Positions 1 to 64,000 of a stretch of DNA of 64,000 nucleotides are shown here, piece after piece. Made by a program: the position numbers and the translations under genes. This DNA is from Sialis fuliginosa (lineage: Eukaryota; Arthropoda; Insecta; Megaloptera; Sialidae). The notes under the pieces were generated by a model that worked only from the letters and a program-made list of their open reading frames with translations, did not search any database and was not told the origin of the DNA. Each line of letters starts with the position of its first letter. Position 1 is the first letter of the stretch. The DNA is taken from assembly GCA_961205875.1 (NCBI GenBank), contig OY540816.1:4288701-4352700 (forward strand). The letters run 5' to 3'.

Positions 1-199
1 GTAAGAGTTATATCCCGTTGCCATGAAAACACAATTAACAATGATTATCTTTTATTATCTCTATAGTATTAATTATCATATTTTTTTATAATGTCGTATT
101 CGATTCCAAGTGCATCATTGATACTATCGATATCTACATAATCAGTTATTTATCATTGCAATTTAAATAAGTGCATTGTATATACAAATCATCGTTGGG

Positions 200-450
200 C
201 ACAAGTTACGATACATGACTTTATTTGGATTTTGATTTGTCGATCTCCATCGCAACCAGTCTCTGGTGGCGAAGCTGGGAGTTCTAATGTTAGATAAAAT
301 AAGAACTTGATGCCCGCCGCATCTGATGGAAAATCTGAAGGTTATTTTAAATTAAAAGAGGAATCAATTTCGACAAAGTTGCATTTTAAACTATTTTTAT
401 ATTAAACGTATAATACTGTAAATTGTTTTTATAATGAACATTTAATAAAA
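200..450 (+). other. Possible 3' terminal exon/UTR of an upstream gene
   Basis: The window opens with a sequence that would be a good splice donor (GTAAGAGT). Around 240-330 base composition is clearly more GC-rich than its surroundings and short open frames end at TAA near 276 and 297. An AATAAA-type signal lies near 442-448. No protein family is recognised and no convincing acceptor was found. This is an inference only. Confidence 0.15.
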
Positions 451-454
451 AATA

Positions 455-498
455 CGGACAAGTGCGAGTAGAACTCGCGCCTTGAAGGTTCCGTACTG
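455..498 (+). repeat. Fragment of a dispersed repeat end (GTGCGAGT/ACTCGCGC type)
   Basis: A short stretch with ACAAGTGCGAGTAGAACTCG followed by a GGTTCCGTA-like end. It resembles the terminal part of the GGCCAAGTGCGTG repeats at 29765, 36425 and 44415 in this window, and sequence of this style is common in insect genomes. Confidence 0.4.
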
Positions 499-662
499 TT
501 ATATAACATTTAATTATTGACAATAGTTAGTTACGTAAACAACGGACCCAATTCTTAAAGCGTCTTTACGCAGCGATATGAAAGAAACCGCAAAATTAAG
601 TTTGTCACGTAATAATTCTACATAGAATTAAAAATTAATCATTTTCGGATTACTTCCATTTA

Positions 663-1023
663 GACCGGGAGCCATCAACCCCCAAAACATACATCATCGA
701 GTTTCGGATTGAATTATATGCCAAATTAAAGCTATAACAATGTACTTTTTAAATCTTTCGGTCGGCCAGCTCATATCTTGGCAGGTAATGCAGACCGACC
801 AAAAGAGGGGGGTTATTTTAAGGGCACTTTTACGTCATCGAGTTTCAGGCTGAATTATATGCCAAATTAAAGGTATAACAATGTACTTTTAAGCACATAA
901 CTGGACAAGATATGCCTCAGCCGACCAGCATTTGTTTTACCTACTGTAGAAAAACTATCCGAATATAAATAATTCAGCCCGAAACTCGATGACGTATGTT
1001 TTGGGGGTTGATGGCTCCCGGTC
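663..1023. mobile_element. MITE with about 55-bp inverted termini and TA flanks
   Basis: The left terminus GACCGGGAGCCATCAACCCC is repeated in reverse complement at the right end, continuing for about 55 bases with very few differences. TA dinucleotides flank both ends, as for Tc/mariner-type insertions. A block of about 75 bases (677-750) recurs inside at 832-887. No coding sequence. Confidence 0.7.
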
Positions 1024-1099
1024 TATTTATCTGTGCTATGAAACCTTTATTTGTGTCAAATTTCAAGATTCTAGGTTCATGGGAAGTGCCCTATATAGG

Positions 1100-1735
1100 C
1101 AGTGCCGGATTAAGTCAGCGCGGAGCCTGTAGCAATGTTATAAAGAGGCCATTGGCATGGAGTTACTAGGGTTGAGGGGGTGACTCTCGGAAATCGATAA
1201 TCCCCCCCCCCCCTCCCCACCGAAAATAGTCAATAGGTTTTATTTTTGTGTGCATTAGGCAAGTATCACCTCCTGTGAATTTTTTACGACAGAAAAAATA
1301 TCAGTGGACTTTATTTTTTTAATAAATTGGACGGTTATCACCCCTTATAGATTTGACAATGACAAAAAAAAATCAGTTTATTCAATTTATTAGACATTTT
1401 ACCCCTTGGAAGCTCTAAATACCTAAAAAAAGAAGGTAAATAGGTTTGATTTTATTAACAAATGAGACAGATGTCACCCGGGGCATTTAATGAGGGCAAA
1501 TTTAGAAAAATCGATTCAAAAATCAAAGATCGGAGTTTTAAAAATCGATTTTTCGATTAAATAAAATCGAGTTTGTAAACCCTAAAGTTAAATTATTAAT
1601 TACTGTAGATTTGGACACCCCGTATTAATCATTGGACGGTAGATAATAAATCCAATAAGTGATATTTTTCCGAAAAGCCGCGGGCCCCCCAGAGACGCGG
1701 GGCCCGTAGCATTTGCTACTTTATTCTAAAGTAAA
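1100..1735 (+). mobile_element. hAT-like CAGTGCCGGATTAAG element, copy 1
   Basis: Starts CAGTGCCGGATTAAG, then GCGGAGCCTGTAGCAA; the other end has GGGCCCGTAGCATTTGCTAC, a degenerate inverted partner. A second copy lies at 20267-21240 and shares the block near 1600-1720. A C-tract lies near 1202-1215. The right tip is missing, so no target duplication can be scored. Confidence 0.5.
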
Positions 1736-2420
1736 AATTGTGTTGAAATCTGATCATGGTGATTCAACTTCTGGACATGTAGGTAATATACATTGTTTAT
1801 TGTAAAATGCATCAGAAAGATATCTCTATCACTATGTTTCGGATTAAAAAATAGAGATGAATTAACAGCAATGTTATCGCAATGTCACTGGAAATACACA
1901 CATACTACATTTAAATGGCACGTGATAATATACAAACTGACCACTAAGAAACATTTTAATATTAAAATATAATAATGAAATGTGAATTTACAATTAATTT
2001 GGTAAAGTTAAAAGTTTTATTGTCAGAAATTATTATATTTCGTTTAAGGGGGCAGGCCCACTTTGAATTTTGAAAAAATACATTTTTTTGCATTTTCTCA
2101 AAGTAGAATATTTCAGAGTTCTCTAGTAATTAAATAAACACTAATTTTGGGCAAAAGATTGTAGCTCTCTCACAAAGAATTTCCGGACACAGGTTCACAT
2201 AAAGTTTTTTACTTAAAATTATATCTTCGATGTACTCTTAAATTTTTTTACACTAGTTGTAAATCAACCTATAGGTACAGTATAGAACAAGAATATAAAC
2301 TTATTTTGTGTAATTTGAAGCATCCGTATTATGTACAATTTTGCAGTACTTTCTTTTTTTCGATATTTTTCGAAAACAGTTGATCTTATGACAAATAAAC
2401 AAAGTATATTTTTGTGTATA

Positions 2421-3553
2421 CAGTGTGATTCAGCACTGTCGTGCCAAACTTTAACAGTACATCGAGAAAAATATTTTAAGCACAAAACATTATATAAACA
2501 TGTGTCCGGAAATTTGTCATGGGGGGGCTACAACTCTCCAAAGATTTTACTCAAAATTAGTTTTTATTTAATATCTTGAGAACCCATTGTGTTATAGTTA
2601 TAAAATTTGATACAGAGTTTAGTATTAATAAGTGTTATCTATATCCAGTATCAACCAATAGTAATTTTGACCAGGGTTGTATGGGCCCAGGAGACCCGTC
2701 GATTTTTATCCAGTGTTTTTTGTTCTTCAATTTTTTCCTGAGTTAAAAATTTGAATAAGACTGCATGAGACAAAATACACAAAACTATACTTTGCTCATT
2801 TATCATAGGATAAACAGTTTACGAGCAATATTGATGCAAAAGAAAGCATGCAGAATTTTACTTAATACGGATGCTTCAAATTAAACAAAATAAATTTATA
2901 TTCCTGTTCTTTGATTAAATGTAAGAAAAAAGTTCATGTACATATATCACCTAATACGTGTCCTCTTAGACCTATAGCCAGTTCTATTAATGTTGCAAGT
3001 AATTTACTAACATAACTAGAAAGCGATACTTAAAATGGCTATTTGTTGGTAAGGATGAATTTTTGGAGATATATTTTCATTATTTTATTGTCTTATTTTT
3101 TATCATAGAACAAGAATATAAAAATATTTTTTTGTAATTTGCAGCATCCGTATTAAGTAAAATTCTGCATCCTTTCTTTTGCATCCATATTTCTCGTAAA
3201 CGGTTTATCCTATGATAAATGCGCAATGTCTAACTCAGGAAAAAATTAGAGAACAAAAAAATACTAGATAAAAATCGATGGGCCCACTGGTCCCATACAG
3301 CCCTGATCTAAATTATAATTTTTCAATACTGGAAATCGATAACACTTATTAATACTAAACCCTGTATCAAATTTCATAACTTTAGCACAATGCGGTCTCC
3401 AGATATTAAATAAAAACTAATTTTGAATAAAATCTTTGGAGGGCTGCAGCCCCCTTACGACAAATTTCCGGACACATATTCATGTGTTTTTTGCTTAAAA
3501 TATTTTTCTTAATTTACTGTTCAAGTTTGGCACGACAGCACTGAATCACCCTG
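2421..3553. mobile_element. Foldback element, about 490-bp arms, TA flanks
   Basis: Left arm 2421-2914 and right arm 3105-3553 are reverse complements, with termini of the CAGTGTGATTCAGCACTGTC type. TA flanks both ends (2419-2420, 3554-3555). The arms contain a TGTCCGGAAA...CTACA block that recurs at 9060, 18770, 56420 and 57220. Open frames inside (including 2264-2579) are chance frames. Confidence 0.65.
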
Positions 3554-3589
3554 TATAGATGTGTATACATTTATTAATTATCATTTGTA

Positions 3590-3632
3590 TATAACGTTTC
3601 GGATTTTTTTTACAAACCATCATCAGGTATAA
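3590..3632 (-). ncRNA. Degenerate hammerhead-ribozyme-like motif
   Basis: On the minus strand CTGATGA is followed by an imperfect GG...CC stem and then CGAAAC. This matches the conserved hammerhead core, but the stems are weak. A better candidate is at 14915-14980. Confidence 0.3.
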
Positions 3633-4387
3633 AATATTATAAATATAAATATAACATAAATATGTATACTTATGTATATTTTAATATATTCAATTTATTT
3701 ATGATTACGTTTTGGGAGACACGTTGTATATTTAATTGATAAAGATAAGACGGTAATATTTAAATTTAAACTTTGATATAATTGACTGTTTATGTAATAA
3801 ATGATTAGTTAGTTATAGTAAAAGTATCAGCAGGTTAAGTTCAAATGTTGAATAAAGCATTATATTACATTATGAATCGCTTTGTAATGTTGACAGTGCG
3901 TGTATTTTAAGTGAAGGTTACTTTTTACACTTTATAGCTGCTTTATAAGGTATGTTGAAGTATTGGAAATATTTATGTGCGTGTGACGTCACTGCCCGTC
4001 TTATGTCAAATTGAAAATTTGAATTGATCTTAGACAAGGAAAGATAAAGGACAAATAACACATTACCTAGCGTTGTTACCATATCGCTCCATGAGTCATT
4101 GGCGTATCATTCAGATTTTAAAATAAATATCAATTGTTTTGAATTTATAGAATGCATTAATAATAAATGTTTTATATTGTCTTTAAAAGTATTTCAGTGA
4201 TAATTGATTTGTAATTTAAAGCATATTTGCATATTATAAATTTTCAACTGACGCCTTGGGATAATATGCATGGAAATGGGGAAACTGACATTTAAGAAAA
4301 GATGACCACCGTTAAATTTTGGTAACAAATTCATATACGGACTAGCAGTGGTTGTTATGTATCCATAATCTTTCCTAATCTAAGGAA
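3633..4387. other. AT-rich spacer, nothing recognised
   Basis: No open frame, inverted repeat or family match to other parts of the window was seen between the hammerhead-like motif and the TTAA-flanked element. Confidence 0.4.
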
Positions 4388-4391
4388 TTAA

Positions 4392-5321
4392 CCTTTTAAG
4401 GACGGGGATTCTTACATTGAAATCGACTTTTTTATTTATTATTACACAAAATCTGTACATAAAATCAATTGATTTCTTACGTGGCGTACCCGATCAAGTT
4501 GCCGGTCAGTATATCGACCAGTTCCGTCCATAACGGAAAGTCCATTGTAAAAAAATCAGTTTCGACGATTTAAGGGGGTTTTTCTACGTAATTTGATGCA
4601 CTGGATACGAAAAAAATTGTGAAAAAAATCTTGGAGGCAAACTTGACCTTTAAAATCGCATTTCAAGGTCAAATTTATTGTTGTTGTTATTTTATGATAG
4701 CTTCAAAATTGGTAAGCCCACGTTTTATGATGAGTTGAGTATGGAAAAAATATCCATATGGGTCACAAATGTAACCCCCGGTTTCGAAAAAACGGGTCGC
4801 CATCTGGCGGGTGAGCGGTGAACGACGAGGTGCACAAGCGTCTTGTTATGCGAGCTTTTTCAAATATATGCACCGCGGAGGGTTCTTTACGATTGTGTAA
4901 AATATTCGTCTGAGTAATGTATGTATTGATGTGTTTCAGGGCAACAAACAATAATAATAATAATATGTAGTAATAATAACAATAGTAAATCTTCCACAAG
5001 AAAGAAACAACCAAGTGCTAACCTGCTGGTAGGAACTAACGATAATTTTAATGTTGGGCCTTACATTCACCTTGGAGACGATTTTTGCGAGACGTAAAAC
5101 TGTTTTTTTCATGTTCAGTGCATCATAAAAAATAGGTACACTAACTGTCAAAATAGCCAAAAAAAAATTTACCTTGAAATGCGATTTTCAAGGTAAAGGG
5201 TGCCTCCTGAATCTGTTTTACTATTTTTTTCGTTTTCAGCGCATCAAATTACGTAGGAAAACATAAAATATTTTGTGTCCTATGGGTGGTCGATATTTCG
5301 ACCACTCCCGTCTTTTAAAGG
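4392..5321. mobile_element. Non-autonomous piggyBac-like element with TTAA duplication
   Basis: Perfect TTAA sits at both edges (4388-4391 and 5322-5325). Termini are CCTTTTAAGGACGGGG on the left and the near-complement CCCGTCTTTTAAAGG on the right. Longer subterminal inverted similarity follows (4560-4680 against 5160-5260, including AAGGTCA-type sequence). TTAA specificity with CC-starting ends is the piggyBac signature. It is 930 bp with an AT-rich triplet run in the middle and no transposase, so it would need enzyme in trans. Confidence 0.75.
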
Positions 5322-5738
5322 TTAATAGTTAAAAGTTAGTAATTTCCATGAATTTTGAGGGCTGACTACGTCACTAGCCGTCAACCAATAGCATGAAACT
5401 ACCCTATGAGACAACCTGTATAATTTAATAATCTTGGAACGAAACTCTACATTTTAGGCGTTGTTTCCAAATTCGACGCTAGGTTACTTTTTTCTCGTGC
5501 TTTATTTCAATAAGTATAAATGATACATAATTTTTTAAGCACCATTTTTATTGAAATTTTATCAGCTTTAAGATTTATAATTGCCTATTTCATCCTAAAA
5601 CTTACAATTCCAATGTTATTCCCAAATAACTGATTTTAGGCAGCTTTGTAAACCCCTAGAAAGATATTTATAAGATATATATATCCCCTTTCGAAGTAGG
5701 GAAAATGTCATCAACTTGTTCTATACATTGACATCTAC

Positions 5739-7318
5739 AAGAGCTGATGACATATTTTTCTGCCCGATCTGAGCACTAGGCAGACTTACGGAAATCGTTT
5801 ATTCATTTATTGTACATCATGGGAAAAATAGTCCCAACCCCCACACCCGGGGTTTAATTCCTTAGTGAACATGTAAAGAAAAAGTGTATTTTTGCCCCAA
5901 GTGAGCACTAATAAAATCACAACGGGAGTTAGTTTATGAAAAGTTAGATAGTGAAAGTGCAATGGGCAGACGCGTAGGGTGGGGATAAGGGGCAGACAGA
6001 CGCACTCAAAGATGCAGTTTTTTTTTTTAATTGTCTCATTTGATGAATTTTGGAGGGATGGCAGTTTTTGATCTGTAGATGAGCGGAAAACAAAGGCAGA
6101 CGCATAGGATGGGGATAAGGGACGGGCAGACACGCTCAAACATGCAATTTTTTAGATGAAAATTGTCTCATTTGAGCATTGCTGTATTTTATAAGGATAA
6201 TAGGTTTTGATCTATAGATGACCGAAAAAACACAGGTAGACGCGTAGTGTGGGGATAAGGGATGGGCAGATGCAATTGAATGTGTTATGCTATTTTTTTT
6301 AACTGGGTTATTTTGTAATTTTTTGTTTGCTGGAAGTTGTCCTCTCTGAATAACACATTAGTTCTTTGAAAATACATTTTTTTTACCCCCAATTAACGCG
6401 AAAAAATTTCATTAATATGAAAATCTAAAAAAAAAAATTATAAAAGGTGTAAAAAAGTAGCTGCTGAAATTTTTTTTATTATATTTTGATTATATTCTTC
6501 TTATTCTGTGTAATTAACAAAAAACAAAAAATAAATAAATAAAACAGAATAATAAAATAAAACAGAACTCTTTGAGATTTGAACCCAGGACCTTGGGACT
6601 TTTGTAAATTTATAAATTTATAAATTTCAGCAAAACGGTATTTATATCAAAAAACTACAAGGGGCATATTATTTTCTTCATATTAAAATGATTCTAAATC
6701 ATATTTGATATCATCGGTGGAATATTTAGTACCGAAGATACAATGTTTTTAAAATTTTTACCACTTTTAATTGCGTCTGCCCACCCCTTATCCCCACACT
6801 ACGCGTCTGCCTATGTTTTTTCGGTCATTTATAGATCAAAACCTGTCATCCTTAAAAAATTCAGCAATGCTCAAATGAGACAATTTTCATTTAAAAAATT
6901 GCATGTTTGAGTGCGTCTGCCCGTCCCTTATCCCCATCCTATGCGTCTGCCTTTGTTTTTTCGGTCATCTACAGATCAAAAACTGTCATCCCTCCAAAAT
7001 TCATCAAATGAGACAAATTAAAAACAAAACTGCCTCTTTGAGTGCGTCTGCCTGCCCCTTATCCCCACCTTACGCGTCTGCCCATTGCACTTTCACTATC
7101 TTACTTTTCATAAACTAACTCCCTGAAGTGATTTTATTAGTGCTTACATGGGGAAAAAAGACACTTTTTCTTTACATGTTCACTAAAGAATTAAACCCCT
7201 TTATCTCCGGGTGTGGGGGTTGGGACTATTTTTCCCATGATATACAACACATGAATAAACGATTTCCGTAAGTCTGCCTAGTGCTAAAATGGGGCAAAAA
7301 AATATGTCATCAGCTCTT
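5739..7318. mobile_element. Foldback element with about 135-bp tandem units in both arms
   Basis: Arms 5739-6290 and 6770-7318 are inverted copies starting AAGAGCTGATGACATATTT. Each arm holds about three degenerate units of about 135 bp with the phrase GCAGACGCGTAG.TGGGGATAAGG. The centre (6540-6740) is similar to 39900-40140 in another foldback and includes a tRNA box-B-like stretch near 6575. The open frames at 5807-6139 and 6903-7118 lie in mirrored arms and are not genes. Confidence 0.7.
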
Positions 7319-7401
7319 ATACTATACCAATTTCGAAAAGTATTTATTTGTTACAAAGTTGATATTATATATTTTAAAACTTGATTTTCAGTTGTTAAAC
7401 A

Positions 7402-7646
7402 ATGGAATCATCCACGAATACAACTTCATTTGACAGCAGCAGTAGTTCCATGACAAATACTGAAATGTATGGATGGATATTTGTAACGTTTTTAATGATA
7501 TTTTTTATGCTGCCGCATTTACCAAATAAGAGAAGCAGTATCAGATATCATGCAAGATATTTGTTCTACAATACACTTGTCAGTTTTGTTACTCTTATCA
7601 ATTTTCCTCTATATATTGTAAGATTTAGAGATACCAGGAACTGTTT
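7402..7646 (+). CDS. AGPAT: AGPAT copy 1, coding exon 1 (N-terminal membrane region)
   Basis: The exon encodes residues 1-81 plus two bases of codon 82 and ends at a strong donor (GTAAGTAT). The ATG follows an acceptor (TTTTCAG at 7385-7391), so the exon really starts at 7392 with a 10-base leader. A Ser/Thr-rich N terminus precedes two hydrophobic stretches. It differs at 24 of 82 residues from its partner at 36036-36280, far more than the later exons do. Confidence 0.88.
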
Positions 7647-10600
7647 GTAAGTATAAATTCTAATAATTATTTATTTATAAATATTTGAATTTGAATAAAA
7701 TAGTCCATTTTTATAAAATATTGACAACCTAATTCGAATATTGAAGTGTAAGGAAGCTACGTCATTGTTTGACTAATGTCCGGTATTATAAAGGAGCTAG
7801 CAAAATTGGCTAGTTAGCAAGCACTTTCAAGAGAGGTTTCTAACCTACCTGACAGTTCTTTTTAAGTTTCATGAAATGTTTGACAATTTTCGCGCACGTC
7901 TGGTATGTAAACACCAACGGTATTAAAACATTGGCGATATTATGAAAATTATTTTGTATTGTTAGAGTCACTAACTGTGTTACAATACGTTGAAGAATCA
8001 CTGCTCTAAATTTCATAGCTAATCCAGTATCTATGGATCACAGAATTATGTCCGGTATTATAAAGGAGCTAGCAAAATTTGCTAGCTAGCAAGCACTGGG
8101 GTATTAATTCTGTACTAGTATCTGTGGATTTGCTATGGAATTTAGAGCAGTGACACTTCAACAAATTGTAACACAGTTGGCATCTTTCACTGTACAAAAT
8201 AATTTTCATATCATCACTGTTTTAATACCGTTGGTATTTACCTACAACGCGTGCGCGAAACTTATCAAAGTCTTCAACAAACTCCAGAAGAACTGTCATA
8301 TAAGTTTGATATCTCATTTGAAAGTGCTTGCTAGCTAGCATATTTGCTAGGTCCTTTATAATACCGGACATTAATACCCCAAATTTGCTAGCTCCTTTAT
8401 AATACCGGACATACCAGTATGTTTATTTTTATTTTTTAAATCTTATCTACTGTCTTAGCAAATATATATTTAGTTCGAAATAATTGACGTAGTTATTTTT
8501 TATTAAATTAATTTTCATAAAATAATCAACAGAACTAAAATAATGATTTCTCTTTACATTTCAGAACCAATGCCAGTATTCTTAAATACATTGCAAATAT
8601 TCTTGGAATAACATATGAGTTAAGAAATGGTGAAATTCTAAGTGAAAATAACGGCTGTGTTGTTGTACTTAATCACCAGTCTACTTTAGATATCTTAGGT
8701 CAGTATTTGTCTATATCAGACGTTTAATTTTGACATCGTTTTAAATAGGCATGATGCCTAATTTTTAAAAACTATTTTATGATGATCTAACGTGTCTCTT
8801 ATTTCCAAAAAAATGCTTATTTCTGCAGGAAATAAAGGTTTAATCACAAAAATTGATCCTTTTAAAACTAATTTTGAATTTGACGCCAAAACTAGATATA
8901 ACACAAAGGGCCCACTGGCTGAACTGACCCCATATATCCCAGGTCTAAATAATCATTGATACTGGAAATCGATAACACGTATAATACTAAACCGGATATC
9001 AAATTTAAGTACTGTATCACAATGGGTTCTCAAAATATTAAATAAAAGCTAATTTGAGATAAAATCTTGAGTTTCTGTAGCTCCCTCACGAAGAGTTTCC
9101 GGACACGTTTATATGAACTTTTTTGCTTGAAATTTTTTTCTTAATAAACTTGTTCAAGTTTGTCCCACCTCACTATGGGCCAGGAGACCCTGTTCTGTGG
9201 CCAAAAGTCTACTTTCGAATTTGAGAAAACGAATTAGACCACTGAATTCAGCATTAATTGAAGTAGTTATGATGGCAATTACATGTTGATTAATCAATTC
9301 CTGTTCAAATGACAGGGGTGCAAAGTTGAAAAATGTATAAAAAAAAGTTATTTTACTGTCGTTTGTAAAATGTAATATTTATTGTAAAGTCATAAATTCC
9401 AAGCCGTATATTTAGATTATTTCATTCGTGGAAGTTCAAAAATAATTTTAAATGTCACATGAAAGCGTTATTTTCAGTTTTACTGAAGTTAAACCACATT
9501 TTTAGTATAAAAAAACAAGATTTTTCAGCAAAGCACCTGCTGCCGATTGCGAATACCGAAAGATACCGCCTTGTATTAAGTAATGAGACTCACAAATGTC
9601 TTTTCTAGGATGTGCACTTCAGCCTAGATCTGCCCCTTTTTGCCCGTTTTTATTTGCTTGACTGTGAAACTCTTCTAAACGTACAAGAATGGTACATATG
9701 TAGGTACATATTTATTTCACATTGTATAAACGAATATAGTACCTACTACGAGTGTACAAACTTTCTCTGGACCGTGAAATTTGAGGGGTGTCTTCCTTTT
9801 ATGATCTAAGCACCCATTAAGAAAATACTTTTCTAAATTCAACCCCTACGGGGGTAAAAAGGGGTGTAAAATTTTGTATGGGAAAATATTTTTTGGTTGG
9901 ATTTACTTGAAACTTAAAATGAATACTATACAAATAATGAAACTAGTATTTAAGTATTTCTCAAAATTAAACTCCTAAGGGGTGCAAGGGGGTGGAAAAG
10001 ATTATATGACGAAAAAAAAATTGTTAGTATTCACTCGAATGAAACATTGCACACATATTGTACAAGACAAATAGCATTTTCGAAAAATCAACCCCTAAGA
10101 GATGGGAGGAGGGGAGGGGGGGTTATTGGTGTTTAATTTTTAAAATTTTGATATATTTATCTACATACTTTTTGCGATATTAAGGTAAATTCGGAGAAAA
10201 TATAATAATATTCAATTAAAATAAAAATTTCAACATTCAACCCCTAATAGCGTAAGAGGTGGACGAGGGTGGGTTTTTGATATGTTTATCTGCATAGTTG
10301 CTTTAGTTATACAGGTGAATTTGGACAAAACAGTCTTCAATAAAAATAAAAATCGACACTCAACCCCTAATGGCCGGGGTAGTCAGGGGGTGAGTTTATG
10401 CAATTTTTAGTTTCATTCATAGTGTTAGAGCGAAACTTTGTTGTGGATTGTTGTAAGGAGATTACTTGTATTTAGATTGTTATTTGTTTACACCGCGTGC
10501 TTATAAAATTAATTTTATTTAAATTGGATAACTTTTGTAATATATTGATCGCCATATTGTATCCGCCATTTTAAATTTTTAAATTTTTATAATAAAATTG

Positions 10601-13600
10601 AAATCAGCGTCCCAATAAAACCTTATAAAATGAATTTTATTAAAATCGGATAACTTTTGAAATATCTTGGTCGCCATATTGTATCCGCCATTTTAAATTT
10701 TAAAATTTTTATAAAAATTTTTTAATCAGCGTCCCAATAAAACCTTATAAAATGAATTTTATTTAAATCGGATAAATTTTGAAATATATTGGTCGCCATA
10801 TTGGATCCGCCATTTGGAATTTTTAAATTTTTATAAAAAATTTGAAATGAGTGTCCCAATAGAACCTTATGAAATGAATTTTATTTAAATCGGATAACTT
10901 TTGAAATATATTAGTCGCCATATTAGTTCCGCCATTTTGAATTTTTGAATTTTTATTAAAAATTTGAAATCAGCGTCCCAAAAAACCCTTATAAAATGAA
11001 TTTTAATTAAATCGGATAACTTCTGGACTTTTGGCCATAGAACAGGGTCTCCTGGCCCATAGTGACCTGCATGATATGACTTTCCTTGTATATCAAAGAT
11101 TTTCGAAAATTTGCAATTGTTATGGTGTAAAAATAAGACTTGTTCTTAATTTTTAAATAAGACTGTAGCCCTACATATGTTTCCTCAAAAACATTTCCTG
11201 TCTTCGAGAATAACCTCTCTGAATAAACTGATGCATACTATCTGAACTTAGCTAATAATATTTAGATAATGCAGTATTGTTTATGATACATGCACTATAA
11301 TAGTAATATATTGGTGCTTTTATTTCGAGTAGTAGGCATTCTTTTATCTGTTAAAATTTAAACCATTTTCTCTATTGTGATGCTGTTTGTGATTTATCAC
11401 ATTTATAATTTGACACTAGAAATGTAATTTGATTCGATCAAGAATATAAAAATAATTTAAAACAATCGATCTTACGAAACTAAAAATTACAAGATTTGTA
11501 AAAAATAATATTTTTTATAATATAATGTAGGACTCTACGCCTCTTTTATTTAAGAAATTCCATATAAAATAATGGTATATTAATTTAAGATAATAATCTA
11601 TGTAGAAAGCATACATATGTATATTGTTTTAATTATTATTATTAATTGAAATTGAATTTTTTGAAGAAAAAAATCCGGTAAATTCCAGCGATTCCGGTTC
11701 CGGCCGGAATTAAAAATTCCAGTTCCGGTACACCCCTAAATTATAACATCCGTTTGAAGGTGCGCTCGGCTGGTGACTCTATTTGTTGATGTGTTTGTAA
11801 TTTGAGAAAATATATTCATGGTATGAGTGTGTATTTATAATAATCTGTATTGATGGTAGGGATTGCAATCCCGGGATCCCGAATCCCGGGATCCCGCCTA
11901 AAAATTTGATCTCGAAATCCCGGGATTAGAAACACATTAATACCGGTATTTCGGGATTGAAAAAAATTAATCTGGATTTGCATTCTCATGATTTCTATGA
12001 AGATATTATAACGCTAGCACACATGGAAAGTGAAATTTTTAAGTTTGGCGCCAACTCCAGTGCATCTGGTTGCAATAAAAACGACCTTTTTAGAAACTTT
12101 ACGCTTACAAGGGTCTCCTGACTGCATTGTCTTTTCCAGGAACGTGTAAAAATGAATTTTAACCATAGACATAGAGATTTTAACAAATTTTAAGGATTGG
12201 TATAATGTATTTACCATTTACGTCTACGTCTGTTGTGTATAAAGTTATCGACATAGAACTAGCAATATCACAGTGACATATTGTATCTAACTGCATTTCT
12301 TTTTACTATGCATACATACATAGATCTGAATATCAAATTCTATTTATTACATATTTTTTAACGGTTAATTATTAGATGTTAATTATTATGGTCAAACCTA
12401 GATAAATGTGTTAATAAAAAATATGTGAAATTAAATAGTGTACATAAATTTTCTGTGTATAAATACCTACTTTTTGCGGGAAGTGAATAAACAATCTGCA
12501 AAATGTAAAACAAAACGGACACAAAAGGACTTGTACATTTAAATTCTATTTATAAAATCAATTTATTATTTTTTTACGAAAGTTCACTTATGGATATTTT
12601 TCATAATCATACGTAAAACCGTAACTACACATTTCAAAATTTTTTTACAAGGTTTTAAATGGTTAAATAATTTTTTTACAAAAATAAATTCTAAACCCGG
12701 GATCCCGGGATTTGAAAATTGTTCAATCTCGAAATCCCGGGATTGAAAATTTTGATCGGGATTGCAATCCCTAATTGATGGCTATGGGTTCATGTAGATT
12801 TGATCAAAAATTCTCTGTAGCTATGCAATTATTTTCGATACTTTACCATGGTATTAAGAGCGTACCTTTCTGATAGTACTGCAGCACGAGAACTACCTTA
12901 ATATAATTAAAGTGTGTTGAAGTTTGATAAAAGTACCTATCGATATACGAGGGATGTTTCTAAAGTTCAGGGAATTTGGCTAAAATTAAATTACGCAGAA
13001 CTTATATGCAATGCTATTGGTAATAAACAAGTCTTGACATGTTTATGCAGCTATCCAGTGCAATATTGTTCAGTCTGATTCAGGTGTTCGACTGATATAG
13101 ACGTGTTATAGTAGCACTGTTTTTGTAACTATGGAAGACGCGGTTAAATCTCAAAGAGCAATAATTTTCTTTTTGTGTGAAAACTTAAGAAATTATTCAA
13201 CATCTACAGAATCTAAAAGTACTGTATATCGGTGGATCGATCGTTTTAAAAATGGTAGAACATCATTAGAAGACGATCCGAGAACGTCGGTAAATGAAAG
13301 AAACATTACTGCAGTGGAGGATCTACTAACGGCTAAAAAAATAGGTTATCGTTGCGATAAATGTATTCAGTTAAATGGAGATTATGTTGAAAAACGACAT
13401 TGTAAAAGTGGCATAAAATTAATTTAATAATTTTTTTATTAAAAAAATATTTTAATTGCAATAAACTAATTATTGTTAAAAAAAAAAATTACCCCCCCCC
13501 CCAAAAAAAAACTACTTAGCACCTTTCCTAAAAAAACTTCCTAGCACCCCCCAAAAAAAATTATTTACCCCCCCCCCCCATCCCCAAAAAATTCCACCCC

Positions 13601-16600
13601 TCATTACCTTCTTAAAAAACGGTCACCCTATTGGAAACCAAAAATTATAATAACGATTATGTTTTATAATTATAAGAATTGGACTAATTGACAAAGAAGC
13701 CAAATGTGGAGGGTAAAGACAGATATTTGCGCGCTAAAAATCGACTTTCGATGGATTGATATTTGCGTATTGGCCATGTTTGGCAATACATAGCAAACTA
13801 AGCCAATATGACCATCTACACATTGGTATAATTGTACAAACATGACAAATATTTGTCTCGTATCACCATGTGCCGCCATTATATTAATGAAAATTGACAA
13901 AATAGAAAAACTATAGCTAAATTCCCAAAACTTTAGAACCATCCCTCTACACATGATTTTCCTATTGATGTTTAAATAAGCTAGTAACAAGTATTTGAAA
14001 ATTATTATTTATTTACAGGAATGTTTAACCATTGGCACCACTTCGGCAAATGTGCCCCAATTGCTAAAAAGGAATTATTCTACGTTTGGCCTTTTGGACT
14101 TTGTGCTTACCTGTGTGGGGTAGTGTTTATCGACCGCAGTAATAAAAAAGCTGCTCTTAAAACTTTAGAGACGACCACAGATCTGATGATAAATCATAAG
14201 GTATGACACGAATAACATGCTTTAATTTTATAAAAGTGAAACAAAATACAAATTTTTCATGTTTTTTGACAGTTAACGATACAAATTCATACTTTAATTT
14301 TTTTTACTAGTTGCACTTATGAATAACCATTTTAAATACTTACGTCATTTGAACTGTACGATACAACACGGACTTTAAAAATGAAAAAAGTGTGTTTCAT
14401 TTTTAACCTCCAATTTGGGGAAAAGTGAAACAGGTCTCTAATGGAAAATATTTCTCGAAAAATTAAAAGAAAAGTTACAAAGGTAACTTTGATTTATCTT
14501 CTTTGTGGCATATCAAAGTGAAATTGTAACTTTAATTAATATCTGAGCTATACAGAAAGTTATGTGCAAAGAATTAAAATTTAATTCACACGTTTTGACA
14601 TCGACTAACAGGGAAATCTGTAGGGGTGACACATCACTTATTAGGCGATCCATATTTTCAGGTCGCTTTAACAAACCTTTAATGATGATGTCAGTTTTTA
14701 TAATTATTCTATAAACAAATTAGTTTTTTAGTTGCAAGCTTGTTTCATTTTTACCCCATTTTTTTGGTGTTTCAAATTTACCCCGCTCGACCCTTTTTTT
14801 CAATATTTCATAACTAATAAATATAAATACTAAACTGATATTCCAACGTATTTAAAAAGAAATCAATAATTGTAGGTAATTACTAAACTAAAAATACACC
14901 TTAACCACAAAAATTTATGTCACTCGACACGTGTTTCGACTTCACAAGAAGTCCTCATCAGGAAGTATCTCAGCTTGGCGTGATCCTACAGACTCCAACT
15001 TTTTTTTTAAATATAGTTTCTATCATTAACTTTGAGACGATCAAATGCCCTAAGACCGTCGAGACCCCCTTCCCCTCTTATTAACAAATTAAAATTGATA
15101 AACTAACAAATAAGTTAATAGTTAATATCTCAGTATATCATCTCACACATTTTTTTAACGACTCTGATGAAAAAAATTCATAGAACTTAATTTATACTAG
15201 ACTACATAATGAATAAAATAAGCTCAGTTTGAACTCTCTACCACTAATAGAACCGGTGATATGTCGTCGTGAAATTGGGTCTCCGTACATCATAAGTATA
15301 TGTGAGCATTTTATAGGTCGTAATTTAACACATCAAAACTAAAATGATTGATAACAAATAAACATTGTGAGTTCATTTTTAGGGTTCCGAAGAAACCCTA
15401 TTAATCTCACTTTGTCGTCCGTCCCTCCTTTTCACTCAAAACCAAATAGCTCGTAAACTATATAAGCTAGAAACTTAAAATTTTTACTGAACATGTAAAA
15501 TGACACCCTCTATTAAAATATGTACAAATTTACTGAATAATAATTTTTCAGGGGGGGGCAATAAGGAGCTAAAGCTAGGTAAAAAAAATATTTTTTTTTA
15601 TACCAAGACATGTGGCACGTTAAAATGTATAACCAAACAAGCGGAATTTGACCCTTTTTCTATTTTTTTTTCTAAATCAAAAATGGTGCCTGTAGGGGGC
15701 TTTAAAGCAAATCCAAAAAAAAAAAACAAAAAAATTGTATACCAAGACGTGTGGCATGTCAAAATGTACATCTCAATTAGTAGAACATGACCATATTTTT
15801 TATTTGTTTTTCGAACTTAAAAATGTCGCCTGTAGGGGGCTAAAAGCAGTATTTTATTTCCCCCCCCCCTCTACAAATACTAAAGTTAACAATTTTAAAT
15901 TTTGGAATTATAGGGAGGGGTGTCATAGAATTTTTTTATTTTGATATCTAGGCAAGTGGGGTGTCAAAATATAGATCTCAATTAGTAGAACTTGACACTT
16001 TTATTTTTATATTTTTTCCTAACTTAGAAATACATTTAGTGGTTCCAAACATTCCACGTAGTACGTACTTCGGAACCCTTTTGGGATACACTCGTGTATA
16101 TCTTGCCCGAATTATTAATTTATTTTCTTTGTAATTTTATAGATAACAAAAATTACCTACAGTTTCGATGGATTTCGCGAAAAAAAAATTTAAGAAAAAT
16201 ATATAGATAAACATCAACTTTTAACTCTTGCTCTAAAATACCTTATACAATGTTTTCTGGGTTGGTGAATAAGGATTTGTTAATAAGCAGCTATCAAATA
16301 ATCGATTTTTCTTAAAAAAAATTAAAAATTAACATTGTTTATATTTAGCAATATTTTTTGATAAATTGGGTTTAATTAACAAAAAATTTAAAGATTAAGA
16401 AAAATGTTTACTCAAAAATTACAGCCTGTACACTGACTTGAACCAAAAAAGTCACTTATGCCACATTGTGCGCCGCCCCACTTGACCTGGCACCCCGGGC
16501 GGTCACCCTGCCCCCCCCCCCCTAAAACCAAAACTGGGCACAGGTTTTATTGTGGTTAAGGTGTTATATTATTAGTTTAAGTGAATTCTTTTTTTAATAA

Positions 16601-16964
16601 TAACACATTTTGTTTTCAGTACAATATCTGGATATTTCCTGAAGGAACAAGAAACTCCAAGCACGATGGGAATTTACTGGAGTTTAAGAAGGGGGCTTTC
16701 TTCACAGCCGTTAATGCCCAAGTGCCGATAGTGCCTGTAGTGTTTTCACCGTATTATTTCATCGATACAAAAACGAATTTTTTCGATTCGACTGGACGTA
16801 TTATTATTACAGCATTAGATCCTGTGCCAACTAAAGGGTTAACTGAAAAAGATATACCAGGACTAATGAAGACTGTGAGGAATAAAATGTCAGAAACATT
16901 GAAAGAAGTTCATAAAGAAGTTATTGAACATTTACCTGACGATTATCCAAATTGTGTAGAATAA
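7402..16964 (+). CDS. AGPAT: 1-acyl-sn-glycerol-3-phosphate acyltransferase, copy 1 (4 coding exons)
   Basis: The product should be an endoplasmic-reticulum membrane enzyme that acylates lysophosphatidic acid to phosphatidic acid (EC 2.3.1.51) in glycerolipid synthesis. The coding sequence joins 7402-7646, 8565-8698, 14019-14200 and 16620-16964, giving 301 residues; AGPATs are usually 260-300. All junctions are GT-AG and the frame stays open. Residues about 24-40 and 55-72 are hydrophobic and look like membrane segments. The four family motifs are present: NHQSTLD (118-124, catalytic His-Asp), GVVFIDR (160-166), FPEGTRN (193-199, phosphate binding) and VPIVPVVFS (222-230). An acceptor AG lies 10 bases before the ATG, so a non-coding first exon probably exists upstream. 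A mirror-image copy lies at 27039-36280. The family call is firm; the exact paralogue (alpha/beta type) and expression are not shown. Confidence 0.93.
7776..8412. mobile_element. Foldback element in AGPAT copy 1 intron 1
   Basis: Termini ATGTCCGGTATTATAAAGGA recur inverted at the right end, and internal repeats of the same phrase occur near 8048 and 8325. Arms are 7776-8045 and 8103-8412. It is absent from intron 1 of copy 2, and removing it would leave an intron of about 280 bp, close to the 331 bp there. It therefore entered after the duplication or was lost from copy 2. Confidence 0.7.
8565..8698 (+). CDS. AGPAT: AGPAT copy 1, coding exon 2 (motif I)
   Basis: The exon is 134 nt, between the acceptor TTTCAG and the donor GTCAGT. 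It completes codon 82 (TTA, Leu) and carries the catalytic NHQSTLD motif near its 3' end. Its last base starts codon 127 (GGA, Gly). It contains no ATG, so it is easily missed by frame scans. Only one residue differs from the copy at 35571-35704 (Ser108 here, Arg there). Confidence 0.9.
8735..8892 (-). repeat. Dispersed repeat fragment (GGCATGATGCC family)
   Basis: This stretch is the reverse complement of 44590-44765 and 50265-50430. It includes a small self-complementary GGCATGATGCC and the phrase GACACGT.AGATCATCAT on the opposite strand. Confidence 0.55.
8900..9166 (-). repeat. TGTCCGGAAACTCTTCGTGAG family repeat, split by the next element
   Basis: It matches 18680-18930, 56336-56547 and 57155-57320. 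The repeat resumes after 11069 (GATATGAC...), so the element at 9171-11065 was inserted into it. Confidence 0.6.
9835..10440 (+). repeat. Degenerate tandem array, about 125-bp unit
   Basis: The phrase CAACCCCTAA/GGGGTG recurs near 9838, 9965, 10088, 10236 and 10360, each followed by an AT-rich tract. About five diverged units lie inside the element above. Confidence 0.55.
10490..11030 (+). repeat. Tandem array, about 122-bp unit, about 4.5 copies
   Basis: The phrases CGCCATATT, ATCCGCCATTTT and GCGTCCCAATAAAACC repeat near 10606, 10729, 10850 and 10971. The units are much more alike than those of the neighbouring array. Confidence 0.75.
11400..11747 (-). repeat. Truncated hAT-like element ending TTCCGGTACACCCCTA
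   Basis: The right end TTCCGGTACACCCCTA equals that of the intact element at 56556-57604. Internal sequence also matches 18240-18400 in reverse. The left end is missing. Confidence 0.5.
11857..12773. mobile_element. Non-autonomous hAT element with perfect 8-bp target duplication
   Basis: ATTGATGG flanks both sides (11849-11856, 12774-12781). Termini are TAGGGATTGCAATCCC and ATCGGGATTGCAATCCCTA, each itself nearly palindromic. Subterminal copies of TCCCGGGAT lie at both ends. The length is 917 bp. The frames at 11995-12217 on the minus strand do not look like a transposase. Confidence 0.88.
12944..13430 (+). pseudogene. Internally deleted mariner transposon with fused transposase ends
   Basis: A mariner-like terminus (TACGAGGGATGTTTC...) begins near 12944. 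A frame at 13131-13427 encodes 98 residues. The N-terminal part has VYRWIDRFKNGRTSLEDDPR, typical of the mariner/SETMAR helix-turn-helix region. After about residue 68 it jumps to CIQLNGDYVEK, the usual C-terminal end of mariner transposases. The whole catalytic DD(D/E) domain between them is deleted, yet the frame stays open. The right inverted terminus was not found. It lies on the sense strand in AGPAT copy 1 intron 2. It cannot catalyse transposition; DNA binding is conceivable but unproven. Confidence 0.8.
13480..13630. repeat. Low-complexity A/C-rich tract
   Basis: Runs of C and A with a repeated CTTAGCACC-like phrase. No coding or structural signal is seen. Confidence 0.7.
14019..14200 (+). 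CDS. AGPAT: AGPAT copy 1, coding exon 3 (motif II)
   Basis: The exon is 182 nt, between the acceptor TTTACAG and the donor GTATGA. It encodes residues 127-187, including the acyltransferase core stretch and the GVVFIDR motif with its Arg. It ends on a codon boundary. Three residues differ from the minus-strand copy. Confidence 0.92.
14915..14980 (-). ncRNA. Hammerhead ribozyme motif (Penelope/retrozyme type)
   Basis: Read on the minus strand, CTGATGAG (14954-14961) is followed by a perfect 6-bp stem GACTTC/GAAGTC with a TTGT loop, then GAAAC (14933-14937). A minimal stem III CAC/GTG follows, then GTC at 14926-14928 as the expected cleavage triplet. This is the full conserved hammerhead core with the very short stem III seen in retroelement-borne ribozymes. 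Stem I pairing is weak. Established knowledge: Penelope-like elements of arthropods carry such motifs. It is antisense to AGPAT copy 1. Confidence 0.6.
15381..16081 (+). mobile_element. Repeat element with AGGGTTCCGAAG inverted ends
   Basis: Begins TTTTAGGGTTCCGAAG and ends CTTCGGAACCCTTTT. Similar copies lie at 63121-63860 (plus) and 34515-34910 (minus), with an end fragment near 23310-23345. The interior has T-rich tracts, GCCTGTAGGGGGCT phrases and a C-tract. The open frames 15500-15944 are repeat-derived. Confidence 0.6.
16465..16535. repeat. Small GC-rich repeat fragment
   Basis: GCCGCCCCACTTGACCTGGC followed by a GGCGGTCACC phrase and a C-tract. It resembles the CCCAGAGCAGTCGCCCAGCC block at 18955 and 56735. 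Confidence 0.35.
16620..16964 (+). CDS. AGPAT: AGPAT copy 1, coding exon 4 (motifs III and IV, stop)
   Basis: The exon follows the acceptor TTTTCAG at 16613-16619 and encodes residues 188-301 and a TAA stop. It starts YNIWIFPEGTRN (motif III), then VPIVPVVFS (motif IV), and ends in a charged C-terminal helix-like stretch. A Met codon at 16581 lies in the intron and is not the start. Confidence 0.93.
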   Translation, partial: YNIWIFPEGTRNSKHDGNLLEFKKGAFFTAVNAQVPIVPVVFSPYYFIDTKTNFFDSTGRIIITALDPVPTKGLTEKDIPGLMKTVRNKMSETLKEVHKEVIEHLPDDYPNCVE

Positions 16965-17081
16965 GACTATTTATTATTTATTTAAATACAAAATTAAATA
17001 TTTATATGTACCTACCTAAAATTTTATTTTTTATTTGTTTGCTTATTGTCAGTATTAAGATAACTGACGATCATAATTACC

Positions 17082-17087
17082 AATAAA
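17082..17087 (+). terminator. Polyadenylation signal of AGPAT copy 1
   Basis: A canonical AATAAA lies 118 bases after the stop codon, in AT-rich 3' UTR-like sequence. It is the first such hexamer after the stop. No equally placed signal was recognised for the minus-strand copy. Confidence 0.55.
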
Positions 17088-17422
17088 GAAAAATTTATAA
17101 GAACACCGAAAATTTCTTTCTTCCTATATTTTTTTGAAATTGTTTAAAAATCCAACCTTGCACCCTAACTTATCGTGTTGTTATAAATATGGTACTGGGT
17201 TGCATATTTCCAAAAACTAAAGTTGCCAAACGTCACGCATTTTTTGGGACAGTCCCGCAATTGCAATTACGATCACGAATTATAATTATCAAAATCGTCC
17301 CGCAAAATAACCTATTTAAAAAATAGGGAATACAAAAATGCCAAAATGTAAGATAGTAAATTTGTAACACACTGAAGTTTGGTATACGTGAAATATTAAA
17401 GAAAAATATATTTTTTACATAT

Positions 17423-18231
17423 ATACCTTTTACAGTATAAAATAGTATAAATTCACACTTATGAAACATAATTTCACATTAACGAAAACAGATTTCACAC
17501 AAATGAAATATAATTTCACACTAACAAAAACTGATTTCGCACAAATGAAAACAGAATTCACATTTTATAGGACAATTAATTTTTTAACAAAATAATACAT
17601 GTTTAAAGGTTTTTTATTTCCTATTATATTATATTATATTATTATATTATTATATTATTATATTATATTATATTAACCTTAGGACCCTACACAGGGGTTA
17701 CCCAAATCCCACAAAATTTAATAAGATCGTCCTGGTACAATGATACAACATAATATCGTTCGACTTGGAGCAATGTCTTCCAAAATACGCATTCAAAATT
17801 TTAAAATGATTTGTGCTTGATTGTTAGCATATGTATAATTCAATAATTCTTCCCTGGATATGTCGTTTTACTAACGGTTTAAAGGAACTCCACTTTAAAA
17901 AAACATTGGTAATGTGGCAATTTAAAAGATTTCATAACGTCTTGGATATGTAAACCATGTCGAACGATATTATGCTGCATCATTGCGCCAGGAAGACCTT
18001 ATTGAAATGTGATATAATTAACATGTATATTTAATATTATAAGGAATAAAATACTTTTTTTTTATATTAATTTCACACTTGATAAATTAATTGTCCTATA
18101 TGTTAAAACTGTTTTCATTTGTGCGAAATCAGTTTTCATTAGTGTGAAATTATATTTCATTTGTGTGAAATCTGTTTTCGTTAATGTGAAATTATGTTTC
18201 ATAAGTGTGAATTTATACTGTAAAAGGTATA
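17423..18231. mobile_element. Foldback element with 22-bp TTTCACAC..ATGAAA tandem units
   Basis: Arms 17423-17585 and 18070-18231 are inverted copies starting TATACCTTTTACAGTATA. Each contains about five units of about 22 bp with the theme TTTCACACAAATGAAA. A second, inner inverted pair lies at 17721-17770 and 17957-18004, and an AT microsatellite at 17618-17675. The minus-strand frame at 18062-18253 is produced by the 22-bp units. Confidence 0.7.
17618..17675. repeat. TATTATAT microsatellite
   Basis: Uninterrupted TATTATAT/TATTA run of nearly 60 bases inside the foldback element. Confidence 0.9.
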
Positions 18232-18420
18232 GTATAAGCATGGCTCTTTTCATTCTGGCACCGGATTTTTTTTAAAAAGATTCTATTTTAATAAATAATA
18301 ATAATTAAAATGGTATTTTACATTCTTAAATTAATATTTTATATTGTAATTCTTAAATAGTAGAGGCGTAGACTCCTACATTATTTAAATTTAACATTAT
18401 TAAATTTAAAAAAAAAAAAT
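18230..18420 (+). repeat. Fragment related to the GGGGTGTACCGGAA hAT-like family
   Basis: Contains GCACCGGATTTTTTTTAAAA and TAGAGGCGTAGACTCCTACA, matching 11510-11720 in reverse and 56590-56705. Both ends are lost. Confidence 0.45.
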
Positions 18421-18424
18421 TAAT

Positions 18425-18595
18425 TTTGTAATAAATCTGAATTGAAATTGGCAAAAATAAAAAAGGTTTTCAGTTTTTGTTATGGCCCTTAGTTAATTGG
18501 GTTTATGCTATGCGGTTAAAAGGTTGGTCTTAATGGCCATTTGGCGCCCTTCTGCAAGTGGCGCCCGGAGCATGATAGACCCCCTTGTAGTATAC
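18425..18595 (+). repeat. 3' part of the CAGTGGCGTAG hAT family
   Basis: Matches 55890-56110: AATTGAAATTGGC, GGTTTTCAGTTTT, then GGCGCCCTTCTG and GGCGCCCGGAGCATGATA. The terminal CTACGCCACTG is missing. Confidence 0.5.
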
Positions 18596-18659
18596 AGTAT
18601 TATTAAAAAATTCAGAACAAGTCTTATTTTTACACCATAACAATTGTAAAATTTAAAAA

Positions 18660-19210
18660 AACTTTGATATACAGAGAGTCATATCAGGTGAAACAAACTT
18701 GAACAGTTTGATAAGAAAAAAATTTCAAGTAAAAAAATTCATAGAAACATGTGTCCGGAAACTCTTCGTGAGAGAGCTACAGACTCTCAAAAATTTTGTC
18801 TCAAATTAGTTTTTATTTAATATTTTGAGAACCCATTGTGATACAGTACTTAAATAAACGTGTTATCGATTTCCAGTATCAACCAATGATTATTTAGACC
18901 TAGGATATCAGTTTTTTCCATGTGGCCGTCCGTCGCCCCTTCTGAACTGGAACCCAGAGCAGTCGCCCAGCCTCCCTACCTTAAACCAGCATTGCTGTTA
19001 TACAGTAACAAAATAAGCAACGAATTTTAATAAATATAAAAATTTTAAACATCAAGTATTCTTTTTTTCAAAGCTTACTTGACTTTTTAATATTGCAATC
19101 GAGAGATTGTTGTAGTTTTGGCTGACGCCTCGACTAAGAAAAATATTTTAGTTTTCCATGGCTATTGTGATTTTTATTCAATAATGAATAAAATGCGTTG
19201 TATCTTTGTT
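18660..19210 (+). repeat. TGTCCGGAAACTCTTCGTGAG family repeat plus GGAACCCAGAGCAG block
   Basis: 18660-18930 matches 56336-56547; 18945-19210 matches 56725-57010. The same two blocks adjoin at 56.3-57.0 kb, there separated by a hAET-like terminus, so the blocks travel together in more than one place. Confidence 0.5.
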
Positions 19211-19422
19211 ATGAGTTGTTTTATTATCGAAAATACGAAAAGCTTTGTGATCATTTTTCAAAGAAAAATTGTTCTCTGATTTCAAAATTTTCACTCGATC
19301 TTTCTTTTTATAATCGGTTTAGTATTAATACTCGTACGTGTTTAATGCTAAACCGATTGTAAAATTTTATAACTTCCCAGTCCTAAGAATCTTAACAGGG
19401 TAAAAAAAAAGACAGATATATT

Positions 19423-20264
19423 ATACCGGGTGGTCTATTTAAATTGAGACAAGTAAATATTTCGAAAACTAAAGAATTTCAGAAAAAATGTTTGGTACAA
19501 AAGTTGCAGGGTTAGGAGGGGGAAAACTAATGAATGTAAAAAAATTGAACTTGAGTGTATGTTTTAAGGTCATTTTGAGGTCAACTTCATTTTTTTAAAT
19601 AAATGTATTCTACAATAAAAAGGAAATAACTTTTGTCTAAAAAGTTTTTTCAAAAATCTTCCTGTTAACCCACATTCTTCTTTTTTCTTCATCAGTTAGC
19701 TTATGTAGTTCATATAGCGCTTGATCCAAAAAGTTTCGATATTTTACACCATTCAAGTTTCCATAACAACAATTTATTTGGAAAGGCTTTCAATTTTCCA
19801 GTTTTGCTAGGCTTTCGAATTATTTTGAAATATCTAATTATTATCATGTTGAAAAATGTATTCAAGTTGATGGTTATCACTTCGAATATTTATTATTTAC
19901 ATTAATAAAACATTTTAAATTTCCATTATTTTTAGTTTCATTTTTTTTAGAAGATTAATTTCAGATATTTTTAACAAAAAAAAATTATTTTTTTTTAAAT
20001 TGGGATTTAAAAAAAAACTTTTTAGACAAAAGTTATTTTCTTTTTGTTGTAGAATACGAATATGTAAAAAAATATATATATTTCCATTTAAAAAAATTAA
20101 GTTGACCTCAAAATGACCTTAAAACATACACTCAAGTTCAAATTTTTTACATCCATTAGTTTTCCCCCTCCTAACCCTGCAACTTTTGTACCAAACATTT
20201 TCTCTAAAAATTCTTGGTTTTTAAAATATTTACTTGTCTCAATTTAAATAGACCACCCGGTATA
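19423..20264. mobile_element. Foldback element with ATACCGGGTGGTCTATTT termini
   Basis: Arms 19423-19650 and 20017-20264 are inverted copies. The ends read TATACCGGGTGG and CCACCCGGTATA. The arms carry AAGGTCATTTTGAGGTCAAC. The terminal phrase ACACCCGGTATA also occurs at 35117 and 35443. No coding capacity. Confidence 0.7.
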
Positions 20265-20266
20265 TC

Positions 20267-21240
20267 CAGTGCAAGATTAAGCAAGCGCGGGGCCTGTAGC
20301 AAATGTTATAAAAAGCCCCTTGGCAGTGGCGTCGAAAGAGGAGGGGGTGGGGGTGAAACTCGGGGAGTAAATAGATAGTTTCACCCACTCACCCCGAAAA
20401 AGTCAATAGGATTTGTTTTGCACATTAAGCAGGTGTCACTCCCTGTGAATTTTTAACGACATAAAAATATCAGTGGGATCTATTTTTTAAATAAATTGGA
20501 TGATCATCACCGCTAGACTTTCAATAATAAAAAAATAATATTAAGATATTAAGGACAAGTATATCCCAAATCATTTTCCATCTCTTTCTTTTGACACGGC
20601 TCTGTTTTCGAATCAGATGCGCGGTCCATGCTCTATGTCTATGCCTAAATAGTCTTTATTTTTTAACAAATAAGATAGGTGTCACCCGGGTCGGACCACC
20701 CCACCCCCTAACTACACCGCTGACTGACTTGATTTAGAATATACAATCCTTTAAAAAATTGATCCGTTAATAAAAAATTAAGAGATATTCTTTTAACCCT
20801 TGGCAAAGAATGGAAAGGGAAGATAAAATTTGTTGAAATTTTTATTCAAAAATTATAAAGTGCAAGCTTTTGAATGAGATGGAACACGCAAATCTAATTA
20901 ATTTTCGCGGAAATATAACTGTTTGAAAATTTGATTTTTTTTTTTAATTATCCCTTAATTTTTTTGAGTAGTGTATAATAAAACACCACTTTTACAAACA
21001 AAATTTTTTTGATTTGATTTGAGCAAATTTAGAAAAATCGATTAAAAAAATCAAAGATCTTTCGAGATTGGAAACCCTAAATTTAAATTGTTAATTACTG
21101 TAGATTTGGACACCCCGTATCAACCATTGGACGGTAAGTGGTAAGGCCAATAAGAGATATTTTTCCGCAAAGTCGCGGGGCCCCCAGAGACACGGGGCCC
21201 GTAGCATTTACTACTCCTGCTACGTTGTTAATCCGGTATA
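20267..21240 (+). mobile_element. hAT-like CAGTGC..GATTAAG element, copy 2
   Basis: It abuts the previous foldback and starts CAGTGCAAGATTAAGC. The right part matches 1600-1735 closely (GATTTGGACACCCCGTAT, GGGCCCGTAGCATTTACTAC) and ends near GTTAATCCGGTATA. Target duplications could not be recognised. Confidence 0.55.
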
Positions 21241-21272
21241 TATCTGACAATGAGATTAAACTGCAATAACTA

Positions 21273-22765
21273 ATAGTATAGGAGCCAGCTGCAAAATGGG
21301 TGTAGATTTAACAACCGTCTGCCGTTGTGGTTTTTTTGAAGTACTCACTCAGACAAGCTCGGAAGATGAATCCGGTCCACCAGCTTGTGGGGATTTAATA
21401 GTTAGGGCCCACCAAAAATAAACAAAAAAAAATCACGTAACAACCGTTTGAATGAAACGGTTGCTTATAGTAGACCCCAATTAAAGATGTTTTGGATATA
21501 CGGCAGAAATTTTTGCGTAGGGGTTTAATTACAGGAGCCTCTCAAAATTTCGACCCAAAAAAATCAAATAACAACCGGACCAGACCTGGTGAAAAATGTT
21601 TATTTGGACATATACTTACATAAAAACATAATGGCAGAATTTTTTATGTAGGGACTTCGGTGCTATAAGGCCTACAAATGGCCAGAATTGGGCCCCAATC
21701 TTAAAAATGCTGTAAAATCTAAAATACCGAATGAAAATTTCTGCCGCGCGGTGCATGCCTTTGTTATGAATTATAAAATAGATATATACCCATGGCAGAA
21801 GTTTTTATTCATGCAGTTGCCCCTCCCAGCTCCCCCAAAAGGTAAATTTGGATTAGTAATAAAATGCACTAAAAAAATCATAACAAATAGGCCTATAGAG
21901 GCTTATAAACTTATAAAATGATAATATATTATTGTATTTAATGTTAGACACCCTCCGTGCCCCCCCTCGTACAATAATAAATTATCATTTTAAAAGTTCA
22001 AGCCATTATAGACCTAATGTAATAATTTTTTAGCGAATTTTATTACTAACCCAAATTTTCTTTTGGGGTTGAGGGGGGCCACGGGGTGTGTCTAACATTA
22101 AATACAATAATATATTATCATTTTATAAGTTTATAAGCCTCTATAGGCCTATTTGTTATGATTTTTTAGTGCATTTTATTACTAATCCAAATTTACCTTT
22201 TGGGGGAGCTGGGAGGGGCAACTGCATGAATAAAAACTTCTGCCATGGGTATATATCTATTTTATAGTTCATAACAAAGGTATACACCGCGCGGCAGAAA
22301 TTTTCATTCGGTATTTTAGATTTTACAGCATTTTTAAGATTAGGGCCCAATTCTGGCCCTTTGTAGGCCTTATGGCACCGAAGCCCCTACATAAAAAATT
22401 CTGCCATTATGTTTTTATGTAAGTATATGTCCAAATAAACATTTTGCACCAGGTCTGGTCCGGTTGTTATCTGATTTTTTTGAGTCGAAATTTTGAGAGG
22501 CCCCTGTAATTAAACCCCTACGCAAAAATTTCTGCCGTATATCCAAAATATCTTTAATTGGGGTCTACTATAAGCAACCGTTTCATTCAAACGGTTGTTA
22601 CGTGATTTTTTTTTGTTTATTTTTGGTGGGCCCTAACTATTAAATCCCCACAAGCTGGTGGACCGGATTCATCTTCCGAGCTTGTCTGAGTGAGTACTTC
22701 AAAAAAACCACAATGGCAGACGGTTGTTAAATCTACACCCATTTTGCAGCTGGCTCCTATACTAT
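21273..22765. mobile_element. Large foldback element, about 695-bp arms
   Basis: Left arm 21273-21965 and right arm 22071-22765 are near-perfect inverted copies, starting ATAGTATAGGAGCCAGCTGC, with about 100 bp between. The mirrored open frames at 21688-21921 (+) and 22156-22350 (-) have almost the same translation because of this symmetry; they resemble no known family. The centre (22019) is within about 20 bases of the midpoint between the stop codons of the two AGPAT copies. Confidence 0.8.
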
Positions 22766-22779
22766 AAACTTCACATTGC

Positions 22780-23280
22780 ATTAAATGAATTTTTTCACAG
22801 AAGAAAAGTTGATTTTCTCAATTTGTTTACCTTTGTTTGAATTATTATAGGAAATATAATTGACATAAAATTAAATAAAGTTACACTTTTGGTTTTGTTT
22901 TTATTATTAATTAAATAATAATATAAAATATGTTACATTTATATTCCTTTAAGAAGAAACAATAAGATAATTACTTACTTTCATGAATCAGATCCATACT
23001 AGATTTTTTTAGGATGTCTTGAATTGAAAAAAAAATGCATTTTAAGATAGTAGGGGGAGTTGGGGAGGGTTCATACATATTTAATACAATATACATTTTT
23101 TTTATAAAAACATTAAAAAACTAAAACAAAAGTTGTTTTCACTGGAAGTTAGGGACTTTGTACTGTACATAGCATAACAACATTAGTTGAGATAAATTAT
23201 CATATCTAAGTATGCATTTCATGTTTTGAAAAAAATAATTGAAAACTGTATTCATCCACCCCGACTCCGGCGACCTTTGA
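22780..23280. other. AT-rich spacer, nothing recognised
   Basis: No supported gene or repeat boundary. The frame at 23139-23345 on the minus strand runs into a GGTTCCGAAG repeat end and is not credible as a gene. Confidence 0.4.
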
Positions 23281-23284
23281 TACA

Positions 23285-23350
23285 TGTGTCGGGTGTATGC
23301 CATAAGGGTTCCGAAGTACGTGCTACGTGGAATGTTTAGAACCACATTTT
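23285..23350 (-). repeat. End fragment of the GGGTTCCGAAG repeat family
   Basis: TATGCCATAAGGGTTCCGAA followed by GTACGTGCTACGTGGAATG, as at 34540-34590 and, inverted, at 16035-16090. Confidence 0.55.
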
Positions 23351-23536
23351 TTTATTATTATTAATGGGATGGTCAAAGGTTGTTGGTAGTTTCGAAAGCG
23401 CATTTTTTTGTTATCGTCCATCGAATTGGATACGTCGATAATAAATACAGGCCCTGAAATGCAAATGATATATATATGTATATAGAAGTACGGAGTCACT
23501 ATAATTTAGAAGTACCTGCTTCATCCAAAGTTGTCT

Positions 23537-24344
23537 TTAAAAATCGAAAAAAAAATTCCCCCCAAAAATATCAACTTTTGAAAATTTGATTTAAAAAAAA
23601 AACGAAATATCTCAAAAACTGTCATAGATAGCGTAAAAATACAAGGGATCCACTTTGTAGGAAAATGTATATTATTTATTTTAAAAAATATTTTGCTGCA
23701 CAAAACTTTTGTTTAAATATATTTTTTCTATTTATAAAATTTAACTGAAAATTTGGGGCACATGTCAACTCTGAATTTTAAAAATAAAAATATATGTTGT
23801 AGCTTAATCATTCCTGAGTATGTAGCACTTTGAAAATTTATGAACATATGAAAACTTTATGAAATATTAATTTTTTAGGTAACAACGCGCGAGTCTTAGC
23901 GCGCTTGCTTGACGTATCACTGCGCGACTGTGTTGGAACATTAAACATTTACTGCAGTGATACGTCCAAGCAAGCGCGCTAAGACTCGCGCGTTGTTACC
24001 TAAAAAATTAATATTTCATAAAGTTTTCATATGTTCATAAATTTTCAAAGTGCTACATACTCAGGAATGATTAAGCTACAACATATATTTTTATTTTTAA
24101 AATTCAGAGTTGACATGTGCCCCAAATTTTCAGTTAAATTTTATAAATAGAAAAAATATATTTAAACAAAAGTTTTGTGCAGCAAAATATTTTTTAAAAT
24201 AAATTATATACATTTTCGTACAAAGTGGATCCCTTGTATTTTTACGCTATCTTTGACAGTTTATGAGATATTTCGTTTTTTTTTTTAAAAGTCAAATTTT
24301 CAAAAGTCGATATTTTTGGGGGGAATTTTTTTTTCGATTTTTAA
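23537..24344. mobile_element. Near-perfect palindrome, about 390-bp arms and 30-base loop
   Basis: Arms 23537-23923 and 23954-24344 are inverted copies with a spacer of only 30 bases. Around the centre the GC-rich stretch AACAACGCGCGAGTCTTAGC and its complement stand out from AT-rich flanks. The frame at 23521-23703 is a chance frame. Confidence 0.85.
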
Positions 24345-24622
24345 GTACCGTTAAAAATCTTCTTTTAACTAATACTAAAACATATGTAAAAATTAAAAAA
24401 ATCGGTAACAACAACAAAAAAAGTGTGTAGTTGAATGACCGATATGTATATCATTAGCATTTCAGTGTCTGTATTTTTTATACAGCGACAGATTGAGGAA
24501 TGAGGAAGCACACTCATGCTTATTTTCGAATACATTGATAAATAATTGCTTTTGAATTGTCTAATGCGGGTTATAAATTAGCACCAAATGTTTGATACCT
24601 GATTTGCTAAGATTTGACCTTG

Positions 24623-24655
24623 AGTGTGCCAGCTTAAATCTTAAGCTGGCACACT
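24623..24655. other. Perfect hairpin, 15-bp stem and 3-base loop
   Basis: AGTGTGCCAGCTTAA and its exact complement are separated by ATC. It is not followed by a T-run, and the function is unknown. Confidence 0.8.
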
Positions 24656-24659
24656 TGCC

Positions 24660-26100
24660 CGTAATTTTTTTAATGAAAGAGTTATCAATTTTTTGTGTGT
24701 GTACTAAATTAGCATTAAATAGGCTCTAATTTAGTACTCTTCTTTTATAGAGATGTGCTACATTTGTTGTGCTAATTTAAGGATGTATGGGATGTATTTC
24801 AAAATGCTACCAAATACATGAAAATTGGTTAGAATGTTCCCATTAGCATTCTTATGCAGTAGACAAAATATTAAATTGATTCACTAAGCCGTTTAGAAAT
24901 TATATTGATTTAAATTTAACATGTGTTCTTATGGGAAACTGATATTTTTCGGCATTTTTTAGGTAAAACACATTGATAAAATGCTAAACCGTTTCCGAGA
25001 AATAAATTATAATACAACAAAATTTTAAATTTCCCGCTCTACGACTGTTATGCATGTAAATTTGATAACAATGTAAACAAAGTATTTTTTGAAAAAACGA
25101 TTATTAAAGATCTTTGTTTTTTATAATTAGGTCATATATAATGTTTCTTATAGAGAATTAAAGAAAAATTTAGTACATAGTGCAATTAAAAGTGCATAAA
25201 TAATAAAATATCAAGATATTCTATTAGTGTTTGACAGCAATATTTACCAACCTGAAAATGACAATAGCTTTGTGAAAACTGATAATTAGAATGTGAAATA
25301 TTTATGTTAATAATGATAAATAACAATAATTGTTATATTTATAACACAGGATTGCGTATTTTTAATAATTATATAAACTATATTTATTAATTTGCAGCTA
25401 TAAATAACGTAAATTATATTTAAAAAATATTTTTATTAGGTTCAATTTGCCGTATAGTCAGTGTCAAAATAATAAACTATCTTTATTAGAATTTGTACAA
25501 ATTTAACAAAATAGTCATTGGAGAGGAAAAATTAGCTTCATATATGTAAGTTAACGACTCTAGTTATAATTTGTATTATTTATAACATCTATTACGATAT
25601 TTATAACGCAGATATTTGTATATTTCAAAATTTAACTACTTTTGTATCTGATTGTCCGTCCATACAAGCCTTAATATACCTGGGATATTCATGGGTTCGT
25701 TTTTAAAGAATATATTTTTTATTATTAACAATGAGAAAAAACACTTATGAGAAAAAGGATGTTCTATACTTAATTATTTAAAAAATGAAACTTTTAAAAT
25801 TTTTGAAATAGAACACCGTTTTGAAAATGAAAATTCGAAAAAAATGTTTAAGAGTTATCACAATAATTTCCATTATATACGAGTGGTAAGTTCAAAGAAA
25901 TAATCATGGTTCCAAGATCAGCTACAGCTAGGATTAGGATGACCATATGTTCTAAGAAAAAATACGAGGGGACACAATAATTTTGTTAAATAAATTTTTT
26001 ATATATGTAGCTCCACAAAACTAAAGAAAAAACTTAATATAATAACACCAAATATAAAACTAATTTAAACTCAATTATGTTTAACGTTTACATACAAACA
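24660..26100. other. AT-rich spacer, nothing recognised
   Basis: No open frame with codon-like character, no long inverted repeat, and no match to other blocks of the window was noticed. Confidence 0.4.
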
Positions 26101-26102
26101 CA

Positions 26103-26988
26103 GTGATTAAGATATAGGAAATTTAACATAGGAGCAATTAGAAGTTTTGTAGTAACCTTTGGTCATATTTAACGATGTGTGATTGGTACATTTTAAAATG
26201 CCGCCACAAAATTTAATAAAATAGGAATTAGTATTTTGTTTTCTTTATATCTGCCAAAAAATATTACTATAATTTTATCTAGGATAGACCGGGAGCTAGA
26301 AGGAAGTGAGTGGACATAATATGACAACCGGCAACTATGTTAAGATTCAAATATAATATAATCTTCAAATGAATGTTAACAATATGGTATACATACTTCA
26401 ATTTTAAAATTATTACCGGCACCCACCTTTACTTTAATTAACAACTTAGCTCGTTTCTCTACTCTGTGAGGGCAATTAAACACAGGCCAATATGAGCGCG
26501 CAGAGTAAAAAAACGCACATAGTTGTTAATTAAAATAAAGGTGGGTGCCGGTAATAATTGAAGTATACCATATTGTTAACATTCATTTGAAGATTATAAT
26601 TTTTTTTTTTAAATATGAATATCTTAGTTTTAAAGTGTACATTTTCATGATTGAAAACACCCAAATTCAAGGTTTTATGAACTTTAAAAAAACTATAACA
26701 AATAAAAGAGTAGAGTTACAGTTATGAGTGTAAGGACCTTTTTTAAGTGGAAAGGCCTAATGATGATATAAAAAAAGTTTTGATTTAAAAAAACATTTTT
26801 TTTCATTAATGTATTTTATTCTTTATAAAAGTTTAAAACAAAATACTGTTGATTAATTTAAAATTTATCAATTAGTTTCAAGGCGGCATTTCAAAATGCA
26901 CCAATCACACATCGTTAAATTTGACCAAAGGTTACTACAACATTTCTAATTGTCCCCATGTTAAATTTCCTATGTCTTAATCACAATA
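26103..26988. mobile_element. Foldback element with a second foldback nested inside
   Basis: Outer arms 26103-26208 and 26883-26988 are inverted (TAGTAACCTTTGGTCA, AACGATGTGTGATTGGT). The inner pair 26361-26445 and 26529-26605 is also inverted (GTGGGTGCCGGTAATAAT) with a loop carrying TATGAGCGCGCAGAG. It lies just downstream of the AGPAT copy 2 stop. Confidence 0.7.
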
Positions 26989-27038
26989 CTTAAGAAAATT
27001 AATAAATCAATGTTGTCATGTTGCAGGTAAATTAATTC

Positions 27039-27383
27039 TTATTCTACACAATTTGGATAATCGTCAGGTAAATGTTCAGTAACTTCTTTATGGACTTTTT
27101 TCAATGTTTCTGACATTTTATTCCTCACAGTCTTCATTAGATCTGGTATATCTTTTTCAGTTAATCCTTTAGTTGGCACAGGATCTAATGCTGTAATAAT
27201 AATACGTCCAGGCGAATCGAAAAAATGCGATTTTGTATCGATGAAATAATACGGTGAAAACACTACAGGCACTATCGGCACTTGGGCATTAACGGCTGTG
27301 AAGAAAGCCCCCTTCTTAAACTCCAGTAAATTCCCATCGTGCTTGGTGTTTCTTGTTCCTTCAGGAAATATCCAAATATTGTA
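27039..27383 (-). CDS. AGPAT: AGPAT copy 2, coding exon 4 (motifs III and IV, stop)
   Basis: The exon is 345 nt after the acceptor TTTTAG, starting YNIWIFPEGTRN and ending at TAA. Seven residues differ from copy 1. Sequence after the stop is not alignable with that after copy 1, so the duplication boundary or later insertions lie very close to the stop. Confidence 0.92.
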   Translation of the reverse strand, partial: YNIWIFPEGTRNTKHDGNLLEFKKGAFFTAVNAQVPIVPVVFSPYYFIDTKSHFFDSPGRIIITALDPVPTKGLTEKDIPDLMKTVRNKMSETLKKVHKEVTEHLPDDYPNCVE

Positions 27384-30300
27384 CTAAAACAAAATATTTT
27401 GATTAATAAAAAAAACCTACATTAATTGATTTTTTAAAATTCGTTGAATATCCGTTTAGTATTTTTATATTTATTACTTTGGAAATATTGATACGACGAA
27501 ATTTACAGCACAACTTAATAATTTGGTATTACATGCTTTTTTACGTGCTTTTTTCCCCGTGTGCTAGTTGTTAGTTGTAGAACTGCCGTGCCGGTAGCTG
27601 CTGACATTACGTTTTGTCACTGCAAACCATGTTCAAAAAGTTCCTCCCCCCCCCCCCCCCCCAAATGCTTATTTTTAGTTAATTTTATGTGCAGTTGTTT
27701 GATATTCGTTACCTTCGCATATTTTTAACATTTTCGTTAAACAACAATTAAATATTCAAATTTCCCGCGTTTAGGTTAGGTTAGGTTAAAAACATGCTAT
27801 AATAATATACAAGTTAACTGTCCTTGATTAGGTTGGTTAGTTTCTGTTAGGTTAGGTTAGGTTAACTAAACAAGGACAGTTAAACTAACCTAACAGAAAC
27901 GATCCGACCTAAACAAGGCAGGGCCGTAACTAGTGGCTCGGGGGCCCCGGGGCAAGAGGTGACCAAGGGGCCCCCAGATATGCAAAAAATAAAAATTGAA
28001 GACCTTTTTTTGGATCATAGCTTGCAAATTTTACATTTGTTACTGATTTTTATTTGAATGACTTTTTTTGCTTGCCAGCTAGAATTTTACACTTCTTAGT
28101 AATTTTAATGGATAATAAGTGTAAAATTGAAGTTTATAAGCCGAAAAAAGGTCATTAAAATCAAAATTAGTAATAAGTAAATCACGTTTTCAAGTTAGCA
28201 CCAAATATATTTTTTTAAATCTTCAATTTATTTATTTTTTCTTGCTCACTCCAATTTTTAGGCTGCTGCAAGAGCCCCCTAGCCTCGGGGGCCCCGGGGC
28301 ACTGCCCCGGCTGCCCCGGTGGTAGTTACGGCCCTGAAACAAGGACAGTTAACCTAACCTAACCTAACAGAAACTAACCAACCTAAACAAGGACAGTTAA
28401 CTTGTATATTATTATAGCATGTTTTTAACCTAACCTAACTTAAACGCGGGTAATTTGAATAATTAATTGTTGTTTAACAAAAATGTTAAAAATCTGCAAA
28501 AGTAATAACTATCAAACGATAGACTTTTACTATCAAACATTTTCAAATAAAAATGAATCTTGTAATCCCAAAATGAACTCAATAATCAAATGTGGGGAGG
28601 GGCTAACTTTTTCATAACATTTAATTAATACAAATTAATTAAACTAATAAAACTATCAAATGACAAAATTAGACTATCAAACACTATCAAACGAATATCA
28701 AACGATTGCTCATAAAATTAACTAAAAATATGCATTAGGGCTAGAATTTTAAAAACAAGAAACGCGGGAAATTTGAATATTTAATTGTTGTTTAACAAAA
28801 ATGTTAAAAATCTGCTATGGTAACAACTATCAAAAAGGAATCTTGTAAACCTAGAATAAATTCAATAATCAAATGTGGGGGGGGGCTAACTTTTTCATAA
28901 AATTTATTTAATTAATACTAATTAACTATCCGTCCGTGTGTGTGTCTGTCCCCCTGAATCCTTGTCACACGCATAACTCATGAACCACAGAACCGATATT
29001 GTTGAAACTTGGTCGGATGGTTGGGTCTGGCTTGAGGACGGTCCCATTTCAAAATCATCAAAATCGTGAGTAAGGAGGAGGGGTGACATCCCAAAATATT
29101 AATTTTTTCAAGATATCTCAAGAACGACACATTGTCATGTTACGTGAAAATTTTATAGAATATTTTTTGTAGAGCTTTCAATTCCCTATAATACGGGTCT
29201 ACAACGTTTGTTGTAAAATATTCCCTTACAAAGATTTATCTAAATTTATTTTAAAATTAGTGTTTTGTTTTTCTAAATTGATATAATTTGCTTGAACATA
29301 TTAAATGTCATTTTGGAGTTTTAAATGTCATTTTGACGTTTGCATAAATTTAGATTTAGATTGAATTTGTGAAAAAATTAAAAATATACGAAAAAATAAT
29401 CAGGTGCGTCTTAAGAAACATTTCGAACTAATATTTTTTAGTAAAATTGTATAAAAATGAAATGGTTAACCAATTCTAAGCAATTTATCTGAGCATCGGT
29501 TTTTATTTAAATTGTTCAATGATTAATTATCTTTGGTGAATTTAGCACGAGGAAGCACTGTGTATTTACTTGGAAGATGTTTTTATTTTAAACACCATTA
29601 GTTTGTCATAAAAAGAAATAACCTATACGGCGTGGACGCTGTACGAATGCACGTTATAGTTAGGCGGCTATTACACTATCAAATAAATATGTCAAAAATC
29701 TTTGACAAATATTTGATCATATTTCTTTGATAGTGTAATAGCCGCCTTAGATTTATTTTAAAATAAAACGGCCAAGTGCGTGTTGGGCACGCACTTGATA
29801 GGTTTCCGTAGTCATTACGATTTATAAACAAGAATTATTTCAACGGACGCTCTGATAACGACATTTAAATGCAAATATATCGTGACTGAAGGGTTAAAAT
29901 CAAAAGGTCATATAACATTTTTTGTTGCATTTTAGGAGACCTATCTAAAGATACCCCACTCAATGGGGTAAGTGAAAAAAAATTTGAGAGCAATTTTCAG
30001 TCTATGGGAGGGGGTCCAAAATAATTTTGACAGTGTTCATTATAATTTTCAGTGAAAGTACTAATTCAAAGTTACATTCTGAATTTTTTTCAGATTTTTT
30101 GAATAGATAGTTTAGAAATTAGGGTGAGGGGGGACGCTCTGATAACGACATTTAAATGCAAATATATCGTGACTGAAGGGTTAAAATCAAAAGATCATTT
30201 AACATTTTTTGTTGCATTTTAGGAGACCTATCCAATGACATCACATTCCATGGGATATGTGAAAAAAAAATTGTGAGTTCATTTTTCAGTCTATAGGAGG

Positions 30301-33300
30301 GGGGTCCAAAATAATTTTGACAGTGTTCGTTATAATTTTCAGTGGAAGTACTAATTAAAGGCTACATTCATGAATTTTTTCAGATTTTTTAAATATGATA
30401 GTTTAGAAATTAGGGTGGGGGGGACGCTTTTATCACGACTTTGAACGCAAATATATCGTGACTGAAGGGTTAAAATCAAAATGGCATATTGCATTTTTTA
30501 TTGCATTTTAGGAGACCTATCTTAAAGACTCCCCACTTAATGGATTAAGTGAATTTTTTTTTTTAAATACTTTTCAGTCTATGGAAAGGGGGTTCAAAAA
30601 AATTTTTTTTCAATAATATTATCATTTCTGTTTTTGGGTTATCAGTCTTCGTCTGTGCACCAAAATTTTTGAGGACGGACGGACGGACATGGCGAAACTA
30701 TAAGGTTTCCTAGTTTTCTACGGAAACTTAAAAAATGTAATCTTGTTAATTGTGTCATACCTTATGATTTATCATTAAATCTGTGGTCATCTCTAAGGTT
30801 TTAAAAGCAGCCTTTTTATTACTACGGTCTATAAATACGACCCCACACAGGTAAGCACAGAGTCCAAAAGGCCACAAATAGAATAATTCCTTTTTAGCAA
30901 TTGGAGCACATTTGCCGAAGTGGTGCCAATGGTTAAACATTCCTGTAATAAATAAATAATGATGTTTAAGTCTTTTTACAAAATATTTTTCGATGTATTT
31001 TGATTTAATTACAATTTAAATCACCCAAAAATAAACTTTTATTGTTAATTAAGTTATAACGTGAACGGAATACAGAGAATTACTGGTTGCAATGTATTCG
31101 TAGAGAAAGAATATATATATTTGTGTGTAAGGCGGCTATTACACTATCAAAGAAATGTGATAAAATTTCTTTGATCAAAGAAATATGACAGTGTAATAAG
31201 TCAACTTTTATAATATTTACCTTAATAATATTTCTATGATCATAGTTAATGACAGTCTCTTATATTTGATCAAATGTTTTTTGACAGATAAATCAAAATG
31301 GCGACTACCAAGTTATCACTGACAGTTACAGTTAATATATTAATATCAACATAATCCAGTATTATATGATAATCTTCTTATTGATTATAAAAACTGCAAT
31401 ACACAGTTGTAAATTCAAACCTCGATCGCGTCAACTGACGAACATCCACACATTGATTATCAAAATGCACCAAAAAAGAAGAAAATATCCCTAGATAATA
31501 TTAAGAAAATATTATCAAATATTTTATGTAGTGTAATAGAACAAAATCTCGTATTTTATCAAAGAAATATGATCAAATCTTTGTCAAAGATCTTTGACAT
31601 ATTTATTTGATAGTGTAATAGCCGCCTTAGACAGAGGTTACACGAGTCTGGCATCAGTTCAGTCCGTGACCTTGATCCAGACTGATTAGTCGGTTCCACT
31701 GGGGGGGGAAAAAGGAGTGTCAGGAGGGGGTTTTAGTGGATATTGGGCGCTCTGACCTGAGTCCCACACTACACGGTGTAAATTGCCGGGTGTGCGTAAA
31801 CAGCATTTCCCCCTCCTGGGGGAAAAAAATAAAAAAACAAAAAAAAATGACGGATCGTCTAATGCATTGATTGACGGACTGACGGATATTTTGATATTTT
31901 TCATCAGTCTGAAGGCCACGAATACGAACTATTTAAAAATTAAATGCTATGAGAATATTTAAACATTTTTCTATTAATTATTGAAAATATTGAAATAATA
32001 AAAATGCCATTATGTCAGGTTTTTTTTAAATTTCATTTAATGACACGAAAATAAAAATATCTTATTACTAATTTTCCATATTTGCGACCTATAGCACGTA
32101 ATTAAAGATTTTATAAAAAATAGTAAACGTAATTCCGTTTTAGGTTTTAAAGTTTAAAAAATCTATAAAATTTCGGTAAATATTTTTTTTAAATCAATAA
32201 TTTTAAAGTAAACAAATGAAAAGATAATAAAATACTTTTATTTATATAGAAACAGAAAAAAATGTTGAGTCGATACATTGTATGTGCTGTTTGTAAGTGC
32301 GCAATCCACCTCATCATTTTGTAGCAACCACATGAAAATTGATTTAAAACTATTTTTTATTAATACATATTTAATATGTTTGATAAAAAAAATGTTATTT
32401 TCCCGGATATTTCCGTTCATAATTTTGCAAATTTCAATCAGATCAAATGATGTTTTTTTTTTAATTTCCTCGATGAAATATGAACCATTATAGTATGTTT
32501 ATTGTTTATATTATTTACTTTTCTAATAAAAAACTTATTGCACAAAAATCACAAGATATATATACAAAAATATATCTGACAGAAATACTACCCTGAACTG
32601 TAGTAAGCTACCAATCAGATTCTTAGAAAAAGAGATAGATATATTCCAAACTATACTGCATCTCTCTTTCATCTTTTGAACAAATGTTACACCATTGTAT
32701 TAATACAGAATGCGCTGTCCATGCTTTATGTCTATGATCCAAAACACTTACTAGTAAGTGCCAAATGAGATATGGATAGAAGTTGCAATACAATGAAAAA
32801 CACCTGTTTGCAATGAATGTTTTGACCTTGCATAGATAACTGAAAACCGACTTCCCTTCTACGATAACTACGCTATTACAGAGTGCAAGGTTTCCTTTTG
32901 TGACGATGCCTTGTGGCCAACTAACATTCAAAAAGTGGACATACACCCCGGATGCAGTGGCGTGGTAACGGGGGGGGGGGATTCGGGGACGAAACCCCTC
33001 CTCCGAAATATTCTGTGTTTTAAAAAAACGTATGTTTTGAGAAAAAATCAGTTCAAAATACCTTAAAAAAAATTAACTTATATGTATAACTAGCTGAGCC
33101 CGCACGGCTTCGCTCGCGTGGACTATGGAATTAAAACACGATTAGTTATTATTGTAATAAAAACCAAACACCACTTAAATTACCTACCTAACAAAAGCGA
33201 ATCAGAACAAAAAGTAAACACAATTTTTGTTCTATTTAAAAGTTAATTATTGAAAACAAAATAAACAATTGACAATCAAAAGAACACCGACCTGTGATCA

Positions 33301-36280
33301 TACTCTGCCATGAGTCTACTTGGCACGTTCCCTCGCCGCACCCCGCGCACGGTCACAACGCGCGAATAATATGTCCTATATAACATATATTTCGATATTT
33401 TCTAAACTATACGACCAAATTGGATGCTGTAAAGGGCAAATTATATCTACATTAAGTGCTTATGACGATGAAATCATTTATTTCGATATGGAATAATGTT
33501 TTGCAGGTCATAAGTCCATGTAAACAGAACCCAAATATTTTATGTTTTCTTTGTAACATAGAAGCAGTCATTGTGGCTAAAATATAAAAGTAAGACATAT
33601 GATGTCGCGGACTTAATTGAAGAACTTTTGATTCTACACAATTATTTATTACATTATTTTGTTCTATATTGAACGGTTTAGGCAGCGTATTACAAAACAG
33701 CGCGCCGACGGCAAAAATTTTTCCGACTTGATTTACTATTATTGTCACTGCTTAGTTGTTATGTTATCTAACCTAACAAAATATAGCCTATAACCTGGCC
33801 AGAGAACGTAGCTATGAATTAAAAAAAAAACACGTCAATCGGATAAGTGGTTCTCGAGTGATAAGCGCACGAACGGACAGACAGACAGACAGACAGACAG
33901 AGAGACGTTGAGCTTTATATATATTAAGGATATATATATTAAGGATAAGGATTATATGTTTGTATTATATTTAACCCACTCCCCCGAAATTTTTTTTTAC
34001 TACGCCACTGCCCGGATGGCAAAGTCCCTCTTTGACTGTTATCATGAAAATATTCGAACTTGAAATTACAACGGAATAACACGTTTGACGGTTTTTGACT
34101 CGAGTACAGTCATTATTTCAATGGCGACTGTGTGCAGTTATGTATTTATGAGACAGCAGTGGCGTAAATAGGAGGGGGGGGGGATTAAGATGATCAATCA
34201 CCCCCCATGAGTTTACTTCATAAGAAAATTTAAAGACATTTTTTTAAACTCCTCTAGTATGAACAAAATAGTACAAGTAAATAGGGAAAATTTGAGTAAA
34301 AAAAAAGGTCTTCGGGTTTCGAGTGCGTGTCGGAAAAAGGTCTTGAATAGATGGTGTTAACTGAAAAAATCGCTTGGGTGATAAAGAACAAACATAAAAG
34401 CTTTTATTTTTTTGAAATGAACGTTTTTTGCGTTTTAAAATATGTAAGTACGGGCCTGTTTGTGTGTCTGTCGGTATGTGAGCGCTCTATAGCGAAAACA
34501 GTGAATATAATAATAATTCGGGCAAGACATACACGAGTGTATGCCATAAGGGTTACGAAGTACGTACTACGTGGAATGTTTGGAACCACTGCATTTTTAA
34601 GTTAGAAAAAAATATAAAAAAGTTCTACTAATTAAGATCTATATTTTGACACCCCACACACCTACCTAGATATCAAAATAAAACATTCTATGACGCCCCT
34701 CCCTATTATTCAAAAATTTAAAATTATATTGTTGACTTTAGTATTTGTCGTTGGTAGTTTTTGTCAGGTTTACTGAGTCGGTAGTTACAGAGTTAGAGGG
34801 GGGGGGGGGGGGGGGGGCAAAATAAAATACTGCTTTTAGCCCCCTACAGACGCCATTTTTAAGTTAAAATAAAAAAATAAAAAATATGGTCATGTTCTAA
34901 TTGAGATGTACATGATCTTTAAAATTATCTACATTTGGATATACCGTTCCATTTGATTTTGCTGAGAAACGGGCATGTACCCCTCAAACTACCCCCCAAG
35001 GGAGAGTTTTAGAAAGTTGAAAATATTTTCCTGAAATTCTTTAGGGTCGATAGATACAGTAAATTTTTTATCATAAAACTATATCTTCAATAGTTTAGGC
35101 GTAAAACATAGTGGAACACCCGGTATATATATGTATAGTAAATTTTTTATCATAAAATAGTCCAGTTATTTTAGATTTCAACTGCGAAAAAAATAGCAGT
35201 TAGCTGAATTTTTGTATACACCTTCGTTACAGTGTTATACATAACGTGTAAAAAGTCCCCAGATATCGTTGGGGACTTTTTACACGTTATTTATAACACT
35301 GTAACGAAGGTGTATACAAAAATTCAGCTAACTGCTATTTTTTTCCCAGATTGACTGATTTAATATCTAAAATTACTGGACTAAAACTCTATATTCAATA
35401 GTTTGGGCGTAAAATATAGTGGACGGGTGGTCTAGTATAGAACACCCGGTATATTACTAGTTATAAGACAATAAAAGAACAATCAAATGTCTGTATTTTA
35501 TCTACATACGTACATAGATATGTATGTATACTATTACACAATTTATAAAATATAATTGACAAATACTGACCTAAGATATCTAAAGTAGACTGATGATTAA
35601 GTACCACAACACAACCGTTATTTTCACGTAGAATTTCACCATTTCTTAACTCATATGTTATTCCAAGAATATTTGCAATGTATTTAAGAATACTGGCATT
35701 GGTTCTGAAACGAAAAAAATGTTTTTAATTTAAATAGGAAAGATTTATTGAAAATTTTACAGAAATAATTTTTAATAAATAATTTCAATTTAAAAATGAA
35801 CCGTTTATTTTGAAATTGGGGTATGTTCATTTTTGAAAAATGAATGATAACAATAGATAGAACTCAATATAAAACGCAAATCCTGAAAATCAACAATGGT
35901 TCACTAAGATAAACTGCTAAATATTTAACTTTTTACATATTTTTTTCTTTAACGAATATATTTTATAAATTTTTGTTTGTTTTTAATTAAAATTAAAATA
36001 TTCATAAATACGTTACTTGTAATTATTATACTTACGCACTATTCCTCACGTCTCTTAATCTTACAAGATATACAGGAAAATGGATAAAAGCAACAACATT
36101 GACAATTATATAGTAAAATATATATCTTGCATGATATCTTATAATACTTCTTTTATTTGGTAAATGTGGCAGCGTAAATAATATCATCAAAAAAGTTACA
36201 AATATCCATCCATACATTTTAATACTTGTTATGGAACTATTGCTGCTGTCAAATGAAGTTGTATTCATAGATGATTCCAT
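27039..36280 (-). CDS. AGPAT: 1-acyl-sn-glycerol-3-phosphate acyltransferase, copy 2 (4 coding exons)
   Basis: The reverse-strand coding sequence joins 36280-36036, 35704-35571, 30942-30761 and 27383-27039, again 245, 134, 182 and 345 nt, for 301 residues. Phases and splice sites match copy 1 exactly, so this is a segmental duplicate with introns, not a retrocopy. The motifs NHQSTLD, GVVFIDR, FPEGTRN and VPIVPVVFS are all kept, and no stop or frameshift is seen, so both copies look functional. Exons 2-4 differ from copy 1 at 11 of 219 residues, exon 1 at 24 of 82. Its intron 1 is 331 bp against 918 bp in copy 1, where a foldback element of about 640 bp accounts for the difference. Introns 2 and 3 carry copy-specific hAT, Helitron and MITE insertions. 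The role should be the same, phosphatidate synthesis at the ER; divergence of use between copies is possible. Confidence 0.93.
27646..27662. repeat. Poly-C tract, 17 bases
   Basis: Uninterrupted C run in AGPAT copy 2 intron 3. Its length may be unstable or misassembled. Confidence 0.85.
27690..28520. mobile_element. Palindromic element rich in TTAGG-type repeats, split by a hAT element
   Basis: Arms 27690-27910 and 28345-28520 are inverted copies with runs of TTAGGTTAGGTTAGG on the left and CCTAACCTAACC on the right. The 418-bp hAT element at 27919-28336 sits in the middle with an 8-bp duplication. TTAGG is the usual insect telomere unit, but here the runs are three units long and part of the repeat. 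Confidence 0.7.
27919..28336. mobile_element. hAT MITE with perfect 8-bp target duplication AAACAAGG
   Basis: Termini are CAGGGCCGTAACTAG and TAGTTACGGCCCTG. AAACAAGG is present at 27911-27918 and again at 28337-28344. Subterminal GGGGCCCCGG-rich blocks occur at both ends. It is non-coding and lies in AGPAT copy 2 intron 3. Confidence 0.92.
28500..28915 (+). repeat. Direct repeat pair around AATCAAATGTGGGG
   Basis: 28500-28640 and 28765-28915 are diverged direct copies (GTTGTTTAACAAAAATGTTA, TCAATAATCAAATGTGGGG, GGCTAACTTTTTCATAA). Confidence 0.5.
28924..29585 (-). repeat. Dispersed repeat D (AAGTAAATGCACAGTGCTTCC), minus-strand copy
   Basis: Matches 37946-38660 and 57686-58420 in reverse, from the GACAGACGG-rich end to the GAGGAAGCACTGTG end. 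Internal phrases are TTTAAATGTCATTTTGACG and GGACCGTCCTCAAGCC. Confidence 0.65.
29663..29746. mobile_element. 84-bp palindromic MITE with TTA duplication
   Basis: GGCGGCTATTACACTATCAA and its complement form most of the element. TTA flanks both ends (29660-29662, 29747-29749), which fits a PIF/Harbinger-type target. A longer relative lies at 31131-31626. Confidence 0.75.
29765..30735 (+). repeat. Dispersed repeat C (GGCCAAGTGCGTGTTGGGCA)
   Basis: It runs from GGCCAAGTGCGTG through three diverged internal units of about 290 bp (each with GACGCTCTGATAACGACATT, ATATCGTGACTGAAGGG and GGAGACCTATC) to a GGACGGACGGAC...GGTTTCC end. Other copies are at 36425-36895 and, inverted, 43570-44415. The style resembles non-coding repeats widespread in insects; class not determined. 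Confidence 0.65.
30761..30942 (-). CDS. AGPAT: AGPAT copy 2, coding exon 3 (motif II)
   Basis: The exon is 182 nt, with acceptor TTACAG and donor GTATGA. It carries GVVFIDR. Substitutions against copy 1 are V149L, L173F and T178M. Confidence 0.92.
31131..31626. mobile_element. MITE with GGCGGCTATTACACTATCAA termini
   Basis: Has the same termini as the 84-bp element at 29663, with about 400 bp of internal sequence. The flanks are TAA on the left and TTA on the right, so the duplication is imperfect. It lies in AGPAT copy 2 intron 2. Confidence 0.7.
31640..32940. other. Intron sequence without a recognised feature
   Basis: AT-rich, apart from a G-rich tract near 31700. The frames 31686-31919, 32238-32493 and 32623-32946 match no family and lack support. 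A phrase near 32700-32745 resembles 20595-20645. Confidence 0.4.
32955..34010. mobile_element. hAT element with perfect 8-bp target duplication CCCGGATG
   Basis: Starts CAGTGGCGTGG and ends TACGCCACTG. CCCGGATG occurs at 32947-32954 and 34011-34018. G- and C-tracts adjoin the ends. About 860 bp of its length is a nested Helitron at 33089-33945, so the hAT element itself is about 200 bp. Confidence 0.9.
33089..33945 (-). mobile_element. Non-autonomous Helitron nested in a hAT element
   Basis: On the minus strand it starts TCCTTAATATATATAAAG and ends with a GC-rich hairpin-like stretch (CGCGAGCGAAGCCGTGCGGG) followed by CAGCTAGT. It lies between A and T. TC start, CTRRT end, a hairpin before the end and A/T insertion are the Helitron hallmarks. 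The 5' tip is duplicated (ends at 33930 or 33945). The 98-residue frame at 33452-33748 has no family match. Confidence 0.65.
34157..34260 (+). repeat. Left end of a CAGTGGCGTA hAT element, truncated
   Basis: CAGTGGCGTAAATAGGAGG is followed by a G-tract. No matching right end was found nearby. Confidence 0.45.
34515..34910 (-). repeat. GGGTTCCGAAG family element, minus-strand copy with 20-base G-tract
   Basis: Matches 15770-16110 in reverse. The G-tract at 34798-34817 corresponds to the C-tract near 15860 in the other copy. The left end carries TATGCCATAAGGGTTACGAA. Confidence 0.55.
35138..35395. mobile_element. Hairpin element with about 105-bp arms and an 8-base loop
   Basis: Arms 35158-35259 and 35268-35385 are inverted copies. 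Around the centre CGTGTAAAAAGTCCCCAGAT is mirrored. On both sides lies a direct repeat (35080-35128 and 35385-35454) ending ACACCCGGTATAT. It is in AGPAT copy 2 intron 2. Confidence 0.75.
35571..35704 (-). CDS. AGPAT: AGPAT copy 2, coding exon 2 (motif I)
   Basis: The exon is 134 nt with acceptor and donor at the same positions as copy 1. It encodes the NHQSTLD motif. It differs from copy 1 by one residue. Confidence 0.9.
36036..36280 (-). CDS. AGPAT: AGPAT copy 2, coding exon 1
   Basis: The ATG is at 36280-36278, preceded by an acceptor (TTTTCAG) 10 bases upstream, as in copy 1. The exon ends at GTAAGTAT. The first 16 codons are nearly the same as copy 1; the second hydrophobic segment is heavily substituted, with conservative hydrophobic exchanges. 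The split codon 82 reads GCA (Ala) instead of TTA (Leu). Confidence 0.88.
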
Positions 36281-36424
36281 TTTTTCACAACTGAAAATCA
36301 TGTTTATAAATAGATAATACCACCTTTGTAACAAATAAACACTAAGGTTATTTAAAATTATTTATTATCGACTTTGAATTTATTTGAATAAAAACAACAA
36401 GCAAAGTTAATCATTTCAAAATTA

Positions 36425-36895
36425 AATAAAACGGCCAAGTGCGTGTTGGGCACGCACATGATAGGTTTCCGTGGACATTATGATTTATAAACAAGTTATT
36501 TCAATTTTTTTTATAAACTCTTCTAGAAAGTAGTAACTAAAAGCTACATTCTGGATTTTTTTTTAGATTTTTTGCATCGATAGTTTAGAAAGTAGAAGGG
36601 GGGAGGGGACGCTCTGATAACGACATTTAAATGCAAATATATCGTGACTTAAGGGTTAAAATCAAAAGATTATATAACATTTTTGAGTAAGTGAAAAAAA
36701 ATGTGAGTTCACTTTTCAGTCTATAGAAAGGGGGTCCAAAATATTTTTTTTTTCAAAAATCTTATCATTTCTGTTTTTGTTTTATCAGTCTTCGTCCGTA
36801 TACCAAATTTCACCTTAATCGGCTTAAAATTTTTGAGGACGGACGGACGGACATGGCGAAACTATAAGGTTTCCTAGTTTTCTACGGAAACCTAA
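36425..36895 (+). repeat. Dispersed repeat C, short copy
   Basis: Begins GGCCAAGTGCGTGTTGGGCA and ends GGACGGACGGACATGGCG... with GTTTTCTACGGAAACC. It contains fewer internal units than 29765-30735. It lies just upstream of AGPAT copy 2. Confidence 0.6.
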
Positions 36896-37390
36896 AAACA
36901 TCTGCTAAGTAAATGTATAGTGCTTCCTCGTACTAAATTTACCAAAGGTACTTAATTATTGAACAATTTAAATAAAAACCGAAAAAGTGTTCGGATAAAT
37001 TGCCTGGAATTGGTTAACTATTTAATTTTTATACAATTTTACTAAAAAAATATAAGTTAGAAAATTTTCTTAAGACGCACTTTTTTTTTGTTCGTATATT
37101 TTAATTTTTTGACAATTTCAATCTAAATCTAAATTTTTCTGTTATGCAAACGTCAAAATGACATTTAATATATCAAAGATTATATCAAAGTAAACAGAAA
37201 TTCAAAAATATAATTTCGAACTAATATTTTTTAGTAAAATTGTATAAAATTAAATGGTTAACCAATGCCAGACAATTTATCTGAACACTTTATCGGTTTT
37301 TATTTAAATTGTTCAATAATAAACTACCTTTGGTGAATTTAGCGCGAGGAAGCACTGTGCATTTACTTGGCAAATGTTTTTTTTAGAAAC
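36896..37390. repeat. Two partial copies of repeat D in inverted orientation
   Basis: 36896-37185 runs forward and 37200-37390 runs reversed, meeting head-on near 37193. Both carry the AAATGTA.AGTGCTTCCTCG end. Confidence 0.55.
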
Positions 37391-37394
37391 CTTT

Positions 37395-37940
37395 GAACAT
37401 ATATAAGATAACAATAGCAAATATAATGTAAATAAAAAATAAACAATTGGTGTTTTATGTTCTTTTTAATAACTTGGATCAAGATCACCGCGGAAGCCTC
37501 ACGACTTTTATAATAACTTCATCAAAAAATTGTTTATTGAAATATTCACTGCAAGTATTATAATTATTTATTTGCAATACATAAAAGTAAAACAGGTACA
37601 TAAAAGTAACTTTCACTTAAAATGCACTCACTGTCAACATTTAAATTAAAGTTTTCTTTAACATTTACAGTATAATCGATGATATAAATTTTGAAATACT
37701 TAACTAATCTTTTTTTATGTAAACAATCAGTTATCTCAAAGTTTTAATTAAAAAATTTCGTCATATCTTTAATAATAATAATGTGTCTCTCAATACAACT
37801 CAATTATAAATAAACTTAGTATATTAAATATGTCACATACTCGTTTCAAGTACAGAAAGGAAAACTCTAATCAATTATACTTGCTCAATGCATATGCGCC
37901 GACTTTTCATTTTTCCTATGGGATAAAATGTTTCGTAATA
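37395..37940. other. Spacer upstream of AGPAT copy 2, nothing firm
   Basis: AT-rich. It could hold the missing non-coding first exon and promoter of copy 2, but no promoter motif or donor was identified with confidence. Confidence 0.3.
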
Positions 37941-37945
37941 AAAAA

Positions 37946-38660
37946 CATCTGCCAAGTAAATGCACAGTGCTTCCTCGTGCTAAATTCACTAAAACCGATT
38001 GTGTTCAGATAAATTGCCTGGCATTGGTTAACCATTTAATTTTTATACAAATTTTACTAAAAAATCTTAGTTCGAAATTTTTCTTAAAACGCACCTGAAT
38101 ATTTTTTCATATATTTTTAATTTTTTGACAATTTCAATCTAAATCTAAATTTATGCAAATGTCAAAATGACATTTAAACGTCAAAGTGACATTTAAAACG
38201 CCAAAATGATATTTAAAACGTCAAAATGACATTTAATATATCCAATCAAATATCAATTTAGAAAAACAACACGAATTTTTAAAATAAATTGAGATAAATC
38301 TTTGTAAGAGAATATTTTACAACAAACGTAGTAGACTCATATTATAGGAAATTTAATGCTCTACAAAAAATATTCTATAAAATTTTCTCGTAACATGTGT
38401 CATTCGTGAGATATATTGGAAAAAGAAATATTTTGTGGTGTCACCCCTCCCCCTTACACACGATATTGATGATTTTGAAATGGGACCGTCCTCAAACCAA
38501 ACCCAACCATCCATTCAATAATATCGGTTCAGTGGTTCATGAGTTATGCGTGTGACAAGGATTCAGGGGACAGACGGACGGACGGACACACGGACAGACA
38601 GACAGACACGGAACGAAAAGTGTTTGTCTTGACGTGAAACGGATAAATCAATTTAAAATT
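37946..38660 (+). repeat. Dispersed repeat D, full-length plus-strand copy
   Basis: From CTGCCAAGTAAATGCACAGT to GAAAAGTGTTTGTCTTGACG, with GACGGACGGACGGACACACG and GACAGACAGACAG runs near 38571-38610. It is close to 57686-58420 over its whole length. Confidence 0.65.
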
Positions 38661-38762
38661 TTGAAATTGGAGAACTTTTTTTTTGTCTCAATCTGAAACG
38701 ATCACATAGCTTCTCGTATCTTCGATATTGCGAGGAAGCAAAATATCTGTAATGGAAGCTAC

Positions 38763-39165
38763 GGGACTTTCTTATACGTAATCCTGACAGTGAACAGTGT
38801 ACGTAGTTCTTAATTTATTAAAACACATTTTCGACAAACTAATAAAAGATATAATAAAATGAATGGGGCATAAACTATTGATAATATTATTAACTACATT
38901 ATACATACATATATCAAATGAATTTTTTGAACGTTTTAATCGAAAACGGATGTTTACTCTTGTCAATTTTTGAATTTTCGATTTATTTTTGAAATAAGAA
39001 AAACATGTTTTAAATAAAAAATGTCGAGTATGTTATTATCTATAATTTATTCCCCGTACATTTTTTTACAATATTTATGATTTAGTCAGAATGAATTTTT
39101 TTGTATAATTATTTAGACTTACCCACACTGTTCACTCTCAGTATTACGTATAAGAAAGTCCCATG
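38763..39165. mobile_element. MITE with GGGACTTTCTTATACGTAAT termini
   Basis: The 38-bp terminus GGGACTTTCTTATACGTAAT..ACAGTGAACAGTGT is inverted at 39127-39165, and a further copy of the right end follows at 39185-39224. Not coding. Confidence 0.65.
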
Positions 39166-39663
39166 GTACCTATGTCAAACACGCACACTGTTCAATCTCT
39201 GTAATACGTATAAGAAAGTCCCATGACACTCATGGCAGATATTTCTTCTCTGTTATGAACCATTTGAATTATAATAAAAAAAAATTTCTTCAAAAATTAA
39301 TTTTCTTCAAAAATTCGTTTTTACGAAAAAATGAATAGAACATAAATTATAGATAATGATATTACCTACAATTTTTAATTTGACCATTTTTCTCTATTTT
39401 GCACTGTTTTAAAGTAATTCGAAAAATTTAAAAATAGAACTGGTCGGACTGGCCCCATATATCCTGGTCATTGGTTGATACTGGAAATCGATAACATGTA
39501 TAATATTAAACATCATATAATATACATACATGGTATAAAATGAAAAAAATGGGTGTGACTGTGTCGAGATGCACAGTTGAGGGATTGACGTGAATACGTT
39601 CTAAAACCAAGGTCGCGTTGTTTATGGCAGTGAAGTTAAATAAAACTCATTGTCAGACTCATG

Positions 39664-41995
39664 ATGTGCTCTGGAAGCCAACTTTAATAAAAAAAATGAT
39701 TACCTCTGATTTTTTTGTACAATTCAATTCTTTAGTATTTAAGGAACATTTTAAGACCAAAAATAAAAAAATCGCCTTGGCGCTTTTTTAATAATTCATA
39801 AAATAAGAAATCGTATGCAGAATGATAACGCGAATTTTATTTAGCATTTATTGTTTATTAACTTTTTACTCTACATAATAGACAAACAAATAAAAATAAA
39901 AAAATAAAAAATATTGGGATTCGAACTTGAGACCCTTAGTTTACAAAAAAAATAAAAAAATAAACATATATTGGGATTCGAATTCGGGACTTGTAATTTT
40001 TTGTAAATTTGAAAATATCAACCAAACGGTACTTTATATCGAAAAATCACAAGAGATACAATAAGTTAATTTTATTGAGAGGATTCTAAAACTTATTTGA
40101 TATTATCGATCCAATAATTAGTACTCGAGATATGAACTATTTTAAATTTTATTATAAGACCTTTTTCTTGCAGACGCTCTAGCCTTTCAGGTATTCTTCA
40201 GATCTTTTTGAAACTTGGTAGAAAAATGGATCTTGTAAATACCTCAGTTAAGTTCGTTAGTTAGCGGAATTCCTTTATGAATTTCAAAATGGGTATTAAT
40301 TACACAGGTTTACAAAAAAAAAAAAAGTTTATGAATATTTGACGAGACCATTGTATTCTTATGTATTTTGACGTCCTGAATCCGAATCTGAGGTCCGTTG
40401 ACCTTAGTTAGCTCAGTTTCAAGGTCATTTTAAGGTCAAATTTTTAAAAACCGCTAAATGATTCTGGTAAAAGGTGATATATAGGATTTTCTGGTCGCTG
40501 ATTCTAAATTTGACATCCGTTGACCTCTACGAGGTCAGGTTCAAGGTCATTTCAGGGTCAAAGTAGGAAAAATCGCTCGAAAATTCTGACAAAACAGTAC
40601 ATATAGATTTTTGGGGTTGCTGAATTAAAATTTAAGATTCGTAGACCCCAACAATGTCAGTTTCAAGGTTATTTCAAGGTCAAATTTTTATTTTTAAAAA
40701 TCGCTAAATGATTCTGGTAAAAGGTGTATGTAGGTTTATCTGGTCGCTGATTCTGAATTTGACGTTCGTTGACCTCTATGAGGTCAGGTTAAAGGTCATT
40801 TGAAGGTCAAAGTAGGAAATATCGCTCGAAAATGCTGACAAAACAGTACATATAGGTTTTTGGGGTCGCTGTATTAAAATTTGAAATCCGCAGACCCTTA
40901 CAATGTCAGTTTCAAGGTTATTTCAAGGTCAAATTTTTAAAAATCGTTAAATGAATCTGGTAAAAAGGTGATATATAGGTTTCTCTGGTCCCTGATTCTA
41001 AATTTGACGTCTGTTGACCTCTACAAGGTAAGGTTCAAACCTATATGTACTGTTTCGAGCGATTATTCCCACTTTTCCTTGAAATGACCTTGAATCTGAC
41101 CTCGTAGAGGTCAACGGACATCAAATTCAGAATCAGCGACCAGAAAAACCTATATATCACCTTTTACCAGATTCATTTAGTGATTTAAAAAAATAAAATT
41201 TTGATCTTAGAATGACCTTGAAACTGACATTGTAGGGGTCTACGGACCTCAAATTTTAATTCAGCGACCCCAATAATCTATATGTACTGTTTTGTTAGAA
41301 TTTTTGAGCGAGTTTTCCTACTTTGACCTTGAAATGACCTTGAACCTGACCTCATAGAGGTCAACTAACGTCAAATTCGGAATTAGCGACCAAAAAAACT
41401 TATATATCACCTTTTACCAGAATCATTTAGCAATTTTTAAAAATTTGACCTTAAAATGACCTTGAAACTGAGCTAACCTAGGTCAACGGACCTCAGATTC
41501 GGATTCAGGACGTCAAAATACATAAGGATACAATGGTCTCGTCAAATATTCATAAACTTTTTTTTTTTGTAAACCTGTGTTATCGGACTGGTAATATAAA
41601 ATATGTTTTAGAATCCCCTTAATAAAAGAAAATTATTGTGTCTCTTGTGATTTTTCGATATAAAATACCGTTTGGTTTATATCAAAATTTACAAAAAATT
41701 ATAAAAGATGTTATAAACAATGGGTCTCGAGTTCGAATTCCAATAATTTTTTGTTTTTTATTTTTTTTGTTTATTTTGTAGGGTAAAAAGTTAATAAACA
41801 ATAAATAATTTAAAAAAATCGAGTAATAATCTGCACACGATTTATGTATTTTTTTGTTTTATGAATTATTAAAAAAGCGCCAAGGCGATTTTTTTCTTTT
41901 TGGTCTTAAAATGTTCCTAAAATACTAAAGAATTGAATTGTACAAAAAATCAGAGGTAATCAATTTTTTAATTTAAGTTGGCTTCCAGAGCACCG
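39664..41995. mobile_element. Foldback element with about 247-bp tandem units rich in AAGGTCA
   Basis: Outer arms match in reverse (TGTGCTCTGGAAGCCAACTT on the left; CGCCTTGGCGCTTTTTTAAT and complement on both). Inner arms carry tandem units of about 247 bp, each of two halves of about 125 bp: in the left arm near 40456, 40701 and 40944, with fewer units inverted on the right. Each half contains TCAAGGTCATTTCAAGGTCA-like pairs. Regions 39900-40140 and 41580-41760 hold box-B-like stretches and resemble the core of the element at 5739-7318. Confidence 0.75.
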
Positions 41996-42435
41996 TGGCT
42001 TGCTCCATCATTTACTTTCGCATTTTGGCGTGCTCTGAACCTTCTGACCCTCTCAGCTAGGTACTGATAATGGCATATTTTCCGATAACTGTTGAGACGA
42101 TATTTCCAATGCTATATGTCTTTTACATTTCATACTGGCTTTTGAGCGTGTTTTAACTGACATTATGATTTTATTTTTTATATTTTATTATATGAAGTTT
42201 TTCTTTCACTAAAACTGACTAAATGTTTTGATTTGTACTTGTGCCTCATAGATCTAATCGAGATCTATAACTTGAGATCAAAATCAGCGTGGTAGCTGCT
42301 TTGAGTGTTGAGATATATAGATTATAAATTTACACTACCGCAAATATAAATTTTTTATCCGTAATATTTCCTAATTAATAAATTAAATTTGATTGATATC
42401 AATAAAATTGAAAATACTGTCTATATTAAGGCTAT

Positions 42436-43455
42436 GATTTAAACGAGCAGTAATATATAACAGTTTTGGTCATTATTAAAATAAAAATGGTAAATTCAAT
42501 AACATATTGGGTGATAATATGTGAGCAGTAAAAAAATGGAAACAAGCGGTAATATATTATGAAATGGGTGGTTGAATAAATACTTTGGGAAGTAAAAGTA
42601 ATGATTGGGCAGTAACACGTGAGCAGTAACTAAATCAGAATCGGTCCGTTAGAAATATTGGAGTAAGCGGTAACTATTTTTTTCTGAGAAGGCAATACGG
42701 GACCGACTTTTTCAGAGGAATGGAGGGTGGGGGGGGGGTTCTGGTGTTTTATTTTTATTTTTGGGGGTGGGGGGTAAATTTTATTTAATATTATTTATTT
42801 ATTTTAATTTAAATTTAAAAATTTTATGATAAAAAATAATTTTTTGTTTAAAAATAATTATTTATTTATTTTATTTATAATTAAAAGACTGGGATTTTTA
42901 GGAGGGGGGGGGGGATTTTTTTATGGAGGCCATTAACATATAATATATAATATATATATTTTACATATATATTATATTGTGTAACCATTTATCTCTTGTT
43001 TGTTACACACAATTGCCCCTTTCCCCCAAAAAATATCCTGGTTACGCCAGTGCTGCGGGAGATCAGGTCCCCTTGCCCCCCACTGATTACATTGATGCGC
43101 CCTCACCTGTCACGTAAGTCCGTCCATTTTAAAAAACGCGTGCCGCTTTTTTCAACCAAAAGTAAACTTGACTTTTACCGAACTGCCGAACTATTTATTT
43201 AACTGCCCAATTCAATTATTTTACCGCTCAAATAATTATTGCACTGTCCATTTATTTAATCTACTGCTCGAGTAGGTTTTTAACTGCCGCTGTAAGATTA
43301 AAAAACTTACCAAAATCTAGTATATTACTTGCTACATTTTACTGCCACAATTGATTTAATTACCGCACAAAAAGTTTAATACTGCCCAAATGAATTATTA
43401 ACTGCCCAATGTAACCGTCCGAATATTTAAAAAAACTGCTCAAATAACTACATCC
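42436..43455. repeat. Inverted arrays of a short GGGCAGTAA / TTACTGCCC motif
   Basis: From about 42436 to 42690 the motif GAGCAGTAA/GGGCAGTAA recurs at irregular spacing of about 20-40 bases; from about 43180 to 43450 its complement (AACTGCCCAA, TTACTGCC) recurs. Between them lie G-tracts and an AT-rich stretch. The 68-residue frame at 42996-43202 has no family match. Confidence 0.6.
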
Positions 43456-43569
43456 CCTATATTAATATAGGGAATAACGAGTTTACTTTCTGCAGTTTGC
43501 TCTTTGTTTTCATTATTTTTTATGATTTGTACAAGCATAAAACAAGTGAATATTAACATTTAACATTTT

Positions 43570-44415
43570 TAGGTTTCCGTAGAACCCTAGGAAACCTATA
43601 GTTTCGCTATGTCCGTTGTCCGATGTTCAAAAAAAAATTTTCACTTAATCCATTAAGTGGGATGTCTTTAGATAGGTCTCCTAAAATGCAATAAAAAATG
43701 TAATATGACATTTTGATTTTAACCCTTCAGTCACAATATATTAGAGTTCAAAGTCGTGATAAAAGCGTCCCCCCCAACCTAATTTCTAAACTATCAATTT
43801 AAAAAATCTGAAAAAATTCAAGAATGTAGCTTTAAATTAGTACTTTCACTGAAAATTATAACGAACACTGTCAAAATTATTTTGGACCCCCCTCCCATAG
43901 ACTGAAAAGTGAACTCACTTTTTTTTTCACTTACCCCATTAGATAGGTCTCCTAAAATGCAACAAAAAATATTATATTATCTTTTGATTTTAACCCTTCA
44001 GTCATGATATATTTGCATTTGAATGTCGTTATCAGAGCGTCTCTCCCCCCCCCCTTAATTCTCTAAACTATCTATTCAAAAAATCTGAAAACATTCAGAA
44101 TATAGCTTTGAATTAATACTTTCACTGAAAATTATAACAAACACTGTCAAAATTATTTTGGACCCCCCTCCCATAGACTAAAAATTGTACTCAATTTTTT
44201 TTTCACTTACCCCATTGAGTGGAATATCATTAGATAGGTCTCCATAAATGCAACAAAAAATGTTATATATATGACCTTTTGATTTTAACCCTTCAGTCAC
44301 GATATATTTGCATTTAAATGTCGTTATCAGAGCGTCCGTTGAAATTACTCTTGTTTATAAATCGTAATGACTACGGAAACCTATCATGTGCGTGCCCAAC
44401 ACGCACTTGGACGTT
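43570..44415 (-). repeat. Dispersed repeat C, minus-strand copy
   Basis: The reverse complement of 29765-30735: it begins with a GGTTTCCGTAGAACC-like end and finishes GCGTGCCCAACACGCACTTG. Two internal units are recognisable. Confidence 0.65.
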
Positions 44416-44419
44416 TTAT

Positions 44420-44765
44420 TGTTTCATTAATTAATATCTGCACTGTTTATAAATTATTTTGTGGTTTTAAATTATCAATTTGCTCAGTTTTGTGTTACCA
44501 AAAGTAAAACCAAGAAACATTAGAGATGGAACAAGGATTTATTATAGTTGACAAGGAGTCTTTACATAGGCATGACGTCAAAAATGCGCCATGACACCTG
44601 CGAGCGTTTTGGCGTCAAATTCAAAATTAGTTTTAAAAGGGTCAATTTTTGTAATTAAACTTTTATTTTCTGCAGAAATAAGCATTTTTTTGGAAATAAG
44701 AGACACGTAAGATCATCATAAAATAGTTTTTAAAAGTTAGGCATCATGCCTATTAAATTTAAATT
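44420..44765 (+). repeat. Dispersed repeat with TTTGCTCAGTTTTGTGTTA and GGCATGATGCC
   Basis: Same orientation as the copy at 50156-50430 and inverted relative to 8735-8892. The copies bracket the left Helitron. Confidence 0.6.
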
Positions 44766-45469
44766 TTCAGAGTAGTTATTCTAACAATCTGTATTATATT
44801 ATTGACATTAGGAATAATAGAAAACTAATATTCATAATACAACGATGACAAATTCAATTAAATAAAAAAAATCTCAACAATTTTCTTATATAATATGTTC
44901 TATACTTAAAATTATTATCATTATTATTTATATCGCGTGTTAATTATTGTATATAGATGCATTTTAATGACATATTATTAAAATGTTATCGATGCAATAT
45001 GTTTTCTTTACTAGTGATAAGAAAATATCTAACTGTCTAGCATGTGAATTTGATGAATTAGAATATTAATGATAAAAAGATATGGATAAGCATTTTACAA
45101 TAATATCTACATTTTTATAAATAAAATAAATTAACACGTTTATCATCATTTAATCATATATTTTAATCACAATAGTTAATGGTTTTAGGTATTGGAAATT
45201 GAAAGTTAAATAAATAATAAACTCAAAATATGAAAACTCAAAATGAATGCACGACGAATTTTTAAAATAGTTTCATACCGGACACCTATGTATATAAAAC
45301 AAGCTTGGGGTGGGGTGAGACACTTTAGGTCCACACAATCAACATCCCAACACAGCATGATTATAAATACTTGAATACTGATTATTTATTGTTGCCGTAT
45401 ATAAATATTTTTAATATGTATATGAAAAATTTAAATGGAATTGGTCAGAAATAAAACTCACCTTTGTAT

Positions 45470-45638
45470 TATGAATATTAGTTTTCTAATATCCTAATGT
45501 CAATAATATAACACACATTTTTAGAAAAACTAATTTGACAATTTGAATTAAATTGCATTTGTTTTTATAATAACTAATCTGGCAATTTAAATTTAATTGC
45601 GTTTGTTTCCAAGGCAATATGAATTGTAGACTTATTTA
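45470..45638 (-). repeat. Left part of repeat E, split by a Helitron
   Basis: The reverse complement of 59765-59880 and 60120-60215 (GTTTGTTTCCAAGGCAA..., TTCTAATGTCAAAA-like). It continues at 49380 beyond the Helitron, so it is the host copy. Confidence 0.65.
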
Positions 45639-46991
45639 TCTACTATATATAATGAAGTGCCCTGACTGACTGATAATCATTTTTTTGACCATTTCCACTC
45701 ATCGGAGAACCTTGAAATTTGGTATATACATTCCTTGGGGGTAAAAAATAACAACTAGTGGGCCTTTTTTGAAAAAGTTCATAAATGGGGTGACAAGGGG
45801 CCCCCAATTTTTCAAAAAAAAAGTTAGAATTTTTTTATTATTTTTTCTATATTCCTTGGGTGATATAATGTAAAGTTCAAATTTCAGATTTAAAAAAAAT
45901 GAAAAAAAAGGAAAAAAAAAGTTTTGATGTAAAAAAGTATCAAAACGAAAACCGATATTAGATTTTTTTAATTTTTTTTAAATACTTTGGTTAATTGACA
46001 ACCATGAACCCGTGTCTGATTTTTGAAAAAGATATGTTAAAGAGGAGAAAATAAACAAAATACGTTTACATATAATGCGCTTTAAGCATTTACTAAATTA
46101 ATTGCAAATGTCGTAACTATGGATACATTATATTTTATTGATTATTTTTAAAAATTTTAAATGTCAGTGGCCATTTAAAATTTTGAAGTGAACAATAAAA
46201 TATAAACAAAAAAGAAATATAAAGAGCATAACGAACGAAAAAATATGCACAACTCTAATGTAATAAATAATTTAAATTTTCATAAATAAATTTGACAAAA
46301 AAATTGAAGACAAACAATTACAGCATTCGGACACAATTCGACCAACATTCGGCGATAGATATGTGTTCCCGGTACAAATAAAAATTAAGTAGGTATATAA
46401 TGACATTTTTTAAATCTTAAGTCATTGAATTATCAATATTTTTACTTTCATAGGTATAGGTATTTTATTATATTTATTTGTAATCATAAATATCAGAAGA
46501 ATTTATATAATTTCAAATTAACATTGTAATTTTAAATGATATTATTTTAATTGTTGTTTGAAACTGTATATCTGTCATCTTTACCCAATGTACTAACCTA
46601 AAATGTACATTTACAAAATTAAAACAAGATGTTGATTTATTGCAAATTGTTACGAAAGCTTCATTCAATTGACAAGACCTATATTTGATTGTAATTAATT
46701 AATTAATTGTACAAAGGGTGTACGAGTATCTACAAGAGCTAATAATGTATTTATATAGACACATTGATGAATTTTTGAAAGACACGAGCAGAAAAACCAA
46801 AAATGAAATTATTTTTAATATTCATAAAATGTTCAAATCATGTAAGTACATGATGTAATACAATACATGTACCAGAAGTCATAAAATAATTTTTTGTCGT
46901 TGTCATATCAGAAACAAATGTCATAATATGTATTTAGTATGCAATATATTTTCATACGACAAGAGTTGAAAACGCATCGTAAACAAATATA

Positions 46992-47280
46992 CAGGTAATC
47001 CTCGACTTATAATTGTCTTTGTCTCTTTCTTACATGCACATATTACATAAATGAAACAAACAGTTCCGGGAATTTCCCAAAAATGTAATTTATTATTATT
47101 TATGTAGATATTTTTGGGAACCCGCAACTGTTTGTTATGTATAGAAAATGCGATTCGCTTCACATCAAGGAAAACGTCCAAAGCAAAAATATGTACATAT
47201 TGTACGTGTTAACTTACAACTTATTCTATTTACGATCGATGTTTAGAAACCTATCTCGGTTGTAAGTCGAGGAATACCTG
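46992..47280. mobile_element. 289-bp Tc/mariner-type MITE inside the left Helitron
   Basis: Termini CAGGTAATCCTCGACTTATA and TAAGTCGAGGAATACCTG, with TA flanks at 46990-46991 and 47281-47282. The CAGG...CTCGACTTA style resembles Tigger/pogo MITEs. A copy of the same length sits at 52765-53053. Confidence 0.75.
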
Positions 47281-48274
47281 TACTACGATATATAACGTAT
47301 GTCTTATCAGTTTAAGCGTAAAAAATATCAAAGTTAATATTCAATGTTTTTAAATGCTGCGAGAAGTTCAAACATGCTTGACTGATTTAAATTTACTTTT
47401 TTCCTTATTTTATATATTACTTACAAAATAACCAAGACGTTCCATTAAAATTTCAGGATTTGTGAAGTGTTCTGTCGTAGGAAAAGTTTAGGAAGCATTG
47501 TTCTACATCATACTTCAATATCAACCAAATTGAGTTATTGAGGGTAAAAAATATATTGAAAAAACCTCATAGAGAAACCATATTTAGTTTGTGCACTAAA
47601 GTTTTAACAGGTACGATTTTTCTAAAATATCTTAAAATTAATAAAATTAAAATTGATAAAAGCCCAGCTCTAATGAATAAATAAGAAAGCACTCCGTCAC
47701 AGCACTATATTATTCCGTCGCGGGAAAGTACCTACCATATAGGCCAGTCAGGATCCACTCAGGGCTAGCTACGTCACTGGTTACGATACTATATTATTGT
47801 TGGTTACGATATTTCATAAAACAGATATCGGTGCTTAGAATACATTGTCTGGAGGAATACGATAAAAGTTTTAACAGATTTTTTAGCGGAAAAGAGAATT
47901 TTGTCGCTTATATATGAGATTTTTATAATCGATAACTCAATTTCGCAAAAAGTGTATCTTACGATACTTTGCCTTGGAGGGGACGATATAGAAATAATTT
48001 AACCAGGTATGTTATAATTTAGGTATATAAAAACATAGTACCTAGCCATGGAATACGGAATTTTATAATTTACGGTTTCAATATTTTATTTTATTAATTT
48101 AGGTTACTATGATTATGTCTCTTTAAAATATTTTGTCGAACAATTAAATGATTTTTGACACATATTAACAATTAAATATTTTGAAATGCCTATATTGATT
48201 GAAAATTTAAATATGAAGAAACATTTCACTTCTATGAAAGGTAAAATATCGAAATTAATTATTAGGTTTGGTGT

Positions 48275-48350
48275 AAATTTTTCGAAACACAATTTTTCGA
48301 ATCACAATTTTTTGAATCAAAATTCTTCGAATGAACAATTTTTCGAAAAA
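48275..48350 (+). repeat. Short tandem array of TTTTTCGAATCACAA units
   Basis: About four to five units of about 15 bases built on TTTCGAA.CACAA, repeated in the partner Helitron at 51695-51770. Confidence 0.65.
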
Positions 48351-49379
48351 TTTAAGTTTTATTGTTCAAATTTTAATTAGTTAATAAAATATTAAGTAAA
48401 GTAATATTTGGACATTTTACGATATCCATACTAATATTATAAATGCGAAAGTGTGTTTGTCTGTCTGTTTTCTGTTTGTTACCTTTTCACGGCTAAACCG
48501 CTTTACCGATTTTGATGAAATTTGGCAGTGAGATAGCTTGCATCCCGAGGACGGACATAGGCTATTTCGTATCTTAAAAATTCAACCCCTAAGAAATTGC
48601 AAGGGGGTGGAAATTTTTTATTTTTTTTTAGTAATTATTATTTTACCCCCCGATACATATGAAGGGTTGTAAGTGGTTTTATTCGATCCGGCGGGAAAAA
48701 TACCACGGGGGCGTAGGTTTTAGGGGGCAAAACAACCCTCTATCTCGCATAGGAGCCGAGATATTTACGATTTTGTATAATGAAAGAAAACTAAAAATAA
48801 GAAAAATTTAATATTTTACCCCCTGTCACATATGAAGAGTTGTAATTGATTACATTCGATCTGGCGGGCAAAAATACTACGGAAGAGGGATTATTAGGGG
48901 GACAAAACAACCCCTTATCTTACATAGGAGTCGCGACTTATATTATAAATGCGAAAGTGTATCTCTCAGTCTGTCTATTTGTTACCTGTTCACGACCAAA
49001 CTGCTTTACCGATTTTGATGAAATTTGGCAGTGAGATAGCTTACATCCCGAGGACGGATTAAGGCTATTTCGTATCTCGAAAATTTAACCCCTAAGGAAT
49101 TGCAAGGGAGAGGAAAATTTTTAATTTTTTTTAGTAATTAATATTTTACCCGTTACATATGAAGGGTTGTAAGTGGTTTTATTCGATCCAGCGGGAAAAA
49201 TACCACGGGGGCGGGGGTTTTAGGGCGGAAAAACCCCTCTATCTCGCATAGGAGCCGACACATTTACGATTTTGTATAATTAAAGAAAACTAAAAATAAG
49301 ATAAATTTAATATTTTACCCCCTGTCACATATGAAGGGTTTCGAAATCCACGCGAGCGAAGTCGCGGGTAGCAGCTAGT

Positions 49380-49850
49380 TAATATTTAAAATTCAAATTT
49401 TGAGGGTGGTTTTCAACTTTCACCCCTTCTATGGCTGTTTAGGCAAGTATAACAAAAAAAATACTGAAATACATTTTTCATTATTTGTATTATAGAATAT
49501 TTATGCTAAGTTTTAAGAAAATTAGACCAAAAAAAACTGTACACCCCTTTTTACCCCCTTAGGGGTTGAATTTCGAAAAATCCTTTCTTTCAGATCATAT
49601 TCACGTCAAGACGCTTCGATTGGCACCCCAACGAAGTCAATAGCTTTTTTCATTTGCGAGATTTCGTGAACGTAAAAAATGACACGCACATACGTACGTA
49701 CGTACACACACACACACACACAGACATCTTTCTAAAAATAGTGTAAATATACTATAGTGATCTCAAAACATATAAATATGTTGACATTTTTATTTTGATT
49801 TTCGGACCGATTACAATAACTTCCAGTTGGGAAGTTAATAATTAATTATA
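49380..49850 (-). repeat. Right part of repeat E, after the Helitron
   Basis: ATATTTAAAATTCAAATTTT followed by TTTCACCCCTTCTATGGCTG, matching the reverse complement of 60005-60095. It carries a CGTACGTACGTACACACACA microsatellite near 49690-49725. Confidence 0.6.
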
Positions 49851-50155
49851 TGCTACATGAATTCTAGGTGGTGTATAGTTTAAGTTACCACACCAAAACG
49901 CTGAAATAAATCTATAAAAATTAAGCCATAAATGATTATTCAAATTAATATACAGGAAGGTCCGGTTTGGGATACAGATATTTTAATATCTGATTGCTTG
50001 GCTCATTGTGAGTAAACAATGTATTTATTTTTATATTAAAAGCAAGATTAATATAATTATTGTAAAAATAAAAACACAAATTACAGCAATCTGCCATGTT
50101 AGATGAAACACCATTCAGAGTGGATGACGTCACGCCTAAGTAAACATAATTTTTG

Positions 50156-50430
50156 TTTCATTAATATCAGCACTATTTATAAATTATTATGTGGTTTTAA
50201 ATCATCAATTTGCTCAGTTTTGTGTTAACAAAACTAAAACCGAGAAACGTTAGCGATACGTGACACCTGCAAGCGTTTTGGCGTCAAATTCAAAATTAGT
50301 TTTTAAAGGGTCAATTTTAAAGATTAAACCTTTATTTTTTGTAGAAATAAGTATATTTTGGGTAATAGGAGACACGTAAGATCATCATAGAACAGTTTTT
50401 TTTAAATTAGGCATCATACCTATTGTCGCA
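50156..50430 (+). repeat. Second copy of the TTTGCTCAGTTTTGTGTTA repeat
   Basis: A direct, diverged copy of 44420-44765, lying in the spacer between the two Helitrons. Confidence 0.6.
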
Positions 50431-50665
50431 GTTATCGACTTAAGTATATCACTTTAATTAATTACACGGATATCTGAGTATACTTTAGAACTATCTTTAG
50501 TTAGAACTATATTATACAAAAATAAGTTTTAAAGTTAATAAATAATTTCTGTTACAAAATAAAAATTCGACGAAGAAATGATTGTGTCTGTACGAGTACT
50601 TTATAAAAGTGAAAATACTTTAAAAACGAAATAATATATTTTAATTAAACTAATTTTTATAACTA

Positions 50666-53600
50666 ACTAGCTGCTACCCGCGACTTCGCTCGCGTGGATT
50701 TCGAAACCCTTCATATGTGACAGGGGGTAAAATATTAAATTTATCTTATTTTTAGTTTTCTTTAATTATACAAAATCGTAAATGTGTCGGCTCCTATGCG
50801 AGATAGAGGGGTTTTTCCGCCCTAAAACCCCCGCCCCCGTGGTATTTTTCCCGCTGGATCGAATAAAACCACTTACAACCCTTCATATGTAACGGGTAAA
50901 ATATTAATTACTAAAAAAAAATTAAAAATTTTCCTCTCCCTTGCAATTCCTTAGGGGTTGAATTTTCGAAATACGAAATAGCCTTAATCCGTCCTCGGGA
51001 TGTAAGCCATCTCACTGCCAAATTTCATCAAAATCGGTAAAGCAGTTTAGTCGTGAACAGGTAACAAATAGACAGACTGAGAGATACACTTTCGCATTTA
51101 TAATATAAGTCGCGACTCCTATGTAAGATAAGGGGTTGTTTTGTCCCCCTAATAATCCCTCTTCCGTAGTATTTTTGCCCGCCAGATCGAATGTAATCAA
51201 TTACAACTCTTCATATGTGACAGGGGGTAAAATATAAAATTTTTCTTATTTTTAGTTTTCTTTCATTATACAAAATCGTAAATATCTCGGCTCCTATGCG
51301 AGATAGAGGGTTGTTTTGCCCCCTAAAACCTACGCCCCCGTGGTATTTTTCCCGCCGGATCGAATAAAACCACTTACAACCCTTCATATGTATCGGGGGG
51401 TAAAATAATAATTACTAAAAAAAAATAAAAAATTTCCACCCCCTTGCAATTTCTTAGGGGTTGAATTTTTAAGATACGAAATAGCCTATGTCCGTCCTCG
51501 GGATGCAAGCTATCTCACTGCCAAATTTCATCAAAATCGGTAAAGCGGTTTAGCCGTGAAAAGGTAACAAACATAAAACAGACAGACAAACACACTTTCG
51601 CATTTATAATATTAGTATGGATATCGTAAAATGTCCAAATATTACTTTACTTAATATTTTATTAACTAATTAAAATTTAAACAATAAAACTTAAATTTTT
51701 CGAAAAATTGTTCATTCGAAGAATTTTGATTCAAAAAATTGTGATTCGAAAAATTGTGTTTCGAAAAATTTACACCAAACCTAATAATTAATTTCGATAT
51801 TTTACCTTTCATAGAAGTGAAATGTTTCTTCATATTTAAATTTTCAATCAATATAGGCATTTCAAAATATTTAATTGTTAATATGTGTCAAAAATCATTT
51901 AATTGTTCGACAAAATATTTTAAAGAGACATAATCATAGTAACCTAAATTAATAAAATAAAATATTGAAACCGTAAATTATAAAATTCCGTATTCCATGG
52001 CTAGGTACTATGTTTTTATATACCTAAATTATAACATACCTGGTTAAATTATTTCTATATCGTCCCCTCCAAGGCAAAGTATCGTAAGATACACTTTTTG
52101 CGAAATTGAGTTATCGATTCTAAAAATCTCATATATAAGCGACAAAATTCTCTTTTCCGCTAAAAAATCTGTTAAAACTTTTATCGTATTCCTCCAGACA
52201 ATGTATTCTAAGCACCGATATCTGTTTATGAAATATCGTAACCAACAATAATATAGTATCGTAACCAGTGACGTAGCTAGCCCTGAGTGGATCCTGACTG
52301 GCCTATATGGTAGGTACTTTACCGCGACGGAATAATATAGTGCTGTGACGGAGTGCTTTCTTATTTATTCATTAGAGCTGGGCTTTTATCAATTTTAATT
52401 TTATTAATTTTAAGATATTTTAGAAAAATCGTACCTGTTAAAACTTTATTGCACAAACTAAATATGGTTTCTCTATGAGGTTTTTTCAATATATTTTTTA
52501 CCCTCAATAACTCAATTTGGTTGATATTGAAGTATGATGTAGAACAGTGCTTCCTAAACTTTTCCTACGACAGAACACTTCACAAATCCTGAAATTTTAA
52601 TGGAACGTCTTGGTTATTTTGTAAGTAATATATAAAATAAGGAAAAAAGTAAATTTAAATCAGTCAAGCATGTTTGAACTTCTCGCAGCATTTAAAAACA
52701 TTGAATATTAACTTTGATATTTTTTACGCTTAAACTGATAAGACATACGTTATATATCGTAGTACAGGTATTCCTCGACTTACAACCGAGATAGGTTTCT
52801 AAACATCGATCGTAAATAGAATAAGTTGTAAGTTAACACGTACAATATGTACATATTTTTGCTTTGGACGTTTTCCTTGATGTGAAGCGAATCGCATTTT
52901 CTATACATAACAAACAGTTGCGGGTTCCCAAAAATATCTACATAAATAATAATAAATTACATTTTTGGGAAATTCCCGGAACTGTTTGTTTCATTTATGT
53001 AATATGTGCATGTAAGAAAGAGACAAAGACAATTATAAGTCGAGGATTACCTGTATATTTGTTTACGATGCGTTTTCAACTCTTGTCGTATGAAAATATA
53101 TTGCATACTAAATACATATTATGACATTTGTTTCTGATATGACAACGACAAAAAATTATTTTATGACTTCTGGTACATGTATTGTATTACATCATGTACT
53201 TACATGATTTGAACATTTTATGAATATTAAAAATAATTTCATTTTTGGTTTTTCTGCTCGTGTCTTTCAAAAATTCATCAATGTGTCTATATAAATACAT
53301 TATTAGCTCTTGTAGATACTCGTACACCCTTTGTACAATTAATTAATTAATTACAATCAAATATAGGTCTTGTCAATTGAATGAAGCTTTCGTAACAATT
53401 TGCAATAAATCAACATCTTGTTTTAATTTTGTAAATGTACATTTTAGGTTAAAGATGACAGATATACATTTTCAAACAACAATTAAAATAATGTCATTTA
53501 AAATTACAATGTTAATTTGAAATTATATAAATTCTTCTGATATTTATGATTACAAATAAATATAATAAAATACCTATAACTATGAAAGTAAAAATATTGA

Positions 53601-54391
53601 TAATTCAATGACTTAAGATTTAAAAAATGTCATTATATACCTACTTAATTTTTATTTGTACCGGGAACACATATCTATCGCCGAATGTTGGTCGAATTGT
53701 GTCCGAATGCTGTAATTGTTTGTCTTCAATTTTTTTGTCAAATTTATTTATGAAAATTTAAATTATTTATTACATTAGAGTTGTGCATATTTTTTCGTTC
53801 GTTATGTTCTTTATATTTCTTTTTTGTTATATTTTATTGTTCACTTCAAAATTTTAAATGGCCACTGACATTTAAAATTTTTAAAAATAATCAATAAAAT
53901 ATAATGTATCCATAGTTACGACATTTGCAATTAATTTAGTAAATGCTTAAAGCGCATTATATGTAAACGTATTTTGTTTATTTTCTCCTCTTTAACATAT
54001 CTTTTTCAAAAATCAGACACGGGTTCATGGTTGCCAATTAACCAAAGTATTTGAAAAAAATTAAAAAAATCTAATATCGGTTTTCGTTTTGATACTTTTT
54101 TACATCAAAACTTTTTTTTTCCTTTTTTTTTTCATTTTTTTTTAATCTGAAATTTGAACCTTACATTATATCACCCAAGGAATATAAAAAAAATAATAAA
54201 AAAATTCTAACTTTTTTTTTGAAAAATTGGGGGCCCCTTGTCACCCCATTTATGAACTTTTTCAAAAAAGGCCCACTAGTTGTTATTTTTTACCCCCAAG
54301 GAATATATATACCAAATTTCAAGATTCTCCGATGAGTGGAAATGGTCAAAAAAATGATTATCAGTCAGGGCACTTCGTTATATATAGTAGA
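50666..54391 (-). mobile_element. Non-autonomous Helitron, right member of an inverted pair
   Basis: On the minus strand it starts TCTACTATATATAACGAAGT at 54391 and ends GCAGCTAGT at 50666, again between A and T. It is almost identical to 45639-49379 along its full length: the 86-residue conceptual frame at 52864-53124 is the same as its mirror, and two other mirrored frames differ by one residue each. The flanks differ from those of the left member, so the pair looks like two insertions rather than one palindrome. Confidence 0.8.
52765..53053. mobile_element. 289-bp Tc/mariner-type MITE inside the right Helitron
   Basis: The same element as 46992-47280 at the matching position, with TA flanks. 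It was therefore already inside the Helitron before the two copies separated. Confidence 0.75.
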
Positions 54392-54428
54392 TACGCCTAG
54401 AAAATATAGGTAGATACGAGTACATATA

Positions 54429-55774
54429 CAGGGTGTCCCAATGTTCAATATTTCATTTATTATAATAAATGGAAGAAAACTTTAAATACAAAAGTTGTTA
54501 GGTTAGACAAGCCGCATATTTTAAAAATAGTTATATTTATATAGGGTGTCCCATAAGTACGTTACAAATCAAAGTTATGTTTTTTTTAAATACAATGCGT
54601 ATATTATGATTGATAATCTAAAAGCATTTATTTTTCTGGATATTTTGATATAAGCATGTGTAGGTTTATACTGAGCGGTTTAGAAATTATGACCATTTTT
54701 GTTAGAAAATTGGGTTATTTTCAACACCTTGTAATTTTCTAATTACAACAAAAAAACTTTTGTTTTCTGCTAAAAATAATTTTGGCATATGCTCTATTAT
54801 TGCGATATTACATCAAACATTTACAAAATTGTATTCTTTGTACAGGATGTATCAAAACTCTGAACTTAACTTTTTTCAAAATTTTCAAATGGAACACCCT
54901 ATATATTTTCACATTTTTGAATTGCCTGTTCAATTCTAAATACATTTTATAAACTATGTTCTATACCTAAATCCAGCCGTTAAAAAGTTTATTTGAAGAT
55001 TTTTTAAATCTTAACATGTTTTATAAATACAATACAACTTTATTATTATCCATAAAACAATTTGCTAGAACTTACAAACTTTAACAACATGAAAATCTAG
55101 AAATTAAATAAACAAAATGATACACAAAAGTTAATTTTTTTTGTTCAAAATGTCCACCAACGGCGTTAAGACCTATCATTCAAATTCAATTAAATCTTCA
55201 AATAACTTTTTAACGGCTGGATTTAGGTATAGAACATAGTTTTTAAAATGTATTTAGAATTGAACAGGCAATTCGAAAATGTAAAAATATATAGGGTGTT
55301 CCATTTGAAAATTTTGAAAAAAGTTAAGTTCAGAGTTTTGATACACCCTGTACAAAGAATACAATTTTGTAAATGTCTGATGCAATATCGCAATAATAGA
55401 GCATATGCCAAAATTATTTTTAGCAGAAAACAAAAGTTTTTTTGTTGTAATTAGAAAATTACAAGGTGTTGAAAATAACCCAATTTTCTTACAAAAATGG
55501 TCATAATTTCTAAACCGCTCAGTATAAACCTACACATGCTTATATCAAAATATCCAGAAAAATAAATGCTTTTAGATTATCAATCAAAAATATACGCATT
55601 GTATTTAAAAAAACATAACTTTGATTTGTAACGCACTTATGGGACACCTATATAAATATAACTATTTTTAAAATATGCGGCTTGTCTAACCTAACAACTT
55701 TTGTATTTAAAGTTTTCTTCCATTTGTTATAATAAATGAAATATTGAACTTTGACACAGTCTTGGGACACCCTG
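54429..55774. mobile_element. Foldback element with CAGGGTGTCCCA termini and TA duplication
   Basis: Arms 54429-55009 and 55191-55774 are inverted. TA flanks at 54427-54428 and 55775-55776. Internal copies of a TATATAGGGTGT.CCA phrase occur near 54540 and 55290, suggesting layered or tandem termini. The frames 55223-55454 are chance frames. No transposase. Confidence 0.75.
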
Positions 55775-55797
55775 TATAATTATTCTTCACCTGTATG

Positions 55798-56136
55798 CAG
55801 TGGCGTAGCAAGCATAATTGGCGCCCGGGGCACGATATCTTTTTGACGCCCCCAAAAATAATTTTAAAAAAATAATAATAATTTTATAAGAAATTTGAAT
55901 TGAAATTGGCGTGACTAAAAAAAAAAAAAGGTTTTCAGTTTTTAATTTCTCTAATCTTATTTATTAAATACATTCTACATTTTCACGACTAAAAAAAAAA
56001 AAAAGTCTTCAGTTGCATATTCTGAAATTGTGTTTATGCTATGCAGTTCAAAAAGTTCAGAGCCATTTGGCGCCCTTCTGTAAGTAGCGCCCGGGGCATG
56101 ATAACCCCCCTTCCCCCCCCCCTCGCTACGCCACTG
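55798..56136. mobile_element. hAT MITE with perfect 8-bp target duplication CCTGTATG
   Basis: Termini CAGTGGCGTAGC and GCTACGCCACTG. CCTGTATG occurs at 55790-55797 and 56137-56144. A C-tract lies just inside the right end. A 3' fragment of the same family is at 18425-18595. Length 339 bp. Confidence 0.93.
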
Positions 56137-56335
56137 CCTGTATGCTTTCAACGATGCTTATGGCATATTACAAGTATTAATAAATTATTAGAAAAACATA
56201 ATGTGTGATTTTTTACTAAAGAAACCTTCAGATATTAACATTACAATAATTTACGTAGTTCACAATTTTTTTGGGTCATGTAGAATAGATAACATGAGTA
56301 TATTACATATTATTGACTTATTTATATACAAGATG

Positions 56336-56547
56336 AGTCATATCAGGTGGAACAAGCTTGAACACTTGATCGAGAAAAATATTTCAAGTAAAAAAGTTTA
56401 TTTATGAACATGTGTCCGGAAACTCTTCGTGAGGTAGCTACAGATCCACAATTATTTTACATAAAATTAGTTTTTATTTAATATCTTGAGAACCAATTGT
56501 TATACATTTATGAAATTTTATAATCGGTTCAGTATTAATACGTGATA
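56336..56547 (+). repeat. TGTCCGGAAACTCTTCGTGAG family repeat, split by a hAT element
   Basis: Matches 18670-18890 and resumes at 57613 with CAGTATCAA after the hAT element, giving the same junction as the intact copy near 18867. Confidence 0.65.
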
Positions 56548-56555
56548 TCGATTTC

Positions 56556-57604
56556 TAGGGGTGTACTGGAATGTACTGGAATTTTAAATTCCGGCCGGAA
56601 CCGGATTTTTTTTAAAAACAATCTATTTTAATTAATAATAATAATTAAAACAATATATGTATGGTTTTTTACATAGATTATTATCTTATTTTATATGGTA
56701 TTTATATTTATATGGTATTCTGAACTGGAACCCAGAGCAGTTGCCCAGCCTTCCTTCCTAAAGCCAGCATTGCTGTTATACATTTACAAAATAAGCAACG
56801 AATTTTAATAAATATAAAAATTTTAAACATCAAGTATTCTTTTTTCCAATGCTTACTTGACTTTTTAATATTGCACTCGAGTGATTGTTGTAGTTCTTTT
56901 TGGCTTATGACGCCTCGACTAACAAAAATATTTTAGTTTTCCATGGCAATTGTGATTTTTATTCAATAATGAATAAAATGCGTTAAATCTTTGTTATGAG
57001 TTGTTTTATTATCGAAAATACGAAAAGCTTTGTGATCATTTTTTAAAGAAAAATTGTTATACGATTTCAATATTTTCACTCCATCTTTCTTTTTATAATT
57101 GGTTTAGTATTAATACGTGTTTAATTTTAAACCGATTATAAAATTAACTGTTTCACAATGGGTTCTCAAAATATTAAATAAAAACTTATTTTAGACAAAA
57201 TATTTGAGAATCTGTTGTTCTCTCGCGAAGAATATCCGGACACATGTTTATGAACTTTTTTTCTTGAAATATTTTTCTCGATCAACTGTTCAAATTTATT
57301 CCACCTGATATGACCCTGTATAATTACACAATTAATGTTATAATTACAATCATACTTTTGCTGCACAAAATGTTAAAAAACGATTGTTTCCATTAAAATT
57401 TTTGCTAATAAATTATTGCATAATTATTATATTTATATTTGATTTTTTAAACAAATACAACGTATATTATTAATGAATTTCTTAGTAGAAAGCAGTAATA
57501 AAATTTAAAAATTTCGGAAAATTCGGCCGGAATTCACTAGTTCCGGTGACAACCGGAACCGGAATAAAATCACCAATTCCGGCCGAAATTCCGGTACACC
57601 CCTA
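56556..57604. mobile_element. hAT-like element with perfect 8-bp target duplication TCGATTTC
   Basis: Starts TAGGGGTGTACTGGAA and ends TTCCGGTACACCCCTA. TCGATTTC is present at 56548-56555 and 57605-57612. Subterminal CCGGCCGGAA and CCGGAACCGG motifs occur on both sides. The interior contains blocks shared with 18945-19210 and a reversed piece of the TGTCCGGAAA repeat (57155-57320). Truncated relatives are at 11400-11747 and 18230-18420. Confidence 0.85.
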
Positions 57605-57685
57605 TCGATTTCCAGTATCAAACAATGGATATTTTTGGTTTAATTGTATTCCTATATTTGGCACATTTATAAGGTCATATGACAA

Positions 57686-58420
57686 AAAACATCTGCCAAG
57701 TAAATGCACAGTGCTTCCTTGTGCTAAATTCACTAAAACCGATAGTGTTCAGATAAATTGTCTGGCATTGGTTAATCATTTAATTTTTATACAAATTTTA
57801 CTAAAAAATCTTATTGTTAGTTCGAAATTTTTCTTAAAACGCACCTGAATATTTTTTCATATATTTTTAATTTTTTGACAATTTCAATCTAAATCTAAAA
57901 TGCAAATGTCAAAATGACACTTAAAACGTCAAAGTGACATTTAAAACGGCAAAATGACATTTAAAACGTCAAAATGACATATAATATGTATATCCAAGCA
58001 AATATCAATTTAGAAAAACAAAACACGAATTTTTAAAATAAATTGAGATAAATCTTTGTAAGGGAATATTTTACAACAAACGTTGTAGACCCATATTATA
58101 GGAAATTTAATGCTCTACAAAAAATATTCTAAAAAATTTTCTCGTAACATGTGTCGTTCTTGACATATCTTGAAAAAATATAATTTTTGGGGTGTCACCC
58201 CTCCCCCTTACACACGATTTTGATGATTTTGAAATGGGACCGTCCTCAAGCCAGACCCAACCTTCCGACCAAGTTTCAATAATATCGGTTCAGTGGTTCA
58301 TGACTAATACGTGTGACAAGGATTCAGGGGACAGACGGACAGACAGACAGACACGGAACGAAAAGTGTTTGCCTTGACGTGAAACGGATAAATCAATTTA
58401 AAATTTTGAAATCGGAGAAC
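57686..58420 (+). repeat. Dispersed repeat D, second full-length plus-strand copy
   Basis: Close match to 37946-38660, with the same ends and the GACAGACAGACAGACACGG run. The frames 57546-57848 and 58192-58522 overlap it and are not genes. Confidence 0.65.
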
Positions 58421-58539
58421 ATTTTTTTTTTTCTCAATCTGAAACAATCACAAAGTTCAATAAATCAAAAATGGTTACAAATAGCCATTAGGATGTATAG
58501 ACAAAAAATGTTCGTTAAGTAATTCTACATAACATCGTT

Positions 58540-58745
58540 AAAAAATATATAGGGTGTTCCATTTGAAATAGTTGAGAAAAATAACTTTAAAGTTCTCAAA
58601 ATAAAAAAAATTATTTTGAGCACTCTATAAATGGTGGCTCTAAGATATTTAAACAAAAGCACCCACGTACCTCCTACAATAAGGTCCATATTTAATTTCG
58701 TCTTCAACACTGCAGCCGCGAAAGTGGTGTAAAGTAAAAGTCAAT
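58540..58745 (+). repeat. TATATAGGGTGTTCC repeat fragment
   Basis: Starts with the same GGGTGTTCCATTTGAAA phrase as 55293. The remainder is not repeated elsewhere in the window. The opposite end was not identified. Confidence 0.4.
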
Positions 58746-58759
58746 TTTTTTGAAAAAAA

Positions 58760-59755
58760 TATTATTTAAAATTCAAATTTTAATTGTTTTTTTCACCCCT
58801 TTAATGTCTGTTTGAGCACGTACAAATAATAAATGTCCCTTAGATTCAATTGAACTGCAAATGTACCAAATCTTATCAAAATTAGTGAGATAATACTCGC
58901 AACGTTCACTTTTTAGACGAAAAAAGTTACAAAATTTCGAATATTTCCAAAACCCCTAATCCGATTAGCACCAAAATCAATAGGTCTGGAGTACTTACTG
59001 AGACAAACATTTTCCCTAAAAATAATTCAGATCGGTGCATTTTTACAGTAGTTATCGTGAACGAAACAAAATTCTACACCCAGACACACAGACACACGCA
59101 CAGCCGCCATACGGAAATTAACTTTTCTTTACGTTTTGAAGTTAGTACAATCAGAATTTGTTATTTTCTCGGACACGATTTTTCGATGGTATTACATTAC
59201 TTCCATTTCTTTCAGAACATGGAAGTAAAAATACTTATTTAAAAATTTTCATAAACTATTTTACTTCCATGTTCTGAAAGAAATGGAAGTATTGTAATAC
59301 CATCGAAAAATCGTGTCCGAGAAAATGACAAATTCTGATTGTACTAACTTCAAAACTTAAAGAAAAGTTAATTTCCGCATGGCGGCTGTGCGTGTGTCTG
59401 TGTGTCCGTGTGTCTGTGTGTCTGTGCGGATGTAGAATTTTCTTTCGTTCACGATAACTACTGTAAAAATGCACCGATCTGAATTATTTTTGGGGAAAAT
59501 GTTTGTCTCAGTGAGTACTCCAGACCTATTAATTTTGGTGCAAATCGGATTAGGGATTTTGGAAATATTTGAAATTTTCTTACTATTATAGTCTAAGACG
59601 TGAATATTGCGAGTATTATCTCACTAATTTTGATAAGACTTTGTACATTTGCAGTTCCATTGAACTTAAGGGACATTTTTTTTTCATACGTGCCTAAAAA
59701 GCTATTGAAGGGGTGAAAACCATCCTCAAAATTTCAAATTTTAAATACTAATTAC
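58760..59755. repeat. Repeat E, inverted pair, about 475-bp arms with 26-base loop
   Basis: Arms 58760-59235 and 59262-59755 are inverted. They share ATCGGTGCATTTTTACAGTA, CACACAGACACACGCACAGC and TTACTTCCATGTTCTGAAAG. The frames 59057-59242 (+) and 59256-59474 (-) are mirror images of the same sequence. Confidence 0.75.
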
Positions 59756-59764
59756 GACGTCATT

Positions 59765-60215
59765 ACTTCATGTTGCCTTGGAAACAAATGCAACCAAATT
59801 TAAATTGCCAAATTAGTTGTTCTGCGAATGTTTATTATGTTTTTGACATTAGGACATTAGAAAATTAATATTTATATATTTAAATTCTAATCGGATTAGG
59901 GGTTTTGGAAATATTTGCAATTTTGTAACTTTTTTCGTCTTAAAAGTGAATATTGCGAGTATTATCTCACTAATTTTGATAAGATTTGGTACATTTGCAG
60001 TTCAATGGAATCTAAGGGACATTTATTATTTGTACGTGCCTAAACAGCCATTAAAGGGGTGAAACACACACTTAAAATTTGAATTTTAAATACTAATATG
60101 TCATTAATTCATGTTTTCTTGGAAACAAATGCAACTAAATTCAAATTGTCAAATTAGTTTTTCTACGAATGTGTTTTATGTTTTTGACATTAGAAAACTA
60201 ATATTTATATACAAA
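59765..60215 (+). repeat. Direct duplication of the outer part of repeat E
   Basis: About 59883-60215 repeats 59545-59880: GGATTAGGG.TTTTGGAAATA, GCGAGTATTATCTCACTAAT, GGAAACAAATGCAAC.AAATT. Related, inverted pieces flank the left Helitron. Confidence 0.6.
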
Positions 60216-60219
60216 TGGC

Positions 60220-60565
60220 AAAAAGAGCCCTTGTAATTATTTATGTTTTTTTAATGTATTACGATATGTATATTCATAGTAGTAGGTTATATAAATAAAA
60301 TATTTAAAAAAATGTATATTTAAAAATTATTTAAAAAGATAGAAAGAACATGGATGTCATGTATGGTTCTCCATACCGATATTTTCTAGTGTTCGTTATA
60401 ATTTTCATTAAAAATACAAATTAAAATTTAGTGTGACATATTTTATAAAGTTTAAATGTTTCCATTTTCCAAATAATTGAATAATTAACTTTTATATGGT
60501 GGCAATCGATTATATTATAACTTTTTCAGAACCCATACAAGCAGTTGTGCAAAAACTATTACTAT
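60220..60565. other. AT-rich spacer, nothing recognised
   Basis: No frame, repeat boundary or structural signal noticed. Confidence 0.4.
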
Positions 60566-60574
60566 TAATCAAAA

Positions 60575-62665
60575 GGGGTCAATCCATATGAAATGGTCCA
60601 AAATTAAATTAAATGGTTACTCGATCAATCTCAAAAAAATTGATTTTTTGTGTGTAATTACCCTAACATATTGGTAGTTCGAAACGACCATTATTTTAAT
60701 TTTATTGTTTTTTGTTTTCGCGTGACGGCCATATTTGTTCTACAGGTCGCAGCATTTTTTGTACTTTAAAAGGTTTGCGGAAACTAAAATATCTCAGCTT
60801 CAATAAAAACCTTTCAACATCGGAGTAAAAGCAAATTATTCAAAATAAAACGGGCTACAAGATTACTTCTAGACATTTTCACCTAAATGTAATCCTAAAG
60901 GGTGAAATTTCAGCCTTAATTCTTAGTTCTATTTTTGAAAAAATCCCATTTTCAAGGGGATGTTTTTGCAAGAAGGGGAAAAGTTAACAAGTCAAATTAT
61001 TTTTTTACAAATAGGTGGGTACTAGTTGTATTCACACACCAAAGTTCAATTCTGAGACTTGCCCCCCTTTATTTCAAAAAATTCTCAAAATTTGAAAATT
61101 TGATAAAATGGCACTTTTCAAAGCTAAATAACTCTGGTGGGGGACCAGATAAAAATCTGAAATTTTAGCCTATAATAGTACTACATAATGGTATTATGTA
61201 CCAAAAATTTGAGATTGAGATTTGACTACAAGCAGTGGTATTGCAACCACAAAAATGCATGTTTCAATGAGCGTATACACACGTTGTGATTTTGTTTCAA
61301 TAATAATTAAAACATGTTATATCTTTGTTATGAGTTACTTTAAGTTATTATATGTGTTATAAATTTTTAAAGCTGACCTAATTATCTATCTAAAAATAAA
61401 ATATATATAGGGTGTAACCTTTGAAAAACAAAAGTTGAGATCATTTCCGTAATAGATATTATATTAATGTTGACACTCTGTTGAGATTTGACTACAAGCA
61501 GTGGTATTGCAACCACAATATTCAATAGGAGTTCCTTTGAAAAACAAAAGTTCAGATCATTTCCGGTTCAAACGGAAGTGACAGAAAATAAAAAATGAGA
61601 TTTTAAAAACATTCAGAAAAAATACAATTTTTTTCTTCATTCAAGCATTCTTCTATTTCCAAGAAGAAAAAAGATAGTAATAGATATTATATTAATGTTG
61701 ACACTCTGTATTAACATATGAACTCCTATTGAATATTGTGGTTGCAATACCACTGCTTGTAGTCAAATCTCAACAGAGTGTCAACATTAATATAATATCT
61801 ATTACGGAAATGATCTCAACTTTTGTTTTTCAAAGGTTACACCCTATATATATTTTATTTTTAGATAGATAATTAGGTCAGCTTTAAAAATTTATAACAC
61901 ATATAATAACTTAAAGTAACTCATAACAAAGATATAACATGTTTTAATTATTATTGAAACAAAATCACAACATGTATACGCTCATTGAAACATACATTTT
62001 TGTGGTTGCAATACCACTGCTTGTAGTCAAATCTCAATCTCAAAATTTTTGGTACATAATACCATTATGTAGTACTATTTTAGGCTAAAATTTCAGATTT
62101 TTATCTGGTCCCCCACCAGAGTTATTTAGCTTTGAAAAGTGCCATTTTATCAAATTTTCAAATTTTGAGAATTTTTTGAAATAAAGGGGGGCAAGTCTCA
62201 GAGTTGAACTTTGGTGTGTGAATACTACTAGTACCCACCTATTTGTAAAAAATAATTTGACTTGTTAACTTTTCCCCTTCTTGCAAAAACATCCCCTTGA
62301 AAATGGGATTTTTTCAAAAATAGAACTAAGAATTAAGGCTGAAATTTCACCCTTTAGGATAACATTTAGGTGAAAATGTCTAGAAGTAATCTTGTGGCCC
62401 GTTTTATACTGAATAATTTGCTTTTACTCCGATGTTGAAAGGTTTGATAGAAGCTGAGATATTTTAGTTTCCGCAAACCCTTTAAAGTACAAAAAATGCT
62501 GCGACCTGTAGAACAAATATGGCCGTCACGCGAAAACAAAAAACAATAAAATTAAAATAATGGTCGTTTCGAACTACCAACATGTTAGGGTAATTACACA
62601 CAAAAAATCAATTTTTTTGAGATTGATCGAGCAACCAGTGCTGGACCAATTCATATGGATTGACC
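60575..62665. mobile_element. Large foldback element, about 950-bp arms
   Basis: Arms 60575-61532 and 61720-62665 are inverted copies, starting GGTCAATCCATATGAA. The block GATTTGACTACAAGCAGTGG with GCAACCACAA occurs twice per arm (near 61217 and 61488). A GGGTGTAACC phrase near 61411 is mirrored. The frame 60935-61168 is not mirrored as an open frame and has no family match. Confidence 0.8.
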
Positions 62666-62689
62666 CAAAGCATTGAGTAAAGAATAACA

Positions 62690-62960
62690 AGAGAAACAAC
62701 GCAATGTATTTTGATGAAACGGGGACGATGTTCCAAGCTCTAGATGGCAGCACTCAAGCCATCTTACAATCGGAACTTGAACTAACTTATTATCCAAGAT
62801 ACAAAATTATCCGTCCCGTACCCCTCGCTTGACAGCTCACTAAGCTTAAGCTCCGCCTTTACCCAAACCAGTTTAATGTATTTATTACTATTTTCTGTTC
62901 ATGTTAATGTAAACATCGACGCTTAACTATTCACACGTTGTGACTTGTGATTCGTATTAT
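62690..62960 (+). other. Non-repetitive, GC-richer stretch
   Basis: Composition is higher in GC than its neighbours and it matches no repeat in the window. It contains CTCTAGATGGCAGCAC, similar to the CTCF-type core motif, and a short frame of about 40 codons from 62707. Exon, promoter or insulator roles are all possible; nothing is established. Confidence 0.25.
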
Positions 62961-63120
62961 TATTTTATTTTTAACCTTCCGTCGGGCGCGACTGATATAT
63001 TTGATACATTTCTAACATAAATAAGTATTTATATGTAATTGAAAAAGTTATGTTAGTAGTTGGAAAATTTATTGGTATAATAAATGTATTATTAAAATTA
63101 AAATAATGAACAAACTCTTT

Positions 63121-63860
63121 TTTAGGGTTCCGAAGAAACCAGTGGCGTAGTAAGAAAAATTTTCGGGGGGGGGTTTTGATATTCCAAAAAATATGCGAAA
63201 TTTTAAATTTTAGTTGATTATGACTTTTATTGACTAAAAAAAAAATATTATGAAGACCTTTTTTTTTTTTTTAGTTATTTAATTAAATACAATTAATTAT
63301 ATGGTCCAATATATTTTAACAGCATTGAAAATTTCGGGGGGGGTTTCGACCCCCCCCCCCCCCCGTTCCTACACCACTGGAAGAAACCCTATTAATCTCA
63401 CTTTGTCGTCCGTCCGTCCGTCATTATCAGTCAAAGCAAAATATCTCGTTAACTATCTAAGCGAATAACTTGTTTTTACTGAACATGTAAAATAATGCCT
63501 TCTAGTAAAAGATGTACTTTGTTGAAAAAATAATTTTTCAGGGTTAATGCTAAAGAGAAGCTAGGTAAACAAAATATTTTTTTTATATCAAGGCATGTGG
63601 CACGTTAAAATGTATAACCAAACCAGTGGAATTTGACGCTTTTTCTTATTTTTTTTTAAATCAAAAATTGCGCTAGCAGGGAGCTTTAAAGCAAATCAAA
63701 AAAATAATTGTATATCAAGACGTGTGGGATATCAAAATGTAGATTTCAATAAGTAAAATTTGACCCTATTTTTTTATATATTTTTTTCTAACTCAAAAAT
63801 AGCGCCAGCAGGAGGCTAAAAGCAGTTTTTAATTTTGTCCCCCCTCTACCTCGGTAACTA
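63121..63860 (+). mobile_element. GGGTTCCGAAG family element, split by a hAT MITE
   Basis: TTTTTTAGGGTTCCGAAGAAAC is interrupted at 63140 and resumes at 63380, then follows 15391-15850 closely (CTATTAATCTCACTTTGTCG). The right end is not reached in recognisable form. Confidence 0.6.
63140..63379. mobile_element. hAT MITE with perfect 8-bp target duplication GAAGAAAC
   Basis: Termini CAGTGGCGTAGT and CTACACCACTG, with GAAGAAAC at 63132-63139 and 63380-63387. A G-tract follows the left end and a C-tract of about 17 bases precedes the right end. The host repeat copy at 15391 shows the uninterrupted target. Confidence 0.92.
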
Positions 63861-63874
63861 CTGGTTCAAAAAAT

Positions 63875-64000
63875 CTGCAAAAATTTTGTAACATATGAAG
63901 AGTTGTAATTGGTTTCATTGGATCCGGCGGGAAAAATACTACGTGGGTAGGGGTTTTAGGGGGAAAATCAACCCCCTAACTTGCATGGGATTCGAGATAT
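63875..64000 (+). repeat. Helitron-tail-like fragment running off the window
   Basis: ACATATGAAGAGTTGTAATT with GATCCGGCGGGAAAAATACT, matching 48655-48790 in the left Helitron. Confidence 0.6.

Follow-up and report, generated by a model that had tools for sequence, protein, structure and literature searches.

A tail-to-tail pair of near-identical, chimeric Helitrons in Sialis fuliginosa: probable independent insertions of one high-copy family

Canonical Helitrons have a 3' end made up of CTRR and a palindrome of 16-20 nt about 11 nt from the end, and tandem Helitrons have been reported in bats and silkworm (both from excerpts of PMC4067079). Among the closest described systems is Helraiser/Helibat of bats, for which part of PMC4778049 describes bypass and insertion beside other Helitrons as sources of 3'-end diversity, as well as circles with precise CTAG-TC head-to-tail joints. 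The same part of that source gives Helraiser/Helibat a 5' TC, a 3' hairpin followed by CTAG and an AT target, features shared by the two Sialis fuliginosa elements described here (arms A and B). Unlike Helraiser as presented there, the lineage amplified here bears a foreign 3' end (329 junctions), and the likely partner matches the 5' end only. In silkworm, bursts of Helitron families without coding copies and the fusion of two Helitrons into a new one have been described, and cross-mobilisation by autonomous copies has been suggested (PMC3789558, in part). The family of the arms resembles the silkworm elements in those traits, as they are set out in that part of the source, the likeness being one of description.

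The Hel-2 Helitrons of Lepidoptera are, like the arms, non-autonomous, with TC and CTAG ends, a 3' hairpin and flanking A/T (PMC4344730, in part). Hel-2 is described there over a 250-bp consensus, and the arms are likened to it by description. Lep1 Helitrons are named beside Hel-2 as a close system by title alone. In maize, Helitron_mc2 has several 3' termini, and a chimera derived from nested Helitrons was proposed for it (PMC3288121, in part); the arms are likewise chimeric. In the portion of that paper drawn on, this is a hypothesised path for one element, whereas hundreds of copies with one fusion junction are present here. Chimeric and tandem Helitrons are already known, and the present pair most likely consists of ordinary members of a recently expanded family.

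The window analysed is a stretch of 64,000 nucleotides (contig OY540816.1 of GCA_961205875.1, positions 4,288,701 to 4,352,700 of the forward strand), and the genome searched comprises 392 Mb in 20 contigs; C numbers denote contigs and L numbers fetched loci. The features of the pair are as follows, in window positions.

45639..49378, + strand: arm A, a complete, chimeric and non-autonomous Helitron (TC ... CTAG) flanked by A 45638 and T 49379
45639..46040 (end approximate), + strand: 5' module of arm A, also present in the C9 and C12 Rep-helicase Helitrons
46990..47282, + strand: MITE-like element inside arm A, with inverted ends 23 nt long and TA on either edge
48425..49378, + strand: 3' module of arm A, apparently of a second Helitron type, starting TCCATACTAATATTATAAATGCG directly after A and giving the 3' terminus
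49348..49368, + strand: 3' hairpin of arm A from a fold calculation, followed by TAGCAGCTAG
49379..50666, no strand: spacer between the two 3' ends, both target T's counted in; its first ~470 bp are a dispersed host repeat
50667..54391, - strand: arm B, a second complete Helitron copy, without 12 nt and 4 nt present in arm A
50667..51621, - strand: 3' module of arm B, as in arm A, from repeat comparison within the window
52763..53055, - strand: MITE-like insertion in arm B, its ends mapped from arm A
59660..60210, - strand: two further diverged host-repeat copies without a Helitron, from comparison within the window

Pairwise alignment of the ~3.7-kb arms revealed 3700 identical columns out of 3744. 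The 3723 ungapped columns contain 23 substitutions, and there are six indel events, the largest being a 12-nt gap in arm B. A separate repeat search recovered the arms as six blocks that are 96-100% complementary. The arms are oriented tail to tail on opposite strands, and 1288 bp separate one CTAG end from the other when both target T's are included (49379 for arm A and the complement of 50666 for arm B, each directly after CTAG). Likeness extends from TC up to CTAGT, and the flanking DNA is unlike. The earlier note, made from the letters of the window, had described an inverted pair of almost identical 3.7-kb Helitrons lying 1.29 kb apart with different flanks, each with a TC start, a hairpin plus CTAGT end and an A/T site. 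All of this was confirmed, and the nested MITE it had placed in both arms was recovered by blastn (46995-47284 recurs in arm B at 100%).

Two inverted copies separated by a short spacer would also result if a longer stretch had been duplicated in inverted orientation, or from a fold-back artefact of the assembly. However, the likeness of the arms stops at TC and CTAGT and their flanks differ, the comparison by which an assembly duplication had been proposed to be recognised. Furthermore, each arm has its own variants (three private substitutions in arm A and five in arm B among 35 aligned copies), and so an assembly duplication appears unlikely as the origin of the pair. Arm A also lies exactly inside a dispersed repeat that is uninterrupted elsewhere. 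Segmental and assembly duplication were both rejected on the unlike flanks, the private variants and the empty sites of arm A, and either is hardly credible as an explanation.

The empty sites were obtained from the host repeat at the start of the spacer, within which arm A sits. Copies of this repeat were fetched from C4, C8 and C1 (best 40 of 7001 candidates scored) and compared with arm A together with the two copies in the window, and all five run through its left and right flanks without a Helitron. The C8 and C1 copies are ungapped at the arm A junction, where they read A then T, and they match the left flank at 80/84 and 93/99 positions and the right flank at 87/94 and 93/100, respectively. 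Arm A is thus a TC...CTAG unit set precisely between an A and a T, and its target was not duplicated. The C4 copy, with an additional base two positions ahead of the junction, is a weaker witness, as are the window copies (~69-78% alike, with length differences near the junction).

The same termini recur throughout the family. Among 37 copies with both ends, 5' TC and 3' CTAGT (T being the base after CTAG) were present in all 37, and the base before TC was A in 33 and G in four, each of these the G of a CTAG. The marks of a canonical Helitron, namely a 5' TC, a 3' CTRR with a palindrome and A/T insertion without target duplication, were all found. Elements of the Helentron / DINE-1 type have subterminal inverted repeats, T-rich insertion sites and an endonuclease domain in the partner. 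The A^T sites of the copies argue against this type, and a Pfam scan of the Rep-helicase frame on C9 listed no endonuclease family. The 21-nt hairpin of arm A (49348-49368) is followed by the final 10 nt TAGCAGCTAG; the 60-nt 3' stretch has a calculated folding energy of -9 kcal/mol (z -1.71), and 8 of 200 shuffles were at least as stable, so the hairpin signal is modest. An Rfam scan of the window gave no matches. The 3' module of arm A contains an internal repeat of ~500 nt, about 90% alike. No stop-to-stop frame in the arms exceeds 106 aa, and two of the longest had no Pfam match. The arms are non-autonomous copies, and their lack of a Rep-helicase is compatible with canonical Helitron membership.

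The search for other genomic copies that the earlier note had called for revealed a large family. With the first 1 kb of arm A as the query, the best 40 of 825 candidates were scored and gave 40 long matches, besides 40 short matches to an internal inverted repeat. All 40 long matches were inspected, namely the two arms and 38 others from 36 fetched loci, and 37 have both ends. The remaining three comprise one split by a nested insertion (L035) and two that are incomplete within the fetched stretch (L038 and L042); as the composite junction reappears several kb downstream in both of the latter, they may be interrupted rather than truncated. Pattern searches of the genome identified 537 5' termini (≤2 mismatches) and 329 cargo/3'-module junctions (≤3 mismatches), with zero matches for either reversed control, and these counts vary with the mismatch limits. 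A 1025-bp cargo query gave 2736 candidates, of which the best 40 were all 100% identical after rounding. Exact patterns of the 5' and 3' termini had no match in viral_contigs, nor had the 5' pattern in genome_contigs. Two pairs of near-twins on different contigs (L026/L027 and L031/L033) differ by one substitution per pair. These twins support the recent activity that had been claimed for the elements.

At this copy number, a pair such as arms A and B is not surprising. Uniform random placement would yield 0.24 tail-to-tail pairs with a spacer of ≤1.3 kb at a copy number of 537 and 0.09 at a copy number of 329, and the expectation doubles if head-to-head pairs are counted too. On C1, which has 84 exact 5' ends, one opposite-strand pair lies within 9 kb (5' to 5'), where 0.66 are expected. 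Although the expectation is below one, a single tail-to-tail pair therefore needs no special mechanism. This also bears on the idea that the pair has been kept as a source of hairpin RNA, with 3.7-kb arms and a 1.3-kb loop, that silences the family. The arms are indeed long, nearly perfect inverted repeats, which might form double-stranded RNA as the earlier note suggested, but random placement already makes such a pair not improbable, and this role is very unlikely.

The earlier note had taken the closeness of the arms to imply local rolling-circle reinsertion, whereby one arm would be a copy of the other, reinserted in the opposite orientation at a distance of 1.29 kb. The proximity of the arms and their 3700/3744 identical columns are what this would predict, but an expectation of 0.09-0.24 pairs makes the proximity of one pair unremarkable, and relationships within the family point elsewhere. 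These were examined in an alignment of 35 of the 37 two-ended copies; L045 and L046, which have in common a nested insertion of ~850 bp and its 8-bp duplication, were left out. Mean pairwise divergence was 0.71%, an underestimate for the family given that the sample was picked by closeness to the first 1 kb of arm A, and this ranking also means that the true nearest copies of arm B may be missing. The nearest of the 34 copies compared with arm A is L011 on C11 (7 substitutions in 3740). Arm B ranks 14th of 34 for arm A and arm A 8th of 34 for arm B; thus 13 of the 33 other copies are nearer to A than B is, and seven are nearer to B than A is. The clade of arm A and L011 had a bootstrap of 99. 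No rare variant (carried by ≤6 of 35 copies) is common to A and B, whereas A and L011 have two in common and B and L044 three. The 12-nt deletion of arm B recurs in L040, L041, L043 and L044.

An AU test with A and B forced as sisters gave p = 0.064, which is no rejection at 5% and is compatible with sister arms. Furthermore, 516 of 1653 informative site pairs failed the four-gamete test, and shared variants cluster in the first 650 and last 500 alignment columns. The four-gamete failures indicate that the copies seem to exchange sequence, or to mutate recurrently, and a single tree is therefore only approximate. Although the AU test itself does not reject it, a local origin is unsupported by the distances, the shared variants and the A and L011 clade. 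Local reinsertion was set aside on these grounds as the cause of the pair, and we consider it quite unlikely. Instead, we put at roughly 90% the probability that the arms were inserted independently, both being copies of one non-autonomous, chimeric canonical Helitron of high copy number, and that they became neighbours by chance and not by local reinsertion.

The chimeric nature of this Helitron is evident from its 3' end. At 48425, following an A, arm A reads TCCATACTAATATTATAAATGCG, which we take from a motif familiar in insect repeats to be a second Helitron 5' end, and the sequence continues from there to the CTAG that closes the whole element. BLAST alignments of all 37 copies pass through this junction. 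Unit c (L035/L047) is a diverged relative that has this 5' end in common but terminates differently, in ..AACACCGGGTCCAGCGCGCTAG, and the Helitron adjoining L041 ends in a terminus similar to that of unit c, ..AACACCGGGCCAATGCGCTAG. Since a relative with the same 5' end has another terminus, the arms, like all the copies with both ends, are chimeras, in which the 5' end comes from one Helitron type and the final ~950 bp, 3' terminus included, from another. The upstream neighbour of L040 resembles the 3' end of unit c (109 nt at 90%) and continues for ~450 bp to a 3' terminus of the arms' own kind, as if the native end had been passed over. Helitron fusions of this kind are known to arise (PMC3789558, PMC3288121 and PMC4778049, in the parts cited). 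The chimeric structure with its foreign 3' end is absent from the earlier note.

Candidates for an autonomous partner were identified by a PF14214 profile search of the genome, which gave 30 matches from 34 candidates. The two best lie in frames without interruption, 1675 aa long on C9 and 1660 aa long on C12. The C9 frame, which alone was scanned in Pfam, contains Helitron_like_N and PIF1, with OTU below the cut-off. The 5' TC of these elements lies at C9:1080003 and C12:956185, in both cases after A and with different flanks. Compared with arm A, the C9 copy is identical at 372/382 positions in the first 390 columns and at 184/295 thereafter. The C9 and C12 elements were compared over three stretches (99.9% of 2101, 98.7% of 3591 and 99.9% of 3929 columns), of which the last two lie 1264 bp apart in C12; within the 3591-column stretch C12 is 45 nt shorter. 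Their likeness to each other stops at ..ATGTAATTGTAA before T, which is neither CTAG nor the arms' own end, and this 3' boundary is defined from two copies. The earlier note had proposed looking for an autonomous Rep-helicase element with the same ends as the arms: the 5' terminus of the C9 element is shared with the arms, but the 3' terminus is not. The C9/C12 elements are the likely partner of the arms, and a protein of their type may mobilise the arms in trans.

For the arms as independent insertions, the following course may be proposed. A chimera with the 5' end of one type and the 3' terminus of another would have formed and subsequently been amplified. A Rep-helicase protein of the C9/C12 kind would nick the shared 5' end, and the strand would be peeled off and circularised up to the borrowed 3' terminator. 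The circularised strand would then enter the genome at A^T sites, wherever these lie.

Head-to-tail junctions are also frequent. Exact CTAG-TC joints, which connect the composite 3' end to the 5' end of the arms, numbered 38, with one more containing a mismatch at the joint and none in the control, and on C1 four same-strand pairs lie 3.4-3.9 kb apart, where 0.035 are expected. Some neighbours at such joints are alike: the tandem neighbours of L032 are 97.9% identical over 3208 columns plus 800/800 bp, and the alike neighbours in L035 match at 512/515. Units b and c of L035 are 85% alike over 965 columns and mostly unlike beyond, and they form a two-unit block inserted in an A^T site within a third copy. 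L040 and L041, too, have unlike neighbours at their joints. The 38 joints fit, and may reflect, rolling-circle movement. However, the A and TC that meet where a Helitron begins also make up an A^T site, and therefore both insertion there and concatemers can give CTAG-TC joints; joints between unlike neighbours favour insertion at an existing 5' edge over a concatemer.

A modular family may tentatively be suggested, in which a ~400-bp 5' module required by the transposase is swapped among unlike Helitrons, 3' terminators are interchangeable and entry at Helitron 5' edges is preferred, because the A in front and the first base of TC restore an A^T target. This scheme is doubtful, but if true it would account for the 38 exact junctions, those with unlike neighbours included, without concatemers.

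The interest of this locus lies in the Helitron family as a system and not in a local event. A striking inverted pair can arise by chance from a high-copy transposon. The Sialis fuliginosa genome offers a natural Helitron series, with hundreds of chimeric copies, Rep-helicase relatives that share the 5' end but differ at the 3' end, and dozens of exact head-to-tail junctions. Such a series bears on the question of whether mobility is defined by the 5' end alone and on the way in which tandem Helitrons arise.

In an alignment of 35 copies of this Helitron family, which included arms A and B of the inverted pair, divergence was 0.37% in the middle of the element (columns 1000-2780) but higher at its ends, reaching 0.93% in the 5' part and 1.12% in the 3' part, as if the element ends had exchanged sequence with other families. 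Two further copies with both ends, L045 and L046, were left out of this alignment and carry the same nested insertion of ~850 bp, with an 8-bp duplication, at element position 871-878. Given that these copies lie on different contigs, a Helitron copy already bearing the insertion probably transposed.

Elsewhere in the genome, four Helitron Rep matches (PF14214) on contig C3 (36036353-36050669) were arranged in exact mirror symmetry, which points either to an inverted duplication of very recent origin or to a fold-back artefact in the assembly:
36039380-36039808 (-) and 36047214-36047642 (+), first Rep match pair, each match within a 1987-aa frame
36036353-36036457 (-) and 36050565-36050669 (+), second Rep match pair

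The window contains other inverted repeats:
54425-55778, foldback element with arms of ~590 bp (95.6%), starting 34 bp past the 5' end of arm B
21273-22765, long near-perfect inverted repeat with 604-nt arms (98%)
23590-24288, long near-perfect inverted repeat with 322-nt arms (98%)

Furthermore, two inverted 378-nt stretches (16589-16966 and 27037-27414), separated by 10 kb, were 95% complementary. Both contain an acyltransferase (PF01553) frame, and the pair perhaps represents a duplicated lipid acyltransferase gene.
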